Assembly: GCF_010728925.1 (NCBI RefSeq)
Contig: NZ_AP022608.1
Span: 620,001 to 684,000 of the forward strand
DNA: 64,000 nt
Origin: Mycolicibacterium gadium
GTDB lineage: Bacteria; Actinomycetota; Actinomycetes; Mycobacteriales; Mycobacteriaceae
Direction: 5' to 3'
This document shows positions 1 through 64,000 of this stretch, piece after piece. Every line of letters begins with the position of its first letter. Within the stretch, counting starts at the first letter, position 1. The notes beneath the pieces are model-generated. The model saw only the letters and a list, made by a program, of their open reading frames with translations. It did no database searches and was not told where the DNA came from. A program made the position numbers and the translations under genes.

Positions 1-173
1 TAGATGAAGAGCCCGCGCGCGTTGTAAAAAGCCGCTCCTTTGCGAATCTCCACTGGATTGGGCCGCGGCGGAGTCATGCGGTGCTGGCTCTCTTTCATCG
101 GCGAAGGAAGTCGTCCGTGATGCTAGCGGCACCGGTTATGGCCGTTGCGAGTCTGTACGGGAAGATCGATTGC

Positions 174-1460
174 GTGACGTCTAAGGACACGCCGAACATC
201 CTCGATGAGCTGGAATGGCGCAAGCTGATCGCGCAGTCCACCGATCGGGACGCGTTGGCCACGGAGCTTGCCGCGGGTCCTGTCACCGTCTACTCCGGAT
301 TCGATCCGACGGCGCCGAGCCTGCATGCCGGGCACCTCATCCCGCTCCTGACGCTGACCCGGTTTCAACGCGCCGGACATCGTCCGATCGTGCTGGCGGG
401 CGGCGCCACCGGCATGATCGGCGATCCGCGCGACGTCGGCGAGCGCACGCTCAACAACGCCGACACCGTCGCCGAGTGGGCGGACCGAATACGTGGCCAG
501 CTCGAGCGTTTCGTCGAGTTCGATGATTCGCCCACCGGCGCAGTGGTGGAGAACAACCTCACCTGGACCGGCCAGATGCCCACCATCGAATTCCTCCGCG
601 ATGTCGGAAAACATTTCTCCGTCAACGTGATGCTCGACCGTGACACGGTGCGACGACGACTCGACGGTGACGGCATCTCCTACACCGAGTTCAGCTACAT
701 GCTTCTGCAAGCCAACGATTACGTGGAGCTGCACCAGCGGTACGGCTGCGGACTGCAGATCGGCGGGTCCGATCAGTGGGGGAACATCATCGCCGGAGTC
801 CGGCTGGTCCGCCAGAAGACAGGGGCGACGGTGCACGCGCTGACCACCCCGCTGGTGACGGACTCCGAGGGCCAGAAGTTCGGTAAGTCGACCGGCGGTG
901 GCAGCCTGTGGCTCGACCCGGAGATGACCAGCCCCTATGCCTGGTACCAGTACTTCGTGAACACCGCAGACGCGGACGTCGTCCGCTACCTGCGATGGTT
1001 CACGTTCCTGTCGCCCGAAGAGTTGGCGGCGCTGGAGGAGGCAACCGCCGAGCGGCCCCATGAACGTGCAGGTCAGCGTCGGTTGGCCCGCGAGCTCACC
1101 AACCTGGTCCATGGGGAGGCGGCCACGGCGTCGGTCGAGCACGCCAGCCAGGCCCTGTTCGGGCGTGGTGAGCTCGCCCAGCTGGACGAGTCGACGTTGG
1201 CCGCGGCTCTGCGCGAGGCGTCGGTCGCCGACTTGGCGCCGGGGGGACCCGACGCGATCACCGACCTGCTGGTGGCCAGCGGCCTGTCGGCGAGCAAGGG
1301 GGCGGCCCGTCGCACCATCGGCGAGGGCGGTGCGTACGTCAACAACGTCCGGATTGAGAGCGAAGAGTGGGTGCCGCAGCCGTCGGACTTCCTGCACGGC
1401 CGTTGGTTGGTGCTGCGACGGGGCAAACGGAATATCGCCGGCGTCCAACGCGTTGGCTAG
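174..1460 (+). CDS. tyrS: Tyrosyl-tRNA synthetase
   Basis: Charges tRNA-Tyr with tyrosine in the cytoplasm. The 428-residue product is a class I synthetase: the HIGH-type motif is HAGH in [15 protein letters not shown], the KMSKS-type loop is KFGKS, and a C-terminal S4-like RNA-binding domain ends in [11 protein letters not shown]. It matches M. tuberculosis TyrS (Rv1689) along its length from memory. I place the start at the GTG at 174, giving [15 protein letters not shown]; the open frame runs back to 81, but those 31 residues are not family-like. The gene directly precedes the rRNA operon, which is the usual position of rrnB in rapidly growing mycobacteria. The first 173 bases show no gene I can recognise. 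Confidence 0.95.
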
Positions 1461-1613
1461 GTGGTCGGGCTGCGACTGCGGCCCGGCGGGGATTGGTGTC
1501 GTCATTCGGGAACAAACTCCGCGGGTGGCGCGTTGAGCCCTATGAACAACGAGTCGACGCACTGTCTGTGCGCTCGATGGACGCGGATCGAAAGACACGC
1601 CCCATCAGCCCAT

Positions 1614-1642
1614 TTGACTCAGAGTTATCCCTCACGTAACTT
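1614..1642 (+). promoter_or_regulatory. rrnB promoter (-35/-10)
   Basis: A -35 hexamer TTGACT at 1614-1619 and a -10 hexamer TAACTT at 1637-1642 are separated by exactly 17 bases. Transcription would start near 1649, about 300 bases before mature 16S. The position and form fit the single strong P1 promoter described for mycobacterial rrnB operons. This is the best sigma-A-type promoter seen between tyrS and rrs. Confidence 0.8.
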
Positions 1643-1740
1643 ATCGGAGTCGCTGCGACACGGGCCAAAACCCGGCGAGCGCGGCGGCTCCCAGAGGGAA
1701 GCCTCAACTTCGGTTGGGTTCCTGATTGTCCGCATACGAG

Positions 1741-1816
1741 CCCGCGGCTTTTGCCGCGGGTTGGTTGCGCGGTCGAGCGGGTGTGTTGTTTGAGAACTCA
1801 ATAGTGTGTTTGGTGG
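1741..1816 (+). promoter_or_regulatory. rRNA leader hairpin and antitermination box
   Basis: A perfect 8-bp hairpin (CCCGCGGC, TTTT loop, GCCGCGGG) spans 1741-1760. It is followed at 1786-1816 by the mycobacterial BoxA-type element TTTGAGAACTCAATAGTGTG. These elements recruit Nus factors so that RNA polymerase reads through the untranslated rRNA operon. The T-rich tract from about 1810 to 1951 holds the remaining leader and the processing stem upstream of 16S. No protein gene is visible between tyrS and rrs. Confidence 0.75.
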
Positions 1817-1951
1817 TTTTTGTTTGTTGTTGTTTTTGGTCTGCCTCTTTTTCCCGTTTAGGGGTGGGCTGTTTTTTTGATGCCAGTTTTGGTGTCGTGT
1901 TTGAGTGTCAGGCTTGTTCTGATTCGAATTCACCTGTCTGTTGATGGGTTG

Positions 1952-6992
<5,041 letters not shown>

Positions 6993-7101
6993 CACACTCG
7001 CAACCACACCCAACCACAAACCACACCCACCCCACCACCAAATAACCACGGGGACACAAGAACTCCCACCACCAGTGGGTCACTTTGACAAGTGAATACA
7101 G

Positions 7102-7218
7102 TTACGGCGGTCAATAGCGGCAGGGAAACGCCCGGACCCATCCCGAACCCGGAAGCTAAGCCTGCCAGCGCCGATGATACTACCCAACCCGGGTGGAAAA
7201 GTAGGACACCGCCGAACA
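7102..7218 (+). rRNA. rrf: 5S ribosomal RNA
   Basis: A 5S rRNA of about 117 bases. It starts TTACGGCGGTCAATAGCGGC, contains CCCGAACCCGGAAGCTAAGC, and closes with GACACCGCCGAAC pairing back to the 5' end. It lies about 110 bases after 23S and completes the operon. Ends are accurate to 1-2 bases. Confidence 0.96.
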
Positions 7219-7227
7219 CAAATTAGG

Positions 7228-7257
7228 ATCACCCCCCACAATTGCGTGGGGGGTGAT
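7228..7257 (+). terminator. rrnB intrinsic terminator
   Basis: A perfect 12-bp stem, ATCACCCCCCAC (7228-7239) and GTGGGGGGTGAT (7246-7257), with a 6-base loop and followed by TCTATTTG. It lies 10 bases after 5S rRNA and should end rRNA transcription. Confidence 0.9.
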
Positions 7258-7318
7258 TCTATTTGCGACAATTGATTTCGAATTCTCAATAGTCGCGTGA
7301 TCGGGTAGAAAGGCATAC

Positions 7319-8104
7319 GTGGCTCACGACGGAAACGGCGACAACCGCGGACGCGGTCCTCGGCCTTCGCCGCCGCGCTCATCGGGTCCCAACCGGGCCC
7401 GCCGCGCCCAACCGCGGTCCGAGGCGCGCGAGACGCCGCGGGACGACGGCCCGCCGATCCCCGCCGACATCGAAGCCAAACAGCTGGCACCCGAAATCCG
7501 CGGCGAACTCACGACTTTGGATAAGAGCACCGCCGATACGGTCGCCCGACATCTCATCGCCGCCGGCCTGCTGCTCGACGAGGATCCCGAAACCGCCCTG
7601 GCTCACGCACGCGCGGCACGCGCCCGCTCCGGTCGCATCGCCGCGGTCCGCGAAGCCGTCGGAATTGCCGCCTATCAATGTGGCGACTGGGCCCAGGCGT
7701 TGGCTGAACTGCGCGCGGCCCGCCGCATGGGCAGTAAGTCGGCCCTGCTCCCGCTCATCGCCGACTGTGAACGTGGTGTCGGACGTCCAGAGAAGGCCAT
7801 CGAACTGGCCCGCAGCCCCGAGGCCGCCGAACTCACCGGTGACGATGCCGACGAGATGCGCATTGTCGCCGCCGGCGCCCGTTCGGACCTCGGTCAACAT
7901 GAACAGGCGATCGCGATTCTGTCTGCGCCGCAGCTGGATCGGACGCGAAAGGGTCAGACCGCCGCGCGGCTCTTCTACGTGTATGCCGAGACGCTGCTGG
8001 CGCTGGGCCGAAACGAGGAAGCGCTGCAATGGTTCATCAGCGCCGCCGCCGCGGACGTCGAGGGACTGACCGACGCCGAAGAGCGGATCACGGAGCTGAG
8101 CTGA
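7319..8104 (+). CDS. TPR-repeat protein, Rv1691 type
   Basis: A 261-residue cytoplasmic protein with no signal peptide. The first ~45 residues are a low-complexity arginine/proline/glycine tail. The rest is alanine-rich paired helices of tetratricopeptide type, for example AAYQCGDWAQALAELRAARRMG and YAETLLALGRNEEALQWFISA. It matches the Rv1691 position and type between tyrS and the phosphatase gene. TPR proteins usually hold partner proteins, but the partner here is unknown. The GTG start at 7319 follows the rrn terminator by ~60 bases, so the gene probably heads the downstream operon; the next gene starts 2 bases after its stop codon. Confidence 0.85.
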   Translation: MAHDGNGDNRGRGPRPSPPRSSGPNRARRAQPRSEARETPRDDGPPIPADIEAKQLAPEIRGELTTLDKSTADTVARHLIAAGLLLDEDPETALAHARAARARSGRIAAVREAVGIAAYQCGDWAQALAELRAARRMGSKSALLPLIADCERGVGRPEKAIELARSPEAAELTGDDADEMRIVAAGARSDLGQHEQAIAILSAPQLDRTRKGQTAARLFYVYAETLLALGRNEEALQWFISAAAADVEGLTDAEERITELS

Positions 8105-8105
8105 C

Positions 8106-9128
8106 GTGAGCGCCCTTGTGCAGGACCATGACTGCCTGCTGCTCGACCTCGACGGCACGGTGTTCCGCGGGCACGAAGCCACCGAAGGCGCGGTCGAAAC
8201 ACTCTCGACCGTCAACTCGCGCACGCTTTACGTCACCAACAACGCGTCCCGCAGCCCGGCCGAGGTGGCCCAGCACCTACAGGAATTGGGCTTCGCCGCC
8301 AAACCCGACGACGTCGTCACCAGTGCGCAGAGCGCGGCGAATCTACTGGCGGCCCAATTGCCGCCCGGCTCAGCGGTTCTCATCGTCGGCACCGACGCGC
8401 TCGCCGACGAGGTGCGACGGTCCGGGCTCGAACCGGTGCGGCAGTTCTCCGACGGGCCGGTCGGCGTCGTGCAGGGTCATTCCCCGCAGACCGGCTGGTC
8501 CGACCTTGCCGAAGCGGCGTTGGCGATTCGCAACGGTGCACTCTGGGTCGCGGCGAATGTCGATCTGACATTGCCGTCGGAGCGAGGTCTGCTGCCGGGC
8601 AACGGCTCGATGGTCGCGGCCCTGCGGGCGGCGACCAACCAGAAGCCCCAGGTGGCGGGTAAGCCGCAGCCGACGCTGATGAACGACGCGTTGGCCCGCG
8701 GGACCTTCTCCGCGCCGCTGGTCGTTGGGGACCGCCTCGATACCGACATCGCCGGGGCCAAGGCGGCTGACCTGCCGAGTCTCATGGTCCTGACCGGTGT
8801 CAGCACGGCCGAAGACATGATCCGGGCGGGGGCCTCGGAGCGGCCCGACTACCTGGCGGCCGACCTGCGCTCGCTGTACGCCCGCGCCGACATTCTGCGT
8901 GTCGAACCCCATCCGGCGTGGCGCATCGACATCGGCGCATCCGACGTGGTGGTTCATGCCACGGGTCAGGACCGGGGCGACGCGCTGTCGGTCGTCCGTG
9001 CGACTGCCAGCGCAGTCTGGGACGCGAACCTCGACGGCCGTCCCTTCACGATTTCGGCGGGGGACGACACCGCGCGACAGGCCCTGGAGCCATGGTCCGT
9101 GCTCACCCCCGCCGATCGGCTAGCGTGA
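8106..9128 (+). CDS. Glycerol-3-phosphate phosphatase, HAD family
   Basis: A 340-residue HAD hydrolase of the NagD/subclass IIA type. The nucleophile motif is LLLDLDGTVF near residue 15, motif II follows in LYVTNNAS, and the acidic motif is VVGDRLDTDIAGAKAA near residue 205. It is orthologous by position and sequence to M. tuberculosis Rv1692, which was shown to dephosphorylate glycerol-3-phosphate when phospholipid head groups are recycled. The C-terminal ~70 residues form an extra domain typical of the mycobacterial enzyme. GTG start, one base after the previous stop codon. Confidence 0.88.
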   Translation: MSALVQDHDCLLLDLDGTVFRGHEATEGAVETLSTVNSRTLYVTNNASRSPAEVAQHLQELGFAAKPDDVVTSAQSAANLLAAQLPPGSAVLIVGTDALADEVRRSGLEPVRQFSDGPVGVVQGHSPQTGWSDLAEAALAIRNGALWVAANVDLTLPSERGLLPGNGSMVAALRAATNQKPQVAGKPQPTLMNDALARGTFSAPLVVGDRLDTDIAGAKAADLPSLMVLTGVSTAEDMIRAGASERPDYLAADLRSLYARADILRVEPHPAWRIDIGASDVVVHATGQDRGDALSVVRATASAVWDANLDGRPFTISAGDDTARQALEPWSVLTPADRLA

Positions 9129-9136
9129 ACATCGAC

Positions 9137-9313
9137 ATGAGTACCGACCCGGACCAAATTCGCGCCCAAATCGCGGAGTTGCTGGCAGACCTGCCCGACC
9201 CCGCTCAGGAGGGTGTCGAGATCGCCGACTCCGAGATCGACGTCATCGCCGCGCGGCTCGAGGAGGCGCACGAGCTGCTGGTCCACGCGCTCGAATCGGT
9301 CGAGAAGGGCTGA
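9137..9313 (+). CDS. Small conserved acidic protein, Rv1693 type
   Basis: A 58-residue, strongly acidic, helical protein (MSTDPDQIRAQIAELLADLP to EEAHELLVHALESVEKG) of unknown function. It sits between the phosphatase and tlyA, as Rv1693 does in M. tuberculosis. The ATG at 9137 gives the family length. A GTG at 9125 overlaps the upstream stop codon as GTGA and would add four residues, so translational coupling from there is an alternative. Confidence 0.75.
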   Translation: MSTDPDQIRAQIAELLADLPDPAQEGVEIADSEIDVIAARLEEAHELLVHALESVEKG

Positions 9314-9319
9314 CCCGTC

Positions 9320-10129
9320 GTGGCACGGCGGGCACGTGTTGACGCCGAGCTGGTGCGACGCGGCCTGGCCCGCTCCCGCCAGCAGGCAGCCGAGCTGATC
9401 GGCGCGGGGCGCGTCAGCATCGACGGCATGCCCGCCGCCAAGCCCGCCACCGCCATCGCGATCAGCGCCGCACTCACGGTCGACGACTCCGGCGAACGCG
9501 CCTGGGTATCGCGCGGCGCCCACAAATTGATCGGCGCACTCGACACCTTCGGGATCGACGTCGACGGCCGCCGGTGCCTGGACGCCGGCGCCTCCACCGG
9601 TGGGTTTACCGAAGTCTTGCTCGATCGCGGCGCCCGCGAGGTCGTCGGCGTCGACGTCGGCTACGGGCAGCTTGCGTGGTCGCTGCGCAACGATGCACGC
9701 GTCACCGTCATGGAGCGGACCAACGTGCGTGAACTCACCGCCGACGCCATCGGTGGCCAGGTCGACCTGGTGGTCGCCGACCTGTCGTTCATCTCGCTGT
9801 CCACAGTGCTCCCGGCACTGACGTCATGCGCCAAAGCCGACGCCGATATCGTTCCCATGGTGAAGCCGCAATTCGAGGTCGGCAAGGATCGCGTGGGCGC
9901 CGGCGGCGTCGTCGCCGATCCCCAGTTGCGTGGCGAAGCGGTGCTCACCGTCGCCGCCCGCGCCGCCGCACTGCAGTGGCACACCGTGGCCGTCACCGCC
10001 AGCCCGCTGCCCGGTCCGTCCGGCAACGTCGAATACTTCTTGCGACTGCGACGGCGGACCGACGATCCACTGCAGGGGGAGTCGCTCGAACAGGCGGTGC
10101 TCCAAGCCGTTGCCGAGGGCCCGCAATGA
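9320..10129 (+). CDS. tlyA: 16S/23S rRNA 2'-O-methyltransferase TlyA
   Basis: Adds 2'-O-methyl groups to a cytidine in 16S and one in 23S rRNA. In M. tuberculosis these marks are required for capreomycin and viomycin susceptibility. The 269-residue product has an N-terminal S4 RNA-binding domain ([20 protein letters not shown]), the inter-domain [11 protein letters not shown] segment, and an FtsJ-type methyltransferase domain with the SAM-binding motif [23 protein letters not shown] start, 6 bases after the small acidic gene; its stop overlaps the nadK start as ATGA (10126-10129). Confidence 0.93.
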
Positions 10130-11049
10130 GTGCCGAACGCAACATCCTGCTGGTCGTGCACACCGGTCGCGACGAGGCCACCGACGTCGCGCGCCGCGTT
10201 CATAAAGTACTCGGCGACAACGGGATTCGATTGAGAGTGCTGTCTGCGGAGGCTGTGGACCGCGCACCGGAACACCTGTCGCCCGACGACGCGCGGGCCC
10301 TCGGATCCGGAATCGAGGTCGTCGACGCCGAAGAGGGGGTCGCCGAAGGCTGCGAACTGGTTCTCGTCCTCGGTGGCGACGGTAGTTTCCTGCGCGGGGC
10401 CGAGCTGGCTCGCAACGTCGAAATCCCGGTTCTGGGTGTGAATCTGGGGCGCATCGGCTTTCTCGCCGAGGCTGAAGCCGAGAACATCGATTCCGTGCTC
10501 GACCACCTCATCAACCGTGACTACCGCGTCGAGGAGCGGATGACGCTCGACGTCGTCGTGCGCGCCGAGGGCGAGATCATCGACCGCGGTTGGGCCCTCA
10601 ACGAAGCCAGCCTCGAGAAGGGTCCCCGACTGGGCGTGCTCGGCGCCGTACTCGAAGTCGACGGACGTCCCGTGTCGGCGTTCGGCTGTGACGGCGTGCT
10701 CGTCGCGACGCCCACCGGATCGACGGCGTGGGCCTTCTCCGCGGGCGGGCCGATCGTGTGGCCCGATCTGGAGGCAATTCTGGTGGTGCCCAACAACGCT
10801 CACGCGCTATTCGCCCGACCGATGGTCACCAGCCCCGACGCGTCCATCGCGATAGAGGTCGAGGCGACTGGCCACGACGCATTGGTGTTCTGCGACGGCC
10901 GTCGGGAGATGGTGGTGCCTGCGGGTGGCCGACTGGAAGTGACCCGCTGTGGTACACCGCTGAAATGGGTGCGTCTGGACAGCGCGCCCTTCACCGACCG
11001 CCTGGTGCGCAAGTTCCGATTGCCGGTCACAGGGTGGCGCGGGCAGTAG
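10126..11049 (+). CDS. nadK: NAD kinase
   Basis: Phosphorylates NAD to NADP in the cytoplasm; the mycobacterial enzyme (PpnK, Rv1695) can use polyphosphate or ATP. The 307-residue product has the GGDG motif in [16 protein letters not shown], the conserved NEASLEKG segment, and the glycine-rich [17 protein letters not shown] of the ATP-NAD kinase fold. The ATG at 10126 overlaps the tlyA stop by 4 bases; the open frame further upstream is a shadow of tlyA. Confidence 0.95.
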
Positions 11050-12809
11050 TGCTATCCGAGATACGCATCGAGTCGCTCGGCGCGATCAGCACTGCGACCG
11101 CGGAGTTCGGTCGCGGTCTCACCGTGCTCACCGGCGAGACGGGCACCGGCAAGACCATGGTGGTCACCAGTCTGCATCTGCTCGGCGGTGCGCGCGCCGA
11201 CGCCACGCGGGTACGGTCGGGTGCGCCCCGCGCTGTCGTCGAGGGCCGGTTCACGACAAGTGAACTGGGAGAAGATGTTACGGCCCAGATCGACGAGATC
11301 CTCGATTCCTCCGGGGCCGAGCGCGACGACGACGGCAGCGTCATCGCTGCCCGCTCCGTCGCTCGTGACGGGCCGTCGCGGGCCTTCCTCGGCGGACGCA
11401 GCGTGCCCGCGAAATCGCTGGGAACGTTCACCACCGAACTGCTCACCTTGCACGGTCAGAACGATCAGCTGCGGCTCATGCGGCCCGACGAGCAACGTGG
11501 GGCACTGGACCGTTTCGTCGACATCGAGAAGCAGCTCAAGCGATATCAGAAGCTGCGGGAAGAGTGGCTGGCCGCGCGCCGCGACCTCGTCGACCGTACG
11601 CAACGGGCGCGCGAACTCGCCCAAGAAGCCGACCAACTCGAGTTCGCCCTGAACGAGATTCACACCGTTGCACCGCAGCCCGGTGAGGACCACGGGCTGG
11701 TCGCCGACATCCAGCGGCTGTCGGAGCTGGACGCGGTCCGGGAAGCGGCGCAGACCGCACGGGCCGCGCTGACCGGGGATGACGATCCGTCGCCCGAAAC
11801 CGTGTCCGCGTTCGGCGCCGCGGGACAGGCGAAGTCGGCATTGGAGGCGACCGAGGACACGACGCTGCGGGCGCTGGGCGCACAACTCGACGGTGCCCTT
11901 GCGGTAATCGGCGATGTGGCAAGCGAACTCGGCGATTATCTGGCGGCGCTGCCCAGTGACGCAAGCACCCTCGAGGCGAAGTTGCTGCGGCAGAGCGAGC
12001 TGCGCACGCTGACGCGTAAGTACGCTGCCGACATCGACGGTGTGCTGCAATGGGCGCAACAGTCGCGGGAGCGGCTGACGCAACTCGACGTGTCCGAAGA
12101 GGCGCTCGCCGATCTGGAACGTCAGGTCCGCGCGCTGCACGACCAGGTCGTCCTCGCCGCCAATGACCTCACCAAGGCGCGGACCAAAGCGGCCAAGGGG
12201 CTGTCCAAGGCGGTGACCGCCGAACTGTCCGGGCTGGCGATGGCCGACGCCGAGTTCACTGTCTCGGTGGCGCCGCTCGCCGCGCGCGTCGACGACACCG
12301 CACCACTGACCGTGTCCCCGGGTGTGATGGCGCACGCCGGCCAGTACGGCGTCGACGCCGTCGAGTTCGGCTTCGCCGCGCACCGCGGCATGGATGTGCT
12401 TCCACTGAACAAGAGCGCGTCCGGCGGTGAGCTGTCACGCGTCATGCTCGCGCTCGAGGTCGCGCTGGCCGCTTCGACCGAGGGCACGACGATGGTCTTC
12501 GACGAGGTCGACGCGGGAGTGGGCGGGCGGGCGGCGGTGCAGATCGGGCGTCGACTGTCCCGGCTGGCCAGAACGCACCAGGTCATCGTCGTCACTCACC
12601 TGCCGCAGGTGGCCGCCTACGCCGACGTGCACCTGATGGTTTCCAGCGGCGGAAAGGGCAAGGCCAGCGGCGTGCATCGGCTGGACGACGACGACCGCGT
12701 GGCCGAACTCGCGCGGATGCTGGCGGGCCTTGGCGAATCCGACAGCGGCCGCGCGCATGCCCGTGAACTACTGGAGGCGGCGCAGCAAGACCGAGGCGAT
12801 AGCGGCTAG
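11049..12809 (+). CDS. recN: DNA repair protein RecN
   Basis: An SMC-like ATPase acting early in double-strand-break repair. The 586-residue product has Walker A GETGTGKT near residue 30, a central coiled coil, the ABC signature SASGGELSRVMLA near residue 457, Walker B TMVFDEVDAGVGG, and a C-terminal HQVIVVTHLPQVAAYADVH switch. It matches Rv1696. The GTG at 11049 shares its first base with the last base of the nadK stop codon. A GTG at 11034 is a possible alternative start. Confidence 0.94.
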   Translation: MLSEIRIESLGAISTATAEFGRGLTVLTGETGTGKTMVVTSLHLLGGARADATRVRSGAPRAVVEGRFTTSELGEDVTAQIDEILDSSGAERDDDGSVIAARSVARDGPSRAFLGGRSVPAKSLGTFTTELLTLHGQNDQLRLMRPDEQRGALDRFVDIEKQLKRYQKLREEWLAARRDLVDRTQRARELAQEADQLEFALNEIHTVAPQPGEDHGLVADIQRLSELDAVREAAQTARAALTGDDDPSPETVSAFGAAGQAKSALEATEDTTLRALGAQLDGALAVIGDVASELGDYLAALPSDASTLEAKLLRQSELRTLTRKYAADIDGVLQWAQQSRERLTQLDVSEEALADLERQVRALHDQVVLAANDLTKARTKAAKGLSKAVTAELSGLAMADAEFTVSVAPLAARVDDTAPLTVSPGVMAHAGQYGVDAVEFGFAAHRGMDVLPLNKSASGGELSRVMLALEVALAASTEGTTMVFDEVDAGVGGRAAVQIGRRLSRLARTHQVIVVTHLPQVAAYADVHLMVSSGGKGKASGVHRLDDDDRVAELARMLAGLGESDSGRAHARELLEAAQQDRGDSG

Positions 12810-12813
12810 GGGG

Positions 12814-13389
12814 TCAGTCCCCGAGAACGGTCTCGAGCAATGCGCCGATGAACTCGGCATCGGCTAGGTCAGCCGTCATCAGTCGTCGGTAGAACACCGC
12901 GCCCGAGAGCGCCGCGGAGGCGGCCTCAGCATCGACGCGTGCCGGGAACTGCCCATCGTTCACTCCGGCGGCGATGGCGTCGGTCAGACGATGGCGCCGC
13001 TGAGCCGAATAGCGGTGAAAGAACTCGCGAATGGCCGGTTCGTGTTCCGTCGCTTGAATCAGGGCGGGGATACACGCTGCCACCGGTGAATCGCTGAGTG
13101 CGCGGGCCAGATGGCTCAGCAGCAACTCGACGCGTTGCCGGGCCGTGCCGGCGACGAGTTCGCGGTCGGGATTCGGTTGCACATTGAGGGTCTCCAGCGC
13201 ATCGGCTATCAAAGCGGCCTTATCGGGCCAGTGCCGGTACAGCGTGCTGCGTCCGACTCCCGCTCGCGCAGCCACCGACTCCATCCGAAAGCCCGCGTAT
13301 CCCATCTCCGCGAATTCTTCGAGGGCGGCCCGGCATATCACCCGTCGCGAGTGGCCAACGCGCGGATCGGGCTGCGATCTCTGGGACAT
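12814..13389 (-). CDS. TetR-family transcriptional regulator
   Basis: A 191-residue repressor-type protein. The N-terminal helix-turn-helix lies at residues ~20-60 (AALEEFAEMGYAGFRMESVA, then AGVGRSTLYRHWPDKAALIA), followed by an all-helical ligand-binding domain with no recognisable ligand signature. I chose the ATG at 13389 (MSQRSQPDPRVGHSRR); 13 more residues are open to 13428, but that would overlap the divergent gene. Only 31 bases separate it from the VOC-family gene on the other strand, so it probably controls that gene and itself. The pair interrupts the recN-steA order seen in M. tuberculosis. Confidence 0.85.
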   Translation of the reverse strand: MSQRSQPDPRVGHSRRVICRAALEEFAEMGYAGFRMESVAARAGVGRSTLYRHWPDKAALIADALETLNVQPNPDRELVAGTARQRVELLLSHLARALSDSPVAACIPALIQATEHEPAIREFFHRYSAQRRHRLTDAIAAGVNDGQFPARVDAEAASAALSGAVFYRRLMTADLADAEFIGALLETVLGD

Positions 13390-13420
13390 ATCTGTATCAT
13401 AAACCGTAGGAGGTGCACAG

Positions 13421-13798
13421 ATGGGCAAGATCAGCGTTCGCTACATCGTCGACGACGTCGATGCTGCGGTGGACTTCTACACATCCGTATTCCAGTTCGA
13501 GGTCGCGATGCGGCCGGCGCCTGGGTTTGCGATGCTCACCCGCGGAGAGTTGCGGCTGCTGCTCAACTCGCCCGGGGCCGGCGGCGCCGGCCAGACGCTC
13601 GCGGATGGCAGCCGACCAGAACCGGGTGGCTGGAACCGATTTCAGCTTCAGGTCGACGATCTCGACGAGGCGGTTTCGGGTATGCGAAAGGTCGGCGCGG
13701 ACTTCAGGATCGATGTGATCGACGGCAGGGGCGGACGGCAGGCACTCGTGCCGGACCCGGCGGGCAACCTTGTCGAGGTGTTTCAGCCGTACACGTAA
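13421..13798 (+). CDS. VOC-family (glyoxalase/bleomycin-resistance fold) protein
   Basis: A 125-residue single vicinal-oxygen-chelate domain made of two beta-alpha-beta-beta-beta modules: VRYIVDDVDAAVDFYTSVFQFEV and FQLQVDDLDEAVSGMRKVGADF, ending ALVPDPAGNLVEVFQPYT. The family includes glyoxalases, dioxygenases and drug-binding proteins; the substrate cannot be told from sequence. A strong Shine-Dalgarno AGGAGG at 13408-13413 supports the ATG at 13421. Divergent from the tetR gene, its likely regulator. Confidence 0.85.
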   Translation: MGKISVRYIVDDVDAAVDFYTSVFQFEVAMRPAPGFAMLTRGELRLLLNSPGAGGAGQTLADGSRPEPGGWNRFQLQVDDLDEAVSGMRKVGADFRIDVIDGRGGRQALVPDPAGNLVEVFQPYT

Positions 13799-13889
13799 TT
13801 GTGTTGCAGTTGTGACTGAAGTGAACTCTGAGGCGCATGTTACGGCGCGCCTCCGACAGAGACGCCGCGGCTATCGACAGAATCGCCGC

Positions 13890-15074
13890 ATGAAGATGTC
13901 AGCACTGCTATCCCGCAATGCCAGCTCTCGCCCGGGCGTCACCGGCACAGCCCGCGTCGACCGCGACATCGATCGACTGCTCAGACGCATCAACCCCGGG
14001 GACATCGTCGTCCTCGACGCCCTCGATCTGGACCGGATCACCGCGGACGCTCTCGTCGAGGCCGGCGTCACCGCTGTCGTCAACGCGTCGCCGTCGATCT
14101 CCGGGCGGTATCCCAATCTCGGTCCCGAGGTGCTGGTCGTCAACGGTGTCACCCTGATCGACGACACCGGCGACGAGGTCTTCAAGAAGGTCAAGGACGG
14201 CGCGCGGGTGCGCCTGCACGAGGGCGGTGTCTACTCCGGTGACCGTCGCCTGATCCTCGGCGCCGAGCGCTCCGACCACGAAATCCATGAGCTGATGCAC
14301 GAGGCCAAGAGCGGGCTGGTGGCACACCTGGAGGCCTTCGCGGGCAACACCATCGAGTTCATCCGCAGCGAGAGCCCGCTGCTGATCGACGGCATCGGTA
14401 TCCCCGACATCGACGTCGACATGAACCGCCGTCACGTCGTCATCGTGGCCGAGGAGCCGAGTTCGGCCGCCGACCTGAAAGCCCTCAAGCCATTCATCAA
14501 GGAGTACCAACCGGTGCTGGTGGGTGTCGGCACCGGAGCCGACGTGCTGCGCAAGGCCGGCTACCGTCCGCAGCTCATCGTCGGTGACCCGGACCGGATC
14601 AGCGCCGACGCGCTGCGTTGCGGCGCGCAGGTCGTGCTGCCCGCCGACGCCGACGGGCACGCCGCGGGTCTCGAGCGGATCCAGGACCTCGGTGTCGGTG
14701 CGATGACGTTCCCGGCCGCCGGATCGGCCGCCGACCTGGCGCTGCTGCTGTGTGATCACCACGGTGCGTCGCTGATCGTGACCGCGGGCCACAGCGCAAG
14801 CATCGAGGAATTTTTCGACCGGTCGCGCCAGCAGAGCAACCCGTCGACCTTCCTCACGCGTCTGAAGGTGGGGGAGAAGCTGGTCGACGCCAGGGCCGTC
14901 GCCACGCTGTATCGCAGCCGGGTCTCCGGCGGGGCCATCGCGTTGCTCGTCCTTGCCATGCTTGTGGCGGTGATCGTCGCGCTGTGGGTGTCCCGCGCGG
15001 ACACTGCGCTGGTCGATTGGGTCGTCGACTACTGGAACCGGTTCGCGCTCTGGGTTCAGGGCTGGGTCACTTAG
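13890..15074 (+). CDS. steA: Cytokinetic-ring protein SteA (Rv1697 type)
   Basis: A 394-residue protein with a thiamin-pyrophosphokinase-like fold (GPEVLVVNGVTLIDD, VLVGVGTGADVLRKAGYRPQ, LIVGDPDRISADALRCG) and one transmembrane segment near residues 347-367 (GGAIALLVLAMLVAVIVALWVS). The Corynebacterium orthologue SteA works with SteB in cell division and envelope integrity; Rv1697 is the M. tuberculosis counterpart. Start at ATG 13890, giving MKMSALLSRN. The steB gene begins 8 bases after its stop codon, so the two are co-expressed. Confidence 0.88.
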   Translation: MKMSALLSRNASSRPGVTGTARVDRDIDRLLRRINPGDIVVLDALDLDRITADALVEAGVTAVVNASPSISGRYPNLGPEVLVVNGVTLIDDTGDEVFKKVKDGARVRLHEGGVYSGDRRLILGAERSDHEIHELMHEAKSGLVAHLEAFAGNTIEFIRSESPLLIDGIGIPDIDVDMNRRHVVIVAEEPSSAADLKALKPFIKEYQPVLVGVGTGADVLRKAGYRPQLIVGDPDRISADALRCGAQVVLPADADGHAAGLERIQDLGVGAMTFPAAGSAADLALLLCDHHGASLIVTAGHSASIEEFFDRSRQQSNPSTFLTRLKVGEKLVDARAVATLYRSRVSGGAIALLVLAMLVAVIVALWVSRADTALVDWVVDYWNRFALWVQGWVT

Positions 15075-15082
15075 GGGATGAA

Positions 15083-18527
<3,445 letters not shown>

Positions 18528-18531
<4 letters not shown>

Positions 18532-19475
18532 CGACCTTTCGCCCTGCCCTCGACGACCAGCTCCAGGGCTACCTCGACCACCTGACCATCGAGCGCGGCG
18601 TCGCCGCCAACACCCTGAGCTCCTACCGCCGAGATCTGCGGCGCTACTCCGAACACCTGACCCTGCGCGGCATCGACGACCTGGCGAAGGTGACCGAGTC
18701 TGACGTCAGCGACTTCTTGGTCGCGCTGCGCCGTGGCGACCCCGACGCCGGGACTGTCCCGCTGTCCGCGGTTTCGGCCGCCCGAGCGCTGATCGCGGTC
18801 CGGGGGCTGCACCGCTTCGCAGAGGCCGAAGGTCTCACCGCGCTAAACGTGGCGTCGGCCGTCAAACCGCCGACGCCCAGCCGACGGCTGCCCAAGAGCC
18901 TGTCGATCGACGAGGTGCTCGCCCTGCTGGACGGCGCCGGCGGCGACAGTGAGGCTGACGGGCCGCTCACGCTGCGCAACCGGGCACTGCTGGAACTGCT
19001 CTACTCGACCGGGGCGCGCATCTCGGAGGCCGTCGGCCTTGACGTGGACGACATCGACACGCAGGCACGGTCGGTGCTGCTGCGCGGCAAGGGCGGCAAG
19101 CAACGTCTGGTGCCCGTCGGCCGGCCCGCGGTCACGGCGTTGGACGCCTACTTCGTGCGCGGACGGCCCGAGCTGGCCCGCCGCGGACGCGGAACCCCGG
19201 CGATCTTCCTCAACGCCAGGGGCGGACGGCTCTCACGTCAGAGTGCGTGGCAGGTGCTTCAGGACGCCGCCGAACGGGCGGGCATCACGTCGGCGGTGTC
19301 ACCGCACGTGCTGCGGCACTCGTTCGCCACGCACCTGCTCGACGGCGGCGCCGACGTCCGCGTCGTCCAGGAGCTGCTCGGCCACGCGTCGGTCACCACG
19401 ACGCAGATCTACACGATGGTCACGGTGACGGCGCTGCGCGAGGTATGGGCGGGAGCGCACCCGCGAGCGCAGTGA
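18528..19475 (+). CDS. xerD: Tyrosine recombinase XerD
   Basis: Resolves chromosome dimers at dif with XerC and FtsK. The 315-residue product has the N-terminal SAM-like core-binding domain ([20 protein letters not shown]) and the catalytic domain with the Arg in [16 protein letters not shown], the [15 protein letters not shown] box, [14 protein letters not shown] with the nucleophilic Tyr, and family-typical length. It fits Rv1701 in place and sequence. The ATG at 18528 overlaps the Nudix stop by 4 bases. Confidence 0.94.
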
Positions 19476-19482
19476 GGTCGGG

Positions 19483-20235
19483 CTAGGCCAGGTACTCCGA
19501 CTCGAGCACGAGGTCGGGGGCGAGCGTCTGATACTCGCCGTGCGTCTTGTGCTCGACCGTGGCGAACAGCTTGCCCTGCTGCTCGCGCATGTACTCGCGG
19601 TACTTCGGGGAGCCCGGGATCAGCATGTTGTCGGCGACCACGATGGACCCCTTGTGCAGCCAGCCGCGGTCCAGGATGGCCTGCAGGTCAGGCAGGTAGG
19701 CGGACTTGTCGTGGTCGACGAACAGCAGATCCAGCGATCCCGTGGTGAAGCCGTGCTCGTTGGCAAGCGCGTCGAGTGTCTTACCACCGTCACCGATCGT
19801 GCCGACCACACACGTCATCCGGTCGGCGATTCCGGCGTGCTCCCAGATAAGTTGTGCCACCGCGGCGTTGGCGGCGGAAAGCTCGACGGAGAACACCTTC
19901 GCTCCCGGCGCCGCGCGAGCGATCCGCAGCGAGCCGTAGCCGCAGTACGTGCCCAACTCGAGTGCCAACTTGGCGTCGGCGCGACGCACCGCGGCGTCGA
20001 GCAGCTCGCCCTTCTCGTCCCCGATGTTGATCAGGAACGACTTCTCGTAGGCGAACTCGTCGATCTTGGCGATCACGTCGTCGATGTCGCCGGGGCGGGC
20101 ATTGGCCACCACGTAGTCGGCGGCGGCCTGTTCTCGTCCGTCGCCGATCTGACCGGTCCTGGTGATGTTGCGGGACCCGACGGCCAGCCGCAGGAACGAC
20201 CAACGCAGGAAGGGGATGCGGCGCTTGAGGCTCAC
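19483..20235 (-). CDS. Class I SAM-dependent O-methyltransferase
   Basis: A methyltransferase of the catechol/caffeoyl-CoA O-methyltransferase type (Rv1703c position). The SAM-binding region is LALELGTYCGYGSLRIARAA; the acidic metal/catalytic residues lie in LLFVDHDKSAYLPDLQAIL and IVVADNMLIPGSPKYREYMRE. The natural substrate is not known. I take the GTG at 20235 (VSLKRRIPFLRW, 250 residues); the frame stays open to 20301 and a longer N-terminus is possible. It is convergent with xerD and divergent from the parA-like gene. Confidence 0.85.
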   Translation of the reverse strand: MSLKRRIPFLRWSFLRLAVGSRNITRTGQIGDGREQAAADYVVANARPGDIDDVIAKIDEFAYEKSFLINIGDEKGELLDAAVRRADAKLALELGTYCGYGSLRIARAAPGAKVFSVELSAANAAVAQLIWEHAGIADRMTCVVGTIGDGGKTLDALANEHGFTTGSLDLLFVDHDKSAYLPDLQAILDRGWLHKGSIVVADNMLIPGSPKYREYMREQQGKLFATVEHKTHGEYQTLAPDLVLESEYLA

Positions 20236-20364
20236 GTGGACCAGCCTAGGCGGAATCTCGGGGAGAAAGTCGCCTGCGGGTCTGGCAGACCAGGCAGTCA
20301 CCTCCCGTTAAACTTGCCCGGATGTCCGCCATGCCTACGTCCTGCCTGACCAGCGACGGTCGGC

Positions 20365-21225
20365 GTGGCTGACGACGACGAAGTCGCCGGCGTCGGCTTG
20401 ACCGGCCGTCCACCGCGAGCCATTCCTATGCCCGAGCCGAAGACCTCCCACGGTCCGGCCAAGGTCATCGCGATGTGCAACCAGAAGGGCGGGGTGGGCA
20501 AGACCACGTCGACCATCAACCTCGGCGCCAGCCTCGCCGAGTACGGGCGCCGCGTGCTCCTGGTCGACCTGGATCCGCAGGGCGCGCTGTCGGCGGGCCT
20601 GGGCGTGCCGCACTACGAACTCGAGCACACCGTCCACAACCTGCTGATCGAACCGCGGGTGTCCATCGACGACGTGCTGATCAACACCCGCGTCAAGAAT
20701 CTCGACCTCGTGCCGAGCAATATCGACCTATCGGCCGCCGAGATCCAATTGGTCAACGAGGTGGGCCGCGAACAGTCATTGGCCCGCGCGCTCTACCCGG
20801 TGCTGGACCGCTACGACTACGTCCTGATCGACTGCCAGCCCTCGCTGGGTCTGCTCACCGTCAACGGGCTGGCGTGCAGTGACGTGGTGATCATCCCGAC
20901 GGAGTGCGAGTTCTTCTCACTGCGCGGACTGGCGCTGCTGACCGATACCGTCGACAAGGTGCACGACCGGCTGAACCCGAAGCTGTCCATCGGTGGCATC
21001 CTGATCACCCGATACGACCCGCGCACCGTGAACTCGCGCGAAGTCATGGCCCGAGTCCTCGAAAGATTCGGCGACCTGGTGTTCGACACCGTCATCACCC
21101 GTACGGTGCGCTTCCCCGAAACCAGCGTCGCCGGTGAACCCATCACCTCGTGGGCGCCGAAATCCGTTGGTGCTGAGGCATATCGGGCATTGGCGCGCGA
21201 GGTCATCGACCGGTTCGGCGCGTGA
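20365..21225 (+). CDS. ParA/Soj-like ATPase
   Basis: A 286-residue MinD/ParA-superfamily ATPase with the deviant Walker A motif NQKGGVGKTTSTINLGASLA near residue 38, LLVDLDPQGALSAGLG, and the switch region YDYVLIDCQPSLGLLTVNGL. It corresponds to Rv1708, a ParA-like protein next to scpA and scpB, and may help position or condense chromosomes with them. It is not the main chromosomal parA, as no parB adjoins it. GTG start at 20365. Confidence 0.88.
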   Translation: MADDDEVAGVGLTGRPPRAIPMPEPKTSHGPAKVIAMCNQKGGVGKTTSTINLGASLAEYGRRVLLVDLDPQGALSAGLGVPHYELEHTVHNLLIEPRVSIDDVLINTRVKNLDLVPSNIDLSAAEIQLVNEVGREQSLARALYPVLDRYDYVLIDCQPSLGLLTVNGLACSDVVIIPTECEFFSLRGLALLTDTVDKVHDRLNPKLSIGGILITRYDPRTVNSREVMARVLERFGDLVFDTVITRTVRFPETSVAGEPITSWAPKSVGAEAYRALAREVIDRFGA

Positions 21226-22079
21226 TCGAAGCGGTGACCGAGGCCGGAACCGACGACACTGCGACACCAGATGCCGACCGGTCGCAGCAGGCGGGCTTTC
21301 AGGTTCGGCTGAGCAATTTCGAAGGCCCGTTCGATCTGCTTTTGCAGCTGATCTTCGCGCATCGCCTCGACGTCACCGAGGTGGCGTTGCACCAGGTGAC
21401 CGATGACTTCATCGCGTATACCAAGGAAATCGGCGTTCAGCTCGAGCTCGAAGAGACGACGACGTTCCTGGTGATCGCGGCCACGTTGCTGGACCTCAAG
21501 GCGGCCCGGCTGCTTCCGGCCGGGGAGGTGCACGACGAGGACGATCTGGCGCTGCTCGAGGTTCGTGACCTGCTGTTCGCCCGGCTGCTCCAGTACCGGG
21601 CGTTCAAGCACGTCGCGGAGATGTTCGCCGAACTCGAGTCCGCGGCGCTACGCAGCTATCCGCGGGCGGTGGCGCTGGAGGAGGGGTTCCAGGAGCTGTT
21701 GCCCGAGGTCATGATCGGCGTCGACGCCGAGACGTTCGCCCAGCTCGCGGCTGCGGCGCTCACCCCGCGTCCGGTGCCGACCGTCGCGCTCGAGCACCTG
21801 CACCAGGTGGCGGTGTCGGTGCCCGAGCAGGTTAGTAATCTGATGGCGCTGCTGGAGGGCCGCGGCGTCGGACAGTGGGCGTCGTTCGGCGACCTGGTGG
21901 CGGACTGTGCGGCACCGATCGAGATCGTCGGCCGCTTCCTGGCGCTGCTCGAGTTGTACCGGGCCAGGGCAGTAGCATTCGAACAACCAGAACCGCTTGG
22001 TGCGCTCCAGATTTCGTGGACCGGCGAACGGCCTACCCATCAACACCTGGCGGTGGAAGAAGACCAATATGACGGATAA
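21222..22079 (+). CDS. scpA: Segregation and condensation protein A
   Basis: A kleisin subunit that bridges SMC heads in chromosome condensation. The 285-residue product shows the family start FQVRLSNFEGPFDLLLQLIFAHRLDVTEVALHQVTDDF and the C-terminal winged-helix segment. The N-terminal ~25 residues are an acidic extension. The GTG at 21222 overlaps the parA-like stop by 4 bases (GTGA), so the two are translationally coupled. Confidence 0.93.
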   Translation: MIEAVTEAGTDDTATPDADRSQQAGFQVRLSNFEGPFDLLLQLIFAHRLDVTEVALHQVTDDFIAYTKEIGVQLELEETTTFLVIAATLLDLKAARLLPAGEVHDEDDLALLEVRDLLFARLLQYRAFKHVAEMFAELESAALRSYPRAVALEEGFQELLPEVMIGVDAETFAQLAAAALTPRPVPTVALEHLHQVAVSVPEQVSNLMALLEGRGVGQWASFGDLVADCAAPIEIVGRFLALLELYRARAVAFEQPEPLGALQISWTGERPTHQHLAVEEDQYDG

Positions 22080-22809
22080 CACTCCGACCGACGTCGCGAC
22101 CGACACCCCCGTCGAGACGGACCTCGATGAGGGGCTGGATCTCGGCATCGAGGTGGCCAACGCGCCGGAGTTGGAGGATTCGGAGCTCGGGTCGGTGTTG
22201 GAGGCGTTGCTGCTGGTGGTGGACACGCCGGTGACGATCGAGCAGCTCGCCGCCGCGACCGAGCAGCCCGCCTACCGGGTCGGGGCCAAGCTGCAGTCGA
22301 TGGCCGGGGAACTGCGCGACCGCGAAAGCGGGATCGATCTGCGCGAGGCAGGCGGTGGCTGGCGGATGTACACCCGCGCGCGGTTCGCGCCGTACGTGGA
22401 GCGGCTGCTGCTCGATGGTGCGCGATCCAAGTTGACGCGTGCCGCGCTCGAGACGCTCGCCGTGGTGGCCTACCGCCAGCCGGTGACGCGCGCGCGGGTC
22501 AGCGCGGTGCGCGGGGTCAACGTCGACGCGGTCATCCGGACGCTGCTCGCGCGTGGACTGGTCACCGAGGCGGGCGTCGACCCCGACTCCGGTGCGGTGA
22601 CGTTCGCGACCACCGAACTGTTCCTGGAGCGGCTCGGCTTGACGTCGTTGGCCGACCTTCCGGACATCGCGCCGCTGCTGCCCGACGTCGACGTGATCGA
22701 CGACCTGAGCGAAACACTCGACGAGGAGCCGCGTTTCATGAAGCTCAGCGGTGCGCCTGCGGCCCAGGCGCCGGCGAACTTCGATTTGGACAAAGACGCG
22801 GATGGCTGA
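22069..22809 (+). CDS. scpB: Segregation and condensation protein B
   Basis: The partner of ScpA in the SMC complex. The 246-residue product has two winged-helix domains: LGSVLEALLLVVDTPVTIEQLAAATEQ and LTRAALETLAVVAYRQPVTRARVSAVRGVNVD, followed by LLARGLVTEAG. Acidic tails lie at both ends. The ATG at 22069 overlaps scpA by 11 bases; frames further upstream are shadows of scpA. Confidence 0.93.
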   Translation: MTDNTPTDVATDTPVETDLDEGLDLGIEVANAPELEDSELGSVLEALLLVVDTPVTIEQLAAATEQPAYRVGAKLQSMAGELRDRESGIDLREAGGGWRMYTRARFAPYVERLLLDGARSKLTRAALETLAVVAYRQPVTRARVSAVRGVNVDAVIRTLLARGLVTEAGVDPDSGAVTFATTELFLERLGLTSLADLPDIAPLLPDVDVIDDLSETLDEEPRFMKLSGAPAAQAPANFDLDKDADG

Positions 22810-23545
22810 AACCGAGGGCGTGCGCTTACAGAAAGTGTTGTCGCAGGCCGGAATTGCATCGCGCCGGGTCGCCGAGAAAATGATCCTCGACGGGCGCGTC
22901 GAGGTCGACGATCGGATCGTGACCGAACTGGGCACCCGCGTGGACCCCGACGTCTCGGTGATCCGGGTCGACGGTGCCCGGATCACCGTCGACGACACCT
23001 TGGTGCACCTGGCGATCAACAAGCCCAAGGGCATGCACTCGACGATGTCCGACGACCGGGGGCGCCCGTGCGTGGGCGATCTGGTCGAGCACCGGGTTCG
23101 CGGTAACAAGAAGCTGTTTCATGTCGGCCGGCTGGACGCCGACACCGAGGGCCTGCTGCTGCTGACCAACGACGGCGAGCTCGCGCACCGCCTGATGCAT
23201 CCATCGTACGAAGTGCCCAAGACGTACCTGGCGACCGTGATGGGCACGGTGCCGCGCGGCCTGGGGCGCAAGCTTCGTGACGGGATCGAACTGGACGACG
23301 GTCCCGCGCGCGTCGACGACTTCGCCGTCGTGGACACCGTGCCGGGCAAGACGTTGGTGCGGGTCACGTTGCACGAAGGCCGTAAGCGGATCGTGCGTCG
23401 GCTGCTCGCGGCCGTCGGTTTCCCGGTGAAAGAGTTGGTGCGCACCGAAATCGGGGCGGTGTCCTTGGGGGACCAGCGGCCGGGCACCATCCGCGTGCTG
23501 ACCCAGAAGGAGCTCGGCACGTTGTACAAGGCGGTGGGGATGTGA
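22802..23545 (+). CDS. rRNA pseudouridine synthase, RluB/RsuA family
   Basis: Converts a uridine in rRNA to pseudouridine; 23S is the likely target by homology to RluB. The 247-residue product has an N-terminal S4 domain ([29 protein letters not shown]), the catalytic motif with Asp in [22 protein letters not shown], and [26 protein letters not shown]. Orthologous to Rv1711. The ATG at 22802 overlaps scpB by 8 bases. Confidence 0.92.
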
Positions 23546-24225
23546 GCGGATTGATCATCGCGGTCGACGGTCCCGCTGGAACCGGAAAATCCTCGGTGTC
23601 AAGGGGTTTGGCGCGTTCCCTACATGCGCGCTACCTGGACACCGGAGCGATGTACCGCATCGTCACCCTGGCCGTCGTGCGAGCCGGTGTCGACCTGACC
23701 GATACGCCGGCGATCGAGGTGGTCGCCGCCGATGTCCCGCTGTCGGTGGGCTACGACCCTGACGAGGACAAGGCTTACCTTGACGCAGAGGATGTTTCGC
23801 GGGAGATCCGTGGTGATCAGGTGACCAAGGCGGTGTCCGCGGTATCGGCGGTGCCCGCGGTGCGCGCGCGGCTCGTCGGGCTTCAGCGCGAGCTCGCGGA
23901 CGGGCCGGGCAGCGTTGTTGTCGAGGGCCGCGACATCGGGACGGTGGTGCTACCCGATGCCGATCTCAAGATCTTCCTCACCGCGTCGGCCGAGAAGCGG
24001 GCGCAGCGTCGCTACGACCAGAACGTCGCCGCCGGACGTGAGGATGACTACGAAAGCGTGCTCGCTGACGTGAAGCGCCGGGACCATCTGGACTCGACCC
24101 GCCCGGTGTCCCCGCTGCGGGCCGCCGAGGACGCGGTGGTGGTCGACACCAGTGACATGACCGAGTCCCAGGTCGTCGCGCATCTGACCGAGTTGGCCGA
24201 GCAGCGCGCCGGTGCGTCGAAATGA
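23542..24225 (+). CDS. cmk: Cytidylate kinase
   Basis: Phosphorylates CMP/dCMP. The 227-residue product has the P-loop [18 protein letters not shown] at the N-terminus, the substrate segment [31 protein letters not shown], and a lid arginine region [17 protein letters not shown] start overlapping the previous stop as GTGA, and its own stop overlapping der as ATGA. Confidence 0.94.
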
Positions 24226-25625
24226 GCGACGGCACGTGGTCTGACGAGAGTGATTGGGAGCTCGGCGCCGAGGATGTCGCCGAGGCGATCGAGGAGGCCG
24301 CGGCGCCGCCACCGGTGGTGGCCGTGGTCGGGCGGCCCAACGTCGGCAAGTCGACACTGGTCAACCGGATTCTGGGCCGTCGCGAGGCGGTGGTGCAGGA
24401 CGTTCCCGGTGTCACTCGGGACCGGGTCTCCTACGACGCGAACTGGTTGGGACGCCGCTTCGTCGTCCAGGACACCGGAGGATGGGAACCTGACGCCAAG
24501 GGACTGCAACAGCTGGTAGCCGAGCAGGCGTCGGTGGCGATGCGCACCGCCGACGCGATCATCCTCGTGGTCGATGCCGTGGTCGGCGCGACAGCGGCCG
24601 ACGAGGCCGCGGCGAAACTGCTGCAGCGATCCGGCAAACCAGTCTTCTTGGCGGCCAACAAGGTTGACAGTGAACGCGGCGAGGCCGACGCCGCCGCGCT
24701 GTGGTCGCTGGGGCTGGGTGAGCCGCATCCGATCAGCGCGATGCACGGCCGCGGAGTGGCCGACCTGCTCGACAAACTGATCGAAGAGCTGCCGACGGTG
24801 TCCGAGATCGCGTCGGGCGGGGGAGGGCCGCGCCGGGTCGCGCTGGTGGGCAAGCCGAATGTCGGCAAGAGCTCGCTGCTGAATCGTCTTGCCGCAGAAG
24901 AGCGCTCGGTGGTACATGACGTCGCGGGCACGACCGTCGACCCCGTCGACTCGCTGATCGAGATGGACGGCAAGCTCTGGCGATTCGTCGACACCGCGGG
25001 ATTGCGTCGCAAGGTGGGGCAGGCCAGCGGGCATGAGTTCTACGCGTCGGTGCGTACGCACGGTGCCATCGACGCCGCCGAGGTCGCGATCGTGTTGATC
25101 GACGCGTCGGTGCCGCTTACCGAGCAGGACCAGCGCGTGCTGTCGATGGTGATCGAGGCCGGCCGGGCTTTGGTACTGGCGTTCAACAAATGGGATTTGG
25201 TCGACGAGGACCGCCGCTATCTCTTGGAAAAGGAGATCGACCGCGAACTGTCGCAGCTGCAGTGGGCGCCGCGGGTCAACATATCGGCGATGACCGGCCG
25301 CGCGGTGCAGAAGCTGGTGCCCGCACTGGAGACGGCACTGGAATCGTGGGACGCCCGCGTGCCCACCGGCCGCTTGAACACGTTCTTCAAGGAGATCGTC
25401 GCCGCGACCCCGCCACCGGTGCGCGGCGGTAAGCAGCCGCGGATCCTGTTCGCCACCCAGGCGACGGCCCGGCCGCCGACATTTGTGCTTTTCACCACCG
25501 GATTCCTGGAGGCCGGATACCGCCGGTTCCTGGAGCGGCGGTTGCGCGAGACGTTCGGATTCGAGGGCAGCCCGATCCGGATCAACGTGCGGGTGCGCGA
25601 AAAGCGTGGCGCGCGCTCTCGATAG
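24222..25625 (+). CDS. der: Ribosome-assembly GTPase Der (EngA)
   Basis: A double GTPase needed for 50S subunit maturation. The 467-residue product contains two G domains: P-loops [12 protein letters not shown] (residue ~37) and [12 protein letters not shown] (residue ~210), with G4 motifs NKVD and NKWD, and a C-terminal KH-like domain ending [13 protein letters not shown]. It ends the Rv1691-Rv1713-like block. About 200 bases follow with no gene I can identify. Confidence 0.95.
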
Positions 25626-25831
25626 TTCGCGATTTCGGTGCGCCCACGGTCGCTGAGCGGTCGTATGCGCACCCAAATCCCTCAAAATCACGCTGATTTC
25701 AACCCTGCCCGGCGCCGCTGTCGCTGGCTAGCCTCGGTTACGTGCTTGACCGTTGGTGTTGTCCGCGTCCCTGACTACGCGTCCGATGACCCTGGTCGCC
25801 CTAGGCGACTGACTCGAAAGCAGCCCAATTC

Positions 25832-26767
25832 ATGCGTTCTCTTCTGATCTTCACCCTGGTCGGCGTCGGCGCACAGTTGGTCGATGGCGCACTCGGCATG
25901 GCCTTCGGCGTCACGGCCTCGACGCTGCTGGTGCTCAGCGGTGTCGCGTCGGCCCAAGCCAGTGCGGCGGTCCATCTCGCCGAGGTGGGCACCACCTTCG
26001 CGTCGGGCCTGTCGCACTGGAAATTCAAGAACATCGACTGGCCGATCGTGGCGAAGCTGGGCGTGCCCGGAGCGGTCGGCGCGTTCCTCGGTGCGACATT
26101 GCTGTCGTCGCTGTCGACGGAGGACGCGGCGCCGTTGATGGCGGCGATCCTGTTGACCATCGGTGTCTATGTGCTGGTTCGCTTTTCGCTGCGCACCCCG
26201 CCGGCGGTGACCGGAGGAGGGAGCAAGCTGAGCGCGAAGTTCCTCACACCACTGGGGATCTTCGGCGGCTTCATCGACGCGTCCGGCGGTGGTGGTTGGG
26301 GCCCGGTGACCACCAGCACGTTGCTCTCCAACGGTAAGACCGCGCCGCGGACCGTGATCGGCTCGGTGAGCGCATCGGAGTTCCTCGTCGCGGTGTCGGC
26401 GTCGCTGGGATTCGTCATCGGACTGCGGGAGGAGTTCCTGCACAACCTGCCGATCGTGCTCGGGCTCGCGCTGGGCGGCGTGATCGCCGCACCGTTCGCG
26501 GCATGGTTGGTCAGCCGGATCAGCCCGGCGCTGCTGGGCACCGCGGTCGGCGGCGTGATCGTGCTGACCAACTCGCAGAAGCTGGTGAAGTACTTCGGCA
26601 TCACGTCGCCGTGGTCGACGCTGATCTACGCCGGCATCGTGGTGGCCTGGGCGGCGTTCGTCTACCTGGCGTGGAGGCTGTCGAAGGCGCCTGCCTTCGT
26701 CCCAGCGGAACTCGAGGCCGAGGTCGCCGACGCCGAGCGAGTGGATCCGATCGACGAGGCGCGCTGA
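25832..26767 (+). CDS. TauE/SafE-family permease (first copy)
   Basis: A 311-residue inner-membrane protein with about eight hydrophobic helices and family-typical glycine-rich motifs (GALGMAFGVTASTLLVLSGV; GFIDASGGGGWGPVTTSTLL). TauE/SafE proteins are proposed to export sulfite or other sulfonate-derived anions; the real substrate is unknown. The C-terminal tail is short and acidic. A second family member follows 35 bases later, but the two differ in length and N-terminus and are not a recent duplication. Confidence 0.85.
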   Translation: MRSLLIFTLVGVGAQLVDGALGMAFGVTASTLLVLSGVASAQASAAVHLAEVGTTFASGLSHWKFKNIDWPIVAKLGVPGAVGAFLGATLLSSLSTEDAAPLMAAILLTIGVYVLVRFSLRTPPAVTGGGSKLSAKFLTPLGIFGGFIDASGGGGWGPVTTSTLLSNGKTAPRTVIGSVSASEFLVAVSASLGFVIGLREEFLHNLPIVLGLALGGVIAAPFAAWLVSRISPALLGTAVGGVIVLTNSQKLVKYFGITSPWSTLIYAGIVVAWAAFVYLAWRLSKAPAFVPAELEAEVADAERVDPIDEAR

Positions 26768-26802
26768 TCAGGCGTTGATTCGCGGGCACTAGGCTCGCTC
26801 CG

Positions 26803-27585
26803 GTGCCCGTTCTCGACATGATCCTGATCGCCCTCGCCGGCGTCGGGGCGGGGGCGATCAACGCGGTCGTGGGGTCGGGCACCCTGATCACGTTCCCCAC
26901 GCTGGTCGCGCTGGGTTATCCGCCGGTCACGTCGACGATGTCGAACGCCGTCGGCCTGGTGGCCGGTAGCGCGTCGGGAACGTGGGGCTACCGACGCGAA
27001 CTGCGCGGACAGTGGCATCGGCTGCGGTGGCAGCTGCCGGCGTCGTTCTTCGGTGCGGGGCTGGGTGCGTGGCTGCTGCTGCATCTGCCCGAGAAGGTGT
27101 TCCAGCAGATCGTGCCGGTGCTGCTGATCCTCGCGCTGGTGCTGGTCGTGATCGGGCCGCGCATCCAGGACTGGGCGCGGCGGCGGTCGGAGGCGGCCGG
27201 CGAGTCGGCGGAGCACGTGTCGCCGCGGAAGATGGTGATGCTCGTCATCGCGACATTCGCGGTGGGCATCTACGGCGGGTACTTCACCGCCGCACAGGGA
27301 ATCCTGCTGATCGCCGCGATGGGTGCGTTGCTTCCCGAGGACATGCAGCGGATGAACGCGGCCAAGAATCTGCTCTCGCTGGTCGTGAACATCGTTGCGG
27401 CAGTGGCCTACACGGTCGTCGCATTCGACCGGATCAGCTGGCTGGCCGCCGGGCTGATCGCACTCGGGTCGACGATCGGCGGGTTCCTCGGCGCGCACTA
27501 TGGACGACGGCTGTCGCCCACTGCGCTGCGCGCGTTCATCGTCGTTGTGGGCCTGATCGGGCTGTGGCGGCTGCTGACGATCTAG
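26803..27585 (+). CDS. TauE/SafE-family permease (second copy)
   Basis: A 260-residue membrane protein of the same family (AGVGAGAINAVVGSGTLITFPTLVALGYPPVTSTMSN; ATFAVGIYGGYFTAAQGILLIAAMG), with about eight transmembrane segments. GTG start. Its stop codon overlaps that of the convergent photolyase gene (27582-27585). Anion export is a family-level guess. Confidence 0.85.
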   Translation: MPVLDMILIALAGVGAGAINAVVGSGTLITFPTLVALGYPPVTSTMSNAVGLVAGSASGTWGYRRELRGQWHRLRWQLPASFFGAGLGAWLLLHLPEKVFQQIVPVLLILALVLVVIGPRIQDWARRRSEAAGESAEHVSPRKMVMLVIATFAVGIYGGYFTAAQGILLIAAMGALLPEDMQRMNAAKNLLSLVVNIVAAVAYTVVAFDRISWLAAGLIALGSTIGGFLGAHYGRRLSPTALRAFIVVVGLIGLWRLLTI

Positions 27586-29069
27586 AAGTGCGTCCGCGCC
27601 TTCTCCTGTTCGAGTACCGCGTCGAGATCTTTGAGTCGCTCCATCGATGACACCGCCCGCTGCGTGCGGTTGTTTTTCGCGAGCAGGTCTCGATGGCGGT
27701 GCACGAATGCCCAGTAGCCCGCGGTGAACGGGCAGGCGTCGTCGCCGAGCCGTTTCTTCGGGTCGTAGGCGCAGTCTGCGCAGTGGTCGCTCATCTTGTT
27801 GATGTAGGCGCCGCCGGACGCGTAGGGCTTGGTGGCGAGCTTGCCGCCGTCGGCGTGCTGGCTCATGCCGATGACGTTGGTCGGCATGACCCACCGGAAG
27901 CCGTCGACGTAGGTGGTGGCGAACCACTCGGTGAGCTCGCGCGGGTGGTAGCCGCGCTGCAGTGCGTGGTTGCCCAGGACCATGAGCCGTTGAATGTGGT
28001 GCGTCCAGCCGCGGTCGCGGACACCCATCAGGGCGTGGCGCAGACATTCGGCGGTCACGGCGTCGGCCTCGAGGTCGGTCCACCAGTCCGGCAGCTTGGC
28101 CCGCGCGTCGAGTTTGTTGTTGCGAAGGTAGGCCGGGCCGAAGTGCCAATAGAGGTGCCACATGTATTCGCGCCAGCCGAGGATCTGGCGGATGAAGCCT
28201 TCGACGGCGGCGAGCGGCGCCTGCTGTTGGCGGTAAGCCTGTTCAGCGGCGTGGACGGCGTCGAGGGGATGTAGTACGCCGAGATTCAAGGGGACGGACA
28301 GCAGTGAGTGCGACATGGCCCAGTCCTGGCCCATCATGGCGTCCTCGTAGCGGCCGAAAAGTTCGAGGCGATGGTCGATGAAACGGGTCAGCGCCCGCTT
28401 GGCTTCCGATGGCGTCACGGCGAAGAGTCGCGGGCCGTCGACGCCGACGGTGTCGATGTCCATGCGGTCGAGGTCGCGGCGCACCTGGTCGTCGATGTCG
28501 TCCTCGCGAGGACGGTATGGCTTCGGGGTGCCAAGTGTCGCTTGCTTTTTGGGTGGAGATTCGCGATTGTCCTCGTCGTAGTTCCAGCGCCGGCCGACGG
28601 GATCAGCGCCATCCATCAGCACGTCGAAGCGGCGGCGCTGGTCGCGGTAGAAGTCCTCCATGCGGAAGCGGGTGCGGTTTCCCGCCCATTCGGCGAACTC
28701 GGCGCGGGGAAGCGCGAAGGTCGGCGTGGGCAGGCCATCGGCGACGAGACCGTGCTTCTTGAGGCGGTGGACGAACCGCTCGGCGGCGTGGGAGGTCGGC
28801 TCGTGGACGAGGACCGGGCGGCCGAAGCGCTCGAGCGCGTCGGTGTAATCGTCGGCCTTGAGCAAAGTGGCGCGGTCGCCGAGGTCGCGCTCGGCGTGGC
28901 GGAGCGCGGACAGGACGAGGTGCAGCTTTTGCCGGTGGTAGCGGCGACGGCGCAGCGCAGAGGTGGCCTCGACGAGCAGGATCTCGCGGTGGGCGTGTTC
29001 TCCGCCGTAGACCGCGGGCCCCAACTGGTCGGCGAAGAGCCACAGCGGCGTGTCATCGTGCGCGGTCAC
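27582..29069 (-). CDS. Fe-S bacterial cryptochrome/photolyase (FeS-BCP)
   Basis: A 495-residue flavoprotein of the deoxyribodipyrimidine photolyase-related family, whose studied members repair (6-4) photoproducts or act as light sensors. It starts with the Rossmann-like antenna domain (PLWLFADQLGPAVYGGEH). The FAD domain includes GWREYMWHLYWHFGP and LMVLGNHALQRGYHPRELTEWF. The 4Fe-4S cysteines are visible: one in TAECLRHALMG and three in SDHCADCAYDPKKRLGDDACPF. Length is normal for the family. Start at ATG 29069; the gene points away from tRNA-Pro. Confidence 0.9.
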   Translation of the reverse strand: MTAHDDTPLWLFADQLGPAVYGGEHAHREILLVEATSALRRRRYHRQKLHLVLSALRHAERDLGDRATLLKADDYTDALERFGRPVLVHEPTSHAAERFVHRLKKHGLVADGLPTPTFALPRAEFAEWAGNRTRFRMEDFYRDQRRRFDVLMDGADPVGRRWNYDEDNRESPPKKQATLGTPKPYRPREDDIDDQVRRDLDRMDIDTVGVDGPRLFAVTPSEAKRALTRFIDHRLELFGRYEDAMMGQDWAMSHSLLSVPLNLGVLHPLDAVHAAEQAYRQQQAPLAAVEGFIRQILGWREYMWHLYWHFGPAYLRNNKLDARAKLPDWWTDLEADAVTAECLRHALMGVRDRGWTHHIQRLMVLGNHALQRGYHPRELTEWFATTYVDGFRWVMPTNVIGMSQHADGGKLATKPYASGGAYINKMSDHCADCAYDPKKRLGDDACPFTAGYWAFVHRHRDLLAKNNRTQRAVSSMERLKDLDAVLEQEKARTHF

Positions 29070-29120
29070 GGGTGGCGAGTACCCGGCCCGAGCGATTGCA
29101 ATTGTGACGGCGCGCTGCGG

Positions 29121-29156
29121 TAGGCTTTCGATCTGCTGCCGGCGATCCCGGCAGCA
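29121..29156 (+). promoter_or_regulatory. tRNA-Pro upstream region: possible -10 and leader hairpin
   Basis: TAGGCT at 29121-29126 could be a -10 element for the tRNA. It is followed by a perfect 9-bp hairpin (TGCTGCCGG 29134-29142, loop CGATC, CCGGCAGCA 29148-29156) that ends 3 bases before the mature tRNA. The hairpin would lie in the 5' leader removed by RNase P. The -10 assignment is weak. Confidence 0.4.
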
Positions 29157-29159
29157 CCA

Positions 29160-29233
<74 letters not shown>

Positions 29234-29246
29234 CAAAAGCGAAAGA

Positions 29247-29277
29247 CCCGCCGGCGCAGCCGAGCGGGTTTTCTTTT
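29247..29277 (+). terminator. Terminator after tRNA-Pro
   Basis: Stem CCCGC-CGGC / GCCG-(A)-GCGGG (29247-29268) with a 3-base loop and one bulged A, followed by TTTTCTTTT. This is a classical intrinsic terminator 14 bases after the tRNA. Confidence 0.8.
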
Positions 29278-29380
29278 GGTCGGGGCCGGTCCTGCACGCC
29301 GGAGGCCAGTTAACGGCGGCACCGTCAATTAATTGTTTGATGAGGGTTTGTGCTGCACACATTACGGATACCTAACGGTC

Positions 29381-30805
29381 ATGAACGGCGTCGGGCTACT
29401 TGGCGGGCGCTACGAACTTCGCGACGTGCTGGGTTACGGCGCTACTGCCGAAGTGTGTGACGGTTGGGACACTCGCTTGAGCCGCCCCGTGGCTATCAAG
29501 CTCCTTCGCCGAGGTCTGAGCTCGCAAGCCGACATCCGGCAACGGTTCGAAATCGAGGCGCGCGCTGCGGCCGCTCTCAACCACTCAAACATCGTCCGGG
29601 TGTATGACATCGGCAACGACAACGAGACTCCGTTTATCGTGATGGAGCGTCTGCCGGGCGACACCCTCGGCGACCAGATTGCGCTCGGACCGCTCCCTCC
29701 GGCGCAGGTTTGTGCGGCGCTGCGCGGCGTGCTCGCGGCTCTTGCCGTCGCGCACGATGCGGGAATGCTGCATCGTGACATCAAGCCCGGTAATTTGCTG
29801 ATCGCGCCATCGGGCACCGTCAAAGTTGCCGATTTCGGAATCGTGAAGACCGCCGCATCTGTCCATACGACGACTGGTCATGTCGTCGGCACGCTGGCTT
29901 ACATGAGCCCCGACAGGGTCAGCGGCAAGCCTGCATCCGTTGATGACGATCTCTATGCCGTCGGTGTCGTCGGGTATGAGGCGCTGACGGGTCAAAAGCC
30001 GTTTCCGCAAGAGGACATAATGCCGCTGGCCCATGCGATCGTCGAGGGCCGTCCACCGCCATTGAAGGATTTACGTCCAGACATCGATCCATTACTTGCC
30101 GACGTGATCGAGCGTGCGATGTCACCAGATCCGCTCCGGCGCTTCGGTAGCGCCGATGCGATGCGGAGGGCGTTGGACGGAGAAGCGATTGCGCTCGTCG
30201 GCCCCGTCCCGGCAATTGCTCATGGGCGATCGCCGAGGATATTAGGAATTCGACGGAAGAGCTCACCACCGGTGAAGGCGGTGTCGGCTACCTCGGTCAA
30301 ACGCTCACCGGAGCGGGTGCTCAAAGTTGCCGGGTCCGGAGTTCTATTAGGGGCGATGGCACTGGCAGTGCTTGCCTTTACGTCGAATCCGTCGTCGACG
30401 ACACCCACGACCGCACCCGGAACCTTCAGCGTCAGCACCCCTGTGCCTTCCCCGATTGGGGTGACCGAAGTCCCGCAGCCGACAACGCTGACCGTTACTC
30501 CCTCTCCTGTGCCCGTGGTGGTGTTGGTGGAGGCGGAACAGCCCTCGCCAACACGCGTGGTGGAGCAAACGAGGCCACCCCAACCACGCCGCACGGGCAG
30601 CTTCAGCGGTGGCGGCTCAGGCAACAGCGGCAGCGGGAATGGTTACGGCAGTGTCAGCCGCGGCGACATAAAAGGCAACATCAACGGCACCAGGGGTGCT
30701 GGCGATCGAAGGACCGGTAACGGAAACAACGGGAGCGCGAACGGAAACAACGGGAGCGCGAACGGAAACAACGGGAGCGCGAACGGAAATAGTGGGAAAC
30801 GGTAA
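29381..30805 (+). CDS. Membrane Ser/Thr protein kinase (PknB-like)
   Basis: A 474-residue Hanks-type kinase. The N-terminal catalytic domain (~1-270) shows the glycine loop GYGATAEV, the lysine in VAIKLL, the helix-C Glu in FEIEARAAAA, catalytic loop HRDIKPGN, DFG, and the P+1 region GTLAYMSPDRVSG, where Asp replaces the usual Glu of SPE. A basic juxtamembrane linker, one transmembrane helix near residue 325 (LLGAMALAVLAF) and an outside tail rich in Pro/Thr, then Gly/Asn/Ser, follow. The tail has no PASTA or other known sensor domain. I chose ATG 29381 because residues upstream are not kinase-like. Target unknown; it stands alone upstream of the metal island. Confidence 0.9.
   Translation: MNGVGLLGGRYELRDVLGYGATAEVCDGWDTRLSRPVAIKLLRRGLSSQADIRQRFEIEARAAAALNHSNIVRVYDIGNDNETPFIVMERLPGDTLGDQIALGPLPPAQVCAALRGVLAALAVAHDAGMLHRDIKPGNLLIAPSGTVKVADFGIVKTAASVHTTTGHVVGTLAYMSPDRVSGKPASVDDDLYAVGVVGYEALTGQKPFPQEDIMPLAHAIVEGRPPPLKDLRPDIDPLLADVIERAMSPDPLRRFGSADAMRRALDGEAIALVGPVPAIAHGRSPRILGIRRKSSPPVKAVSATSVKRSPERVLKVAGSGVLLGAMALAVLAFTSNPSSTTPTTAPGTFSVSTPVPSPIGVTEVPQPTTLTVTPSPVPVVVLVEAEQPSPTRVVEQTRPPQPRRTGSFSGGGSGNSGSGNGYGSVSRGDIKGNINGTRGAGDRRTGNGNNGSANGNNGSANGNNGSANGNSGKR
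30721..30795 (+). repeat. 21-bp tandem repeats in kinase C-terminus
   Basis: Three exact copies of a 21-base unit (30721-30741, 30742-30762, 30763-30783) plus a degenerate partial copy encode NGNNGSA repeats at the extracellular end of the kinase. Exact DNA identity implies recent expansion or a slippage-prone locus. Confidence 0.9.
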
Positions 30806-30948
30806 GCCGCGGTAACCGTCCGCGGCCCGGTCGGCGCGGCCGATGCGGCCGTGGCGCCCCACCGAGGCCGTCGCAAGCGAACACCGTGCTGGAAAAGTTC
30901 AGCAATCCCGTTCGACGGTGAAAAGTTCTCGGTGGCTGTTATCCGCGA

Positions 30949-32208
30949 TTAGGCGGCGTGCGTTGGGGCGCTGGATAATTCCGGGTCCAGTCGGCCCGTG
31001 CGGTCGAGCCGGTAGAGCGCCGCGGCAGCTGCCAGCCCGACCGCTGTCAACGCGAACCAGATGAGTTCTTCACGCCCGGCGGCGCGGGCGGCTTGCATCA
31101 GCGCGCCGGTGGCCAGATTGCCTGCCAAAATGCCGATGCCCACAATCGTGTTGTAGAAGCCGTAATGTGTCCCGACCAATCGGTTCTTGGCCAACGAGAC
31201 GACGGTGTCCATCTCGAAGGGAAACACTGCTGCGGAGCCGACAGCAAGAACTGCTGCGGCAACGACCAGGGCGCCGACTGCGGCAAGCTCGCCGAACCGT
31301 GCTGCGCTGGGGAACGCGATCAGTGGGGTGAAGGCGGTGGCAAGGATCAGCATGCCGATCACCAGCGAGTGCCCCGACCCCCAGCGCCTGGTGAACCATC
31401 GGGTGATGCGCAGCTGCCCTGCAACGGCCACAAGTCCCGACACGACGAAGACCATTGCGACGACAAGCGATTCATGGGCGGGTACGAGGTTCTTAGCGTG
31501 CAACGGCAGCGCCAGGTAAACCTGAAAGGACAGAATGTAGGAGCCGATCATCGCGGTGGCGAAAAGTAGGAAGGATCGGTTTGCGAGGACCGTCCGCCAA
31601 TCGTGCAGAACGGTGGTCTTCTCGAGTTGCGGCGTCGCCCGATGCTGCGGCAATGCGAACAGCTGGGCGACGGTCAGAATCGCGAACACGACCGCAGCCG
31701 ACGCCGCGACTACGCGAAAGTCGAAGGCCAACAGTGCAAGCCCAACCAACGGCCCGGCCAGTATTCCCGCTTGATAGAAGATGTTGAATGTCGCGAACGC
31801 TTCGACGCGTCGTGGTCCTGAATCGGCGGCGAGGTAGGCGCGAACAGCCGGATTGAACAGAGCACCCGCGAAACCTGTTGCTGCGGAAGCGATCAGCACC
31901 GCAGGTAGCGAATCGGCGACCACCAGCAAGGCGAATCCGCCGGTGCGGAGTATGCACCCGGCGACGATCAGCGGCTTGAACCCGAGGCGGTCGGCGAGTG
32001 TGCCGCCCACAATGAACATGCCCTGCTGCGAGAAGTTCCGTACGCCCAGCACGAGACCGATCGCCCACGCGGCAAGTCCAAGCGGACCGGCGAGATACCC
32101 GGCGAGATAGGGCATCAGCATGTAGAAACCCAGGTTGATGCCGAACTGATTGACCATCAACATCCGGCTGGGCCAGCCGAAGCTACGAAACTGTCCGGTG
32201 AAGCTCAT
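30949..32208 (-). CDS. MFS transporter, Rv0849 type
   Basis: A 419-residue major-facilitator protein with twelve hydrophobic segments and an MFS loop ([17 protein letters not shown]) between helices 2 and 3. It is the third gene of an operon with cysK2 and lpqS, the same order as Rv0847-Rv0848-Rv0849 in M. tuberculosis, where the cluster is copper-induced through RicR. The ATG overlaps the cysK2 stop as ATGA (32205-32208). Substrate unknown; a sulfur metabolite or metal chelate is possible from context only. Confidence 0.88.
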
Positions 32209-33314
32209 CGCGAGACCGCTGTCGGATCTGTGATCGATGACGTTCGTGTCCAGGATGTGACGACGTGATTGCGTGGATCGGTGATGAGTTCTGGATCGCG
32301 TGGCGGAGTGCCGGTAAACAGCCCGTTGACGCCGCAGTAGTCATCGTTGTAGACGGTATCGAAGTAGCGTTGCGGCCCATCGGGAAAGACCGCCGCAATG
32401 GTTGCGCTGGATGAATTGGTCCGTGCGACCCAACCGGCTACCAGAGCGACCGCGCCGACGCTCCAGCCACCTGTGGCGTAGTGGGTAGCGGCCAGCGTGC
32501 GGCATGCCCATACGGCTTCCTCGGGAGCGACCCAGTGAACTTCATTGAAGGCGGCGTAGTCCACATTGCGAGGGTAGATACTCGACCCCAGCCCACGCAT
32601 CAATCGGGGCCGGGCCGGCTGACCGAAGATGGTTGAGCCGATTGTGTCGACGCCGATGAGCTGCAGTTCGGGATTGGTTTCACGCAGTACCCGCGCTATG
32701 CCGGCCGAATGGCCTCCGGTGCCGACAGAGCAGACGAGTACGTCGATCGCGCCCAGTTGCGCTGACAGCTCTTCTGCCAGACCCCGATAGGCGTCGACGT
32801 TGTCGGGATTGTTGTATTGATCCGGATACCACGCGTCGGGGTCGGATTCGAGGATCTCCATCACGCGGTTTCGTCGCGCCTGCTGCCACCCACCTTCGGG
32901 ATGCGGTTCGGTGACGACATCGACGTCGGCGCCGTACGCGGTCAGCATCCGCGAGATGATCGGCTCGAGTCCGGGATCTGTAATGAGAGTCACTGGGTGG
33001 CCATAGACAGTGCCGGCCAGGGCCAGCCCTAGTCCCAATGTGCCGCTTGTTGATTCGACGATACGGCTGCCGGGCCCCAAGTCGCCGCGGACGCGGCCTC
33101 GTTCGACCATGTGGATGGCGGGACGGTCTTTCATTCCGCCGGGGTTGAACCCTTCGAGTTTGGCCCAAAACCCGCGACTGCCGTCTGTGAACGGCGCCGC
33201 AATCCTCAGTACAGGTGTATTTCCGACCATCGTGCCGGGCTTGTCGAAGCGACGCAGGCGTTGATGATGGACGGCGTAGTGGTGTGGCGAGTGAACGGAC
33301 AGAGCATGGCTCAT
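32205..33314 (-). CDS. cysK2: S-sulfocysteine synthase CysK2
   Basis: A 369-residue PLP enzyme of the cysteine synthase family. The PLP lysine is in [19 protein letters not shown], the substrate loop is [13 protein letters not shown], and the phosphate-binding loop is [14 protein letters not shown]. The long C-terminal part distinguishes CysK2 (Rv0848), shown to make S-sulfocysteine from O-phosphoserine and thiosulfate, from ordinary CysK1/CysM. It lies between lpqS and the MFS gene, overlapping the latter by 4 bases. ATG start at 33314. Confidence 0.87.
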
Positions 33315-33420
33315 GAACGTGGGTCACTTTCGGTGATGCCACGACGTTCTTTGCCGCGGCGGCTGACATGGATAGCGTTCACCGACTCGCGCCAAGGGAC
33401 GCGAATCTGGCGCTACCGAA

Positions 33421-33831
33421 TCAGCGGCGCGCGATGCAGAGTCGAAGCAGCAGCTGCTGCCCGGCGACGGAACCACCCCGTCTTGGAGGGCCTCGGATAA
33501 CAGCAGGCGAACCCGTTGCCCACATGGAGAATGCCGCGCCGATGACGGCGACGAGGCCGATTGCGACCAGTAGCGTCACTGTGCGCGGCAAGGGGGCTTC
33601 GGCGAACGCGTTGGGCGCGATGGGGACGGAACCGTCCTGCACGTGCGGGTGCTCTATGACGGCAGCAAAGTCGTTCGAGATGGACGACGACAGGGCGTGC
33701 GGGCCATGATGCGCCAGGGGGTTGTGCTCGGTGAGTTTCCATCCGGTACCGGCAACCAGCACGACAAGCGCGACCAGTAGCGCGATGACGGCGTGCCGTC
33801 GCGCACTAAAGGGAGCGTCGTTGTACCTCAC
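33421..33831 (-). CDS. lpqS: LpqS-like copper-associated membrane protein
   Basis: A 136-residue protein resembling M. tuberculosis LpqS (Rv0847). An N-terminal hydrophobic segment (VIALLVALVVLVAGTGWKL) precedes a His-rich exported stretch (TEHNPLAHHGPHALS, IEHPHVQDG), a second hydrophobic segment (TVTLLVAIGLVAVIGAAFSM) and the conserved basic tail RGPPRRGG...LCIARR. The usual lipobox Cys is not seen, so it may be membrane-spanning rather than a lipoprotein. The GTG overlaps the stop of an upstream small ORF as GTGA and has no clear Shine-Dalgarno, implying translational coupling. Confidence 0.75.
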   Translation of the reverse strand: MRYNDAPFSARRHAVIALLVALVVLVAGTGWKLTEHNPLAHHGPHALSSSISNDFAAVIEHPHVQDGSVPIAPNAFAEAPLPRTVTLLVAIGLVAVIGAAFSMWATGSPAVIRGPPRRGGSVAGQQLLLRLCIARR

Positions 33832-34022
33832 AATGCAGCCGACTGTAGCAGCGGATCGAGCTCGTTTTGGGGACCCGTCGATTCGACGCCATGTTGTGAT
33901 CGTGCCGCGACGAACGCGTGTTGGCGGCTTCCGCTATTGGCAGTCAGTTCGATACGCAGTCGAGTGTGATTGACTGCTAATGCTTTTGACGAAATGTTTA
34001 TCTTCCGCGCACGGGCATACAT
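33828..34022 (-). CDS. Putative leader ORF upstream of lpqS
   Basis: A 64-residue open frame (MYARARKINISSKALAVNHT... to LLQSAAL) with no recognised domain. Its ATG at 34022 lies directly after the -10-like TAGATAAT inside dyad 1, so the message would begin at or near the start codon (leaderless). Its stop overlaps the lpqS GTG by 4 bases. Codon use is only partly GC-rich at third positions, so it could be a translated leader whose role is coupling rather than a stable protein. The region from 34053 to 34273, further upstream, shows no gene. Confidence 0.45.
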   Translation of the reverse strand: MYARARKINISSKALAVNHTRLRIELTANSGSRQHAFVAARSQHGVESTGPQNELDPLLQSAAL

Positions 34023-34029
34023 GCTGATT

Positions 34030-34052
34030 ATCTACGGTTTCACTCCGTAGAT
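34030..34052 (-). promoter_or_regulatory. Dyad 1: operator-like palindrome upstream of lpqS operon
   Basis: Perfect 8-bp arms ATCTACGG (34030-34037) and CCGTAGAT (34045-34052) flank a 7-bp spacer. On the minus strand the second arm runs into TAGATAATC, a good -10 hexamer region (34034-34027), so a bound protein would block RNA polymerase. The same element recurs at 35781-35803. CTAC/GTAG half-sites resemble those of BlaI/CopY repressors, but the spacing is wider than their classical boxes. Confidence 0.7.
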
Positions 34053-34273
34053 TGGCGGTTGCTTACCGAATCTAGACATCCTGCCGATGCGATGGCTCCG
34101 TGCGCTCGCAGTGCATTCTGTTCGGCGCCGGTGCATCCCATGCATCGCCCTGTTGTGATGGGAATCACACGTGATGCTGCCGCAACATCCATGTGGAAGC
34201 GACTCAACACAGGGGTCTTGTGACTCGCGGTGGGAATGGACGACGCGTGTCCCTGGCTAATATCTCGACGCCG

Positions 34274-35197
34274 TCAGTGGTGACACAGATGTTGGATAAG
34301 GGCAGGCGCGCCGAGCATCATCGTCATGCTCATTGCGAGCATAAGTCTCTGGCTCCACTTGGCTCGCCCGCGCGCAGGCTGAGCAAGTCGGATCGCGCGC
34401 GCTGCTACCGCGGTGCCGGCCGCCGCCAACCCTTCGGCGGGGACGGAACTGTGTGGTTCTGCCATGGCAAGCAGACCGCCCAGGATGGGGTTGACCCCAT
34501 GTCGGCGAGCGGCAGCGTCGTCAGCGCACATCTCCAGCAGTTCAGCAACCGCATGAGCGCCCTGCTGCATCAAGGGCAGTCGCGGAAGGGCCGCCGCCAT
34601 CGCTCGCAGCACCATCAGTAGCTGGTGATGCCGACCGGCGATATGTGCCTGCTCATGCGCCAAGACAGCGGAAAGCTCGGAGCTGGCCAAAGACGACCAC
34701 GCAGCACTGGTTACCACGATCGCAGGAGGGCGCCCGGACACGCAGTAGGCCGCCGATCTCTGGGCGTCGACGACGACAACGCCGGGGCGCGTGGTCCGCC
34801 GACCCACCAGCAGCACTGCGTTGGCGTGCTCGCGGCTTCGCGACCTCAGCTGCGTGACCGATCGACTGGTTCTCACGAAGAAGATGATCAACACACTGAT
34901 GCCGACGATCGTCAACGCTATTGAGCCACTTAGGCCGGGGAGCCCCCCGTGCTCGGAAAGCCCGAACAACTCGAGGCACAAGGTGACCGCCGACGTGCCG
35001 AAGACCCCGTCGATAGCTGCAGCACCGATGAGCACCACGGCGATGACCCATGCGATGAGCGTCGCTGCGATCGCCGTCAACCAGGCCGCCACTCCCAGCT
35101 GAGGGCTGACGCCGGACTTGGTGAGCCGTCGCAGAAGTGATGGTAGAAGCCAGGCCAGCGCGGCGCCGTAGAGCAGCAGCCATAAGCCAGTGGTCAT
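34274..35197 (-). CDS. M56-family membrane zinc metalloprotease (BlaR1-like)
   Basis: A 307-residue membrane protease. Hydrophobic helices lie near residues 3-25, 35-60, 88-108 and 283-300, with the zinc motif HEQAH in SAVLAHEQAHIAGRHHQL and a downstream ECADDAAARRHG-like element (MCADDAAARRHG). It lacks the C-terminal penicillin-binding sensor domain of BlaR1, like M. tuberculosis Rv1845c. Family members cleave BlaI-type repressors after a signal. Its ATG overlaps the stop of the repressor frame (35194-35197), confirming that the two formed one translational unit. Confidence 0.85.
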   Translation of the reverse strand: MTTGLWLLLYGAALAWLLPSLLRRLTKSGVSPQLGVAAWLTAIAATLIAWVIAVVLIGAAAIDGVFGTSAVTLCLELFGLSEHGGLPGLSGSIALTIVGISVLIIFFVRTSRSVTQLRSRSREHANAVLLVGRRTTRPGVVVVDAQRSAAYCVSGRPPAIVVTSAAWSSLASSELSAVLAHEQAHIAGRHHQLLMVLRAMAAALPRLPLMQQGAHAVAELLEMCADDAAARRHGVNPILGGLLAMAEPHSSVPAEGLAAAGTAVAARAIRLAQPARGRAKWSQRLMLAMSMTMMLGAPALIQHLCHH

Positions 35198-35565
35198 CGG
35201 CGCCGGGTACCTCCACGGCGCAACGCTGAGCGCAATTGCGCAGATTCTTCAGCGCTCATCTGCTCGACGAAAAAGGCCAACACCGCATTGGTGTCGCCGC
35301 CCGTCTCGAATGCAGCGCGCATCAGTCGCGCGGAACGCTCTTCGCGACTCATCACAGGGCGATACAATTACGCCTTGCCGCTGCGTTCACGGCTCAGCCA
35401 CTCCTTGCGATGGAGGTTGTCCATCGTCGACATCACGGTGGTGTAGGCGATCTGGCGATCGGCGGAGAGTTCGTCAAATATCTGGCGCACTGTCACGGGA
35501 TCTTCGTAGTCCCAAACGAGGTCCATGATGACGGCCTCCAGGTCACCGAAAGCTCGCTGTTGCAT
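35194..35565 (-). pseudogene. BlaI/CopY-family repressor interrupted by an in-frame stop
   Basis: The winged-helix half is intact: RAFGDLEAVIMDLVW, PVTVRQIFDELSADRQIAYTTVMSTMDNLHRKEWLSRERSGKA. A TAA follows (35368-35370 on this strand) where relatives have Tyr. The same frame then continues for 57 sense codons, LYRPVMSREERSARLMRAAF to QLRSALRRGGTRRR, which is the normal dimerisation domain, and ends overlapping the M56 ATG. One base change, no frameshift. The ATG at 35565 has GGAG 8 bases upstream and gives the family N-terminus (stop at codon 66); a GTG at 35625 would add 20 residues. Recent nonsense mutation, sequencing error or readthrough are all possible. Confidence 0.8.
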
Positions 35566-35780
35566 GTCGTACTCCGCATCGACACGGTCCGACGTCCACC
35601 GCGTCACTCGACTGTTCTTCGACACAATCTAACTGTCGTCTGGGTCAAGCGGCTGTGACACGCACGCGTGATGCACGGGTTGCGTCGCCAAGACCCGGAT
35701 TTGAGCAGACCGCGACCGGCGTGGCAGGTCGGCGACGCAATCATTCGGAATACGCGACCCGCCGTATCTCATCTCCGCTC

Positions 35781-35803
35781 ATCTACGGTCTTACCCCGTA
35801 GAC
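35781..35803 (+). promoter_or_regulatory. Dyad 2: operator-like palindrome between blaI and ycnI
   Basis: Arms ATCTACGG (35781-35788) and CCGTAGAC (35796-35803) with a 7-bp spacer; it matches dyad 1 at 19 of 23 positions. On the plus strand the second arm overlaps TAGACT (35799-35804), a good mycobacterial -10. It sits in the divergent region between the repressor/M56 genes (minus) and the ycnI operon (plus), so it could control both directions. Confidence 0.7.
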
Positions 35804-35813
35804 TGTGCCCGCG

Positions 35814-35960
35814 GTGAGGAAGAGCGCCTCGGGCACGTATGGGAGAGATGGTGTGGACGTGAGCGACCGTACGTTGCTCAACGGCAATTCCGAGCTGAGG
35901 CAGGCACTTTCGATGTCGATTCGAAGACTGCTATTCACAAGCGGAGGTGGTCGGTGTTGA
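35814..35960 (+). CDS. Putative leader ORF upstream of ycnI
   Basis: A 48-residue frame (VRKSASGTYGRDGVDVSDRT... to LLFTSGGGRC) starting at a GTG 9 bases after the -10 of dyad 2, so the transcript could be leaderless or nearly so. Its stop (35958-35960) overlaps the ycnI GTG by 7 bases. It ends in a single Cys and has no known domain. The arrangement mirrors the ORF upstream of lpqS. Third-position GC is modest; it may serve only in regulation, or be chance. Confidence 0.35.
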   Translation: MRKSASGTYGRDGVDVSDRTLLNGNSELRQALSMSIRRLLFTSGGGRC

Positions 35961-36664
35961 AGATTCTTGTGCGCATCGTCGGAACATTGATAGTCAGTGG
36001 CGTGGCGGCACTGCTGGCAAGCCCTTCAGCGGCCGCTCATGTCGACGCCATCCTCGAGGGTGGGGGACCAGGGGAGACGGGTCTAATCACACTGCGCGTT
36101 CCCGGCGAATCAGCTAACCCAGCCACCACCAAGGTAGAAGTGCGCATCCCCGACGACATTCAGATCCGCACCGTGCTGGCTCAGCCGGTTCCGGGCTGGA
36201 AACTGGATATCAAGAAGAAGAAAACGGATCCACCGATCTACCGAGACGACGGTACGCCGGTCGACGAGGTGGTCAGTTCGGTGACCTGGACTGCGACAGG
36301 CCAGGGAATTCTGCCGGGCCAGTTCGACGACTTTGTCCTCGAGGCCGGGCCGCTGCCGGATATCGAGACTCTGGCCTTGCCCACGTATCAGACCTTCGCC
36401 GATGGGACCACCGACGCCTGGACGGAACCGGTGCCCGAAGGCAGCGACCCGGAGTACCCGGTGCCGTCAGTGAATCTCGGTGCGACTTCGGACGGTGCGT
36501 CCGGCGGCACCGGTATTACTTCGGTCATTGCCTGGACCGCTCTGGGCTTCGCGGTGATCGCCGTCGCGTTAGGGATCTTCTCGATAGACCGGGCCCGACG
36601 ATCCGCCCATCCTGTGCTACCTGGTGCGGAGGCGACTCCCCAGCGCGCCACGGACACAGAGTAG
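35954..36664 (+). CDS. YcnI-family (DUF1775) copper-binding protein
   Basis: A 236-residue exported, membrane-anchored protein. The signal peptide ends at ...SPSAAAHVDAI, leaving His as the mature N-terminus; in studied YcnI proteins this His, with a conserved Trp, binds Cu(II). The DUF1775 domain follows (GLITLRVPGESANPATTKVEVRIP; QPVPGWKLDI; VVSSVTWTATGQGILPGQFDDF). A C-terminal helix (VIAWTALGFAVIAVALGIF) anchors it. The GTG at 35954 has GGAGG 6 bases upstream. It is the first recognisable gene of the copper-type operon behind dyad 2. Confidence 0.88.
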   Translation: MLKILVRIVGTLIVSGVAALLASPSAAAHVDAILEGGGPGETGLITLRVPGESANPATTKVEVRIPDDIQIRTVLAQPVPGWKLDIKKKKTDPPIYRDDGTPVDEVVSSVTWTATGQGILPGQFDDFVLEAGPLPDIETLALPTYQTFADGTTDAWTEPVPEGSDPEYPVPSVNLGATSDGASGGTGITSVIAWTALGFAVIAVALGIFSIDRARRSAHPVLPGAEATPQRATDTE

Positions 36665-36702
36665 CCACGGCCCGAACGACCGGACTTCCGAAGAAATTGA
36701 TC

Positions 36703-37128
36703 ATGAGTAGAAGCTGCGTTTGGCTAAGGGCGAGCGCAATTGGAGCGGCTGCCGCCGTCTTGGCGGCGTGTGGTTCGGAGCCCTCGCCTTCCAACTCCTC
36801 TGCTGCGCAGTCGCCTTCTGCGCAAACCTCTGCGGCGACACCTTCGACGAGCGCTGAAGCCGGGATGGTCATCGATGTCACCGTCGACAAGGGCGTGGCG
36901 ACACCCACAAACGCGACGGTTCAGGCCGTCGCGGGCGAGCCAATCGTGCTTCAGGTGACCAGCGACGCCGAGGACAGCCTGCACGTGCACTCGGTGCCCG
37001 AACACGTCTTTGACGTGGCCGCCGCCCCCGACCAGCGCTTCGAGTTCACCGTCGACATTCCGGGCCGCGTCGCTGTGGAGCTGCACGACTTGCACGTCAC
37101 AGTCGTCACCATCGAAGTCCGGCCTTGA
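36703..37128 (+). CDS. Cupredoxin-like lipoprotein
   Basis: A 141-residue lipoprotein with lipobox VLAAC near residue 22, a Ser/Pro/Ala linker, and a small beta domain (VIDVTVDKGVATPTNATVQA ... EPIVLQVTSDAEDSLHVHSV ... PGRVAVELHDLHVTVVTIEV). The His-containing loops HVHSVPEH and ELHDLH could bind copper, as in cupredoxins, though a canonical Cys-His-Met site is not seen. It lies 38 bases after ycnI, and its stop overlaps the next gene's TTG start. Confidence 0.78.
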   Translation: MSRSCVWLRASAIGAAAAVLAACGSEPSPSNSSAAQSPSAQTSAATPSTSAEAGMVIDVTVDKGVATPTNATVQAVAGEPIVLQVTSDAEDSLHVHSVPEHVFDVAAAPDQRFEFTVDIPGRVAVELHDLHVTVVTIEVRP

Positions 37129-38495
37129 CGCCCGAAGCCGCGGTGACGGTCCTCGCGCACGGCGTAGGCGGATCGACCGATCTCCCAGTGCCGTTGTCGT
37201 ACGCGCTGATTGGGGCCGCTTGGGCCTTGGCTGCGACATTCGCCGTTGTCGCTGTGGCCTGGAAGACGCCGCGATTCGACCCAGACAAGCCAGGACGCGA
37301 ATTACCCGCGTGGGTGACTGCTGCCGTCGACTCCCCGGTCGTACGATGGATCGTCGCGGGTGCCGCCGCGATCTTCTCCATCTGGGTGGCCGTCGCCGCA
37401 ATCTGGGGACCCCAAGACAGTGACAACGCGCTACCGGGTGTGTTCTATGTGCTGCTGTGGGTCGGACTCGTCGTCATTTCAGTTGTCGTGGGCCCAATTT
37501 GGCGAGTGATCTCGCCGGTGCGCACTGTATGGCGACTGGTGCAGGTCGGACGGCGCGACGCCGCGGCCTCTCAGGGCCGTGTGCAGTACCGGCCGGGCTG
37601 GGGATACTGGCCGGCGGTGTTGGGGCTGTTTGCCTTTGTGTGGCTGGAACTGGCAAGTTCCGATCCCGGCTCGCTCACGGCGATCAAGATCTGGACTCTG
37701 ATCTACCTCGTCGCGATGCTGGCCGGCGCAGCACTATTCGGAACGACGTGGTTCGCTCGAGCCGACCCCTTCGAGGTGTACAGCGTGACAGTCTCGCGGC
37801 TGGCGCCGTTTAGAAGAAATCGCGTCACAGGGCGAATTGTCGTCGGAAATCCGCTCGATCATCTGCCCAGCATGCCGGTGCGTCCAGGCACCGTAGCGGT
37901 GATCGCGGTGCTGCTCGGATCCACCGCGTTCGACAGCTTCTCCCAGTCCGCTACCTTCGGTAACTTCGTCAATCGCAACGCCGCCGCCATTCCTCTGGTC
38001 GACGATTCCGCGGGCGGCACGGTGCTTCGAACCCTCACGCTCTTGCTCTTCGTGCTTGCAGTCGGCGTGACATTCTCCGTTGCGGCTCGCGCGGCCGCCG
38101 GTGTAAGTCGTGAACGACGTCGCGAGTTACCCGCGCTACTCGCTCACAGCCTCATTCCCATTGTCGTGGGATACATTTTCGCCCATTACCTCTCCTACCT
38201 CGTCGAGCGAGGCCAGGAGACCATTGTGCGGCTCGCCGACCCGCTCGGCAGGGGCTGGCACCTACTCGGCCTGGACTCCGGTGACGTGCAGTACTTCCTA
38301 TCTCTGAACCCGACATTGTTGTGGACCATCAAGGTCGCCGCCGTGGTCATCGGACACATATTGGCTGTGATCGCCGCGCACGACAAGGCACTGCGGGTGC
38401 TGCCAGTGGGCCATCAATTGACCGGCCAGCTCGCGATGATGCTGACAATGGTCGGTTATACCTTCGCCGGCCTGTACCTACTGTTCGGCGCTTGA
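37125..38495 (+). CDS. Multi-pass membrane protein of the YcnI operon
   Basis: A 456-residue protein with about ten to twelve hydrophobic helices, including PLSYALIGAAWALAATFAVV, GVFYVLLWVGLVVISVVVG, IWTLIYLVAMLAGAALFG and MMLTMVGYTFAGLYLLFG. I do not recognise a named family with confidence; its place after YcnI and a cupredoxin-like lipoprotein is where CopD-type importers are often found. The TTG at 37125 overlaps the previous stop as TTGA; a GTG a few codons downstream is an alternative start. Role in copper transport is inference from position. Confidence 0.75.
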   Translation: MTPEAAVTVLAHGVGGSTDLPVPLSYALIGAAWALAATFAVVAVAWKTPRFDPDKPGRELPAWVTAAVDSPVVRWIVAGAAAIFSIWVAVAAIWGPQDSDNALPGVFYVLLWVGLVVISVVVGPIWRVISPVRTVWRLVQVGRRDAAASQGRVQYRPGWGYWPAVLGLFAFVWLELASSDPGSLTAIKIWTLIYLVAMLAGAALFGTTWFARADPFEVYSVTVSRLAPFRRNRVTGRIVVGNPLDHLPSMPVRPGTVAVIAVLLGSTAFDSFSQSATFGNFVNRNAAAIPLVDDSAGGTVLRTLTLLLFVLAVGVTFSVAARAAAGVSRERRRELPALLAHSLIPIVVGYIFAHYLSYLVERGQETIVRLADPLGRGWHLLGLDSGDVQYFLSLNPTLLWTIKVAAVVIGHILAVIAAHDKALRVLPVGHQLTGQLAMMLTMVGYTFAGLYLLFGA

Positions 38496-38597
38496 CCTCG
38501 ACCCCGAGATCTCGAGACACGGCATCACGGCCTTGTTCTCAAGAATGCACCTCGTCTTAACGGATGCCATCGCGGGGACATCGGCTTTGCGTAGAAC

Positions 38598-38882
38598 TCA
38601 GACTGGGTCGGTGTCGGGTTGCACTGCACCCGGGTGGGTTTCGTACATTCGGACCGCGACAGCGAGGCCAGAGGGACCGACCCGGTTGATCTCGCCTTCC
38701 AGGCGACTCGAATTCAGCGCGGCGAACTCTGCGCGCCGACCACTCTCGAGGGCGGCGATCGCGTCGGCTTCGAACGTCATTAGTCGGTCTGCCCGGGTTC
38801 GGGTAGGCGGGTTGTCCCTGCGTCGCTGGCGAACCCTGGGCAGATGGCTGGGGCCATGACTGCCGCGAGCCTTGTTGTTCAT
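38598..38882 (-). CDS. Small hypothetical protein
   Basis: A 94-residue frame with strongly GC-rich third positions: a basic N-terminal third (RVRQRRRDNPPTRTRADRL), then FEADAIAALESGRRAEFAAL and a short C-terminal part. No domain recognised. The ATG at 38882 lies 9 bases after the stop of the exported protein upstream, suggesting an operon. An ATG at 38780 would give a 60-residue form. Confidence 0.5.
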   Translation of the reverse strand: MNNKARGSHGPSHLPRVRQRRRDNPPTRTRADRLMTFEADAIAALESGRRAEFAALNSSRLEGEINRVGPSGLAVAVRMYETHPGAVQPDTDPV

Positions 38883-38891
38883 CGGCGGGAG

Positions 38892-39227
38892 CTAGGGGCC
38901 GGGCTGCCATCCCAGGTCGGGGACACACAATAGGCCCAACCCGTCGGGGGACTGCGCGGCACCGTAACTCTCGTCAACGCACGGCGAGCCGACAGCACGG
39001 ACACCAACTAAAGGCACGGATTGAACCCATTGGCCGGCGCCATCGGAGGCGACGCAGGCAAGGGGCTCCCCATTAGGGCCGCGCCCGAAGATATATCGGT
39101 CTGCGCTATAGCAAGGCGCGTCGAGCACCGCGTTATCGTCGATACCCGGCACATCGTCACCGGAGGCAACCGGAGCTGCGCCCAAGATGAGCGCTAATGC
39201 GGCCGTACTGAGAAGAAATCCACGCAT
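38892..39227 (-). CDS. Small secreted Cys-containing protein
   Basis: A 111-residue protein with a signal peptide (MRGFLLSTAALALILGAAPVASG) and a mature domain with four Cys (DAPCYSAD, PLACVASDG, GSPCVDES, GLLCVPDLG) that could form two disulfides. It belongs to a type of short exported mycobacterial protein of unknown role. ATG at 39227; the longer open frame upstream to 39440 is not signal-like. The 220 bases upstream, to the DinB gene, show no other gene. Confidence 0.75.
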   Translation of the reverse strand: MRGFLLSTAALALILGAAPVASGDDVPGIDDNAVLDAPCYSADRYIFGRGPNGEPLACVASDGAGQWVQSVPLVGVRAVGSPCVDESYGAAQSPDGLGLLCVPDLGWQPGP

Positions 39228-39448
39228 ATCACGCTCCGCCCCTGAAACTAACTTCGCCTTGCAAACAGAACAGCCCCACACCAGAGCGTAATTGCCCCCG
39301 GGCAAAAGGACCCCTGGATTTGCAGAGTTGGATCTGCCTCGCCGCTGGGAGCTTGGCTGCGTTGTGAAGGTGGCGTTCGGGGGATGGGCTCGTAGCGGCG
39401 TCGAACGGCATAGGCTTGAACTGCGAACTTCGCGGATCAAGGTGAGCT

Positions 39449-40012
39449 ATGTCGGAACCAATGACCGATCGAGCAGCACTCGCGGCAGACCTGGAACGAG
39501 CGCGCGCCGATTTTCAGCACCTCTTGTCCAGCGCGGACGTCCTCGACTGGAAGAAGCGAACGTCGGGCACTCGTTGGAACAACGAGCAACTGCTCTTCCA
39601 CATGGTGTTCGGATACATGGTCGTGCGACGGCTACTGTTTCTCGTGCGTGTGTTCGGGCGACTACCGGACGGCGCCAGCCGCAGCTTCGCCCGGCTTCTC
39701 GACGCGGCGACACGGCCGTTCCATGCGATCAACTACTACGGATCCTGCGCTGCGGCACTGGTTTTCAATCGCCGACGCATGGGCAAGAAGATGGACCGCG
39801 TCATCGACAAGCTAGAGGGATCCCTCGCCCGGGAGAGCGTCGACGCCTTCCGCCGTGGGATGCATTACCCGCGCCGGTGGGATCCGTACTTTCGCGATTA
39901 CATGACGCTCGCGGACGTCTACGACTATCCGGGCCGGCACTACGACCACCACCGTCAACAGTTGACCCTGAGCGCTATCGGCGAGCCGCGACAGGCCCCT
40001 CCCGAAGGTTGA
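39449..40012 (+). CDS. DinB-superfamily protein
   Basis: A 187-residue four-helix-bundle protein of DinB/mycothiol-transferase type. The helix LAADLERARADFQHLLSSAD is followed by the conserved WNNEQLLFHMVFGYMVV with the first metal-ligand His, and RHYDHHRQQL near the C-terminus gives the last His pair. Such proteins bind divalent metal and often conjugate low-molecular-weight thiols. ATG at 39449 (alternative at 39461). It lies convergent with the His-rich membrane protein. Confidence 0.75.
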   Translation: MSEPMTDRAALAADLERARADFQHLLSSADVLDWKKRTSGTRWNNEQLLFHMVFGYMVVRRLLFLVRVFGRLPDGASRSFARLLDAATRPFHAINYYGSCAAALVFNRRRMGKKMDRVIDKLEGSLARESVDAFRRGMHYPRRWDPYFRDYMTLADVYDYPGRHYDHHRQQLTLSAIGEPRQAPPEG

Positions 40013-40050
40013 CCCAGCCAACAGTATTCGAGCTGAATCAGATGTCACTC

Positions 40051-40779
40051 TTAATGCTCATGATCACCGTGACCGTCGTCCAAAGGCTGTGCCGGGGGCA
40101 GCGGAGCTTCGACAGGTGCCGGTACAGCGGGCGTGCCGACCGATTCGATGATCGGCGGTGACGTGGTCGGCACTGGATGATCATGATGGCCATCTGCATG
40201 TCCGACCGTCGGCCCATGATGATCTGGTTCTGCAGCGGTCGGCCCGTGGTGGCCGTGTCGCACACCCGAGGCCACTCCCACGGTGGAGGCCAAAGCGACG
40301 ACAGCACACACGCCGAGAAAGACCATCGCGTTTGCAAACGCCGGTATCGGCTCCCCTTCGTGGCCGCGGTACCAGACCCAGGCAGCTCCCATGACGACGT
40401 AGATCTGAAGCAGCAGAGCACAGAGGTCGGCGGCTTGTATCAACTCAGGTTCGCCGGCATGTGGGCCGAAGGGCGCACCTGCCGTCCGTGAAAGGGCCCA
40501 GAGCGCGACGGCTCCGATATTGAGCAGGATCCCAGCGGCGAGCACGGGCGTTGTGGCCCGAACGAGCATCGCTGCTGCCCAAATCAGTTGAGACAGTGCA
40601 AGTGAGACGAAGAACAGTCCTGACGGCATCCACTCTTGCCAATGAGTCGGTGCGACGGCGAAGTGGACGACCGCTGCGCCGAGTGAAGCCATTGCTGCCA
40701 GACGTGCGGCCAACCTGCTGTCGGTCTTCGTCGCTGCTCTACGTGCCACTCGACTGATGATGACAGCGCCGAACTCCAC
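40051..40779 (-). CDS. Membrane protein with histidine-rich tail
   Basis: A 242-residue protein with five or six hydrophobic helices (residues ~25-165, including MASLGAAVVHFAVA, GLFFVSLALSQLIWAAAML, LCALLLQIYVVMGAAWVW, FANAMVFLGVCAVVALAST). The ~70-residue tail is rich in His (GVRHGHHGP, EPDHHGP, GHADGHHDHP, DDGHGDHEH), a likely copper/zinc/nickel binding segment. No named family recognised. It is divergent from the DUF305 gene across 300 bases. Confidence 0.75.
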   Translation of the reverse strand: MEFGAVIISRVARRAATKTDSRLAARLAAMASLGAAVVHFAVAPTHWQEWMPSGLFFVSLALSQLIWAAAMLVRATTPVLAAGILLNIGAVALWALSRTAGAPFGPHAGEPELIQAADLCALLLQIYVVMGAAWVWYRGHEGEPIPAFANAMVFLGVCAVVALASTVGVASGVRHGHHGPTAAEPDHHGPTVGHADGHHDHPVPTTSPPIIESVGTPAVPAPVEAPLPPAQPLDDGHGDHEH

Positions 40780-41080
40780 AATGGCTATGCGACATCACAT
40801 CTCAACCTGACCGAGACTGACGCGTAACTGTTGTCCGCGGTCGGGCTGAGGCCGAGTCGCCGTGCTCGCCGAGCAGCCCAAACGGCTGCTGTGTGAGGGC
40901 ATTTCGCGCGGCGGCGTCGGCGAGCCGAGTACGGTTGTCGTTCTTTATCGAATCTTCACAGAACGACTAGTGGGGCCATACCGGCGGCGCGGATGCTCGA
41001 ACACACATCGGGATGGGCCATGCGTCAATCAGGGCGCTGCAGCCGCGTCGACCGTGAAAACCAGAAGGGACTTGTCTGTG
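40780..41080. promoter_or_regulatory. Divergent promoter region with response-regulator-like motif
   Basis: The 301 bases between the His-rich protein and the DUF305 gene carry no gene I can support. At 40949-40964 lies CGAATCTTCACAGAAC, closely matching CGAATCTTCGTAGAAG at 43699-43714 in the promoter of the nearby response regulator. Both contain the core CTTC-N3-GAA. Confidence 0.4.
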
Positions 41081-41743
41081 ATGAAGAGGAAGACGCTGGC
41101 CGTCGGTGCGGCCGCCCTGGCCGCACTGGTCACCGTCGGTGCGTGTGGCAGTACCAGCACTACGCAGGAAGCTGATTCGTCGTCGGTGTCGGCACCGTCG
41201 GCCTCGGCCACCGAAGCCCACAATCAGGCTGATGTGATGTTCACCAAGCACATGATCCCTCATCATCAGCAGGCAATCGAGATGAGCGACATAGTGTTGG
41301 CCAAGCAAGGAATCGACCCGCGAGTTCTAGATCTCGCCAAGCAGATCAAGGCTGCTCAGGGTCCCGAGATCGAAACGATGCAGGCCTGGCTCACCCAGTG
41401 GGGCGTGCCCGCGATGCCGATGATGCCCGGGATGGATATGCCGGGTCACAGTGGGATGCCGGGTCACGGTGGGATGCCGGGCATGCCAGGGATGGACGGC
41501 ATGCCAGGGATGGCCGGCATGATGTCCGAGGAGGACATGGCCGCACTGCAGAACGCCCAGGGGGTGACAGCCGCCAAATTGTTCCTGACCCAGATGGTCG
41601 AGCATCACGAGGGTGCAATTGTCATGGCGCAGAACGAGATCAAGGATGGTCAGTACCCCGACACGATTGCCTTGGCGCGCTCGATCGTCACCAGCCAGCA
41701 ACAGGAGATCGACACGATGAACACGATCCTGGCCTCGTTGTAG
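41081..41743 (+). CDS. DUF305 lipoprotein with Met/His-rich loop
   Basis: A 220-residue lipoprotein (lipobox VTVGAC near residue 21) with the DUF305 four-helix fold: FTKHMIPHHQQAIEMSD and LTQMVEHHEGAIVMAQNEI hold the paired His and Met residues typical of the family. Between the helices lies an unusual insertion of repeated GMPGM/GHGGMPG units with about 15 Met and 2 His, similar to copper-binding methionine motifs. Probably an outside-facing copper(I) binder. ATG at 41081 (a GTG one codon earlier is possible). It converges with the sensor kinase gene. Confidence 0.85.
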   Translation: MKRKTLAVGAAALAALVTVGACGSTSTTQEADSSSVSAPSASATEAHNQADVMFTKHMIPHHQQAIEMSDIVLAKQGIDPRVLDLAKQIKAAQGPEIETMQAWLTQWGVPAMPMMPGMDMPGHSGMPGHGGMPGMPGMDGMPGMAGMMSEEDMAALQNAQGVTAAKLFLTQMVEHHEGAIVMAQNEIKDGQYPDTIALARSIVTSQQQEIDTMNTILASL

Positions 41744-41776
41744 CAGCCAGGTTAGGTCGTGAAAGCCGCGAGGGTG

Positions 41777-42907
41777 TCAGCGGTTGATGGGTAATTCGAT
41801 TGTGAAAGTACTGCCCAGCCCGGCTCCGCGGCTGGCTGCCGTGATGCGGCCGCCGTGGGCCTCGGTGAGGGCTTTGGCGATGGCCAACCCGATCCCGGCG
41901 CCGCCGTGGCCCCGGTCGCGAGCGACATCGGCGCGATAGAAGCGCTCGAACACGTGCGGGAGGTGCGCGGCAGCGATGCCATCACCATTGTCACTCACCG
42001 TGATGATCAGTCCGCCGGGCTGCGCCGCCGCCTTCAGCTCGACGTGACCACGCGGGGCGGTGTGACGGAGAGCGTTGTCGAGAAGGTTTCCGACCACCTG
42101 TGCCAGGCGCAGAGGATCTGCCCACACCTTGGGCAGCGGGTTGACGGCATCGAAGGACAACTCGACGCCCTTGTCCGCATATCGATCAGCTGCCGCAGCC
42201 ACGGTGGCGGAGATCGCAGCCCGAGGATCGATCCACTGAGGGGCGACCGCACCGGGCCCTTCCTCGGCTTGAGCGAGCGCGGCCAAGTCATCGGAAAAGC
42301 CCACCAGCCGTCCCGCTTGATCGTTCAGCACTGCAACCGTCTCGGGGTTTAGCGTTTTCACTCCGTCCTCGACAGCCTCGACGTAGGCCTTGAGCACCGA
42401 GACCGGTGTCCTGATCTCATGGGCGAGGTCACCGAAGAGTTGGCGCCGGGTGGTCTCGACCGTTTCGAGCCGCTCAGACATCCGATTGAACGCGCCGGAC
42501 AGATTCGCGAAATCTTCCCCCAGGTGCAGTGGCGACACGCGGATGTCATAGCGGCCGTCAGCGACCGCAGTGGCGGCGGAAGCGACTTCGGCAATTGAGC
42601 GCTGCAGGCGGCGGCTGAAGTACCACGTCACGAGAAGGGCGGTCAATGCGGCCACCCCGATGGCGACCGCGATGGAGATGGCTGTGGCGTACCGGTAGGC
42701 CTGCTCGGCGTGGAACTGTTCATTGGATGAATGGGGGAGCCCCGCCTGTTGCAGGTGGTCCCGGAACAGCGGTGGACCGACGATGACAGCGACGATCCAT
42801 GTGGTTGCGCCGCCGGCGAGGAGCACCAAGGCCTGCGCCAGCAGTAGCCGGGCGCCGACTCCAGGACTGCGCCGTGACCCGGGCTGAATGCTCATTACTG
42901 TCCTCAC
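41777..42907 (-). CDS. Sensor histidine kinase
   Basis: A 376-residue membrane kinase with TM1 (LLLAQALVLLAGGATTWIVAVIV), a short extracellular loop with scattered His (DHLQQAGLPHSSNEQFHAEQ), TM2 (ISIAVAIGVAALTALLVTWYF), HAMP, the H box FGDLAHEIRTPVSVLKAYVE, N box VVGNLLDNALRHT, and G boxes VSDNGDGIAAAHLP and GGAGIGLAIAKAL. The GTG at 42907 overlaps the response-regulator stop by 4 bases. The metal context suggests an envelope metal signal, but nothing in the loop proves it. Confidence 0.93.
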   Translation of the reverse strand: MRTVMSIQPGSRRSPGVGARLLLAQALVLLAGGATTWIVAVIVGPPLFRDHLQQAGLPHSSNEQFHAEQAYRYATAISIAVAIGVAALTALLVTWYFSRRLQRSIAEVASAATAVADGRYDIRVSPLHLGEDFANLSGAFNRMSERLETVETTRRQLFGDLAHEIRTPVSVLKAYVEAVEDGVKTLNPETVAVLNDQAGRLVGFSDDLAALAQAEEGPGAVAPQWIDPRAAISATVAAAADRYADKGVELSFDAVNPLPKVWADPLRLAQVVGNLLDNALRHTAPRGHVELKAAAQPGGLIITVSDNGDGIAAAHLPHVFERFYRADVARDRGHGGAGIGLAIAKALTEAHGGRITAASRGAGLGSTFTIELPINR

Positions 42908-43644
42908 TGGCCACTTCCCATTCGGTAGCCGACACCGCGGACCGTGATCACGTAGCGGGGATCGGCGGGGTCATCCGCCAACTTGCGGCGCAGATGTCCG
43001 ATGTGAACGTCGACTAGATGCTCGTTGCCACCCCAGTAGTCTCCCCAGACGGCCTCGAGGAGCTGGCGGCGAGTAAAGACCACGGCCGGCCGCGACGACA
43101 ATGCGGCCAGGACGTCGAACTCGGTGCGGGTCATCAGGACTGGCTCGTCGTCGAGGAACACTCGGCGGCCCGCGACGTCGATGGATAATGGCCCGAACGC
43201 CCGCGGTGGGGGTTCGGCGACGGTTCCCGCGGCATGTGTCGGCGTTGCGACGGTGCGAGGCCGACGCAGCATGGCCCGGATCCTCGCGACCAATTCGCGG
43301 GGACTGAACGGTTTGGTGACATAGTCGTCTGCACCGACCGACAGGCCCACGACGGTGTCCAGTTCGGTATCGCGTGCGGTGAGCATCACTACATAGGCAT
43401 CGGAAAACGAGCGCAGTTGGCGGCATACCTCCAAGCCGTCGATGCCCGGCAATGCGAGGTCCAAAACGACAACGTCCGGGTCGATCTCACGAGCTTGCGT
43501 GAGGGCGTCGGCCCCGCTGTGAGCAATGCTGACATCGAAATGCTCGCGTCTGAGGTAGCTCGCCACGACTTCGGCCAGAGCCACCTCGTCGTCGACCACC
43601 AACGCTCGATAACCCGCAGGGTGGGTGGCCGCAGGCGTGTCCAT
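42904..43644 (-). CDS. OmpR-family response regulator
   Basis: A 246-residue regulator. The receiver domain has the acidic pair in VVDDEVAL, the phospho-acceptor Asp in DPDVVVLDLALPGIDG and Lys in VTKPFSPREL. The winged-helix DNA-binding domain ends LVDVHIGHLRRKLADDPADPRYVITVRGVGYRMG. It is first in the two-gene unit with the histidine kinase. A motif shared with the DUF305 promoter lies about 55-70 bases upstream of its ATG. Confidence 0.94.
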   Translation of the reverse strand: MDTPAATHPAGYRALVVDDEVALAEVVASYLRREHFDVSIAHSGADALTQAREIDPDVVVLDLALPGIDGLEVCRQLRSFSDAYVVMLTARDTELDTVVGLSVGADDYVTKPFSPRELVARIRAMLRRPRTVATPTHAAGTVAEPPPRAFGPLSIDVAGRRVFLDDEPVLMTRTEFDVLAALSSRPAVVFTRRQLLEAVWGDYWGGNEHLVDVHIGHLRRKLADDPADPRYVITVRGVGYRMGSGQ

Positions 43645-43698
43645 GCCTTCATCGTGCCGTCCTGAAGGAATTCAGGAACCCAAGACCCAGGTCTTGCG

Positions 43699-43714
43699 CG
43701 AATCTTCGTAGAAG
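43699..43714. promoter_or_regulatory. Possible response-regulator binding motif
   Basis: CGAATCTTCGTAGAAG contains the inverted repeat CTTC-GTA-GAAG and matches the element at 40949-40964 at 13 of 16 bases. Just beside it, 43673-43688 region, is another short dyad, CCTGAAGGAATTCAGG. Both lie in the promoter region of the response-regulator gene, consistent with autoregulation, but this is unproven. Confidence 0.35.
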
Positions 43715-43903
43715 TATCGTCGATTCGCCACCCGAGCGCACGAGTGTGGAACGCGAAGGAGGTGACCCGATGACGTGGCGCATGGACACCGGCACCAACT
43801 GCGGACACATCCTTGTCGATCGTCGAGGGAACGCGGTGCGACGGCCCTCATTAGCTCCTACCGTGAGTGCGACGAGGCCACGAGAGAAAGCGAGGTCGCG
43901 ATC

Positions 43904-45082
43904 GTGCGATTGGCTCTGAGCGACGAGGATGCGAAGTTCCGGGACGAACTGCGGGATTTCTTCACCACCCAGATTCCGGCCGAGATTCTCGAGCGGGCGC
44001 GTAACGACGAGTTGAGCTTTCCCGAGGACCTGGTGATCACCCAGCAGATCCTCAACGCCGCCGGTTTGGCGGTGCCGAACTGGCCGGTCGAGTGGGGCGG
44101 CAAAGACTGGACTCCGTTGCAGCGCCAGATCTGGTCGGACGAGTTGCGGATGGCGCGTGTCCCCGAACCGCTGGCTTTCAACGCCAGCATGATCGGTCCG
44201 GTCATCGCACAGTTCGGTTCCCAGGAGATGAAGCAGCGGTTCCTACCCCCGACGGCCAACCTGGACATCTGGTGGGCTCAGGGGTTCTCCGAGCCAGAGG
44301 CCGGCTCGGACCTGGCGAGCCTACGCACTACGGCGGTGCGCGACGGCGACGACTACGTGATCAACGGCCAAAAGACCTGGACCACGCTCGGCCAGTTCGC
44401 CGACTGGATCTTCGTGTTGGCCCGTACCAATCCCGACGCGCCGAAGAAACAAGCCGGCATATCGATCTTGCTGGCCGAGATGAGCACCCCGGGCATCACC
44501 CTGCGGCCGATCAAGCTGATCGACGGCAGCTATGAGGTCAACGAGGTCTGGTTCGAAGACGTCCGAGTCCCTGCCGATCAGCTCGTCGGTGAGGAGAACG
44601 CGGGCTGGAGCTACGCGAAATTCCTGCTGTCCAATGAGCGCACCGGCATCGCCCGGATCGGCACCACCAAAGTCTGGCTCGACGACATCAAGCGATACGC
44701 GGCCGCCCTACCTATCGGCGACGGCGACACCACCTTATTGCAGGATCCGATCTTTGCGTCCCGGGTCGCCGAGGCCGAATGTGAGCTGCTGGCACTGGAA
44801 CTCACACAGTTGCGCGTCAGCGGCGACGAAGGAACCGGCAAGCCGAACCCTGCGTCGTCGATCCTGAAGCTGCGCGGTAGCCAGTTGCAGCAGACGGTCA
44901 CCGATCTGATGGTGGAGGTCGCCGGTCCCAACTCGCTGCCCTTCGGCGCGGCCGAAGCCGCATCGCCCGCTTGGGCGCAGCACGCCGCACCGAAGTACCT
45001 GAACTATCGCAAGACCTCGATCTACGGCGGCAGCAACGAGGTGCAGCGAACCATCATTGCCTCGACCATCCTTGGACTGTGA
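43904..45082 (+). CDS. Acyl-CoA dehydrogenase, PimC-like subunit
   Basis: A 392-residue FAD enzyme resembling the large subunit of pimeloyl-CoA dehydrogenase and the FadE subunits that work as heterotetramers in mycobacteria. Landmarks are WWAQGFSEPEAGSDLASLRT, INGQKTWTTLGQFADWIF, SNERTGIARIG and the C-terminal YGGSNEVQRTIIASTIL. Gly stands where MCAD-type enzymes carry the catalytic Glu (YEG). GTG at 43904 (VRLALSDEDAKFRDEL); upstream open frame is not family-like. The partner starts 3 bases after its stop. Confidence 0.86.
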   Translation: MRLALSDEDAKFRDELRDFFTTQIPAEILERARNDELSFPEDLVITQQILNAAGLAVPNWPVEWGGKDWTPLQRQIWSDELRMARVPEPLAFNASMIGPVIAQFGSQEMKQRFLPPTANLDIWWAQGFSEPEAGSDLASLRTTAVRDGDDYVINGQKTWTTLGQFADWIFVLARTNPDAPKKQAGISILLAEMSTPGITLRPIKLIDGSYEVNEVWFEDVRVPADQLVGEENAGWSYAKFLLSNERTGIARIGTTKVWLDDIKRYAAALPIGDGDTTLLQDPIFASRVAEAECELLALELTQLRVSGDEGTGKPNPASSILKLRGSQLQQTVTDLMVEVAGPNSLPFGAAEAASPAWAQHAAPKYLNYRKTSIYGGSNEVQRTIIASTILGL

Positions 45083-45085
45083 ACC

Positions 45086-46201
45086 ATGAACTTTGATCTG
45101 ACCGAAGAACAGCGGATGCTGGCCGACACCACCCGCGACGTCCTTGCGCAGACCTATGACACCGAGACACGGAACAAGGTGATCGAATCCGAGGTCGGCT
45201 GGAGCCGCGAGGTGTGGCATCAGCTGGCGGAGATCGGCATCCTCGGAATGGGTTTCGACGAGGACTCCGGCCCCACTGAGGTGATGGTCGTGATGACCGA
45301 GATCGGCCGTCGGCTGGCTCCCGAACCGGTCGCGGCCGCCGCGCTCGTCCCCGGTGCGGTGATCGCCGCGCACGGAACCGATGAGCAACGCGCGCTTCTC
45401 GACGGCGTCGCCGCGGGGGAGCAGCTGCTCGCCTTCGCCCACGTGGAGGGCGACCGCCGCAGCGCCAAGGCCCTGAGCACCCAGGCTTCCGGGCAGGGCG
45501 ACGCGTGGACGATCACCGGCCGCAAGAGCCCGGTGATCGCCGGTGACAGCGCTGACGTGATCCTGGTCAGCGCCGCGTTACCGGACGGCGGCTCGGGTCT
45601 GTTCCTCGTGGACTTTTCTGCGCAAGAGAATTCCCGGGTGACCCGCACTCGCTACCGCACCTTCGACGGGCAGCGAGGGGCGGATATCACCTTCGACAAT
45701 GCGGTCGCCCAGCAGCTGGGTGCGGGCGGCGACGCCTCGGCGATCATCGACGAGACGGTGATCCGCTTCCAGTCGGCGCTGTGCGCCGAAGCGGTTGGGG
45801 CAATGGACGAAGCCTTGAGATTGACCACCGATTACCTCAAGACACGCAAGCAGTTCGGTGTGCCGCTCAAGACGTTCCAGACCCTGACCCAGCGCGCCGC
45901 CGACATGTACGTCTCGCTGGAGCTGGCGCGCAGCATGAACTACTACGCGGCGGTGTGCGTCGCCGACGGACGATTCGACCCGATGGCGGCCGCGCGGGCC
46001 AAGATGCAGATCGGCCGTTCGGGCAAGCACATCGCGCAGGAGTCGATCCAGATGCACGGCGGCATAGGCGTGACCGCCGAGTACCCGATCGCTCACTACG
46101 CGGCGAGGCTAACCGCTATCGATCAGACCTTCGGCTCGGCGACCGACCACCTGCGATACCTCACCGGTCGGTTGGGTGAGTACGGAGTTGTCGCGCTGTA
46201 A
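45086..46201 (+). CDS. Acyl-CoA dehydrogenase, PimD-like subunit
   Basis: A 371-residue acyl-CoA dehydrogenase: FDLTEEQRMLADTTRDVLAQ at the N-terminus, a divergent middle domain (WTITGRKSPVIAGDSADVI), and the flavin/C-terminal domain TTDYLKTRKQFGVPLKTFQT ... QESIQMHGGIGVTAEYPIAHY. Like PimD it likely pairs with the gene before it to oxidise a dicarboxyl- or branched/steroid-side-chain acyl-CoA; the actual substrate cannot be told. ATG at 45086. Confidence 0.86.
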   Translation: MNFDLTEEQRMLADTTRDVLAQTYDTETRNKVIESEVGWSREVWHQLAEIGILGMGFDEDSGPTEVMVVMTEIGRRLAPEPVAAAALVPGAVIAAHGTDEQRALLDGVAAGEQLLAFAHVEGDRRSAKALSTQASGQGDAWTITGRKSPVIAGDSADVILVSAALPDGGSGLFLVDFSAQENSRVTRTRYRTFDGQRGADITFDNAVAQQLGAGGDASAIIDETVIRFQSALCAEAVGAMDEALRLTTDYLKTRKQFGVPLKTFQTLTQRAADMYVSLELARSMNYYAAVCVADGRFDPMAAARAKMQIGRSGKHIAQESIQMHGGIGVTAEYPIAHYAARLTAIDQTFGSATDHLRYLTGRLGEYGVVAL

Positions 46202-46257
46202 TCACCGGACTCTGGGTATGCCCGCCTGGAATTGGCGCTAGCCGCGCCCGCCGAGAC

Positions 46258-47217
46258 TCAATCATGGCTGAGGTGTGTTGTCGGCGAGAGAGTTTCGTCC
46301 GGTCGTTCGACAGGTCGCGTACGGATCCAACTCGCGGTGACAGCGACGGTGAGTATCGCCACGACGACCGCCAGAGAGATACCCGTCGGGATCTTGTAGA
46401 CCTCGAGCAGCAACATCTTGATGCCCACCCAGACGAGAACCAAGGCAAGGCCCAGCTTCAGGTAGATGAAGCGATGCATCAAATCGGCGAGCAGAAAGTA
46501 CATGGCACGCAGACCGAGGATCGCAAAGGCGTTGGAGGTGAAGACCAGGAAGGGCTGTTGGGTGACGGCGAAAATGGCGGGAATGGAGTCCACCGCGAAG
46601 ATGATGTCGGTGACCTCGACCAGGACCAGCACGGCCAGCAGGGGTGTCGCGACCCATCGGCCAGCCTGTCGGATCAGGAACTTGTGCCCGTGATACTCAT
46701 CGGTGACCGGGATCAGCCGGCGGAACGCCCGCAGCACGACGCTGCGCTCGGGATCGATGGTGTCGTTGCGATGCAACGCCATCCGCAATCCGGTCGCGAC
46801 GAGAAATGCTCCAAAGACGTACAGGATCCAGGCGAAGCTTGCGATGAGGACCGAGCCGGCCGCGATGAACACCGCTCGGAACACCAACGCTCCCAACACA
46901 CCGTAGAACAACACACGGTGCTGGTACTCCCGCGGTACGGCGAAGTAGCTGAAGATGATCGCGAAGACGAACACGTTGTCCACCGCCAGCGACTTCTCGA
47001 TGAGGTAGCCGGCGAGGTATTGGCCCGCGAATTCGGCACCCCAGACCCACCAAACGATCGCGCCGAAGGCCAAGCCCAAGGTGACCCAGATGCCGGACCA
47101 CACGGCTGCTTCACGCATGCCGACCACGTGGGCATCGCGATGGGCGAACAAATCAATGGCGAGCATGACCAGGATGACGGCCAGAACGGCGACCCAGGCC
47201 CACAGTGAAACAGTCAA
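46258..47217 (-). CDS. TerC-family membrane protein (probable Mn2+ exporter)
   Basis: A 319-residue TerC/Alx protein with eight or nine transmembrane helices and the family acidic motifs in helices: AIDLFAHRDAHVV, EKSLAVDNVFVFAIIFSYF and EVTDIIFAVDSIPAIFAVT. Relatives export Mn2+ or act in tellurite resistance. I place the start at TTG 47217 (LTVSLWAWVAVL), with GGAGG seven bases upstream. An open frame continues to 47355, but it runs through the upstream riboswitch-like element and is not protein-like. The Shine-Dalgarno is buried in a 9-bp hairpin. Confidence 0.88.
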   Translation of the reverse strand: MTVSLWAWVAVLAVILVMLAIDLFAHRDAHVVGMREAAVWSGIWVTLGLAFGAIVWWVWGAEFAGQYLAGYLIEKSLAVDNVFVFAIIFSYFAVPREYQHRVLFYGVLGALVFRAVFIAAGSVLIASFAWILYVFGAFLVATGLRMALHRNDTIDPERSVVLRAFRRLIPVTDEYHGHKFLIRQAGRWVATPLLAVLVLVEVTDIIFAVDSIPAIFAVTQQPFLVFTSNAFAILGLRAMYFLLADLMHRFIYLKLGLALVLVWVGIKMLLLEVYKIPTGISLAVVVAILTVAVTASWIRTRPVERPDETLSPTTHLSHD

Positions 47218-47221
47218 GATC

Positions 47222-47352
47222 AAACCTCCGGTCGGTGAACCGGAGGTCTTCCCAACCACGCTCGTGACGTGAACGTGGCGCTCAGACCGGGCAGCTACAT
47301 GGAGCTGCCGTAATGACGATCTGAAGCGGGGCGGGTACTCCCCTCCGCCCGC
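47222..47352 (-). promoter_or_regulatory. Probable yybP-ykoY manganese riboswitch with SD-sequestering hairpin
   Basis: Read on the minus strand, the leader of the TerC gene begins with the yybP-ykoY hallmark GGGGAGTA (47343-47336), continues through GGTCTGAGCGCC, and ends in a perfect 9-bp hairpin (ACCTCCGGT / ACCGGAGGT, 47247-47224). Its 3' arm contains the ribosome-binding GGAGG for the TTG start. This class binds Mn2+ and commonly controls TerC-family exporters. The hairpin implies translational control. A covariance-model search would be decisive. Confidence 0.7.
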
Positions 47353-47500
47353 CATAGTAGGGAAATCACGCCAGACGTCAAGGCGGCCGCTGGTTCAGCG
47401 GGGGTCAAACAGACAGCTTCGTCGGCGATCCGTAAGAGTCTCACAGGGTAAGCGCCCCGACGTTCTTCGCAATGTGGATAGCGATGGGGCCCCGGCGACG

Positions 47501-48409
47501 CTATTCGGATGTCGGCGCAGTCGACATGGATTGTGGCTGTTTCGCTTTGGCACGCATGGCGAGCAGACCACCCCCGATCACGAGCGTCATCCCGAGGTAG
47601 GTGGTCACGGTCGGTCGGTGATCCCACACGATCCAGTCGATCACCGCGGTGAAGACGATGACGGTGTAGATGAACGGCCCCACCTTTTCCGCGGAGGCGT
47701 AGCGGTAGGCGACGACGATCAACGCTTGGGAAAAAAGTTGCGCGAAGCCGAGAGCGATGAGCCACGGCCAGCCCTGCGACGCGACCGGTTGCCAGTCTGC
47801 GATCGCGATCGGGATGGACATCACGGTCGCGAGTAGAAAATAGTAGAAGAGAACTCTCGTGACGGGTTCAGTGGCGCCGAGCCAGCGGACCGACATCATG
47901 GCCACGGCGAGCAGCAAGGCGCCGGCCAACGCCGACAACTCACCGGCCGAGAACCCGTGCCCTTGCGGCTGCAGCACCAGAAGTATTCCGACGAAACCGA
48001 TTCCGGCACCCAGCCAGGTCGGCACCGCGACGCGTCGCCGCGTCACCGCCCACGCGATCAGCGGCATCCACAGCGGCGCGCTGTAGGTGAGCAACGTCGC
48101 GTTGGCCAGCGGGATGTGCTTGATCGCGACGAACAGCGCATACCAACATCCTGTTCCGGTGGCCGCGCGCAGCAGGTGCAGGCCAAGCCTTTTCGTACGC
48201 AGCGCGGCGGCACCGCCCCGCCAAGCCACCGGGAGGATGAAGACCAGACAGATCGCATTCTGAAACAACAGCAGCGCGCCGGTCGAGGTGTAGTCACCTG
48301 AAACCTTCGCCAGCACGCCGACCAAGGCCACGCAAAAGAACGCCGCGGTGGTGAGCAGCGCTCCTAGAAGCAGGTTTTCGTCTCGGTAGCCGACGTTCTC
48401 AGTGCCCAC
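47501..48409 (-). CDS. EamA/DMT-family transporter
   Basis: A 302-residue membrane protein with ten predicted helices in two EamA repeats (LLGALLTTAAFFCVALVGVLAKV ... LSALAGALLLAVAMMSVRWLG). Drug/metabolite transporters export varied small molecules; the substrate here is unknown. Its start overlaps the end of the upstream SDR gene by 11 bases, so they form an operon. Confidence 0.85.
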   Translation of the reverse strand: MGTENVGYRDENLLLGALLTTAAFFCVALVGVLAKVSGDYTSTGALLLFQNAICLVFILPVAWRGGAAALRTKRLGLHLLRAATGTGCWYALFVAIKHIPLANATLLTYSAPLWMPLIAWAVTRRRVAVPTWLGAGIGFVGILLVLQPQGHGFSAGELSALAGALLLAVAMMSVRWLGATEPVTRVLFYYFLLATVMSIPIAIADWQPVASQGWPWLIALGFAQLFSQALIVVAYRYASAEKVGPFIYTVIVFTAVIDWIVWDHRPTVTTYLGMTLVIGGGLLAMRAKAKQPQSMSTAPTSE

Positions 48410-49310
48410 CGGTAACAGGTCCCAAATGTGGTGTCGAGCGCTTCATGACACCGTTGAGCAGACGCGGCGACACAAGGTCGAGCGCGCGCAACGGGAGCAT
48501 CTTGCGCGGAGCAATGCGCACCGGCCGGGTGCGCGCGGCGACGACCATCCACTCGGCGGCCTCGTCGGCACTCAGGGCGGCCAGGCCGTCGTAGGCGCGG
48601 GTGGGCGCGATCATCGGGGTGGCCACCAGCGGGTAGTAGATGGTGGTCGAATGCACGCCGGATTCGGCCAGCTCGTTGTCGATGACTCGACTGACCGCGC
48701 TCAGCGCGGCCTTCGAGGCGTTGTACACACCGAAGTACGGCGACGACTCGGGCATCACGCGCCAGCTCGAGATGTTGATGATGTGCCCGTCGCCGCGTTC
48801 GACCATTCCGGGTGCCAGCCCGCCGATCAACCGCAGCGGCGCGTAGTAGTTCAGCAAGATGGTGCGTTCGACGTCGTGCCAGCGGTCCAGCGATTCGAGC
48901 AATGGCCGGCGGATCGACCGGGCCGCGTTGTTGATGAGAATGTCGACGGGTCCGGCGGCGCGTACGAGCGCGTCGACTGCGTCAAGGTCGGCCAAGTTCG
49001 TCGGGATCGCGATCGCCTTGCCGCCGCGGGCGGTGATCCGGTCGACGACAGCGGCCAGCAGGTGTTCACGTCGGGCCACCACGATCACCATCGCGCCGTG
49101 CGCAGCGAGTCTCTCGGCGGCCACCTCACCGATACCCGACGACGCTCCCGTCAGCAGAATCCGTTTGCCGCGCAGATCAATCGGGGCACGATTCCGTCGG
49201 CGCGGCAACGGCCGCATACCCGCCAGCCGTAACGACCGGCGCACGCTGGCCGGCGACACGACTCGCTCAGCACTCTTGCTCACAGCCGGCCCATTACCCA
49301 GGCACCGCAT
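48399..49310 (-). CDS. Short-chain dehydrogenase/reductase, Rv0765c type
   Basis: A 303-residue SDR with the nucleotide motif LLTGASSGIGEVAAERLA, NNAARS, the catalytic Ser in INISSWRV, and YNASKAALSAV (Tyr-Lys). It resembles M. tuberculosis Rv0765c, including the C-terminal VRIAPRKMLPLRALD. Substrate unknown, perhaps a lipid. A GTG near 49283 (VSKSAERVV) could be the true start, giving a slightly shorter protein. Confidence 0.86.
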   Translation of the reverse strand: MRCLGNGPAVSKSAERVVSPASVRRSLRLAGMRPLPRRRNRAPIDLRGKRILLTGASSGIGEVAAERLAAHGAMVIVVARREHLLAAVVDRITARGGKAIAIPTNLADLDAVDALVRAAGPVDILINNAARSIRRPLLESLDRWHDVERTILLNYYAPLRLIGGLAPGMVERGDGHIINISSWRVMPESSPYFGVYNASKAALSAVSRVIDNELAESGVHSTTIYYPLVATPMIAPTRAYDGLAALSADEAAEWMVVAARTRPVRIAPRKMLPLRALDLVSPRLLNGVMKRSTPHLGPVTGGH

Positions 49311-49364
49311 CGCCTTTGCGCAGGCCGCAGAGATCGCGCATTAGGCGACCGTACAGGTCTGATC

Positions 49365-49532
49365 ATGAACGCAGGCAGGCCAAGACAAATCGGGTCCTGG
49401 TGGGCGTTCGCCGACAAACCCACCGCTGTTCTCGCCGGAAGATCGCCCGCTCACCGACCAGATCCTGGATTCCGATTTGTGGCAGGTTTTCGATCCCGCT
49501 CGGTGGTAATCCAAGGGCGGAAGCACATATGA
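49365..49532 (+). CDS. Possible small ORF upstream of the GAF-ANTAR gene
   Basis: A 55-residue frame (MNAGRPRQIGSWWAFADKPT ... VVIQGRKHI) whose stop overlaps the next gene's ATG as ATGA (49529-49532). A TACAGG hexamer lies 8 bases before its ATG, so it could be leaderless. No domain recognised; its reality rests on the overlap and position only. Confidence 0.3.
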   Translation: MNAGRPRQIGSWWAFADKPTAVLAGRSPAHRPDPGFRFVAGFRSRSVVIQGRKHI

Positions 49533-50389
49533 CTACGTTGAGCGAACTGTGGGTTGGGCAAGGAACGGGCGTGAGCGATTCGTCGAAGGGTGAAGCGTCC
49601 GATCGAGGACGCGCACCCGGTCGAGACGACGCGGACGCCGTCACCAAGCGATTGGCCCGCGGCCGCGATCCGCTGTTCCTCGGTATCGCGGCGATCTGTG
49701 ACACCGCCACGCGCTTGACCGGCGTGGACGGCGCCGCGCTCGCCGTGCTGACAACCGTCCGCGGCATCCGCGAATTGGTCCACGCCACCGATGCGGTGGC
49801 CCAGCAGCTCGACGAACTGCAGTTCGTTCTCGGGGAGGGCCCGTGCCTCGACGCGTATCAGCGAGTCGAACCGCAGATGTGTGCCCATATCGACGACGAC
49901 GAATTTCAGCAACGGTGGCCGGCGTTCACGGCCGAGCTTGCGACGCTCGGAGTGCTGGCGGTGTTCGCCTATCCGGTACCTGGAGAGCCGCGACCGATGG
50001 GCGTGCTGGAGCTGTACCGTCACACGAGCGGTCCATTGGGCGAGCCCGAACATCAGTCCGCCCAGCTATGCGCGGCCGCGCTGCGAACTACGCTGGCGAA
50101 GAATTGGCGTGAACACTTGCAGCGCAGCACTTCTGAGGATGCCGCGCTGGATGCGATCGCGGAGCAGGCGGGGTCCGACACGACTGCGGATGCGTTCACC
50201 AGATTCCAGGTACACGTCGCGGCGGGCATGGTGGCGGTGCAGCTGGGGATTACCACCGGCGATGCGCTCGACCGGCTGCGGGCGTACGCGTATGCGCAGA
50301 ACAGGTCCTTGCTCACATTGGCCGCCGATGTGGTCGCTCGGCGACTGTCATTTTCCGGCCTCAACGGCGATGAAGAGCTCGACTCATGA
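49529..50389 (+). CDS. GAF-ANTAR regulator (first)
   Basis: A 286-residue protein with a central GAF sensor domain (LFLGIAAICDTATRLTGVDGAALAVLT ... FVLGEGPCLDAYQ) and a C-terminal ANTAR RNA-binding domain (VHVAAGMVAVQLGITTGDALDRLRAYAYAQNRSLLTLAADVVARRL). ANTAR proteins bind paired RNA hairpins and prevent transcription termination. The N-terminal ~45 residues are low complexity. ATG at 49529. A second GAF-ANTAR gene follows after 69 bases. Confidence 0.85.
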   Translation: MTTLSELWVGQGTGVSDSSKGEASDRGRAPGRDDADAVTKRLARGRDPLFLGIAAICDTATRLTGVDGAALAVLTTVRGIRELVHATDAVAQQLDELQFVLGEGPCLDAYQRVEPQMCAHIDDDEFQQRWPAFTAELATLGVLAVFAYPVPGEPRPMGVLELYRHTSGPLGEPEHQSAQLCAAALRTTLAKNWREHLQRSTSEDAALDAIAEQAGSDTTADAFTRFQVHVAAGMVAVQLGITTGDALDRLRAYAYAQNRSLLTLAADVVARRLSFSGLNGDEELDS

Positions 50390-50458
50390 GGTCGACCGGT
50401 CAGACGGGGAGGAGGTCCTCCACGCATCGACACCTGATCCACACCCAAAACGACTACT

Positions 50459-51199
50459 GTGGGGACCGAAAGTCCACCTTCCACGGGGGCAGAAATCGTG
50501 CGCTGCGACGACGACACCGAAATCGTCCGGAAGGCGATGGCCGAACTGGCCGCCAACCTGTCGACGCCCACCGAGATCACCGCGGTCCTGGAGGCGGTTA
50601 CGTCGCTGGCGGTCCAACTCATTCCCGCGGTGGACTTCGCCGACGTCCTTCTCGTCGACGAGCACGAACACCGAACGGTGGCTCCGACCGACCCACTGGC
50701 GGTTGACTTGGACTCGCTGCAGCTCGACCTGCAAGAAGGACCGTGCCTGGGCGCACTGGTAGAGGACGCCACAATCGTGGCTCCGGACCTCGCCAACGAA
50801 GTGCGGTGGCCCCGCTTTTCGGAGGCGGCGGCGAGCCGGGGTGTTGCGAGCATGATGGCGTTTCGGCTCTACACCTATCCCAAGGCGACACCGCGTGGTA
50901 TCGGAGGCCGAGGCGCTCTGAATCTGTTCAGCCGCAGCCAATGTGAGTTCGACCTGGAGGACCAGGCGCTCGGCGGGATGCTGGCTACCCACGCCGCCAC
51001 CGCGCTGGTGGCCGCCGACCGCCAACGACAATTCGAGTCCGCGCTGGCCAGCCGCGACGTCATTGGTCAAGCCAAAGGCGTTCTGATGGAACGGTTCAAG
51101 GTCGACGCGGTGCGCGCCTTCGCGATGATGACGAAGCTGTCGCAGGACTCGAACACTCCAATCCGGGTACTCGCGCAGCGGATCGTCGACTCCACCTGA
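50459..51199 (+). CDS. GAF-ANTAR regulator (second)
   Basis: A 246-residue protein with GAF domain (AVQLIPAVDFADVLLVDEHE ... LQEGPCLGALVEDATIV) and the classical ANTAR domain (ALASRDVIGQAKGVLMERFKVDAVRAFAMMTKLSQDSNTPIRVLAQRIVD). It probably acts as an RNA-binding antiterminator in response to an unknown ligand. GTG at 50459; an internal GTG at 50498 would remove the first 13 residues. It is not a close copy of its neighbour. Confidence 0.85.
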   Translation: MGTESPPSTGAEIVRCDDDTEIVRKAMAELAANLSTPTEITAVLEAVTSLAVQLIPAVDFADVLLVDEHEHRTVAPTDPLAVDLDSLQLDLQEGPCLGALVEDATIVAPDLANEVRWPRFSEAAASRGVASMMAFRLYTYPKATPRGIGGRGALNLFSRSQCEFDLEDQALGGMLATHAATALVAADRQRQFESALASRDVIGQAKGVLMERFKVDAVRAFAMMTKLSQDSNTPIRVLAQRIVDST

Positions 51200-51316
51200 C
51201 GCCTCGGCCCCCGGGCCTCACGGTCGCTCCGTGGGGTCCTGTCGAGAATGAGGTGCCCGCTCCGTCCTAGGGATGAGCGGCCACCAACGGTCGCCTGACC
51301 AAGAAGGAGAACGACC

Positions 51317-51721
51317 ATGAAGTACCTGCTGCTGAAGCACTACCGCGGAGCCCCGGCCTCGGTCAACGATGTGCCGATGGACCGGTGGACGCCAGCGGAG
51401 GTCGATGCGCACGTGCAGTACATGCGCGACTTCGCCGCGCGGCTGCAGGGGACCGGGGAGTTCGTCGACAGCCAGGCGCTGACCCCCGACGGCGCGTGGG
51501 TGCGCCATGACGGCGAAGGGCGCCCGCCGGTGACCGACGGTCCCTTCGCCGAGACCAAGGATCTCATCGCTGGCTGGATGATCATCGACGTCGAGTCGTG
51601 GGAGCGCGCGGTCGAACTGGCGGGGGAGTTGTCCGCCGCACCGGGCGCTGACGGCAAGCCGATCCACGAGTGGCTGGAGGTGCGGCCGTTCCTCACCGAG
51701 ACATCCAAGTTCACCGAGTGA
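51317..51721 (+). CDS. YCII/DGPF-domain protein
   Basis: A 134-residue alpha-beta protein of the YCII-related family (MKYLLLKHYRG ... GRPPVTDGPFAETKDLIAGWMIIDVESWERAVELA), with the DGPF signature. Family members are almost always found next to ECF42 sigma factor genes, as here. Function unknown; a ligand-sensing or dioxygenase-like role has been suggested. ATG with an AGGAG Shine-Dalgarno at 51303-51307. Its stop overlaps the sigma-factor GTG by 4 bases. Confidence 0.88.
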   Translation: MKYLLLKHYRGAPASVNDVPMDRWTPAEVDAHVQYMRDFAARLQGTGEFVDSQALTPDGAWVRHDGEGRPPVTDGPFAETKDLIAGWMIIDVESWERAVELAGELSAAPGADGKPIHEWLEVRPFLTETSKFTE

Positions 51722-52863
51722 ACGAGTCGCTGCTTCGCGAGCTCGTGCCCGCGGTGATCGGTGTCCTCGTCCGACGCGGAGCCGACTTCGCGTCGGCCGA
51801 GGACGCTGTGCAGGAGGCTCTGATTCGGGCGCTGGAAACCTGGCCCGACGATCCTCCTCGCGATCCGAAGGCATGGCTTGTCGCGGTGGCATGGCGCAAG
51901 TTCGTCGACGTCACCCGTGCCGAAACATCGAGGCGGGGAAGGGAAATCGCCGTCGAGGCCGAGCCGCCCGCCGGCGAGGTGCCCGCCACCGACGACACGC
52001 TGCGACTGTACTTTCTGTGCGCACACCCCACCCTGCCGGAGTCCGCAGCCGTCGCGTTGACGCTGCGCGCGGTCGGTGGCCTGACCACGCGGCAGATCGC
52101 GACGGCGTACCTCATCCCCGAAGCGACCATGGCGCAGCGGATCAGCCGGGCCAAGCGCAAGATCGCAGGGCTCGCGCTGGACCAGCCGGGCGACCTTCCG
52201 ACGGTGCTGCGGGTGCTCTACCTCGTCTTCAACGAGGGCTACAGCGGAGACGTCGACCTCGCCGCCGAGGCGATCCGCCTCGCGCGTCAGCTCGCCGCGC
52301 TGACCGACGAGCCCGAGGTCGCCGGCCTGCTCGCGCTCATGCTGCTGCACCATGCGCGTCGAGCATCGCGCACCGGCCCGGGAGGCCGGCTGGTTCCGCT
52401 TGCCGAACAGGACCGATCATGTTGGGACACAACCCTTATCGCCGATGGGGTGACGATTCTGCAGGCTGCGCTGGCCCGCGACCGCCTCGGCGAGTACCAG
52501 GCACAGGCCGCGATCGCCGCCCTGCACGCGGACGCCAGGAGCGCTGCCGAGACGGATTGGGTGCAGATCGTCGAGTGGTACGACGAACTGCTGCAGCTCA
52601 CCGACAGCCCGGTGGTACGGCTCAACCGCGCGGTCGCGGTTGGCGAGGCGGACGGAGCACAGGCCGGGCTAACGGCGCTGGCCGGCGTGAGTCCGGACAT
52701 GCCGCGGTACGCCGCGGTGACGGCGCACCTGCGCGAACGCGCCGGCGACCTCGAGCAGGCCGCCGACTTGTATGCCGAGGCGGCCCGCACCGCGGCCAGC
52801 GTCCCGGAGCGCGACCATCTCACCCGGCAGGCCGCACGCGTGAGGCAACTGCTGCGAGCCTGA
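51718..52863 (+). CDS. ECF42-type RNA polymerase sigma factor
   Basis: A 381-residue extracytoplasmic-function sigma factor: region 2 (DFASAEDAVQEALIRALETWP ... DPKAWLVAVAWRKFVDVTRAE), region 4 (LTTRQIATAYLIPEATMAQRISRAKRKIA) and a long C-terminal helical TPR-like extension (DUF6596-type) that typifies ECF42 and seems to replace a separate anti-sigma factor. It is translationally coupled to the YCII gene (GTGA overlap). Target promoters are not evident in the window. Confidence 0.9.
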   Translation: MNESLLRELVPAVIGVLVRRGADFASAEDAVQEALIRALETWPDDPPRDPKAWLVAVAWRKFVDVTRAETSRRGREIAVEAEPPAGEVPATDDTLRLYFLCAHPTLPESAAVALTLRAVGGLTTRQIATAYLIPEATMAQRISRAKRKIAGLALDQPGDLPTVLRVLYLVFNEGYSGDVDLAAEAIRLARQLAALTDEPEVAGLLALMLLHHARRASRTGPGGRLVPLAEQDRSCWDTTLIADGVTILQAALARDRLGEYQAQAAIAALHADARSAAETDWVQIVEWYDELLQLTDSPVVRLNRAVAVGEADGAQAGLTALAGVSPDMPRYAAVTAHLRERAGDLEQAADLYAEAARTAASVPERDHLTRQAARVRQLLRA

Positions 52864-52926
52864 GCCCGACCGACCGTTCACGTTGGTATAAGCAGATGTC
52901 GCTAGAAATAAGGAGTCCACTGCCTC

Positions 52927-53889
52927 GTGTTCCGATTCGCACTCAGCGTGCTGCTCGCCGCGTCACTCGCCCTGACCGGTTGTCAGCAGTCCGAGCAGAC
53001 CTCCGAGGAACCGGCTTATCCGAGCGGACCCATCACGATGACGGCGGGAGCCAACCCGGGCAGTGGATTCGACATCACGATCCGCGCGGTGGTCGAGGCG
53101 CTGCAGCGCGAACAGCTCGTCGATGTGCCGTTACCCGTAGAGAATCGGCCGGGAAACAGTGGCGCAGATTTCCTCGCCGAGATGGTAGAGCGATATCAGG
53201 GTAAAGACAACGAGGTTTCGGTCACGTCGCTGTCGATGATGATGAACGAACTGCTCGGCAAGTCGACGTACGGCTACGACGACGTCATGATGATCGCGCG
53301 GCTGATCACCGAGTACTACGTGGTCGTCACCCGTCCCGACTCCCCGTACAACAACCTTGGTGACGTTCTGTCGGCCATCAAGTCCGACGCTGAGCGCGTC
53401 GTGGTCGGCGCCGCCAATGACGATCAGGCACCTTTCGACCTGCTGGTCGCGTCGGCCGGCGGTGACGCCTCGACCATCAACTACGTACCGTTCGAGGGCG
53501 GTGGTGACCAGATCAGCGCACTGGAGAAGGGCGACATCAGCGTCGCGATCGGCGGTGTCAGCGAGTTCGTCGACCTGCTGAAGGCAGGAACCCTGCAGGC
53601 GCTGGGGGTGTTATCCGAGGAGCGCTTGCCCGAACTGGATGTGCCGACCGCCAGGGAGCAAGGGTTCGACGTCACCCTCTCCAATTGGCGCGGCCTTTAC
53701 GGACCGCCGGAGATGCCGCAGGTCGCCGTCGAGTTCTGGCAGAACGCGCTGGGCAAAATGGTGGAATCGCCGACCTGGCAGCAGATCGCCAAGGACAGAC
53801 ACTTCACCACGACCTTCATGATCGGCGACGAGCTCCAGACCTTCTTGGCGGAGACCCAGGCCGACGTCAAACAAGCGCTGGCGCTGTGA
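52927..53889 (+). CDS. Orphan TctC/Bug-family solute-binding lipoprotein
   Basis: A 320-residue tripartite tricarboxylate-type binding protein: lipobox LALTGC near residue 19, then the family start YPSGPITMTAGANPGSGFDI, PVENRPGNSGADF and NYVPFEGGGDQISALEKGDISVAIGG. It would bind a small organic acid outside the membrane. No TctA or TctB membrane partner is in the window, so it is an orphan that borrows a distant transporter or signals. GTG start. Confidence 0.85.
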   Translation: MFRFALSVLLAASLALTGCQQSEQTSEEPAYPSGPITMTAGANPGSGFDITIRAVVEALQREQLVDVPLPVENRPGNSGADFLAEMVERYQGKDNEVSVTSLSMMMNELLGKSTYGYDDVMMIARLITEYYVVVTRPDSPYNNLGDVLSAIKSDAERVVVGAANDDQAPFDLLVASAGGDASTINYVPFEGGGDQISALEKGDISVAIGGVSEFVDLLKAGTLQALGVLSEERLPELDVPTAREQGFDVTLSNWRGLYGPPEMPQVAVEFWQNALGKMVESPTWQQIAKDRHFTTTFMIGDELQTFLAETQADVKQALAL

Positions 53890-54588
53890 TCAGTTCTTCG
53901 GCGTCGGGCTCATCGAGCTGATGTAGTACGTCTCGTCGCCGGTGGCATATCCGCCGCCCGCGGTCGCGATATGCACGTGGTCGAAGTGGTTGGCGGTCTC
54001 GTTGCCGTAGTCCGCGGTCCAACTCGGTGCGCCGATGCCGGGGTAGAAGCCCTGCCGCCAGATCACGTGCAGGATTCCCCAGCGCTTCGCGTTCGCCAAC
54101 GCCAGCCCGGCGATCTGGTTGCCGAGTTCGATGCCCTCTTCGCTGCTGTGGTTCGGGATCATGACGTCGATCGCCAGACCTTCGGGATGCCATCGCAACG
54201 GGTCCTGCCGATGCCCGCCGATGGTGGTGATCTCGGGGAACATCACGCTGATCGCGCGGGCGGCCCAAATGGTCCTGACCTGCAAACCGTTCTCGGGCGC
54301 GACGCCCTTGGGCAGCTCGAACGGAAGCTCTCGTGCAGCGGCGGGCGCGCTCGCGGCCAGCAGTTCGGCCTCCGCGGGCACCGGGACCCTCGGCGCAGCG
54401 GGCGGAGTGGATTCGGGTGACATCGGCGCCACCGCCACCGGCTTCTCGCTGTGCGGCGCATCGGCATTCTGGGCGTACAGCATGGCGCCGGAGACGACCA
54501 ACGAAACCACGATCGCCAACCAGCGGCCACGGCCGTTAGCTAACAGGTTTCTCGCCACGGGAGAGCACTTTACTGTCGTCTCTGACAC
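53890..54588 (-). CDS. Exported ARB_07466-like (peptidase M15-fold) protein
   Basis: About 232 residues: an N-terminal membrane anchor (WLAIVVSLVVSGAMLYAQ), a Pro/Ala linker, and a C-terminal domain with RTIWAARAISVMFPEITTIGGHRQD, HPEGLAIDVMIPNHSSEEG, GILHVIWRQGFYP and NHFDHVHI. The His/Asp pattern (HPEGLAIDVM ... HFDHVH) is that of D,D-carboxypeptidase-like M15 folds, so peptidoglycan trimming is plausible. The start is uncertain: GTG 54588 keeps the anchor near the N-terminus; the frame is open to 54651. Confidence 0.78.
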   Translation of the reverse strand: MSETTVKCSPVARNLLANGRGRWLAIVVSLVVSGAMLYAQNADAPHSEKPVAVAPMSPESTPPAAPRVPVPAEAELLAASAPAAARELPFELPKGVAPENGLQVRTIWAARAISVMFPEITTIGGHRQDPLRWHPEGLAIDVMIPNHSSEEGIELGNQIAGLALANAKRWGILHVIWRQGFYPGIGAPSWTADYGNETANHFDHVHIATAGGGYATGDETYYISSMSPTPKN

Positions 54589-54757
54589 GGTAGTGCCGTC
54601 TTCGTGCTCTCGTAATGTTCTCTTAGGCCCCGACGACCCGACGGCCAGCAAGTTCTACGCCACCGACAATCCCAAAAAGTTCTCGATCGCGGTGTGTTGG
54701 CGCCGAGCGCGTAGTACTACTCATCCGCGGTTGTCCACGGCACGGCATCCTGTACGC

Positions 54758-56077
54758 ATGACGCTCACCAAGCCCGGGTCCCGTGCCGGCAGGGTCGCTG
54801 CCGAGACGCCGGCCGACCGTGACCGCGCTGTCGACGTCGCCCGGCTCGCCGCCCTCGTGGTCGTCATGTTCGGCCACTGCGCACTGCTGCTCGCCACCAT
54901 CGACAGCGGGCTGCGGATCGGCAACCTGCTCGGCGAACTGCCCGCGATCGCGCCCGTCACCTGGATCGTGCAGGTCATGCCGCTGTTCTTCCTGGCAGGC
55001 GGTGCGGCGGGCGCCTACGGCTGGCATTCGGGCTCGTCGTGGGGCACCTGGCTGGTCAAACGCGCGCAGCGGCTGTGCCGCCCCGTTTTCTGGTATCTCG
55101 CCGCATGGTCGATCGGGATTGTGGTGACCTACTACGTGCTCGGCGCCGATTCCGCGGCGAGCATCGGCCGCGAATGCGTGGCCCTGCTGTGGTTCCTCGG
55201 TGTCTACCTCGTGGTGCTGGCCTTCGTCCCCGCCCTGACCCGGATGTCGACCGGTCGCGCGGTCGCCGCGATCGTCGGCGTACTGATAGCCGTCTCCGCG
55301 GGATTCGACGCGATTCGATTCGCGGTCGGCGCACCGATGGCGGGCGTCGCGAACTTCGTCATCGTCTGGCTGATCCCGATGGTGATCGGGGTGGCCTACG
55401 CACGACACCTGATCCGCGCGCGCACAGCGCTCGTCGTCGCCGCATCCGCATTCTCCGCGCAACTCGTGATCGCGGCCGTCGGCCCCTACGAGGTCTCCCT
55501 GGTTGTCACTGGGACCGAACGGATCTCGAACGTGTCGCCGCCGACGCTGTTGCTCGCGCTGCACTGCACCTGGATGTCGTTCGCGTTCATCGCCCTCGCG
55601 GGCCCGATTCGGCGCTGGGCTCAGCGTCCGCGCGTCTGGTACATCGTCGCGACAGGCAACGCGGGAGCGATGACGCTGTATCTCTGGCACATCCCCGCGA
55701 TCGCGGTGGCCACCTTCACGCTGCACGCCTTCGGTCTGGACGCCTATGATGTTGACGCCCCGTACTTTTGGGCCATGCTTGCGCTGCGTGCCGTGGTGTT
55801 CGCGGTCGTGATGCTCGCCATGTTCATGCTGCTCTCGCCGCTCGAACATCGCCGACTGCCGTGGTGGGACGCGCCCGTCGCCGCCACCGGCGCCCGGTCG
55901 ACCGCCGCCGGTGTGCTGATCGTCCTCGCCGGAGTGTCGCTGGTATTGCTCGCCAAGAACGGTCTGGGCGACCTCTACGGGCTCGTCACCCTTGCGTGCT
56001 TCGTCACCGCGGGCGCTGCCGCGCGGATCTGCGCCGGAGCGAAGTCTTCCCAATCCGCAACGACCACAACCGTTTAA
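54758..56077 (+). CDS. Acyltransferase 3 family membrane protein
   Basis: A 439-residue membrane acyltransferase. It opens with [26 protein letters not shown] (the family R/D start and the catalytic-region His) and has about ten further helices, including [20 protein letters not shown]. Relatives O-acylate glycans or lipids of the envelope. ATG at 54758; the long open frame upstream is a shadow of the opposite gene. Its stop codon overlaps that of the convergent mmpL gene. Confidence 0.82.
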
Positions 56078-58947
56078 CGTTCGGCGAGCTGCTCCGGGGG
56101 CTTGGGCCACGGCACCGGGCGCGGCCTGGCACGCACCACCTGCGGCCACCAGAACCATTTGCCCATCAGGGCCGCGATCGACGGGGTCATGAACGCGCGG
56201 ATCACCAGAGTGTCGAACAGCAGGCCCATTCCGATCGTCGATCCGACTTGCGCCACCACTGTCAGCTCGCTCACCGTCATCGAGATCATCGTGAAGGCGA
56301 ACACCAAACCGGCTGAGGTGACGACCGACCCGCTCCCACCCATCGCGCGGATGATCGCCGTGTTCACGCCCGCGTGCAGTTCCTCCTTCAGACGCGCGAC
56401 GAGCAGCAGGTTGTAGTCGGCGCCCACCGCCAACAGGATGATCACCGCCATCGCCATGACCATGAACTGCAGTTCGATGCCGAGCACGTGCTGCCAGATC
56501 AGCACCGACAGGCCGAACGATGCGCCCAGCGACAGCACCACGGTGCCGACGATGACCGCCGCCGCGACGACGGCGCGAGTGATGATCAGCATGATGGTGA
56601 AGATCAGTGCAAGTGCGAGGATCGCCGCGATCATCAGGTCGTAATTGTTGCCGTCCTGCATGTCTTTGAACGACGCCGCGGTTCCGCCGAGGTAGATCGT
56701 GGAACCCTCGAGGGGCGTGCCCTTGATCGCTTCCTTGGCCGCGTGCTTGATGGCCTCGATGCGCTCGATGCCGTCAGCACTGAGCGGATCTTCCTCGTGC
56801 TGGATGATCATCCGAACCGCTTTACCGTTCGGTGAGATGAAGCTGTCCATGCCGCGCTTGAACTCTTCGTTGTCGAAGATCTCCGGCGGCAGATAGAACG
56901 TGTCGTCGTTCCACGAGTCGTTGAACGCGTCGCCCATGGCCGACTGGTTCTCCGACAGCGCAGCCTGTTGATCCTGCATGCCTCCCTGCGTGGCGTGCAT
57001 CGTCAGCATCATGTTCTTCATCGTCTTCATCGTCTCGATCTGCTGCGGCATCAACGCCAGTAGTTGCGGCATCAGCGAATCGAGCCGCTCGAGATCGGGG
57101 AGCAGGTCCTGGACGGCCTCGGTCGTGGTGTCAACGCCGTCGATCGTGTCGAACACCGACCGCATCGACCAACAGAGGTTGATGTTGTAGCAGTGCGGTT
57201 CCCAGTAGAAGTAGTTGCGGATGGGACGGAAGAAGTCGTCGAAATTCGCGATGTAGTCCCGCAATTCGGCGATGTCGACGGTCATGGTGCGCGTCTTCTC
57301 CACCATGCTGTGCGTCGTCGCACTCATCTCGCCCATCAGGTTCGACATGCGGGTCATCGTGTCGATGGTGACCTGCATTTCGTCGGCCTGCTTCAGCATG
57401 TCGTCCATGCGGTCCTGCAGGTACTTGCGGTTCAGGTCCTGGCCGACGCCACCCAGACTCATCTGCGCCGGAATCGTGCTGAACTTCACGGGTTTACCGT
57501 CGGGGCGGGTGATCGCCTGAACGCGGCCGATTCCGGGCACCCGGAAGATGGCCTTGGCGATTTTGTCGATCACCAGGAAGTCCGCGGAGTTGCGCAGGTC
57601 GTGGTCGGTTTCGATGAGCAGCAGCTCGGGATTCATGGTCGCCGGCGAGAAATGGCGTTCGGCCGCCGCGAAGCCCAGGTTCGCGGGCAGGTCGGGCGGG
57701 AGGTATTTGCGGTCGTTGTAGTTGGGTTGGTACCCGGGCAACGTCAAGAGTCCGACGAGGGACAGCGCGATCGTCGCGAGCAGAACCGGACCCGGCCACC
57801 GGACGATGGCGGCACCGATCTTGCGCCAGCCCCGAATGCGCATGGCGCGCTTGGGTTCCAGCAGGCCGAACCTGCTCGCCACGGTGATGATCGCCGGCCC
57901 CAACGTCAGGGCGACGAGCACGCCGGTGGCCATGCCCACGGCCAGCGGAACGCCCAGCGTCTGGAAGTACGGCAACCGTGTGAAGGACAGGCAGAAGGTC
58001 GCCCCCGCGATGGTCATACCCGAGCCGAGCACGACGTGCGCGGTGCCGTGGAACATCGTGTAGAAGGCCGACTCTCGGTCCTCACCGAGAGTGCGCGCCT
58101 CCTGATAACGGCCTATGAGGAAGATCGCGTAGTCCGTCGCCGCGGCTATCGCGAGTGTGACAAGCAGGTTCGTGGCGAACGTCGATAACCCGATCAGTTC
58201 GTGATAGCCGAGGAACGCCACCACCCCTCGCGTCGCAGACAGCGTGAGGACCACCATCACGAGTACGAGCAGAACGGTTCGTATCGATCGATAAACAAGC
58301 AAGAGCATCGTGATGATCACCGCGAAGGTGACCAGTTCGATCACCCGGACGCTTCGGTCGCTCGCGATCTGTTGATCGGCGACCAGCGCCGAGCCGCCAG
58401 TCACGTAGACCTTCACGCCCGGCGGCGGTTCCAGCCCGTCGACGAGCTCGATGACCTGCTCCACCGACTCGTTGGACAGCGCCTCGCCCATGTTGCCGGC
58501 GAGGTACACCTGCACGTATGCGGCCTTGCCGTCGGCGCTCTGCGCGCCGGCCGCCGTCAGCGGATCGCCCCAGAAGTCCTGAACGTGCTCGACGTGTTTG
58601 GTGTCGGCCTCGAGTTTGTCGACCAGTTCGTCGTAGTACTTGTGCGCATCCGCGCCCAGCGGCTTGTCCCCTTCGAGGAGGATCATCACCGCGCTATCGG
58701 ATTTGTACTCCTCGAAGACCTCGCCGACCTTCTTCATCGCGATCACCGACGGCGCTTCGGCCGGGCTCATCGACACCGACCGCATCTGGCCGACCACTTC
58801 CAATTGCGGCACGGTGACGTTGAGCAGGGCGACTATGAGGACCCACCCGATGATGATCGGCACGGAGAACATGCGGATCCACTTGGCAAGGCCTTTGCGG
58901 CGCTTCTGCGCGTGCGGGGCCAGCGGATCTTGGGTCGGAGCGCTCAT
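56074..58947 (-). CDS. MmpL-family RND transporter (complete)
   Basis: A 957-residue mycobacterial membrane transporter most like the MmpL4/MmpL5 group. TM1 is [18 protein letters not shown]; the porter domain follows ([28 protein letters not shown]). TM helices 2-6 include [24 protein letters not shown], and the second half repeats the plan with [21 protein letters not shown]. The middle coiled coil ([20 protein letters not shown]) is present. It exports lipids, siderophores or drugs; no MmpS gene adjoins it. ATG at 58947. Confidence 0.92.
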
Positions 58948-59085
58948 CGGAGTGTCGTCGCGCGCGAAGGGGCGCTTCCGCTGCTAATGAGCCCAGCCTG
59001 AACACAGTTGGGCACCTCGCGGAGCTCCTCCCTGGATTGTTAAGCTTGCCTTAGTTCCTACCAGATCGGGCCCGCCAGCGGCCAC

Positions 59086-59721
59086 TCACAGCAGCCCCAC
59101 AGCGAACGAAGCCGCCTGATCGACCATTCCCGACCGGACGTAGGCGCCGTGCGCACCCCAATCCCGTCCGCCTTCGAAACAAATCGGGTCGTTCGGCACG
59201 CACATCTCCACGGTCTTCCCGGCGTAGAGCGGCGCGACGCGGGGTAGCGGACCGGGTGACAGCGAATCGGCGAAGCTGCTCCTCGGACCGCCGAAGATCG
59301 CGGCCGCGGCGACGTTGTCGGCGACGGCAGGTGGCATCGCGGCGGTGGCCAGGTCGACTACTGCGGCCCCCTGGGAGTAGCCGCCGAGCACCATCCGGGT
59401 ATTCGGGCACGTCGTGGCCATCGACTGCACGTGAGCGCTCACGTCGTCGCGGCCCGCGGGCGTGCTGCGGCCGAAGTCCCGGCTCGCGGGGTAGTTGACC
59501 GCATACACACCCACAGAGCGCTCGCCGAGGCGTGAACGCAGCGAGTCGACGAACGCCTGCCCGATACCGCCGACGCCGGGCGGTTCGGTGGTACCACGAG
59601 CGAACACGATTTCGACGTCGGGACAAGGAGCCGCGGCCGCGGTTGGCGCGGTCGCCAGAGTGAGTGGCAGGGCGGTGGCGGTGAGGCCCAGGAGCCCGAG
59701 AATGCGCAGAATCGTCGTCAT
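59086..59721 (-). CDS. Cutinase-family secreted serine esterase
   Basis: A 211-residue secreted alpha/beta hydrolase (CULP type). Signal peptide MTTILRILGLLGLTATALPL to TAAAAPCP, then PDVEIVFARGTTEPPGVGGIG, nucleophile motif GGYSQGAAVV, and the Asp/His pair in CVPNDPICFEGGRDWGAHGAYV. Paired Cys residues fit the two family disulfides. It probably cleaves lipid or wax esters. It lies upstream of mmpL on the same strand, but 138 bases apart. Confidence 0.9.
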   Translation of the reverse strand: MTTILRILGLLGLTATALPLTLATAPTAAAAPCPDVEIVFARGTTEPPGVGGIGQAFVDSLRSRLGERSVGVYAVNYPASRDFGRSTPAGRDDVSAHVQSMATTCPNTRMVLGGYSQGAAVVDLATAAMPPAVADNVAAAAIFGGPRSSFADSLSPGPLPRVAPLYAGKTVEMCVPNDPICFEGGRDWGAHGAYVRSGMVDQAASFAVGLL

Positions 59722-60131
59722 ACTCTTACGTCGTTCCGGGACGCCGAGATGTCACAATCGGTCCTTGCGAATCACCCGAAAAACTGACGCATGCGTTAAC
59801 AAGATCACTGTGCAGCAAACTTCGATTTGTTCCGTTAGTGATCTTGCGTGACAGCCGGGACTGCCGCGTTGCATGGTTTGAAATAGCTAACGCGGGGCCC
59901 ACGGGGCGCCTGATTTTGGCGCTGAGGTGCTGATCGGGCCCCCGACCTGGCAATACACCGCGCGAGACGACGCCATATGCCTTAGCGTGTGAGTTGTCGC
60001 AGCTCGTGTCGACTGCGTCGCACAGGTACAAGCAAATACTACCCGGTTAGCTTCGCGCGGGGGCGCAGCGACGGGTGGTGGCCAGGTTGGACCGGCCAGA
60101 TGTGTTCGCCGACGAAGGTGGTGGGGAAGCG
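59722..60131. other. 410-base gap between cutinase and DUF7159-type gene
   Basis: A divergent promoter region with no gene I can support. Its one clear structure is a perfect 10-bp inverted repeat, CAAGATCACT (59800-59809) and AGTGATCTTG (59837-59846), with 27 bases between the arms. Local base composition is more AT-rich than the flanking genes. The repeat could be an operator for either divergent gene. Confidence 0.6.
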
Positions 60132-61451
60132 GTGGAAACGGTACTGGGGCTTTCCGTGACGTCGAGCAGCGTCGGATGGGTTCTGCTCGACGGGCTCGGC
60201 GTAGACGCGAACACCCTCGATCACGACGTGTTCGATGTCGCCACCGGTTCAGGAGAGTCCGTAGACATCTCGAGCCACGTCACCGCGGTCCGCGGCGTGT
60301 TGGCTATCGCAGCCGCGAGCGGCCACGAGCTGACATCCATGGGGCTGACCTGGACCCCCGACGCCGCCGCGACGGCGAGCCAGCTGCTGACGGCGCTGCC
60401 CGACCTGGGGTTCGAAAACATCGCGTCGGTCCGCCTCTCTGAAGCCGCAAGGACGTGGGCGTGCGCTTACGCCGGAGCTCTGGGGTTCGAGAAGGCGGCA
60501 GTCTGCGTCGTCGAGCCGTCGGCCGCGACTCTGTTGTCCTTCGGATATGGCGCCGTTCGTACCTTCGCGACCCACACACGGGAAAACGAGGACGGCCTGA
60601 GTCGGTGGCTGCAGGAGGCTTTCGAAACCAATCATCTGGACCCCGAGCATCTGTTCCTCGTCGGCTCTCGCGGGGACCTCGAGCTGATGTCGGGACGGCT
60701 CAGTGACGCATTGCCCATGTCGGTCGTGACGACCAACGAAGCACAGTTGGTGCTCGCGCGTGGGGCCGCGCTCGCGGTGCGGTCAACTGACACGACGGCC
60801 GCAATACCGTTGGTGCATAAGCACATCGATGCCCCAAGACTCGGCCAGAAGCTGTCCTGGTTCAGTTCTCCTGCCCGCGCTGCCGTCGTACTCGTCGCAG
60901 GCGTGCTGTTCGTACCGGTGCCTGTGCTCATCAACCAGCCAGGTGCCACGTCGCCGGAGAACCAGCCGGGGGCCAATTCGTCGACGACGTTGGAGACTGT
61001 CCAAGCTGTCACGGTGCCCGTCGAGCCGCAGCCGGCCAAAAGCGTCATGAAGCGGATGGCACAGTCCGCGCCGCTCCCTGCCGGTGCGCCATGGCCTGTC
61101 GCGGAGGTGCCGGCACCCGAAGCGCCCGTCACCGCCGAGCCGCTGGCCGTTCCGGACGCATCGGAGGCGCCGATGACGGAAGCGCCGGAAGCGCCCGTTA
61201 CCGACATTCCCGAGGCGCCGGTCGCGGGGGAGCCGGCCGAGGTCGCGCACCTGCCGGTGCCCGCTGAGGTCCCACACCTGCCGGAGCAGACCCAGCATCT
61301 GCCGGACCAGGACAGCCTGCATCTACCTGGGGTAGCCCCGGTACTGGCAGCTCCGGTACTCGCAGCAGAGGCGCCGGTCACCCAGACGGCGACGCCGTCG
61401 CCGCCACCCACGCAGGCACCGGCCAGCCCGTTTTTCGCCGCGCTGCCTTGA
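60132..61451 (+). CDS. Mycobacterial DUF7159-type membrane protein
   Basis: A 439-residue protein starting VETVLGLSVTSSSVGWVLLDG, the hallmark of a mycobacteria-specific family with an actin-like/ASKHA-looking N-terminal domain (VCVVEPSAATLLSFGYGAVR; LFLVGSRGDLELMSGRLSDAL). One transmembrane helix follows near residue 265 (AAVVLVAGVLFVPVPVLI), then a long Pro/Ala/Glu-rich outer tail with repeated EAPVT units. Function unknown. I chose GTG 60132 since the 19 upstream residues are not family-like. Confidence 0.75.
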   Translation: METVLGLSVTSSSVGWVLLDGLGVDANTLDHDVFDVATGSGESVDISSHVTAVRGVLAIAAASGHELTSMGLTWTPDAAATASQLLTALPDLGFENIASVRLSEAARTWACAYAGALGFEKAAVCVVEPSAATLLSFGYGAVRTFATHTRENEDGLSRWLQEAFETNHLDPEHLFLVGSRGDLELMSGRLSDALPMSVVTTNEAQLVLARGAALAVRSTDTTAAIPLVHKHIDAPRLGQKLSWFSSPARAAVVLVAGVLFVPVPVLINQPGATSPENQPGANSSTTLETVQAVTVPVEPQPAKSVMKRMAQSAPLPAGAPWPVAEVPAPEAPVTAEPLAVPDASEAPMTEAPEAPVTDIPEAPVAGEPAEVAHLPVPAEVPHLPEQTQHLPDQDSLHLPGVAPVLAAPVLAAEAPVTQTATPSPPPTQAPASPFFAALP

Positions 61452-61479
61452 TCGGCTTTCGCAACGCGCGGTCTGTGTC

Positions 61480-61517
61480 CTAAGGGGTTGATCGCGCGGT
61501 TGCGATCAACCCCTTAG
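61480..61517. terminator. Bidirectional hairpin terminator
   Basis: A perfect 16-bp stem, CTAAGGGGTTGATCGC (61480-61495) and GCGATCAACCCCTTAG (61502-61517), with a 6-base loop, lying between two convergent genes. No U-tract follows on either strand, as is common for mycobacterial hairpin terminators. Confidence 0.75.
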
Positions 61518-61544
61518 CGCACTGCCCGCGCAGGCCGCGCTGCC

Positions 61545-61994
61545 TTAGGTGGTAGTCCAGGTCCAGACGGAGGGATCGTTCGGCGGGTAGTTCATGCAGA
61601 CGTCGGTGGCGTGTGCGACGACGCCCTTGTTGTTGAAGAACAACTTCGCCCAGTTGCCCCAGCGCGTAGCCATCTGCTCGTAGTACACGTTCGTGGCCGT
61701 GTTCTCCGAATACTGCCTGCGACCAGCGTAATCGAGGGAGAAGAACCAGTAGATCCGGTTACGGGCCCCCGTCTGAACATCCGCGGGCCGGTTCCTGTAG
61801 TCGATCATGTAACGCTCGTAGTACACCGGGTCGGTGTCACGGGTGGCCGCCATGTATTGATCGACGGTGCAGGTCGTTTTCATGATCCGGCTCGGGATCG
61901 GATACTCGTCGGTCGCGTCCGCCGAGGCAACTCCCGGAAAGATCATGGCGGCGCAGCTCAGCGCGGTAGCCGCAATGCTCGCTTTGCGTAACAC
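61545..61994 (-). CDS. Small secreted mycobacterial protein (DUF5078-like)
   Basis: A 149-residue secreted protein: signal peptide MLRKASIAATALSCAAMIFP to GVASADA, then TCTVDQYMAATRDTDPVYYERYMIDYRNRP, WFFSLDYAGRRQYSENTATNVYYEQMATRWGNWAKLFFNNKGVVAHATDVC. Two Cys probably form a disulfide. I believe this is the DUF5078 family, but am not certain. It follows the DUF732 and mmpL genes on the same strand and may be exported with their system. Confidence 0.75.
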   Translation of the reverse strand: MLRKASIAATALSCAAMIFPGVASADATDEYPIPSRIMKTTCTVDQYMAATRDTDPVYYERYMIDYRNRPADVQTGARNRIYWFFSLDYAGRRQYSENTATNVYYEQMATRWGNWAKLFFNNKGVVAHATDVCMNYPPNDPSVWTWTTT

Positions 61995-62007
61995 TTCGTT
62001 CTCCTCG

Positions 62008-62331
62008 CTATTGCCCGGCTTGGAGCAGAGGCAGCTTGTCGGGGCAGTACAGGCGCAAACCAGCTCCGAGGAACTGCCACGCTTGCTCGGTGGTGGTGTC
62101 CTTCACCAATTGATCGTGGACGAACTTGGCCGACTCGGCCGCGGTGGTGTCTACGCCTTTGTTCAACCGCTTGCACGTGATCTTGGCGATCCAGGCGTTG
62201 TAGTCCTTCTGCCCGTAGATGCCGTAGATGTGCAGCTCGTTGGTGAAATCGGTGTCCACGTCGGCGTGCGCGGGCGACGCGAGCACCAATGCTGCTGCGA
62301 CGGCACCGATTCCGGCTAACAAACGCTTCAC
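62008..62331 (-). CDS. DUF732 small secreted protein
   Basis: A 107-residue secreted protein: signal peptide [23 protein letters not shown], then a DUF732 helical domain ([35 protein letters not shown] ... [21 protein letters not shown]) with two Cys forming the typical disulfide. Function unknown. The GTG at 62331 overlaps the mmpL stop as GTGA (62328-62331), so it is translationally coupled to the transporter. Confidence 0.82.
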
Positions 62332-64000
62332 TGCTGTCCTCCCTCCGGGCCTACCTGTGCCATCTGCTGTGGCGGTTTGGGCCACGGCGACGGTACCGGT
62401 CGTGCTCGCACTCGTTGTGGCCACCAGAACCACTTGCCCATCAATGCCGCGATGGACGGTGTCATGAACGACCGGATCACCAGGGTATCGAACAACAGGC
62501 CCAGTCCGATGGTGGTTCCGACTTGTCCGATGACTGTGAGTTCGCTGACCGCCATTGACATCATGGTGAAAGCAAACACCAGGCCAGCCGACGTGACGAC
62601 CGATCCACTGCCGCCCATCGCCCGGATGATGCCGGTGTTGATGCCGGCATGAAGCTCTTCCTTGAGCCTGGATACCAGCAGCAGGTTGTAGTCGGCGCCG
62701 ACCGCCAACAGGATGATCACCGACATCGCCAGCACCATCCAGTGCAGCTCGATGCCGATCAAGTGCTGCCAGATCAGCACCGAGAGCCCGAACGAGGCGC
62801 CCAGCGAGATCACCACCGTGCCGACGATGACGGCGGCGGCGACCACGCTTCGGGTGATGATCAACATGATCACGAAGATGAGGCCGAGCGACGCGATGGC
62901 CGCGATCATCAAGTCGAAAAGGCTGCCGTCGGACATGTCCTTGAACACCGCCGCAGTGCCGGCCAGGTAGACCGTCGACCCCTCCAACGGAGTGCCCTTG
63001 ATCGCTTCCTTGGCCGCCTGTTTGATCGCATCGATCCGCTCGATGCCCTCCGGCGTCATCGGGTCGCCGTCGTGGGCGACGATGAACCGCACCGACTTGC
63101 CGTCGGGGGAGATGAAGTTCTCCATGCCCTTCTTGAATTCGGCGTTGTCGAAGACCTCCGGCGGAAGATAGAACGAGTCGTCGTTCATCGAAGCGTCGAA
63201 CGCCTCGCCCATCGCCGACGAGTTGTCCTGCATCGCCGCCATCTGATCCTGCATGCCCTTCTGGGTGGCATACATCGTCAGCATCATGCTGCGCATGGTC
63301 TTCATCGTGTCGATCATCGGCGGCATCAACGTGACCATCTGCGGCATCAACTGATCCAGGCGCTCCATATCGGGGATCAGCTCTTGGATGTCTTTGGTCA
63401 TCGTGTCGATGCCGTCAAGGGTGTCGAAGATCGACCGCAGCGCCCAACATATCGGGATGTTGAAGCACTTCGGCTCCCAGTAGAAGTAGTTGCGAAGCGG
63501 CCGGAAGAAGTCGTCAAAGTTCGCGATGTTGTCCCGCAGTTCCGCCACATCGACTGTCATGCTCTTCATCTTCGTCACCATGGAGTGTGTCGTTGCCGCC
63601 ATCTCCTTGGTGAGGGCGGACATCCTCTCCATCGTCGCGATCGTCTTATTCATTTCATCGGCCTGGACGAGCATGTCCGCCATGCGGTCCTGAAGGTACT
63701 TCTGGTTCATCTGCTGGGTGGTGCCCTGCATGCTGATCTGGAACGGGATCGACGTGTGTTCGATCGGCTTACCGTCGGGCCGGGTGATCGCCTGAACCCG
63801 CGAAATGCCAGGTACCCGGAACACCGCCTTGGCGATCTTGTCGATCACGAGGAAGTCGGCGGAATTGCGCAGATCGTGGTCGCTCTCGATCATCAGCAGC
63901 TCGGGGTTCATCCGGGCCTGCGAGAAGTGCCGGTCGGCCGCCGCGTAGCCCTCGTTCGCGGGCAGGTCCGCAGGCAGGTAATTGCGGTCGTTGTAGTTGG
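62328..64000 (-). CDS. MmpL-family RND transporter (5' part beyond window)
   Basis: The C-terminal ~557 residues of a second MmpL of the same MmpL4/5-like group, closely similar to the complete copy at 56-59 kb ([79 protein letters not shown]). The frame runs off the window end with no start. Its coupling to DUF732 and a second small exported protein differs from the first copy, which has no such partners. Confidence 0.92.

What the first reader, a model, noticed from the sequence alone, without database searches (positions are those of the whole stretch)
34030..35803. Two matching 23-bp dyads mark a shared regulon around a BlaI/M56 pair
Sequence shows ATCTACGG-N7-CCGTAGAY at 34030-34052 and 35781-35803, identical at 19 of 23 positions including all of both arms except the last base. 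Each overlaps a -10-like hexamer (TAGATAAT on the minus strand; TAGACT on the plus strand). They face the lpqS-cysK2-MFS operon and the blaI/ycnI divergent region. I saw no other copy in the window. BlaI-type repressors with M56 proteases classically control beta-lactamase genes; here the genes flanking the dyads are copper-type. This suggests a metal response run by a protease/repressor pair. The spacing (CTAC-N11-GTAG) differs from classical BlaI/CopY boxes, so the binding protein is not proven.
Basis: partly seen in the sequence, partly recalled or inferred. Interest (0 to 1): 0.78.

Follow-up and report, generated by a model that had tools for sequence, protein, structure and literature searches.

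The report
Repressor site on copper-resistance genes
Two matching DNA palindromes in this mycobacterial genome look like landing sites of a BlaI-type repressor that works with a membrane protease and, in many related bacteria, appears to have taken over copper-resistance genes from another copper repressor; here the repressor gene beside them is broken.

Summary
In detail: two dyads, 19 of 23 positions identical, at 34030-34052 and 35781-35803. They are instances of a widespread operator, ATCTACK-N9-MGTAGAT (core CTAC-N11-GTAG). In 198 same-genus genomes, exact copies occur in 54, 48 of which carry a copper-type M56 gene, against 35 of the 144 without (Fisher p 6e-17). The dyad lies within 200 bp upstream of blaI (2 mismatches or fewer) in 28 of 74 loci from several actinobacterial genera, against 2 of 1480 shuffles; this autoregulatory position is the best evidence that BlaI binds it. 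Upstream of cysK2, an unsupervised search ranks CTAC-N11-GTAG first where a copper-type M56 is close and TACC-N7-GGTA (a RicR/CsoR-type box) first where the genome has none; the two are almost mutually exclusive there, so this operon seems to have changed repressor. In relatives the second dyad travels with ycnI, not blaI. Other genes behind such dyads include L,D-transpeptidases, NlpC/P60 hydrolases, P-ATPases and cytochrome oxidase. In this genome the adjacent blaI stops after 85 codons, so control must come from paralogues or be lost. Copper as signal, M56 cleavage of BlaI and direct binding are inferred. The paper library did not complete; the literature was not checked.

The parts
34030..34052 (-). 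Dyad 1, operator candidate facing lpqS-cysK2-MFS, 199 bp upstream of the lpqS ORF
   Evidence: in 22 of the 24 loci with local M56 and a dyad it lies 716-783 bp upstream of cysK2 or is the 2-mismatch site at that position; one further site is at 1732 bp
35781..35803 (+). Dyad 2, operator candidate facing ycnI, 150 bp upstream of the ycnI ORF
   Evidence: kept upstream of ycnI in L099, L100, L102, L104, also where blaI lies elsewhere
35368..35625 (-). blaI, truncated: 85 codons, then an in-frame TAA at 35368-35370; the piece holds the winged-helix part only
   Evidence: PF03965 match 6.2e-15 over residues 27-84; blaI ORFs of 123-192 aa in five relatives
34274..35197 (-). M56/M48-type membrane metallopeptidase, 307 aa, HEQAH at residue 181, no sensor domain found
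33421..33831 (-). lpqS-like small protein (name recalled from gene order)
   Evidence: ORF; no Pfam match
32205..33314 (-). cysK2-like PLP-dependent enzyme
   Evidence: PF00291 2.1e-52
30949..32208 (-). MFS transporter, last gene of the operon
   Evidence: PF07690 1.6e-35
35954..36664 (+). ycnI-like DUF1775 protein, copper-type (function recalled)
   Evidence: PF07987 3e-35
36697..37128 (+). Lipoprotein, cupredoxin-like by eye only
   Evidence: ORF; no Pfam match; stays with ycnI in relatives
37125..38495 (+). Membrane-type protein of 456 aa, third gene behind ycnI
   Evidence: ORF; no Pfam match; stays with ycnI in relatives

Best explanation
The dyads are operators of a BlaI-family repressor of an actinobacterial clade that is encoded with a short M56/M48-type membrane protease. 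A BlaI dimer sits on ATCTACK-N9-MGTAGAT over the promoter of lpqS-cysK2-MFS and of ycnI, and keeps them off. A copper or envelope stress makes the M56 protease inactivate BlaI, and the copper genes, and in other genomes also cell-wall and respiration genes, come on. In genomes without the pair the lpqS operon usually carries a RicR/CsoR-type box instead, so the operon has moved between two repressors. Shown by sequence: the operator, its co-occurrence with the pair, its place upstream of blaI in many genera, the near exclusion of the two operators at this operon, the ycnI and lpqS targets. Inferred: direct binding, repression, protease action, copper as the signal. In this strain blaI is truncated, so the sites are served by paralogous BlaI proteins (at least six other blaI genes were found in the stretches fetched from this genome) or the genes are constitutive.
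For: Spacing scan in 27 M56 loci of relatives: CTAC-N11-GTAG 49 times, other spacings 0-10 except N0 (38) and N3 (23). Panel of 198 genomes: 48 of 54 dyad genomes have a copper-type M56 (E 1e-25 or better), 35 of 144 others do; p 6e-17. Upstream of blaI: 28 of 74 loci with 2 mismatches or fewer, 2 of 1480 shuffles, in Nocardia, Rhodococcus, Amycolatopsis and others (6 of its 80 loci were dropped for want of a usable blaI); earlier set 14 of 37 non-core blaI at p 0.05 or less, the window and one site inside a called gene among them. Base 7 of each half-site, not used to select sites, is G or T in all 194 half-sites of 97 dyads to the precision printed. cysK2 upstream regions: top-ranked dyad CTAC-N11-GTAG in 19 of 37 with local M56 (0.3 expected), TACC-N7-GGTA in 24 of 37 without M56 (0.15 expected); per-site table. 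74 of 81 dyads are intergenic, 5 of the 81 counted twice from overlapping loci. The dyad stays while flanks diverge.
Against: No binding data. 35 of 83 M56 genomes have no exact dyad; 6 of 54 dyad genomes have no M56 at that cut-off. Of 25 cysK2 loci whose genome has an M56 only elsewhere, 21 have neither operator. 9 of 37 loci with local M56 keep a RicR-type box, and Rhodococcus plasmids with the pair beside the operon have a 2-mismatch RicR-type box at the lpqS-like gene and the BlaI-type dyad at the multicopper oxidase instead. 46 of 74 blaI genes have no match of 2 mismatches or fewer within 200 bp upstream. The classical BlaI/MecI box, recalled as TACA-N2-TGTA, has another spacing, and how a BlaI dimer would span N11 is not explained. 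Phylogenetic relatedness inflates all counts; the reversed control, too, was unevenly spread (2 of 25 control genomes with M56, p 1e-4). In one search another dyad, CGCT-N8-AGCG, is more frequent in raw count in the local group (28 of 37, 2.6 expected) and occurs in the other group too (22), so not every repeated dyad there is an operator.
Confidence: 0.77

Rival explanations
1. The dyad is bound by another regulator that travels with the same copper islands, such as the OmpR-type orphan regulator found behind a dyad in several genomes.
For: OmpR-type genes lie downstream of a dyad in eight loci printed, and ArsR-type regulators stand behind two dyads.
Against: The OmpR subfamily (E 1e-50 or better) occurs in 22 of 198 genomes and not in this one, while the dyad occurs in 54. 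The dyad is upstream of blaI itself in other genera. Other regulators were not put through the panel.
Confidence: 0.12
2. The dyads are CsoR/RicR-family sites, as expected for lpqS from the RicR regulon.
For: lpqS belongs to the RicR regulon in M. tuberculosis (recalled, not checked).
Against: The RicR-type box ATACCC-N5-GGGTAT (name and consensus recalled; the dyad itself came out) is a different dyad, found at this operon in 26 of 37 loci of genomes without copper-type M56; the best match at the window's lpqS has 4 mismatches.
Confidence: 0.04
3. The dyads are relics: with BlaI truncated and no other BlaI reading them, the operon is constitutive in this strain.
For: 85-codon blaI with in-frame stop; the other blaI genes are at other loci.
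Against: At least six further blaI genes in this genome, one 69 bp downstream of a 2-mismatch dyad; dyads unspoiled. The stop could also be a sequencing error. This rival concerns this strain only and is compatible with the best explanation elsewhere.
Confidence: 0.35
4. Chance palindromes or transcription terminators.
For: Strict form occurs 3 times in the genome, control 5.
Against: Conservation in position and sequence while flanks diverge, spacing peak, near exclusion with the other box.
Confidence: 0.01

Closest known systems
BlaI/MecI-BlaR1/MecR1 of staphylococci and bacilli (recalled)
   Same: BlaI-family repressor (PF03965) encoded with an M56-type membrane protease; dyads at target promoters and upstream of blaI.
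   Different: No penicillin-binding sensor domain found on the 307-aa protease; targets are copper, envelope and respiration genes; half-sites CTAC/GTAG are 11 bp apart rather than the recalled 4.
BlaI Rv1846c with Rv1845c of M. tuberculosis (2g9w is the best solved match; that it is this protein is recalled)
   Same: Nearest solved structure by sequence; the core-type blaI of this genome (L037) also has an M56 partner.
   Different: Core blaI genes carry another conserved upstream element with GTAGTA half-sites (8 of 8 rows), and no CTAC-N11-GTAG lies in the two core loci examined, L037 and L051.
RicR/CsoR copper repressors of mycobacteria (recalled)
   Same: Same operon, lpqS-cysK2-MFS.
   Different: Different operator, mostly present where the BlaI-type operator is absent.
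CopY copper repressors (recalled)
   Same: BlaI-fold repressor on copper genes.
   Different: CopY has no M56 partner and uses TACA-N2-TGTA (both recalled).

Membership tests
BlaI/MecI/CopY repressor | Winged-helix domain PF03965 | tested here: met
   6.2e-15 for the window's 85 residues
BlaI/MecI/CopY repressor | Complete protein with C-terminal dimerisation part | tested here: not met
   Window ORF stops after 85 codons; five relatives 123-192 aa
BlaI/MecI/CopY repressor | Operator with TACA-N2-TGTA (recalled) | tested here: not met
   TACA-N2-TGTA not enriched in M56 loci (0 in 27 loci); CTAC-N11-GTAG is
BlaI/MecI/CopY repressor | Operator upstream of its own gene | tested here: met
   28 of 74 loci, 2 of 1480 shuffles; in the window the near dyad follows ycnI in relatives
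BlaR1/MecR1 sensor protease | HExxH zinc motif in a multi-pass membrane protein | tested here: met
   HEQAH at 181, hydrophobic stretches 4-22, 33-75, 85-115 by a simple hydropathy scan
BlaR1/MecR1 sensor protease | Pfam M56 above its cut-off | tested here: inconclusive
   PF05569 19.9 bits, cut-off 31; PF01435 M48 passes at 34.3
BlaR1/MecR1 sensor protease | Extracellular penicillin-binding sensor domain | tested here: not met
   307 aa in all, no such domain in the Pfam scan
BlaR1/MecR1 sensor protease | Cleavage or inactivation of BlaI on signal | not testable with these tools
   Needs an experiment
RicR regulon member | RicR/CsoR-type box at the operon | tested here: not met
   Best match at the window's lpqS has 4 mismatches; the window's two 2-mismatch hits lie at 4151 and 41423
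Beta-lactamase regulon | Beta-lactamase gene among the targets | tested here: inconclusive
   None among the 30 of 59 downstream genes that were scanned; 29 were not scanned

The most novel reading that the evidence does not exclude
A metal or cell-wall signalling system, made of a sensorless M56 protease and a BlaI repressor with an 11-bp-spaced operator, governs mobile copper islands across Mycobacteriales and related orders, and has repeatedly exchanged control of the lpqS-cysK2 operon with RicR. Because copper poisons L,D-transpeptidases (recalled), the islands bring their own L,D-transpeptidases and wall hydrolases under the same switch, and the protease may sense copper through wall damage rather than the metal itself.
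Probability: 0.35. Interest if true: 0.8.

Novelty: new variant of a known kind. Interest (0 to 1): 0.63.

Why it matters
It gives an operator sequence for a BlaI/M56 clade that has none known to me, makes regulons readable from sequence in many actinobacteria, points to an operon that has changed from one copper repressor to another of a different fold, and links copper resistance with peptidoglycan cross-linking enzymes that matter for beta-lactam action in mycobacteria (recalled). Whether any of this is in print could not be checked, since the paper library did not complete.

Tried and rejected
The exact dyad CTACGG-N7-CCGTAG at C1:358003, near a second lpqS-cysK2-MFS operon in the same genome, first looked like a third operator; the better candidate there is a 2-mismatch site 737 bp upstream of cysK2, near the position kept in relatives, and the exact hit is probably chance. 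The OmpR-type regulator as binder was rejected. Seven of 81 dyads lie inside called genes; the host genes of two of them were scanned and are COX1. Of the 12 sites with 1 mismatch or fewer in this genome, five lie in islands with blaI or M56 and all five keep G or T at base 7 of both half-sites; of the other seven, five break that rule, one lies in a called gene (L098) and one upstream of a GlnR-type gene (L097). They look like background. Structure prediction was not used, because it would not have settled how a BlaI dimer spans N11. The core-blaI comparison gave a different element and no bridge to N11.

Dropped rows: one cysK2 upstream region of 90 bases was left out (99 of 100 used; four of the 99 were shorter than 2 kb because the contig ended); 27 of 53 cysK2 loci of the class with M56 elsewhere were not fetched; one search did not list all sites (75 were used); 6 of 80 loci had no usable blaI.

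Full report
What is there. The two dyads are as described. Dyad 1 faces an operon of an lpqS-like gene, a cysteine synthase-like gene and an MFS transporter; dyad 2 faces ycnI (DUF1775), a lipoprotein and a membrane-type protein. Between them lie an M56/M48-type protease gene and a blaI that ends at an in-frame stop after 85 codons. The genome is a 5.96 Mb single contig; the nearest named relatives by this M56 are Mycobacteriaceae (90% best identity to a MAG).

More than chance. The short strict form is not significant in the whole genome (3 against 5 in the reversed control); with the outer AT the relaxed form gives 12 against 4. In 61 genomes, exact ATCTAC-N11-GTAGAT occurs 14 times in 9 genomes, all of the same genus. 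In 198 same-genus genomes it occurs in 54; 48 of these hold a copper-type M56 at E 1e-25 or better, against 35 of the other 144. The reversed control was found in 25 genomes, 2 of them with such an M56. Of 75 listed sites 26 lie within 2 kb, 45 within 5 kb and 55 within 15 kb of a listed M56; 20 do not. Genomes are related, so p values are too small; the direction is clear.

What the operator looks like. Smaller peaks, such as N0, N3, N8, N15 and N18, reflect CTACGTAG palindromes and overlapping dyads shifted by 7-8 bp, so two dimers may sit side by side (inference). The symmetrised profile of 97 dyads is ATCTACK-N9-MGTAGAT, with G or T after CTAC without exception at the precision printed, though that position was not selected on.

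Who binds. The dyad lies upstream of blaI in 28 of 74 loci with 2 mismatches or fewer (2 of 1480 shuffles), including Nocardia, Rhodococcus, Amycolatopsis and a Streptosporangiaceae MAG. That is the expected place of an autoregulated repressor and points to BlaI rather than to a fellow traveller. The OmpR-type rival occurs in 22 of 198 genomes and not in this one. Of 39 BlaI proteins in the loci, 23 share the stretch YTTVMSTMDNL, the window's among them, whereas the core BlaI has YTTIMTVLQRL; core blaI genes have another upstream element. Direct binding is not shown.

Repressor exchange. I took up to 2 kb upstream of cysK2 from 100 of 127 places and used 99. An unsupervised 4-mer dyad search ranked CTAC-N11-GTAG first where an M56 lies within 12 kb (19 of 37 loci, 0.3 expected), and TACC-N7-GGTA first where the genome has no copper-type M56 (24 of 37, 0.15 expected); ranking was by excess over shuffles, and a CGCT-N8-AGCG dyad was frequent in both groups. 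With full-length boxes and 2 mismatches: local M56, BlaI-type only 24, RicR-type only 9, both 0, neither 4; no M56, BlaI-type only 0, RicR-type only 25, both 1, neither 11; M56 elsewhere in the genome, 2, 2, 0 and 21 of 25. Shuffles gave 3 of 297 for the RicR-type and 9 of 297 for the BlaI-type box. The name RicR-type is recalled. Rhodococcus plasmids are a mixed case: a 2-mismatch RicR-type box at the lpqS-like gene, a BlaI-type dyad at the multicopper oxidase gene and, in L292 and L293, one with 1-2 mismatches upstream of blaI.

Which gene each dyad serves. In the close relatives L099, L100, L102 and L104 ycnI keeps the dyad with nearly invariant arms; in L100 and L102 blaI is about 3 kb away from it. 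In L101 a second lpqS-cysK2 copy has the dyad without an M56 on the 9 kb fetched. So the two dyads are best read as two target promoters, not as a blaI promoter.

Wider targets. Behind dyads in the loci (59 genes, 30 scanned) stand a cluster of 10 related proteins, of which the 3 scanned are Big_10-YkuD L,D-transpeptidases, NlpC/P60 and M23 hydrolases, DsbA-like and redoxin-type proteins, ResB, DsbD, COX1 and COX3, P-ATPases, a multicopper oxidase, a cation efflux protein, a DUF305 protein and regulators. In this genome one dyad with 1 mismatch lies 41 bp before an L,D-transpeptidase gene. That copper inhibits these enzymes is recalled and would explain the company.

Mechanism and limits. The protease has HEQAH and three hydrophobic stretches but no sensor domain found, so beta-lactam sensing in the BlaR1 manner is unlikely. 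Copper as inducer rests on gene content. The truncated BlaI holds the DNA-binding part only; whether it binds is unknown, and at least six other blaI genes are present. No paper could be read (13 failed calls), so novelty against the literature is unverified.

Noticed in passing
35368-35370: In-frame TAA ends blaI after 85 codons; five relatives have ORFs of 123-192 aa. Real mutation or sequencing error is open.
   Followed up: partly
L034 (C1:345000-364999): A second lpqS-cysK2-MFS operon in the same genome with two BlaI/M56 pairs, an M56 fragment at 12138-12429, a multicopper oxidase, an L,D-transpeptidase-like gene and a further blaI at 18133.
   Followed up: partly
L292, L293, L295, L296: Rhodococcus plasmids carry the same operon; an exact dyad precedes the multicopper oxidase gene in all four, and one with 1-2 mismatches precedes blaI in L292 and L293.
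   Followed up: partly
G061, G163, G169, G183, G199, G202, G208: Orthologues of the OmpR-type island regulator show one in-frame TAG in eight matches of seven genomes; recurrent stop unexplained.
   Followed up: no
40862-43599: DUF305 protein, histidine kinase and response regulator next to the copper genes, a CopRS-like pair by position only.
   Followed up: no
L037, L051 and core blaI relatives: Core blaI genes share an upstream element TACGAC-N5-GTAGTA (8 of 8 rows), in most followed by a second GTAGTA-like repeat.
   Followed up: partly
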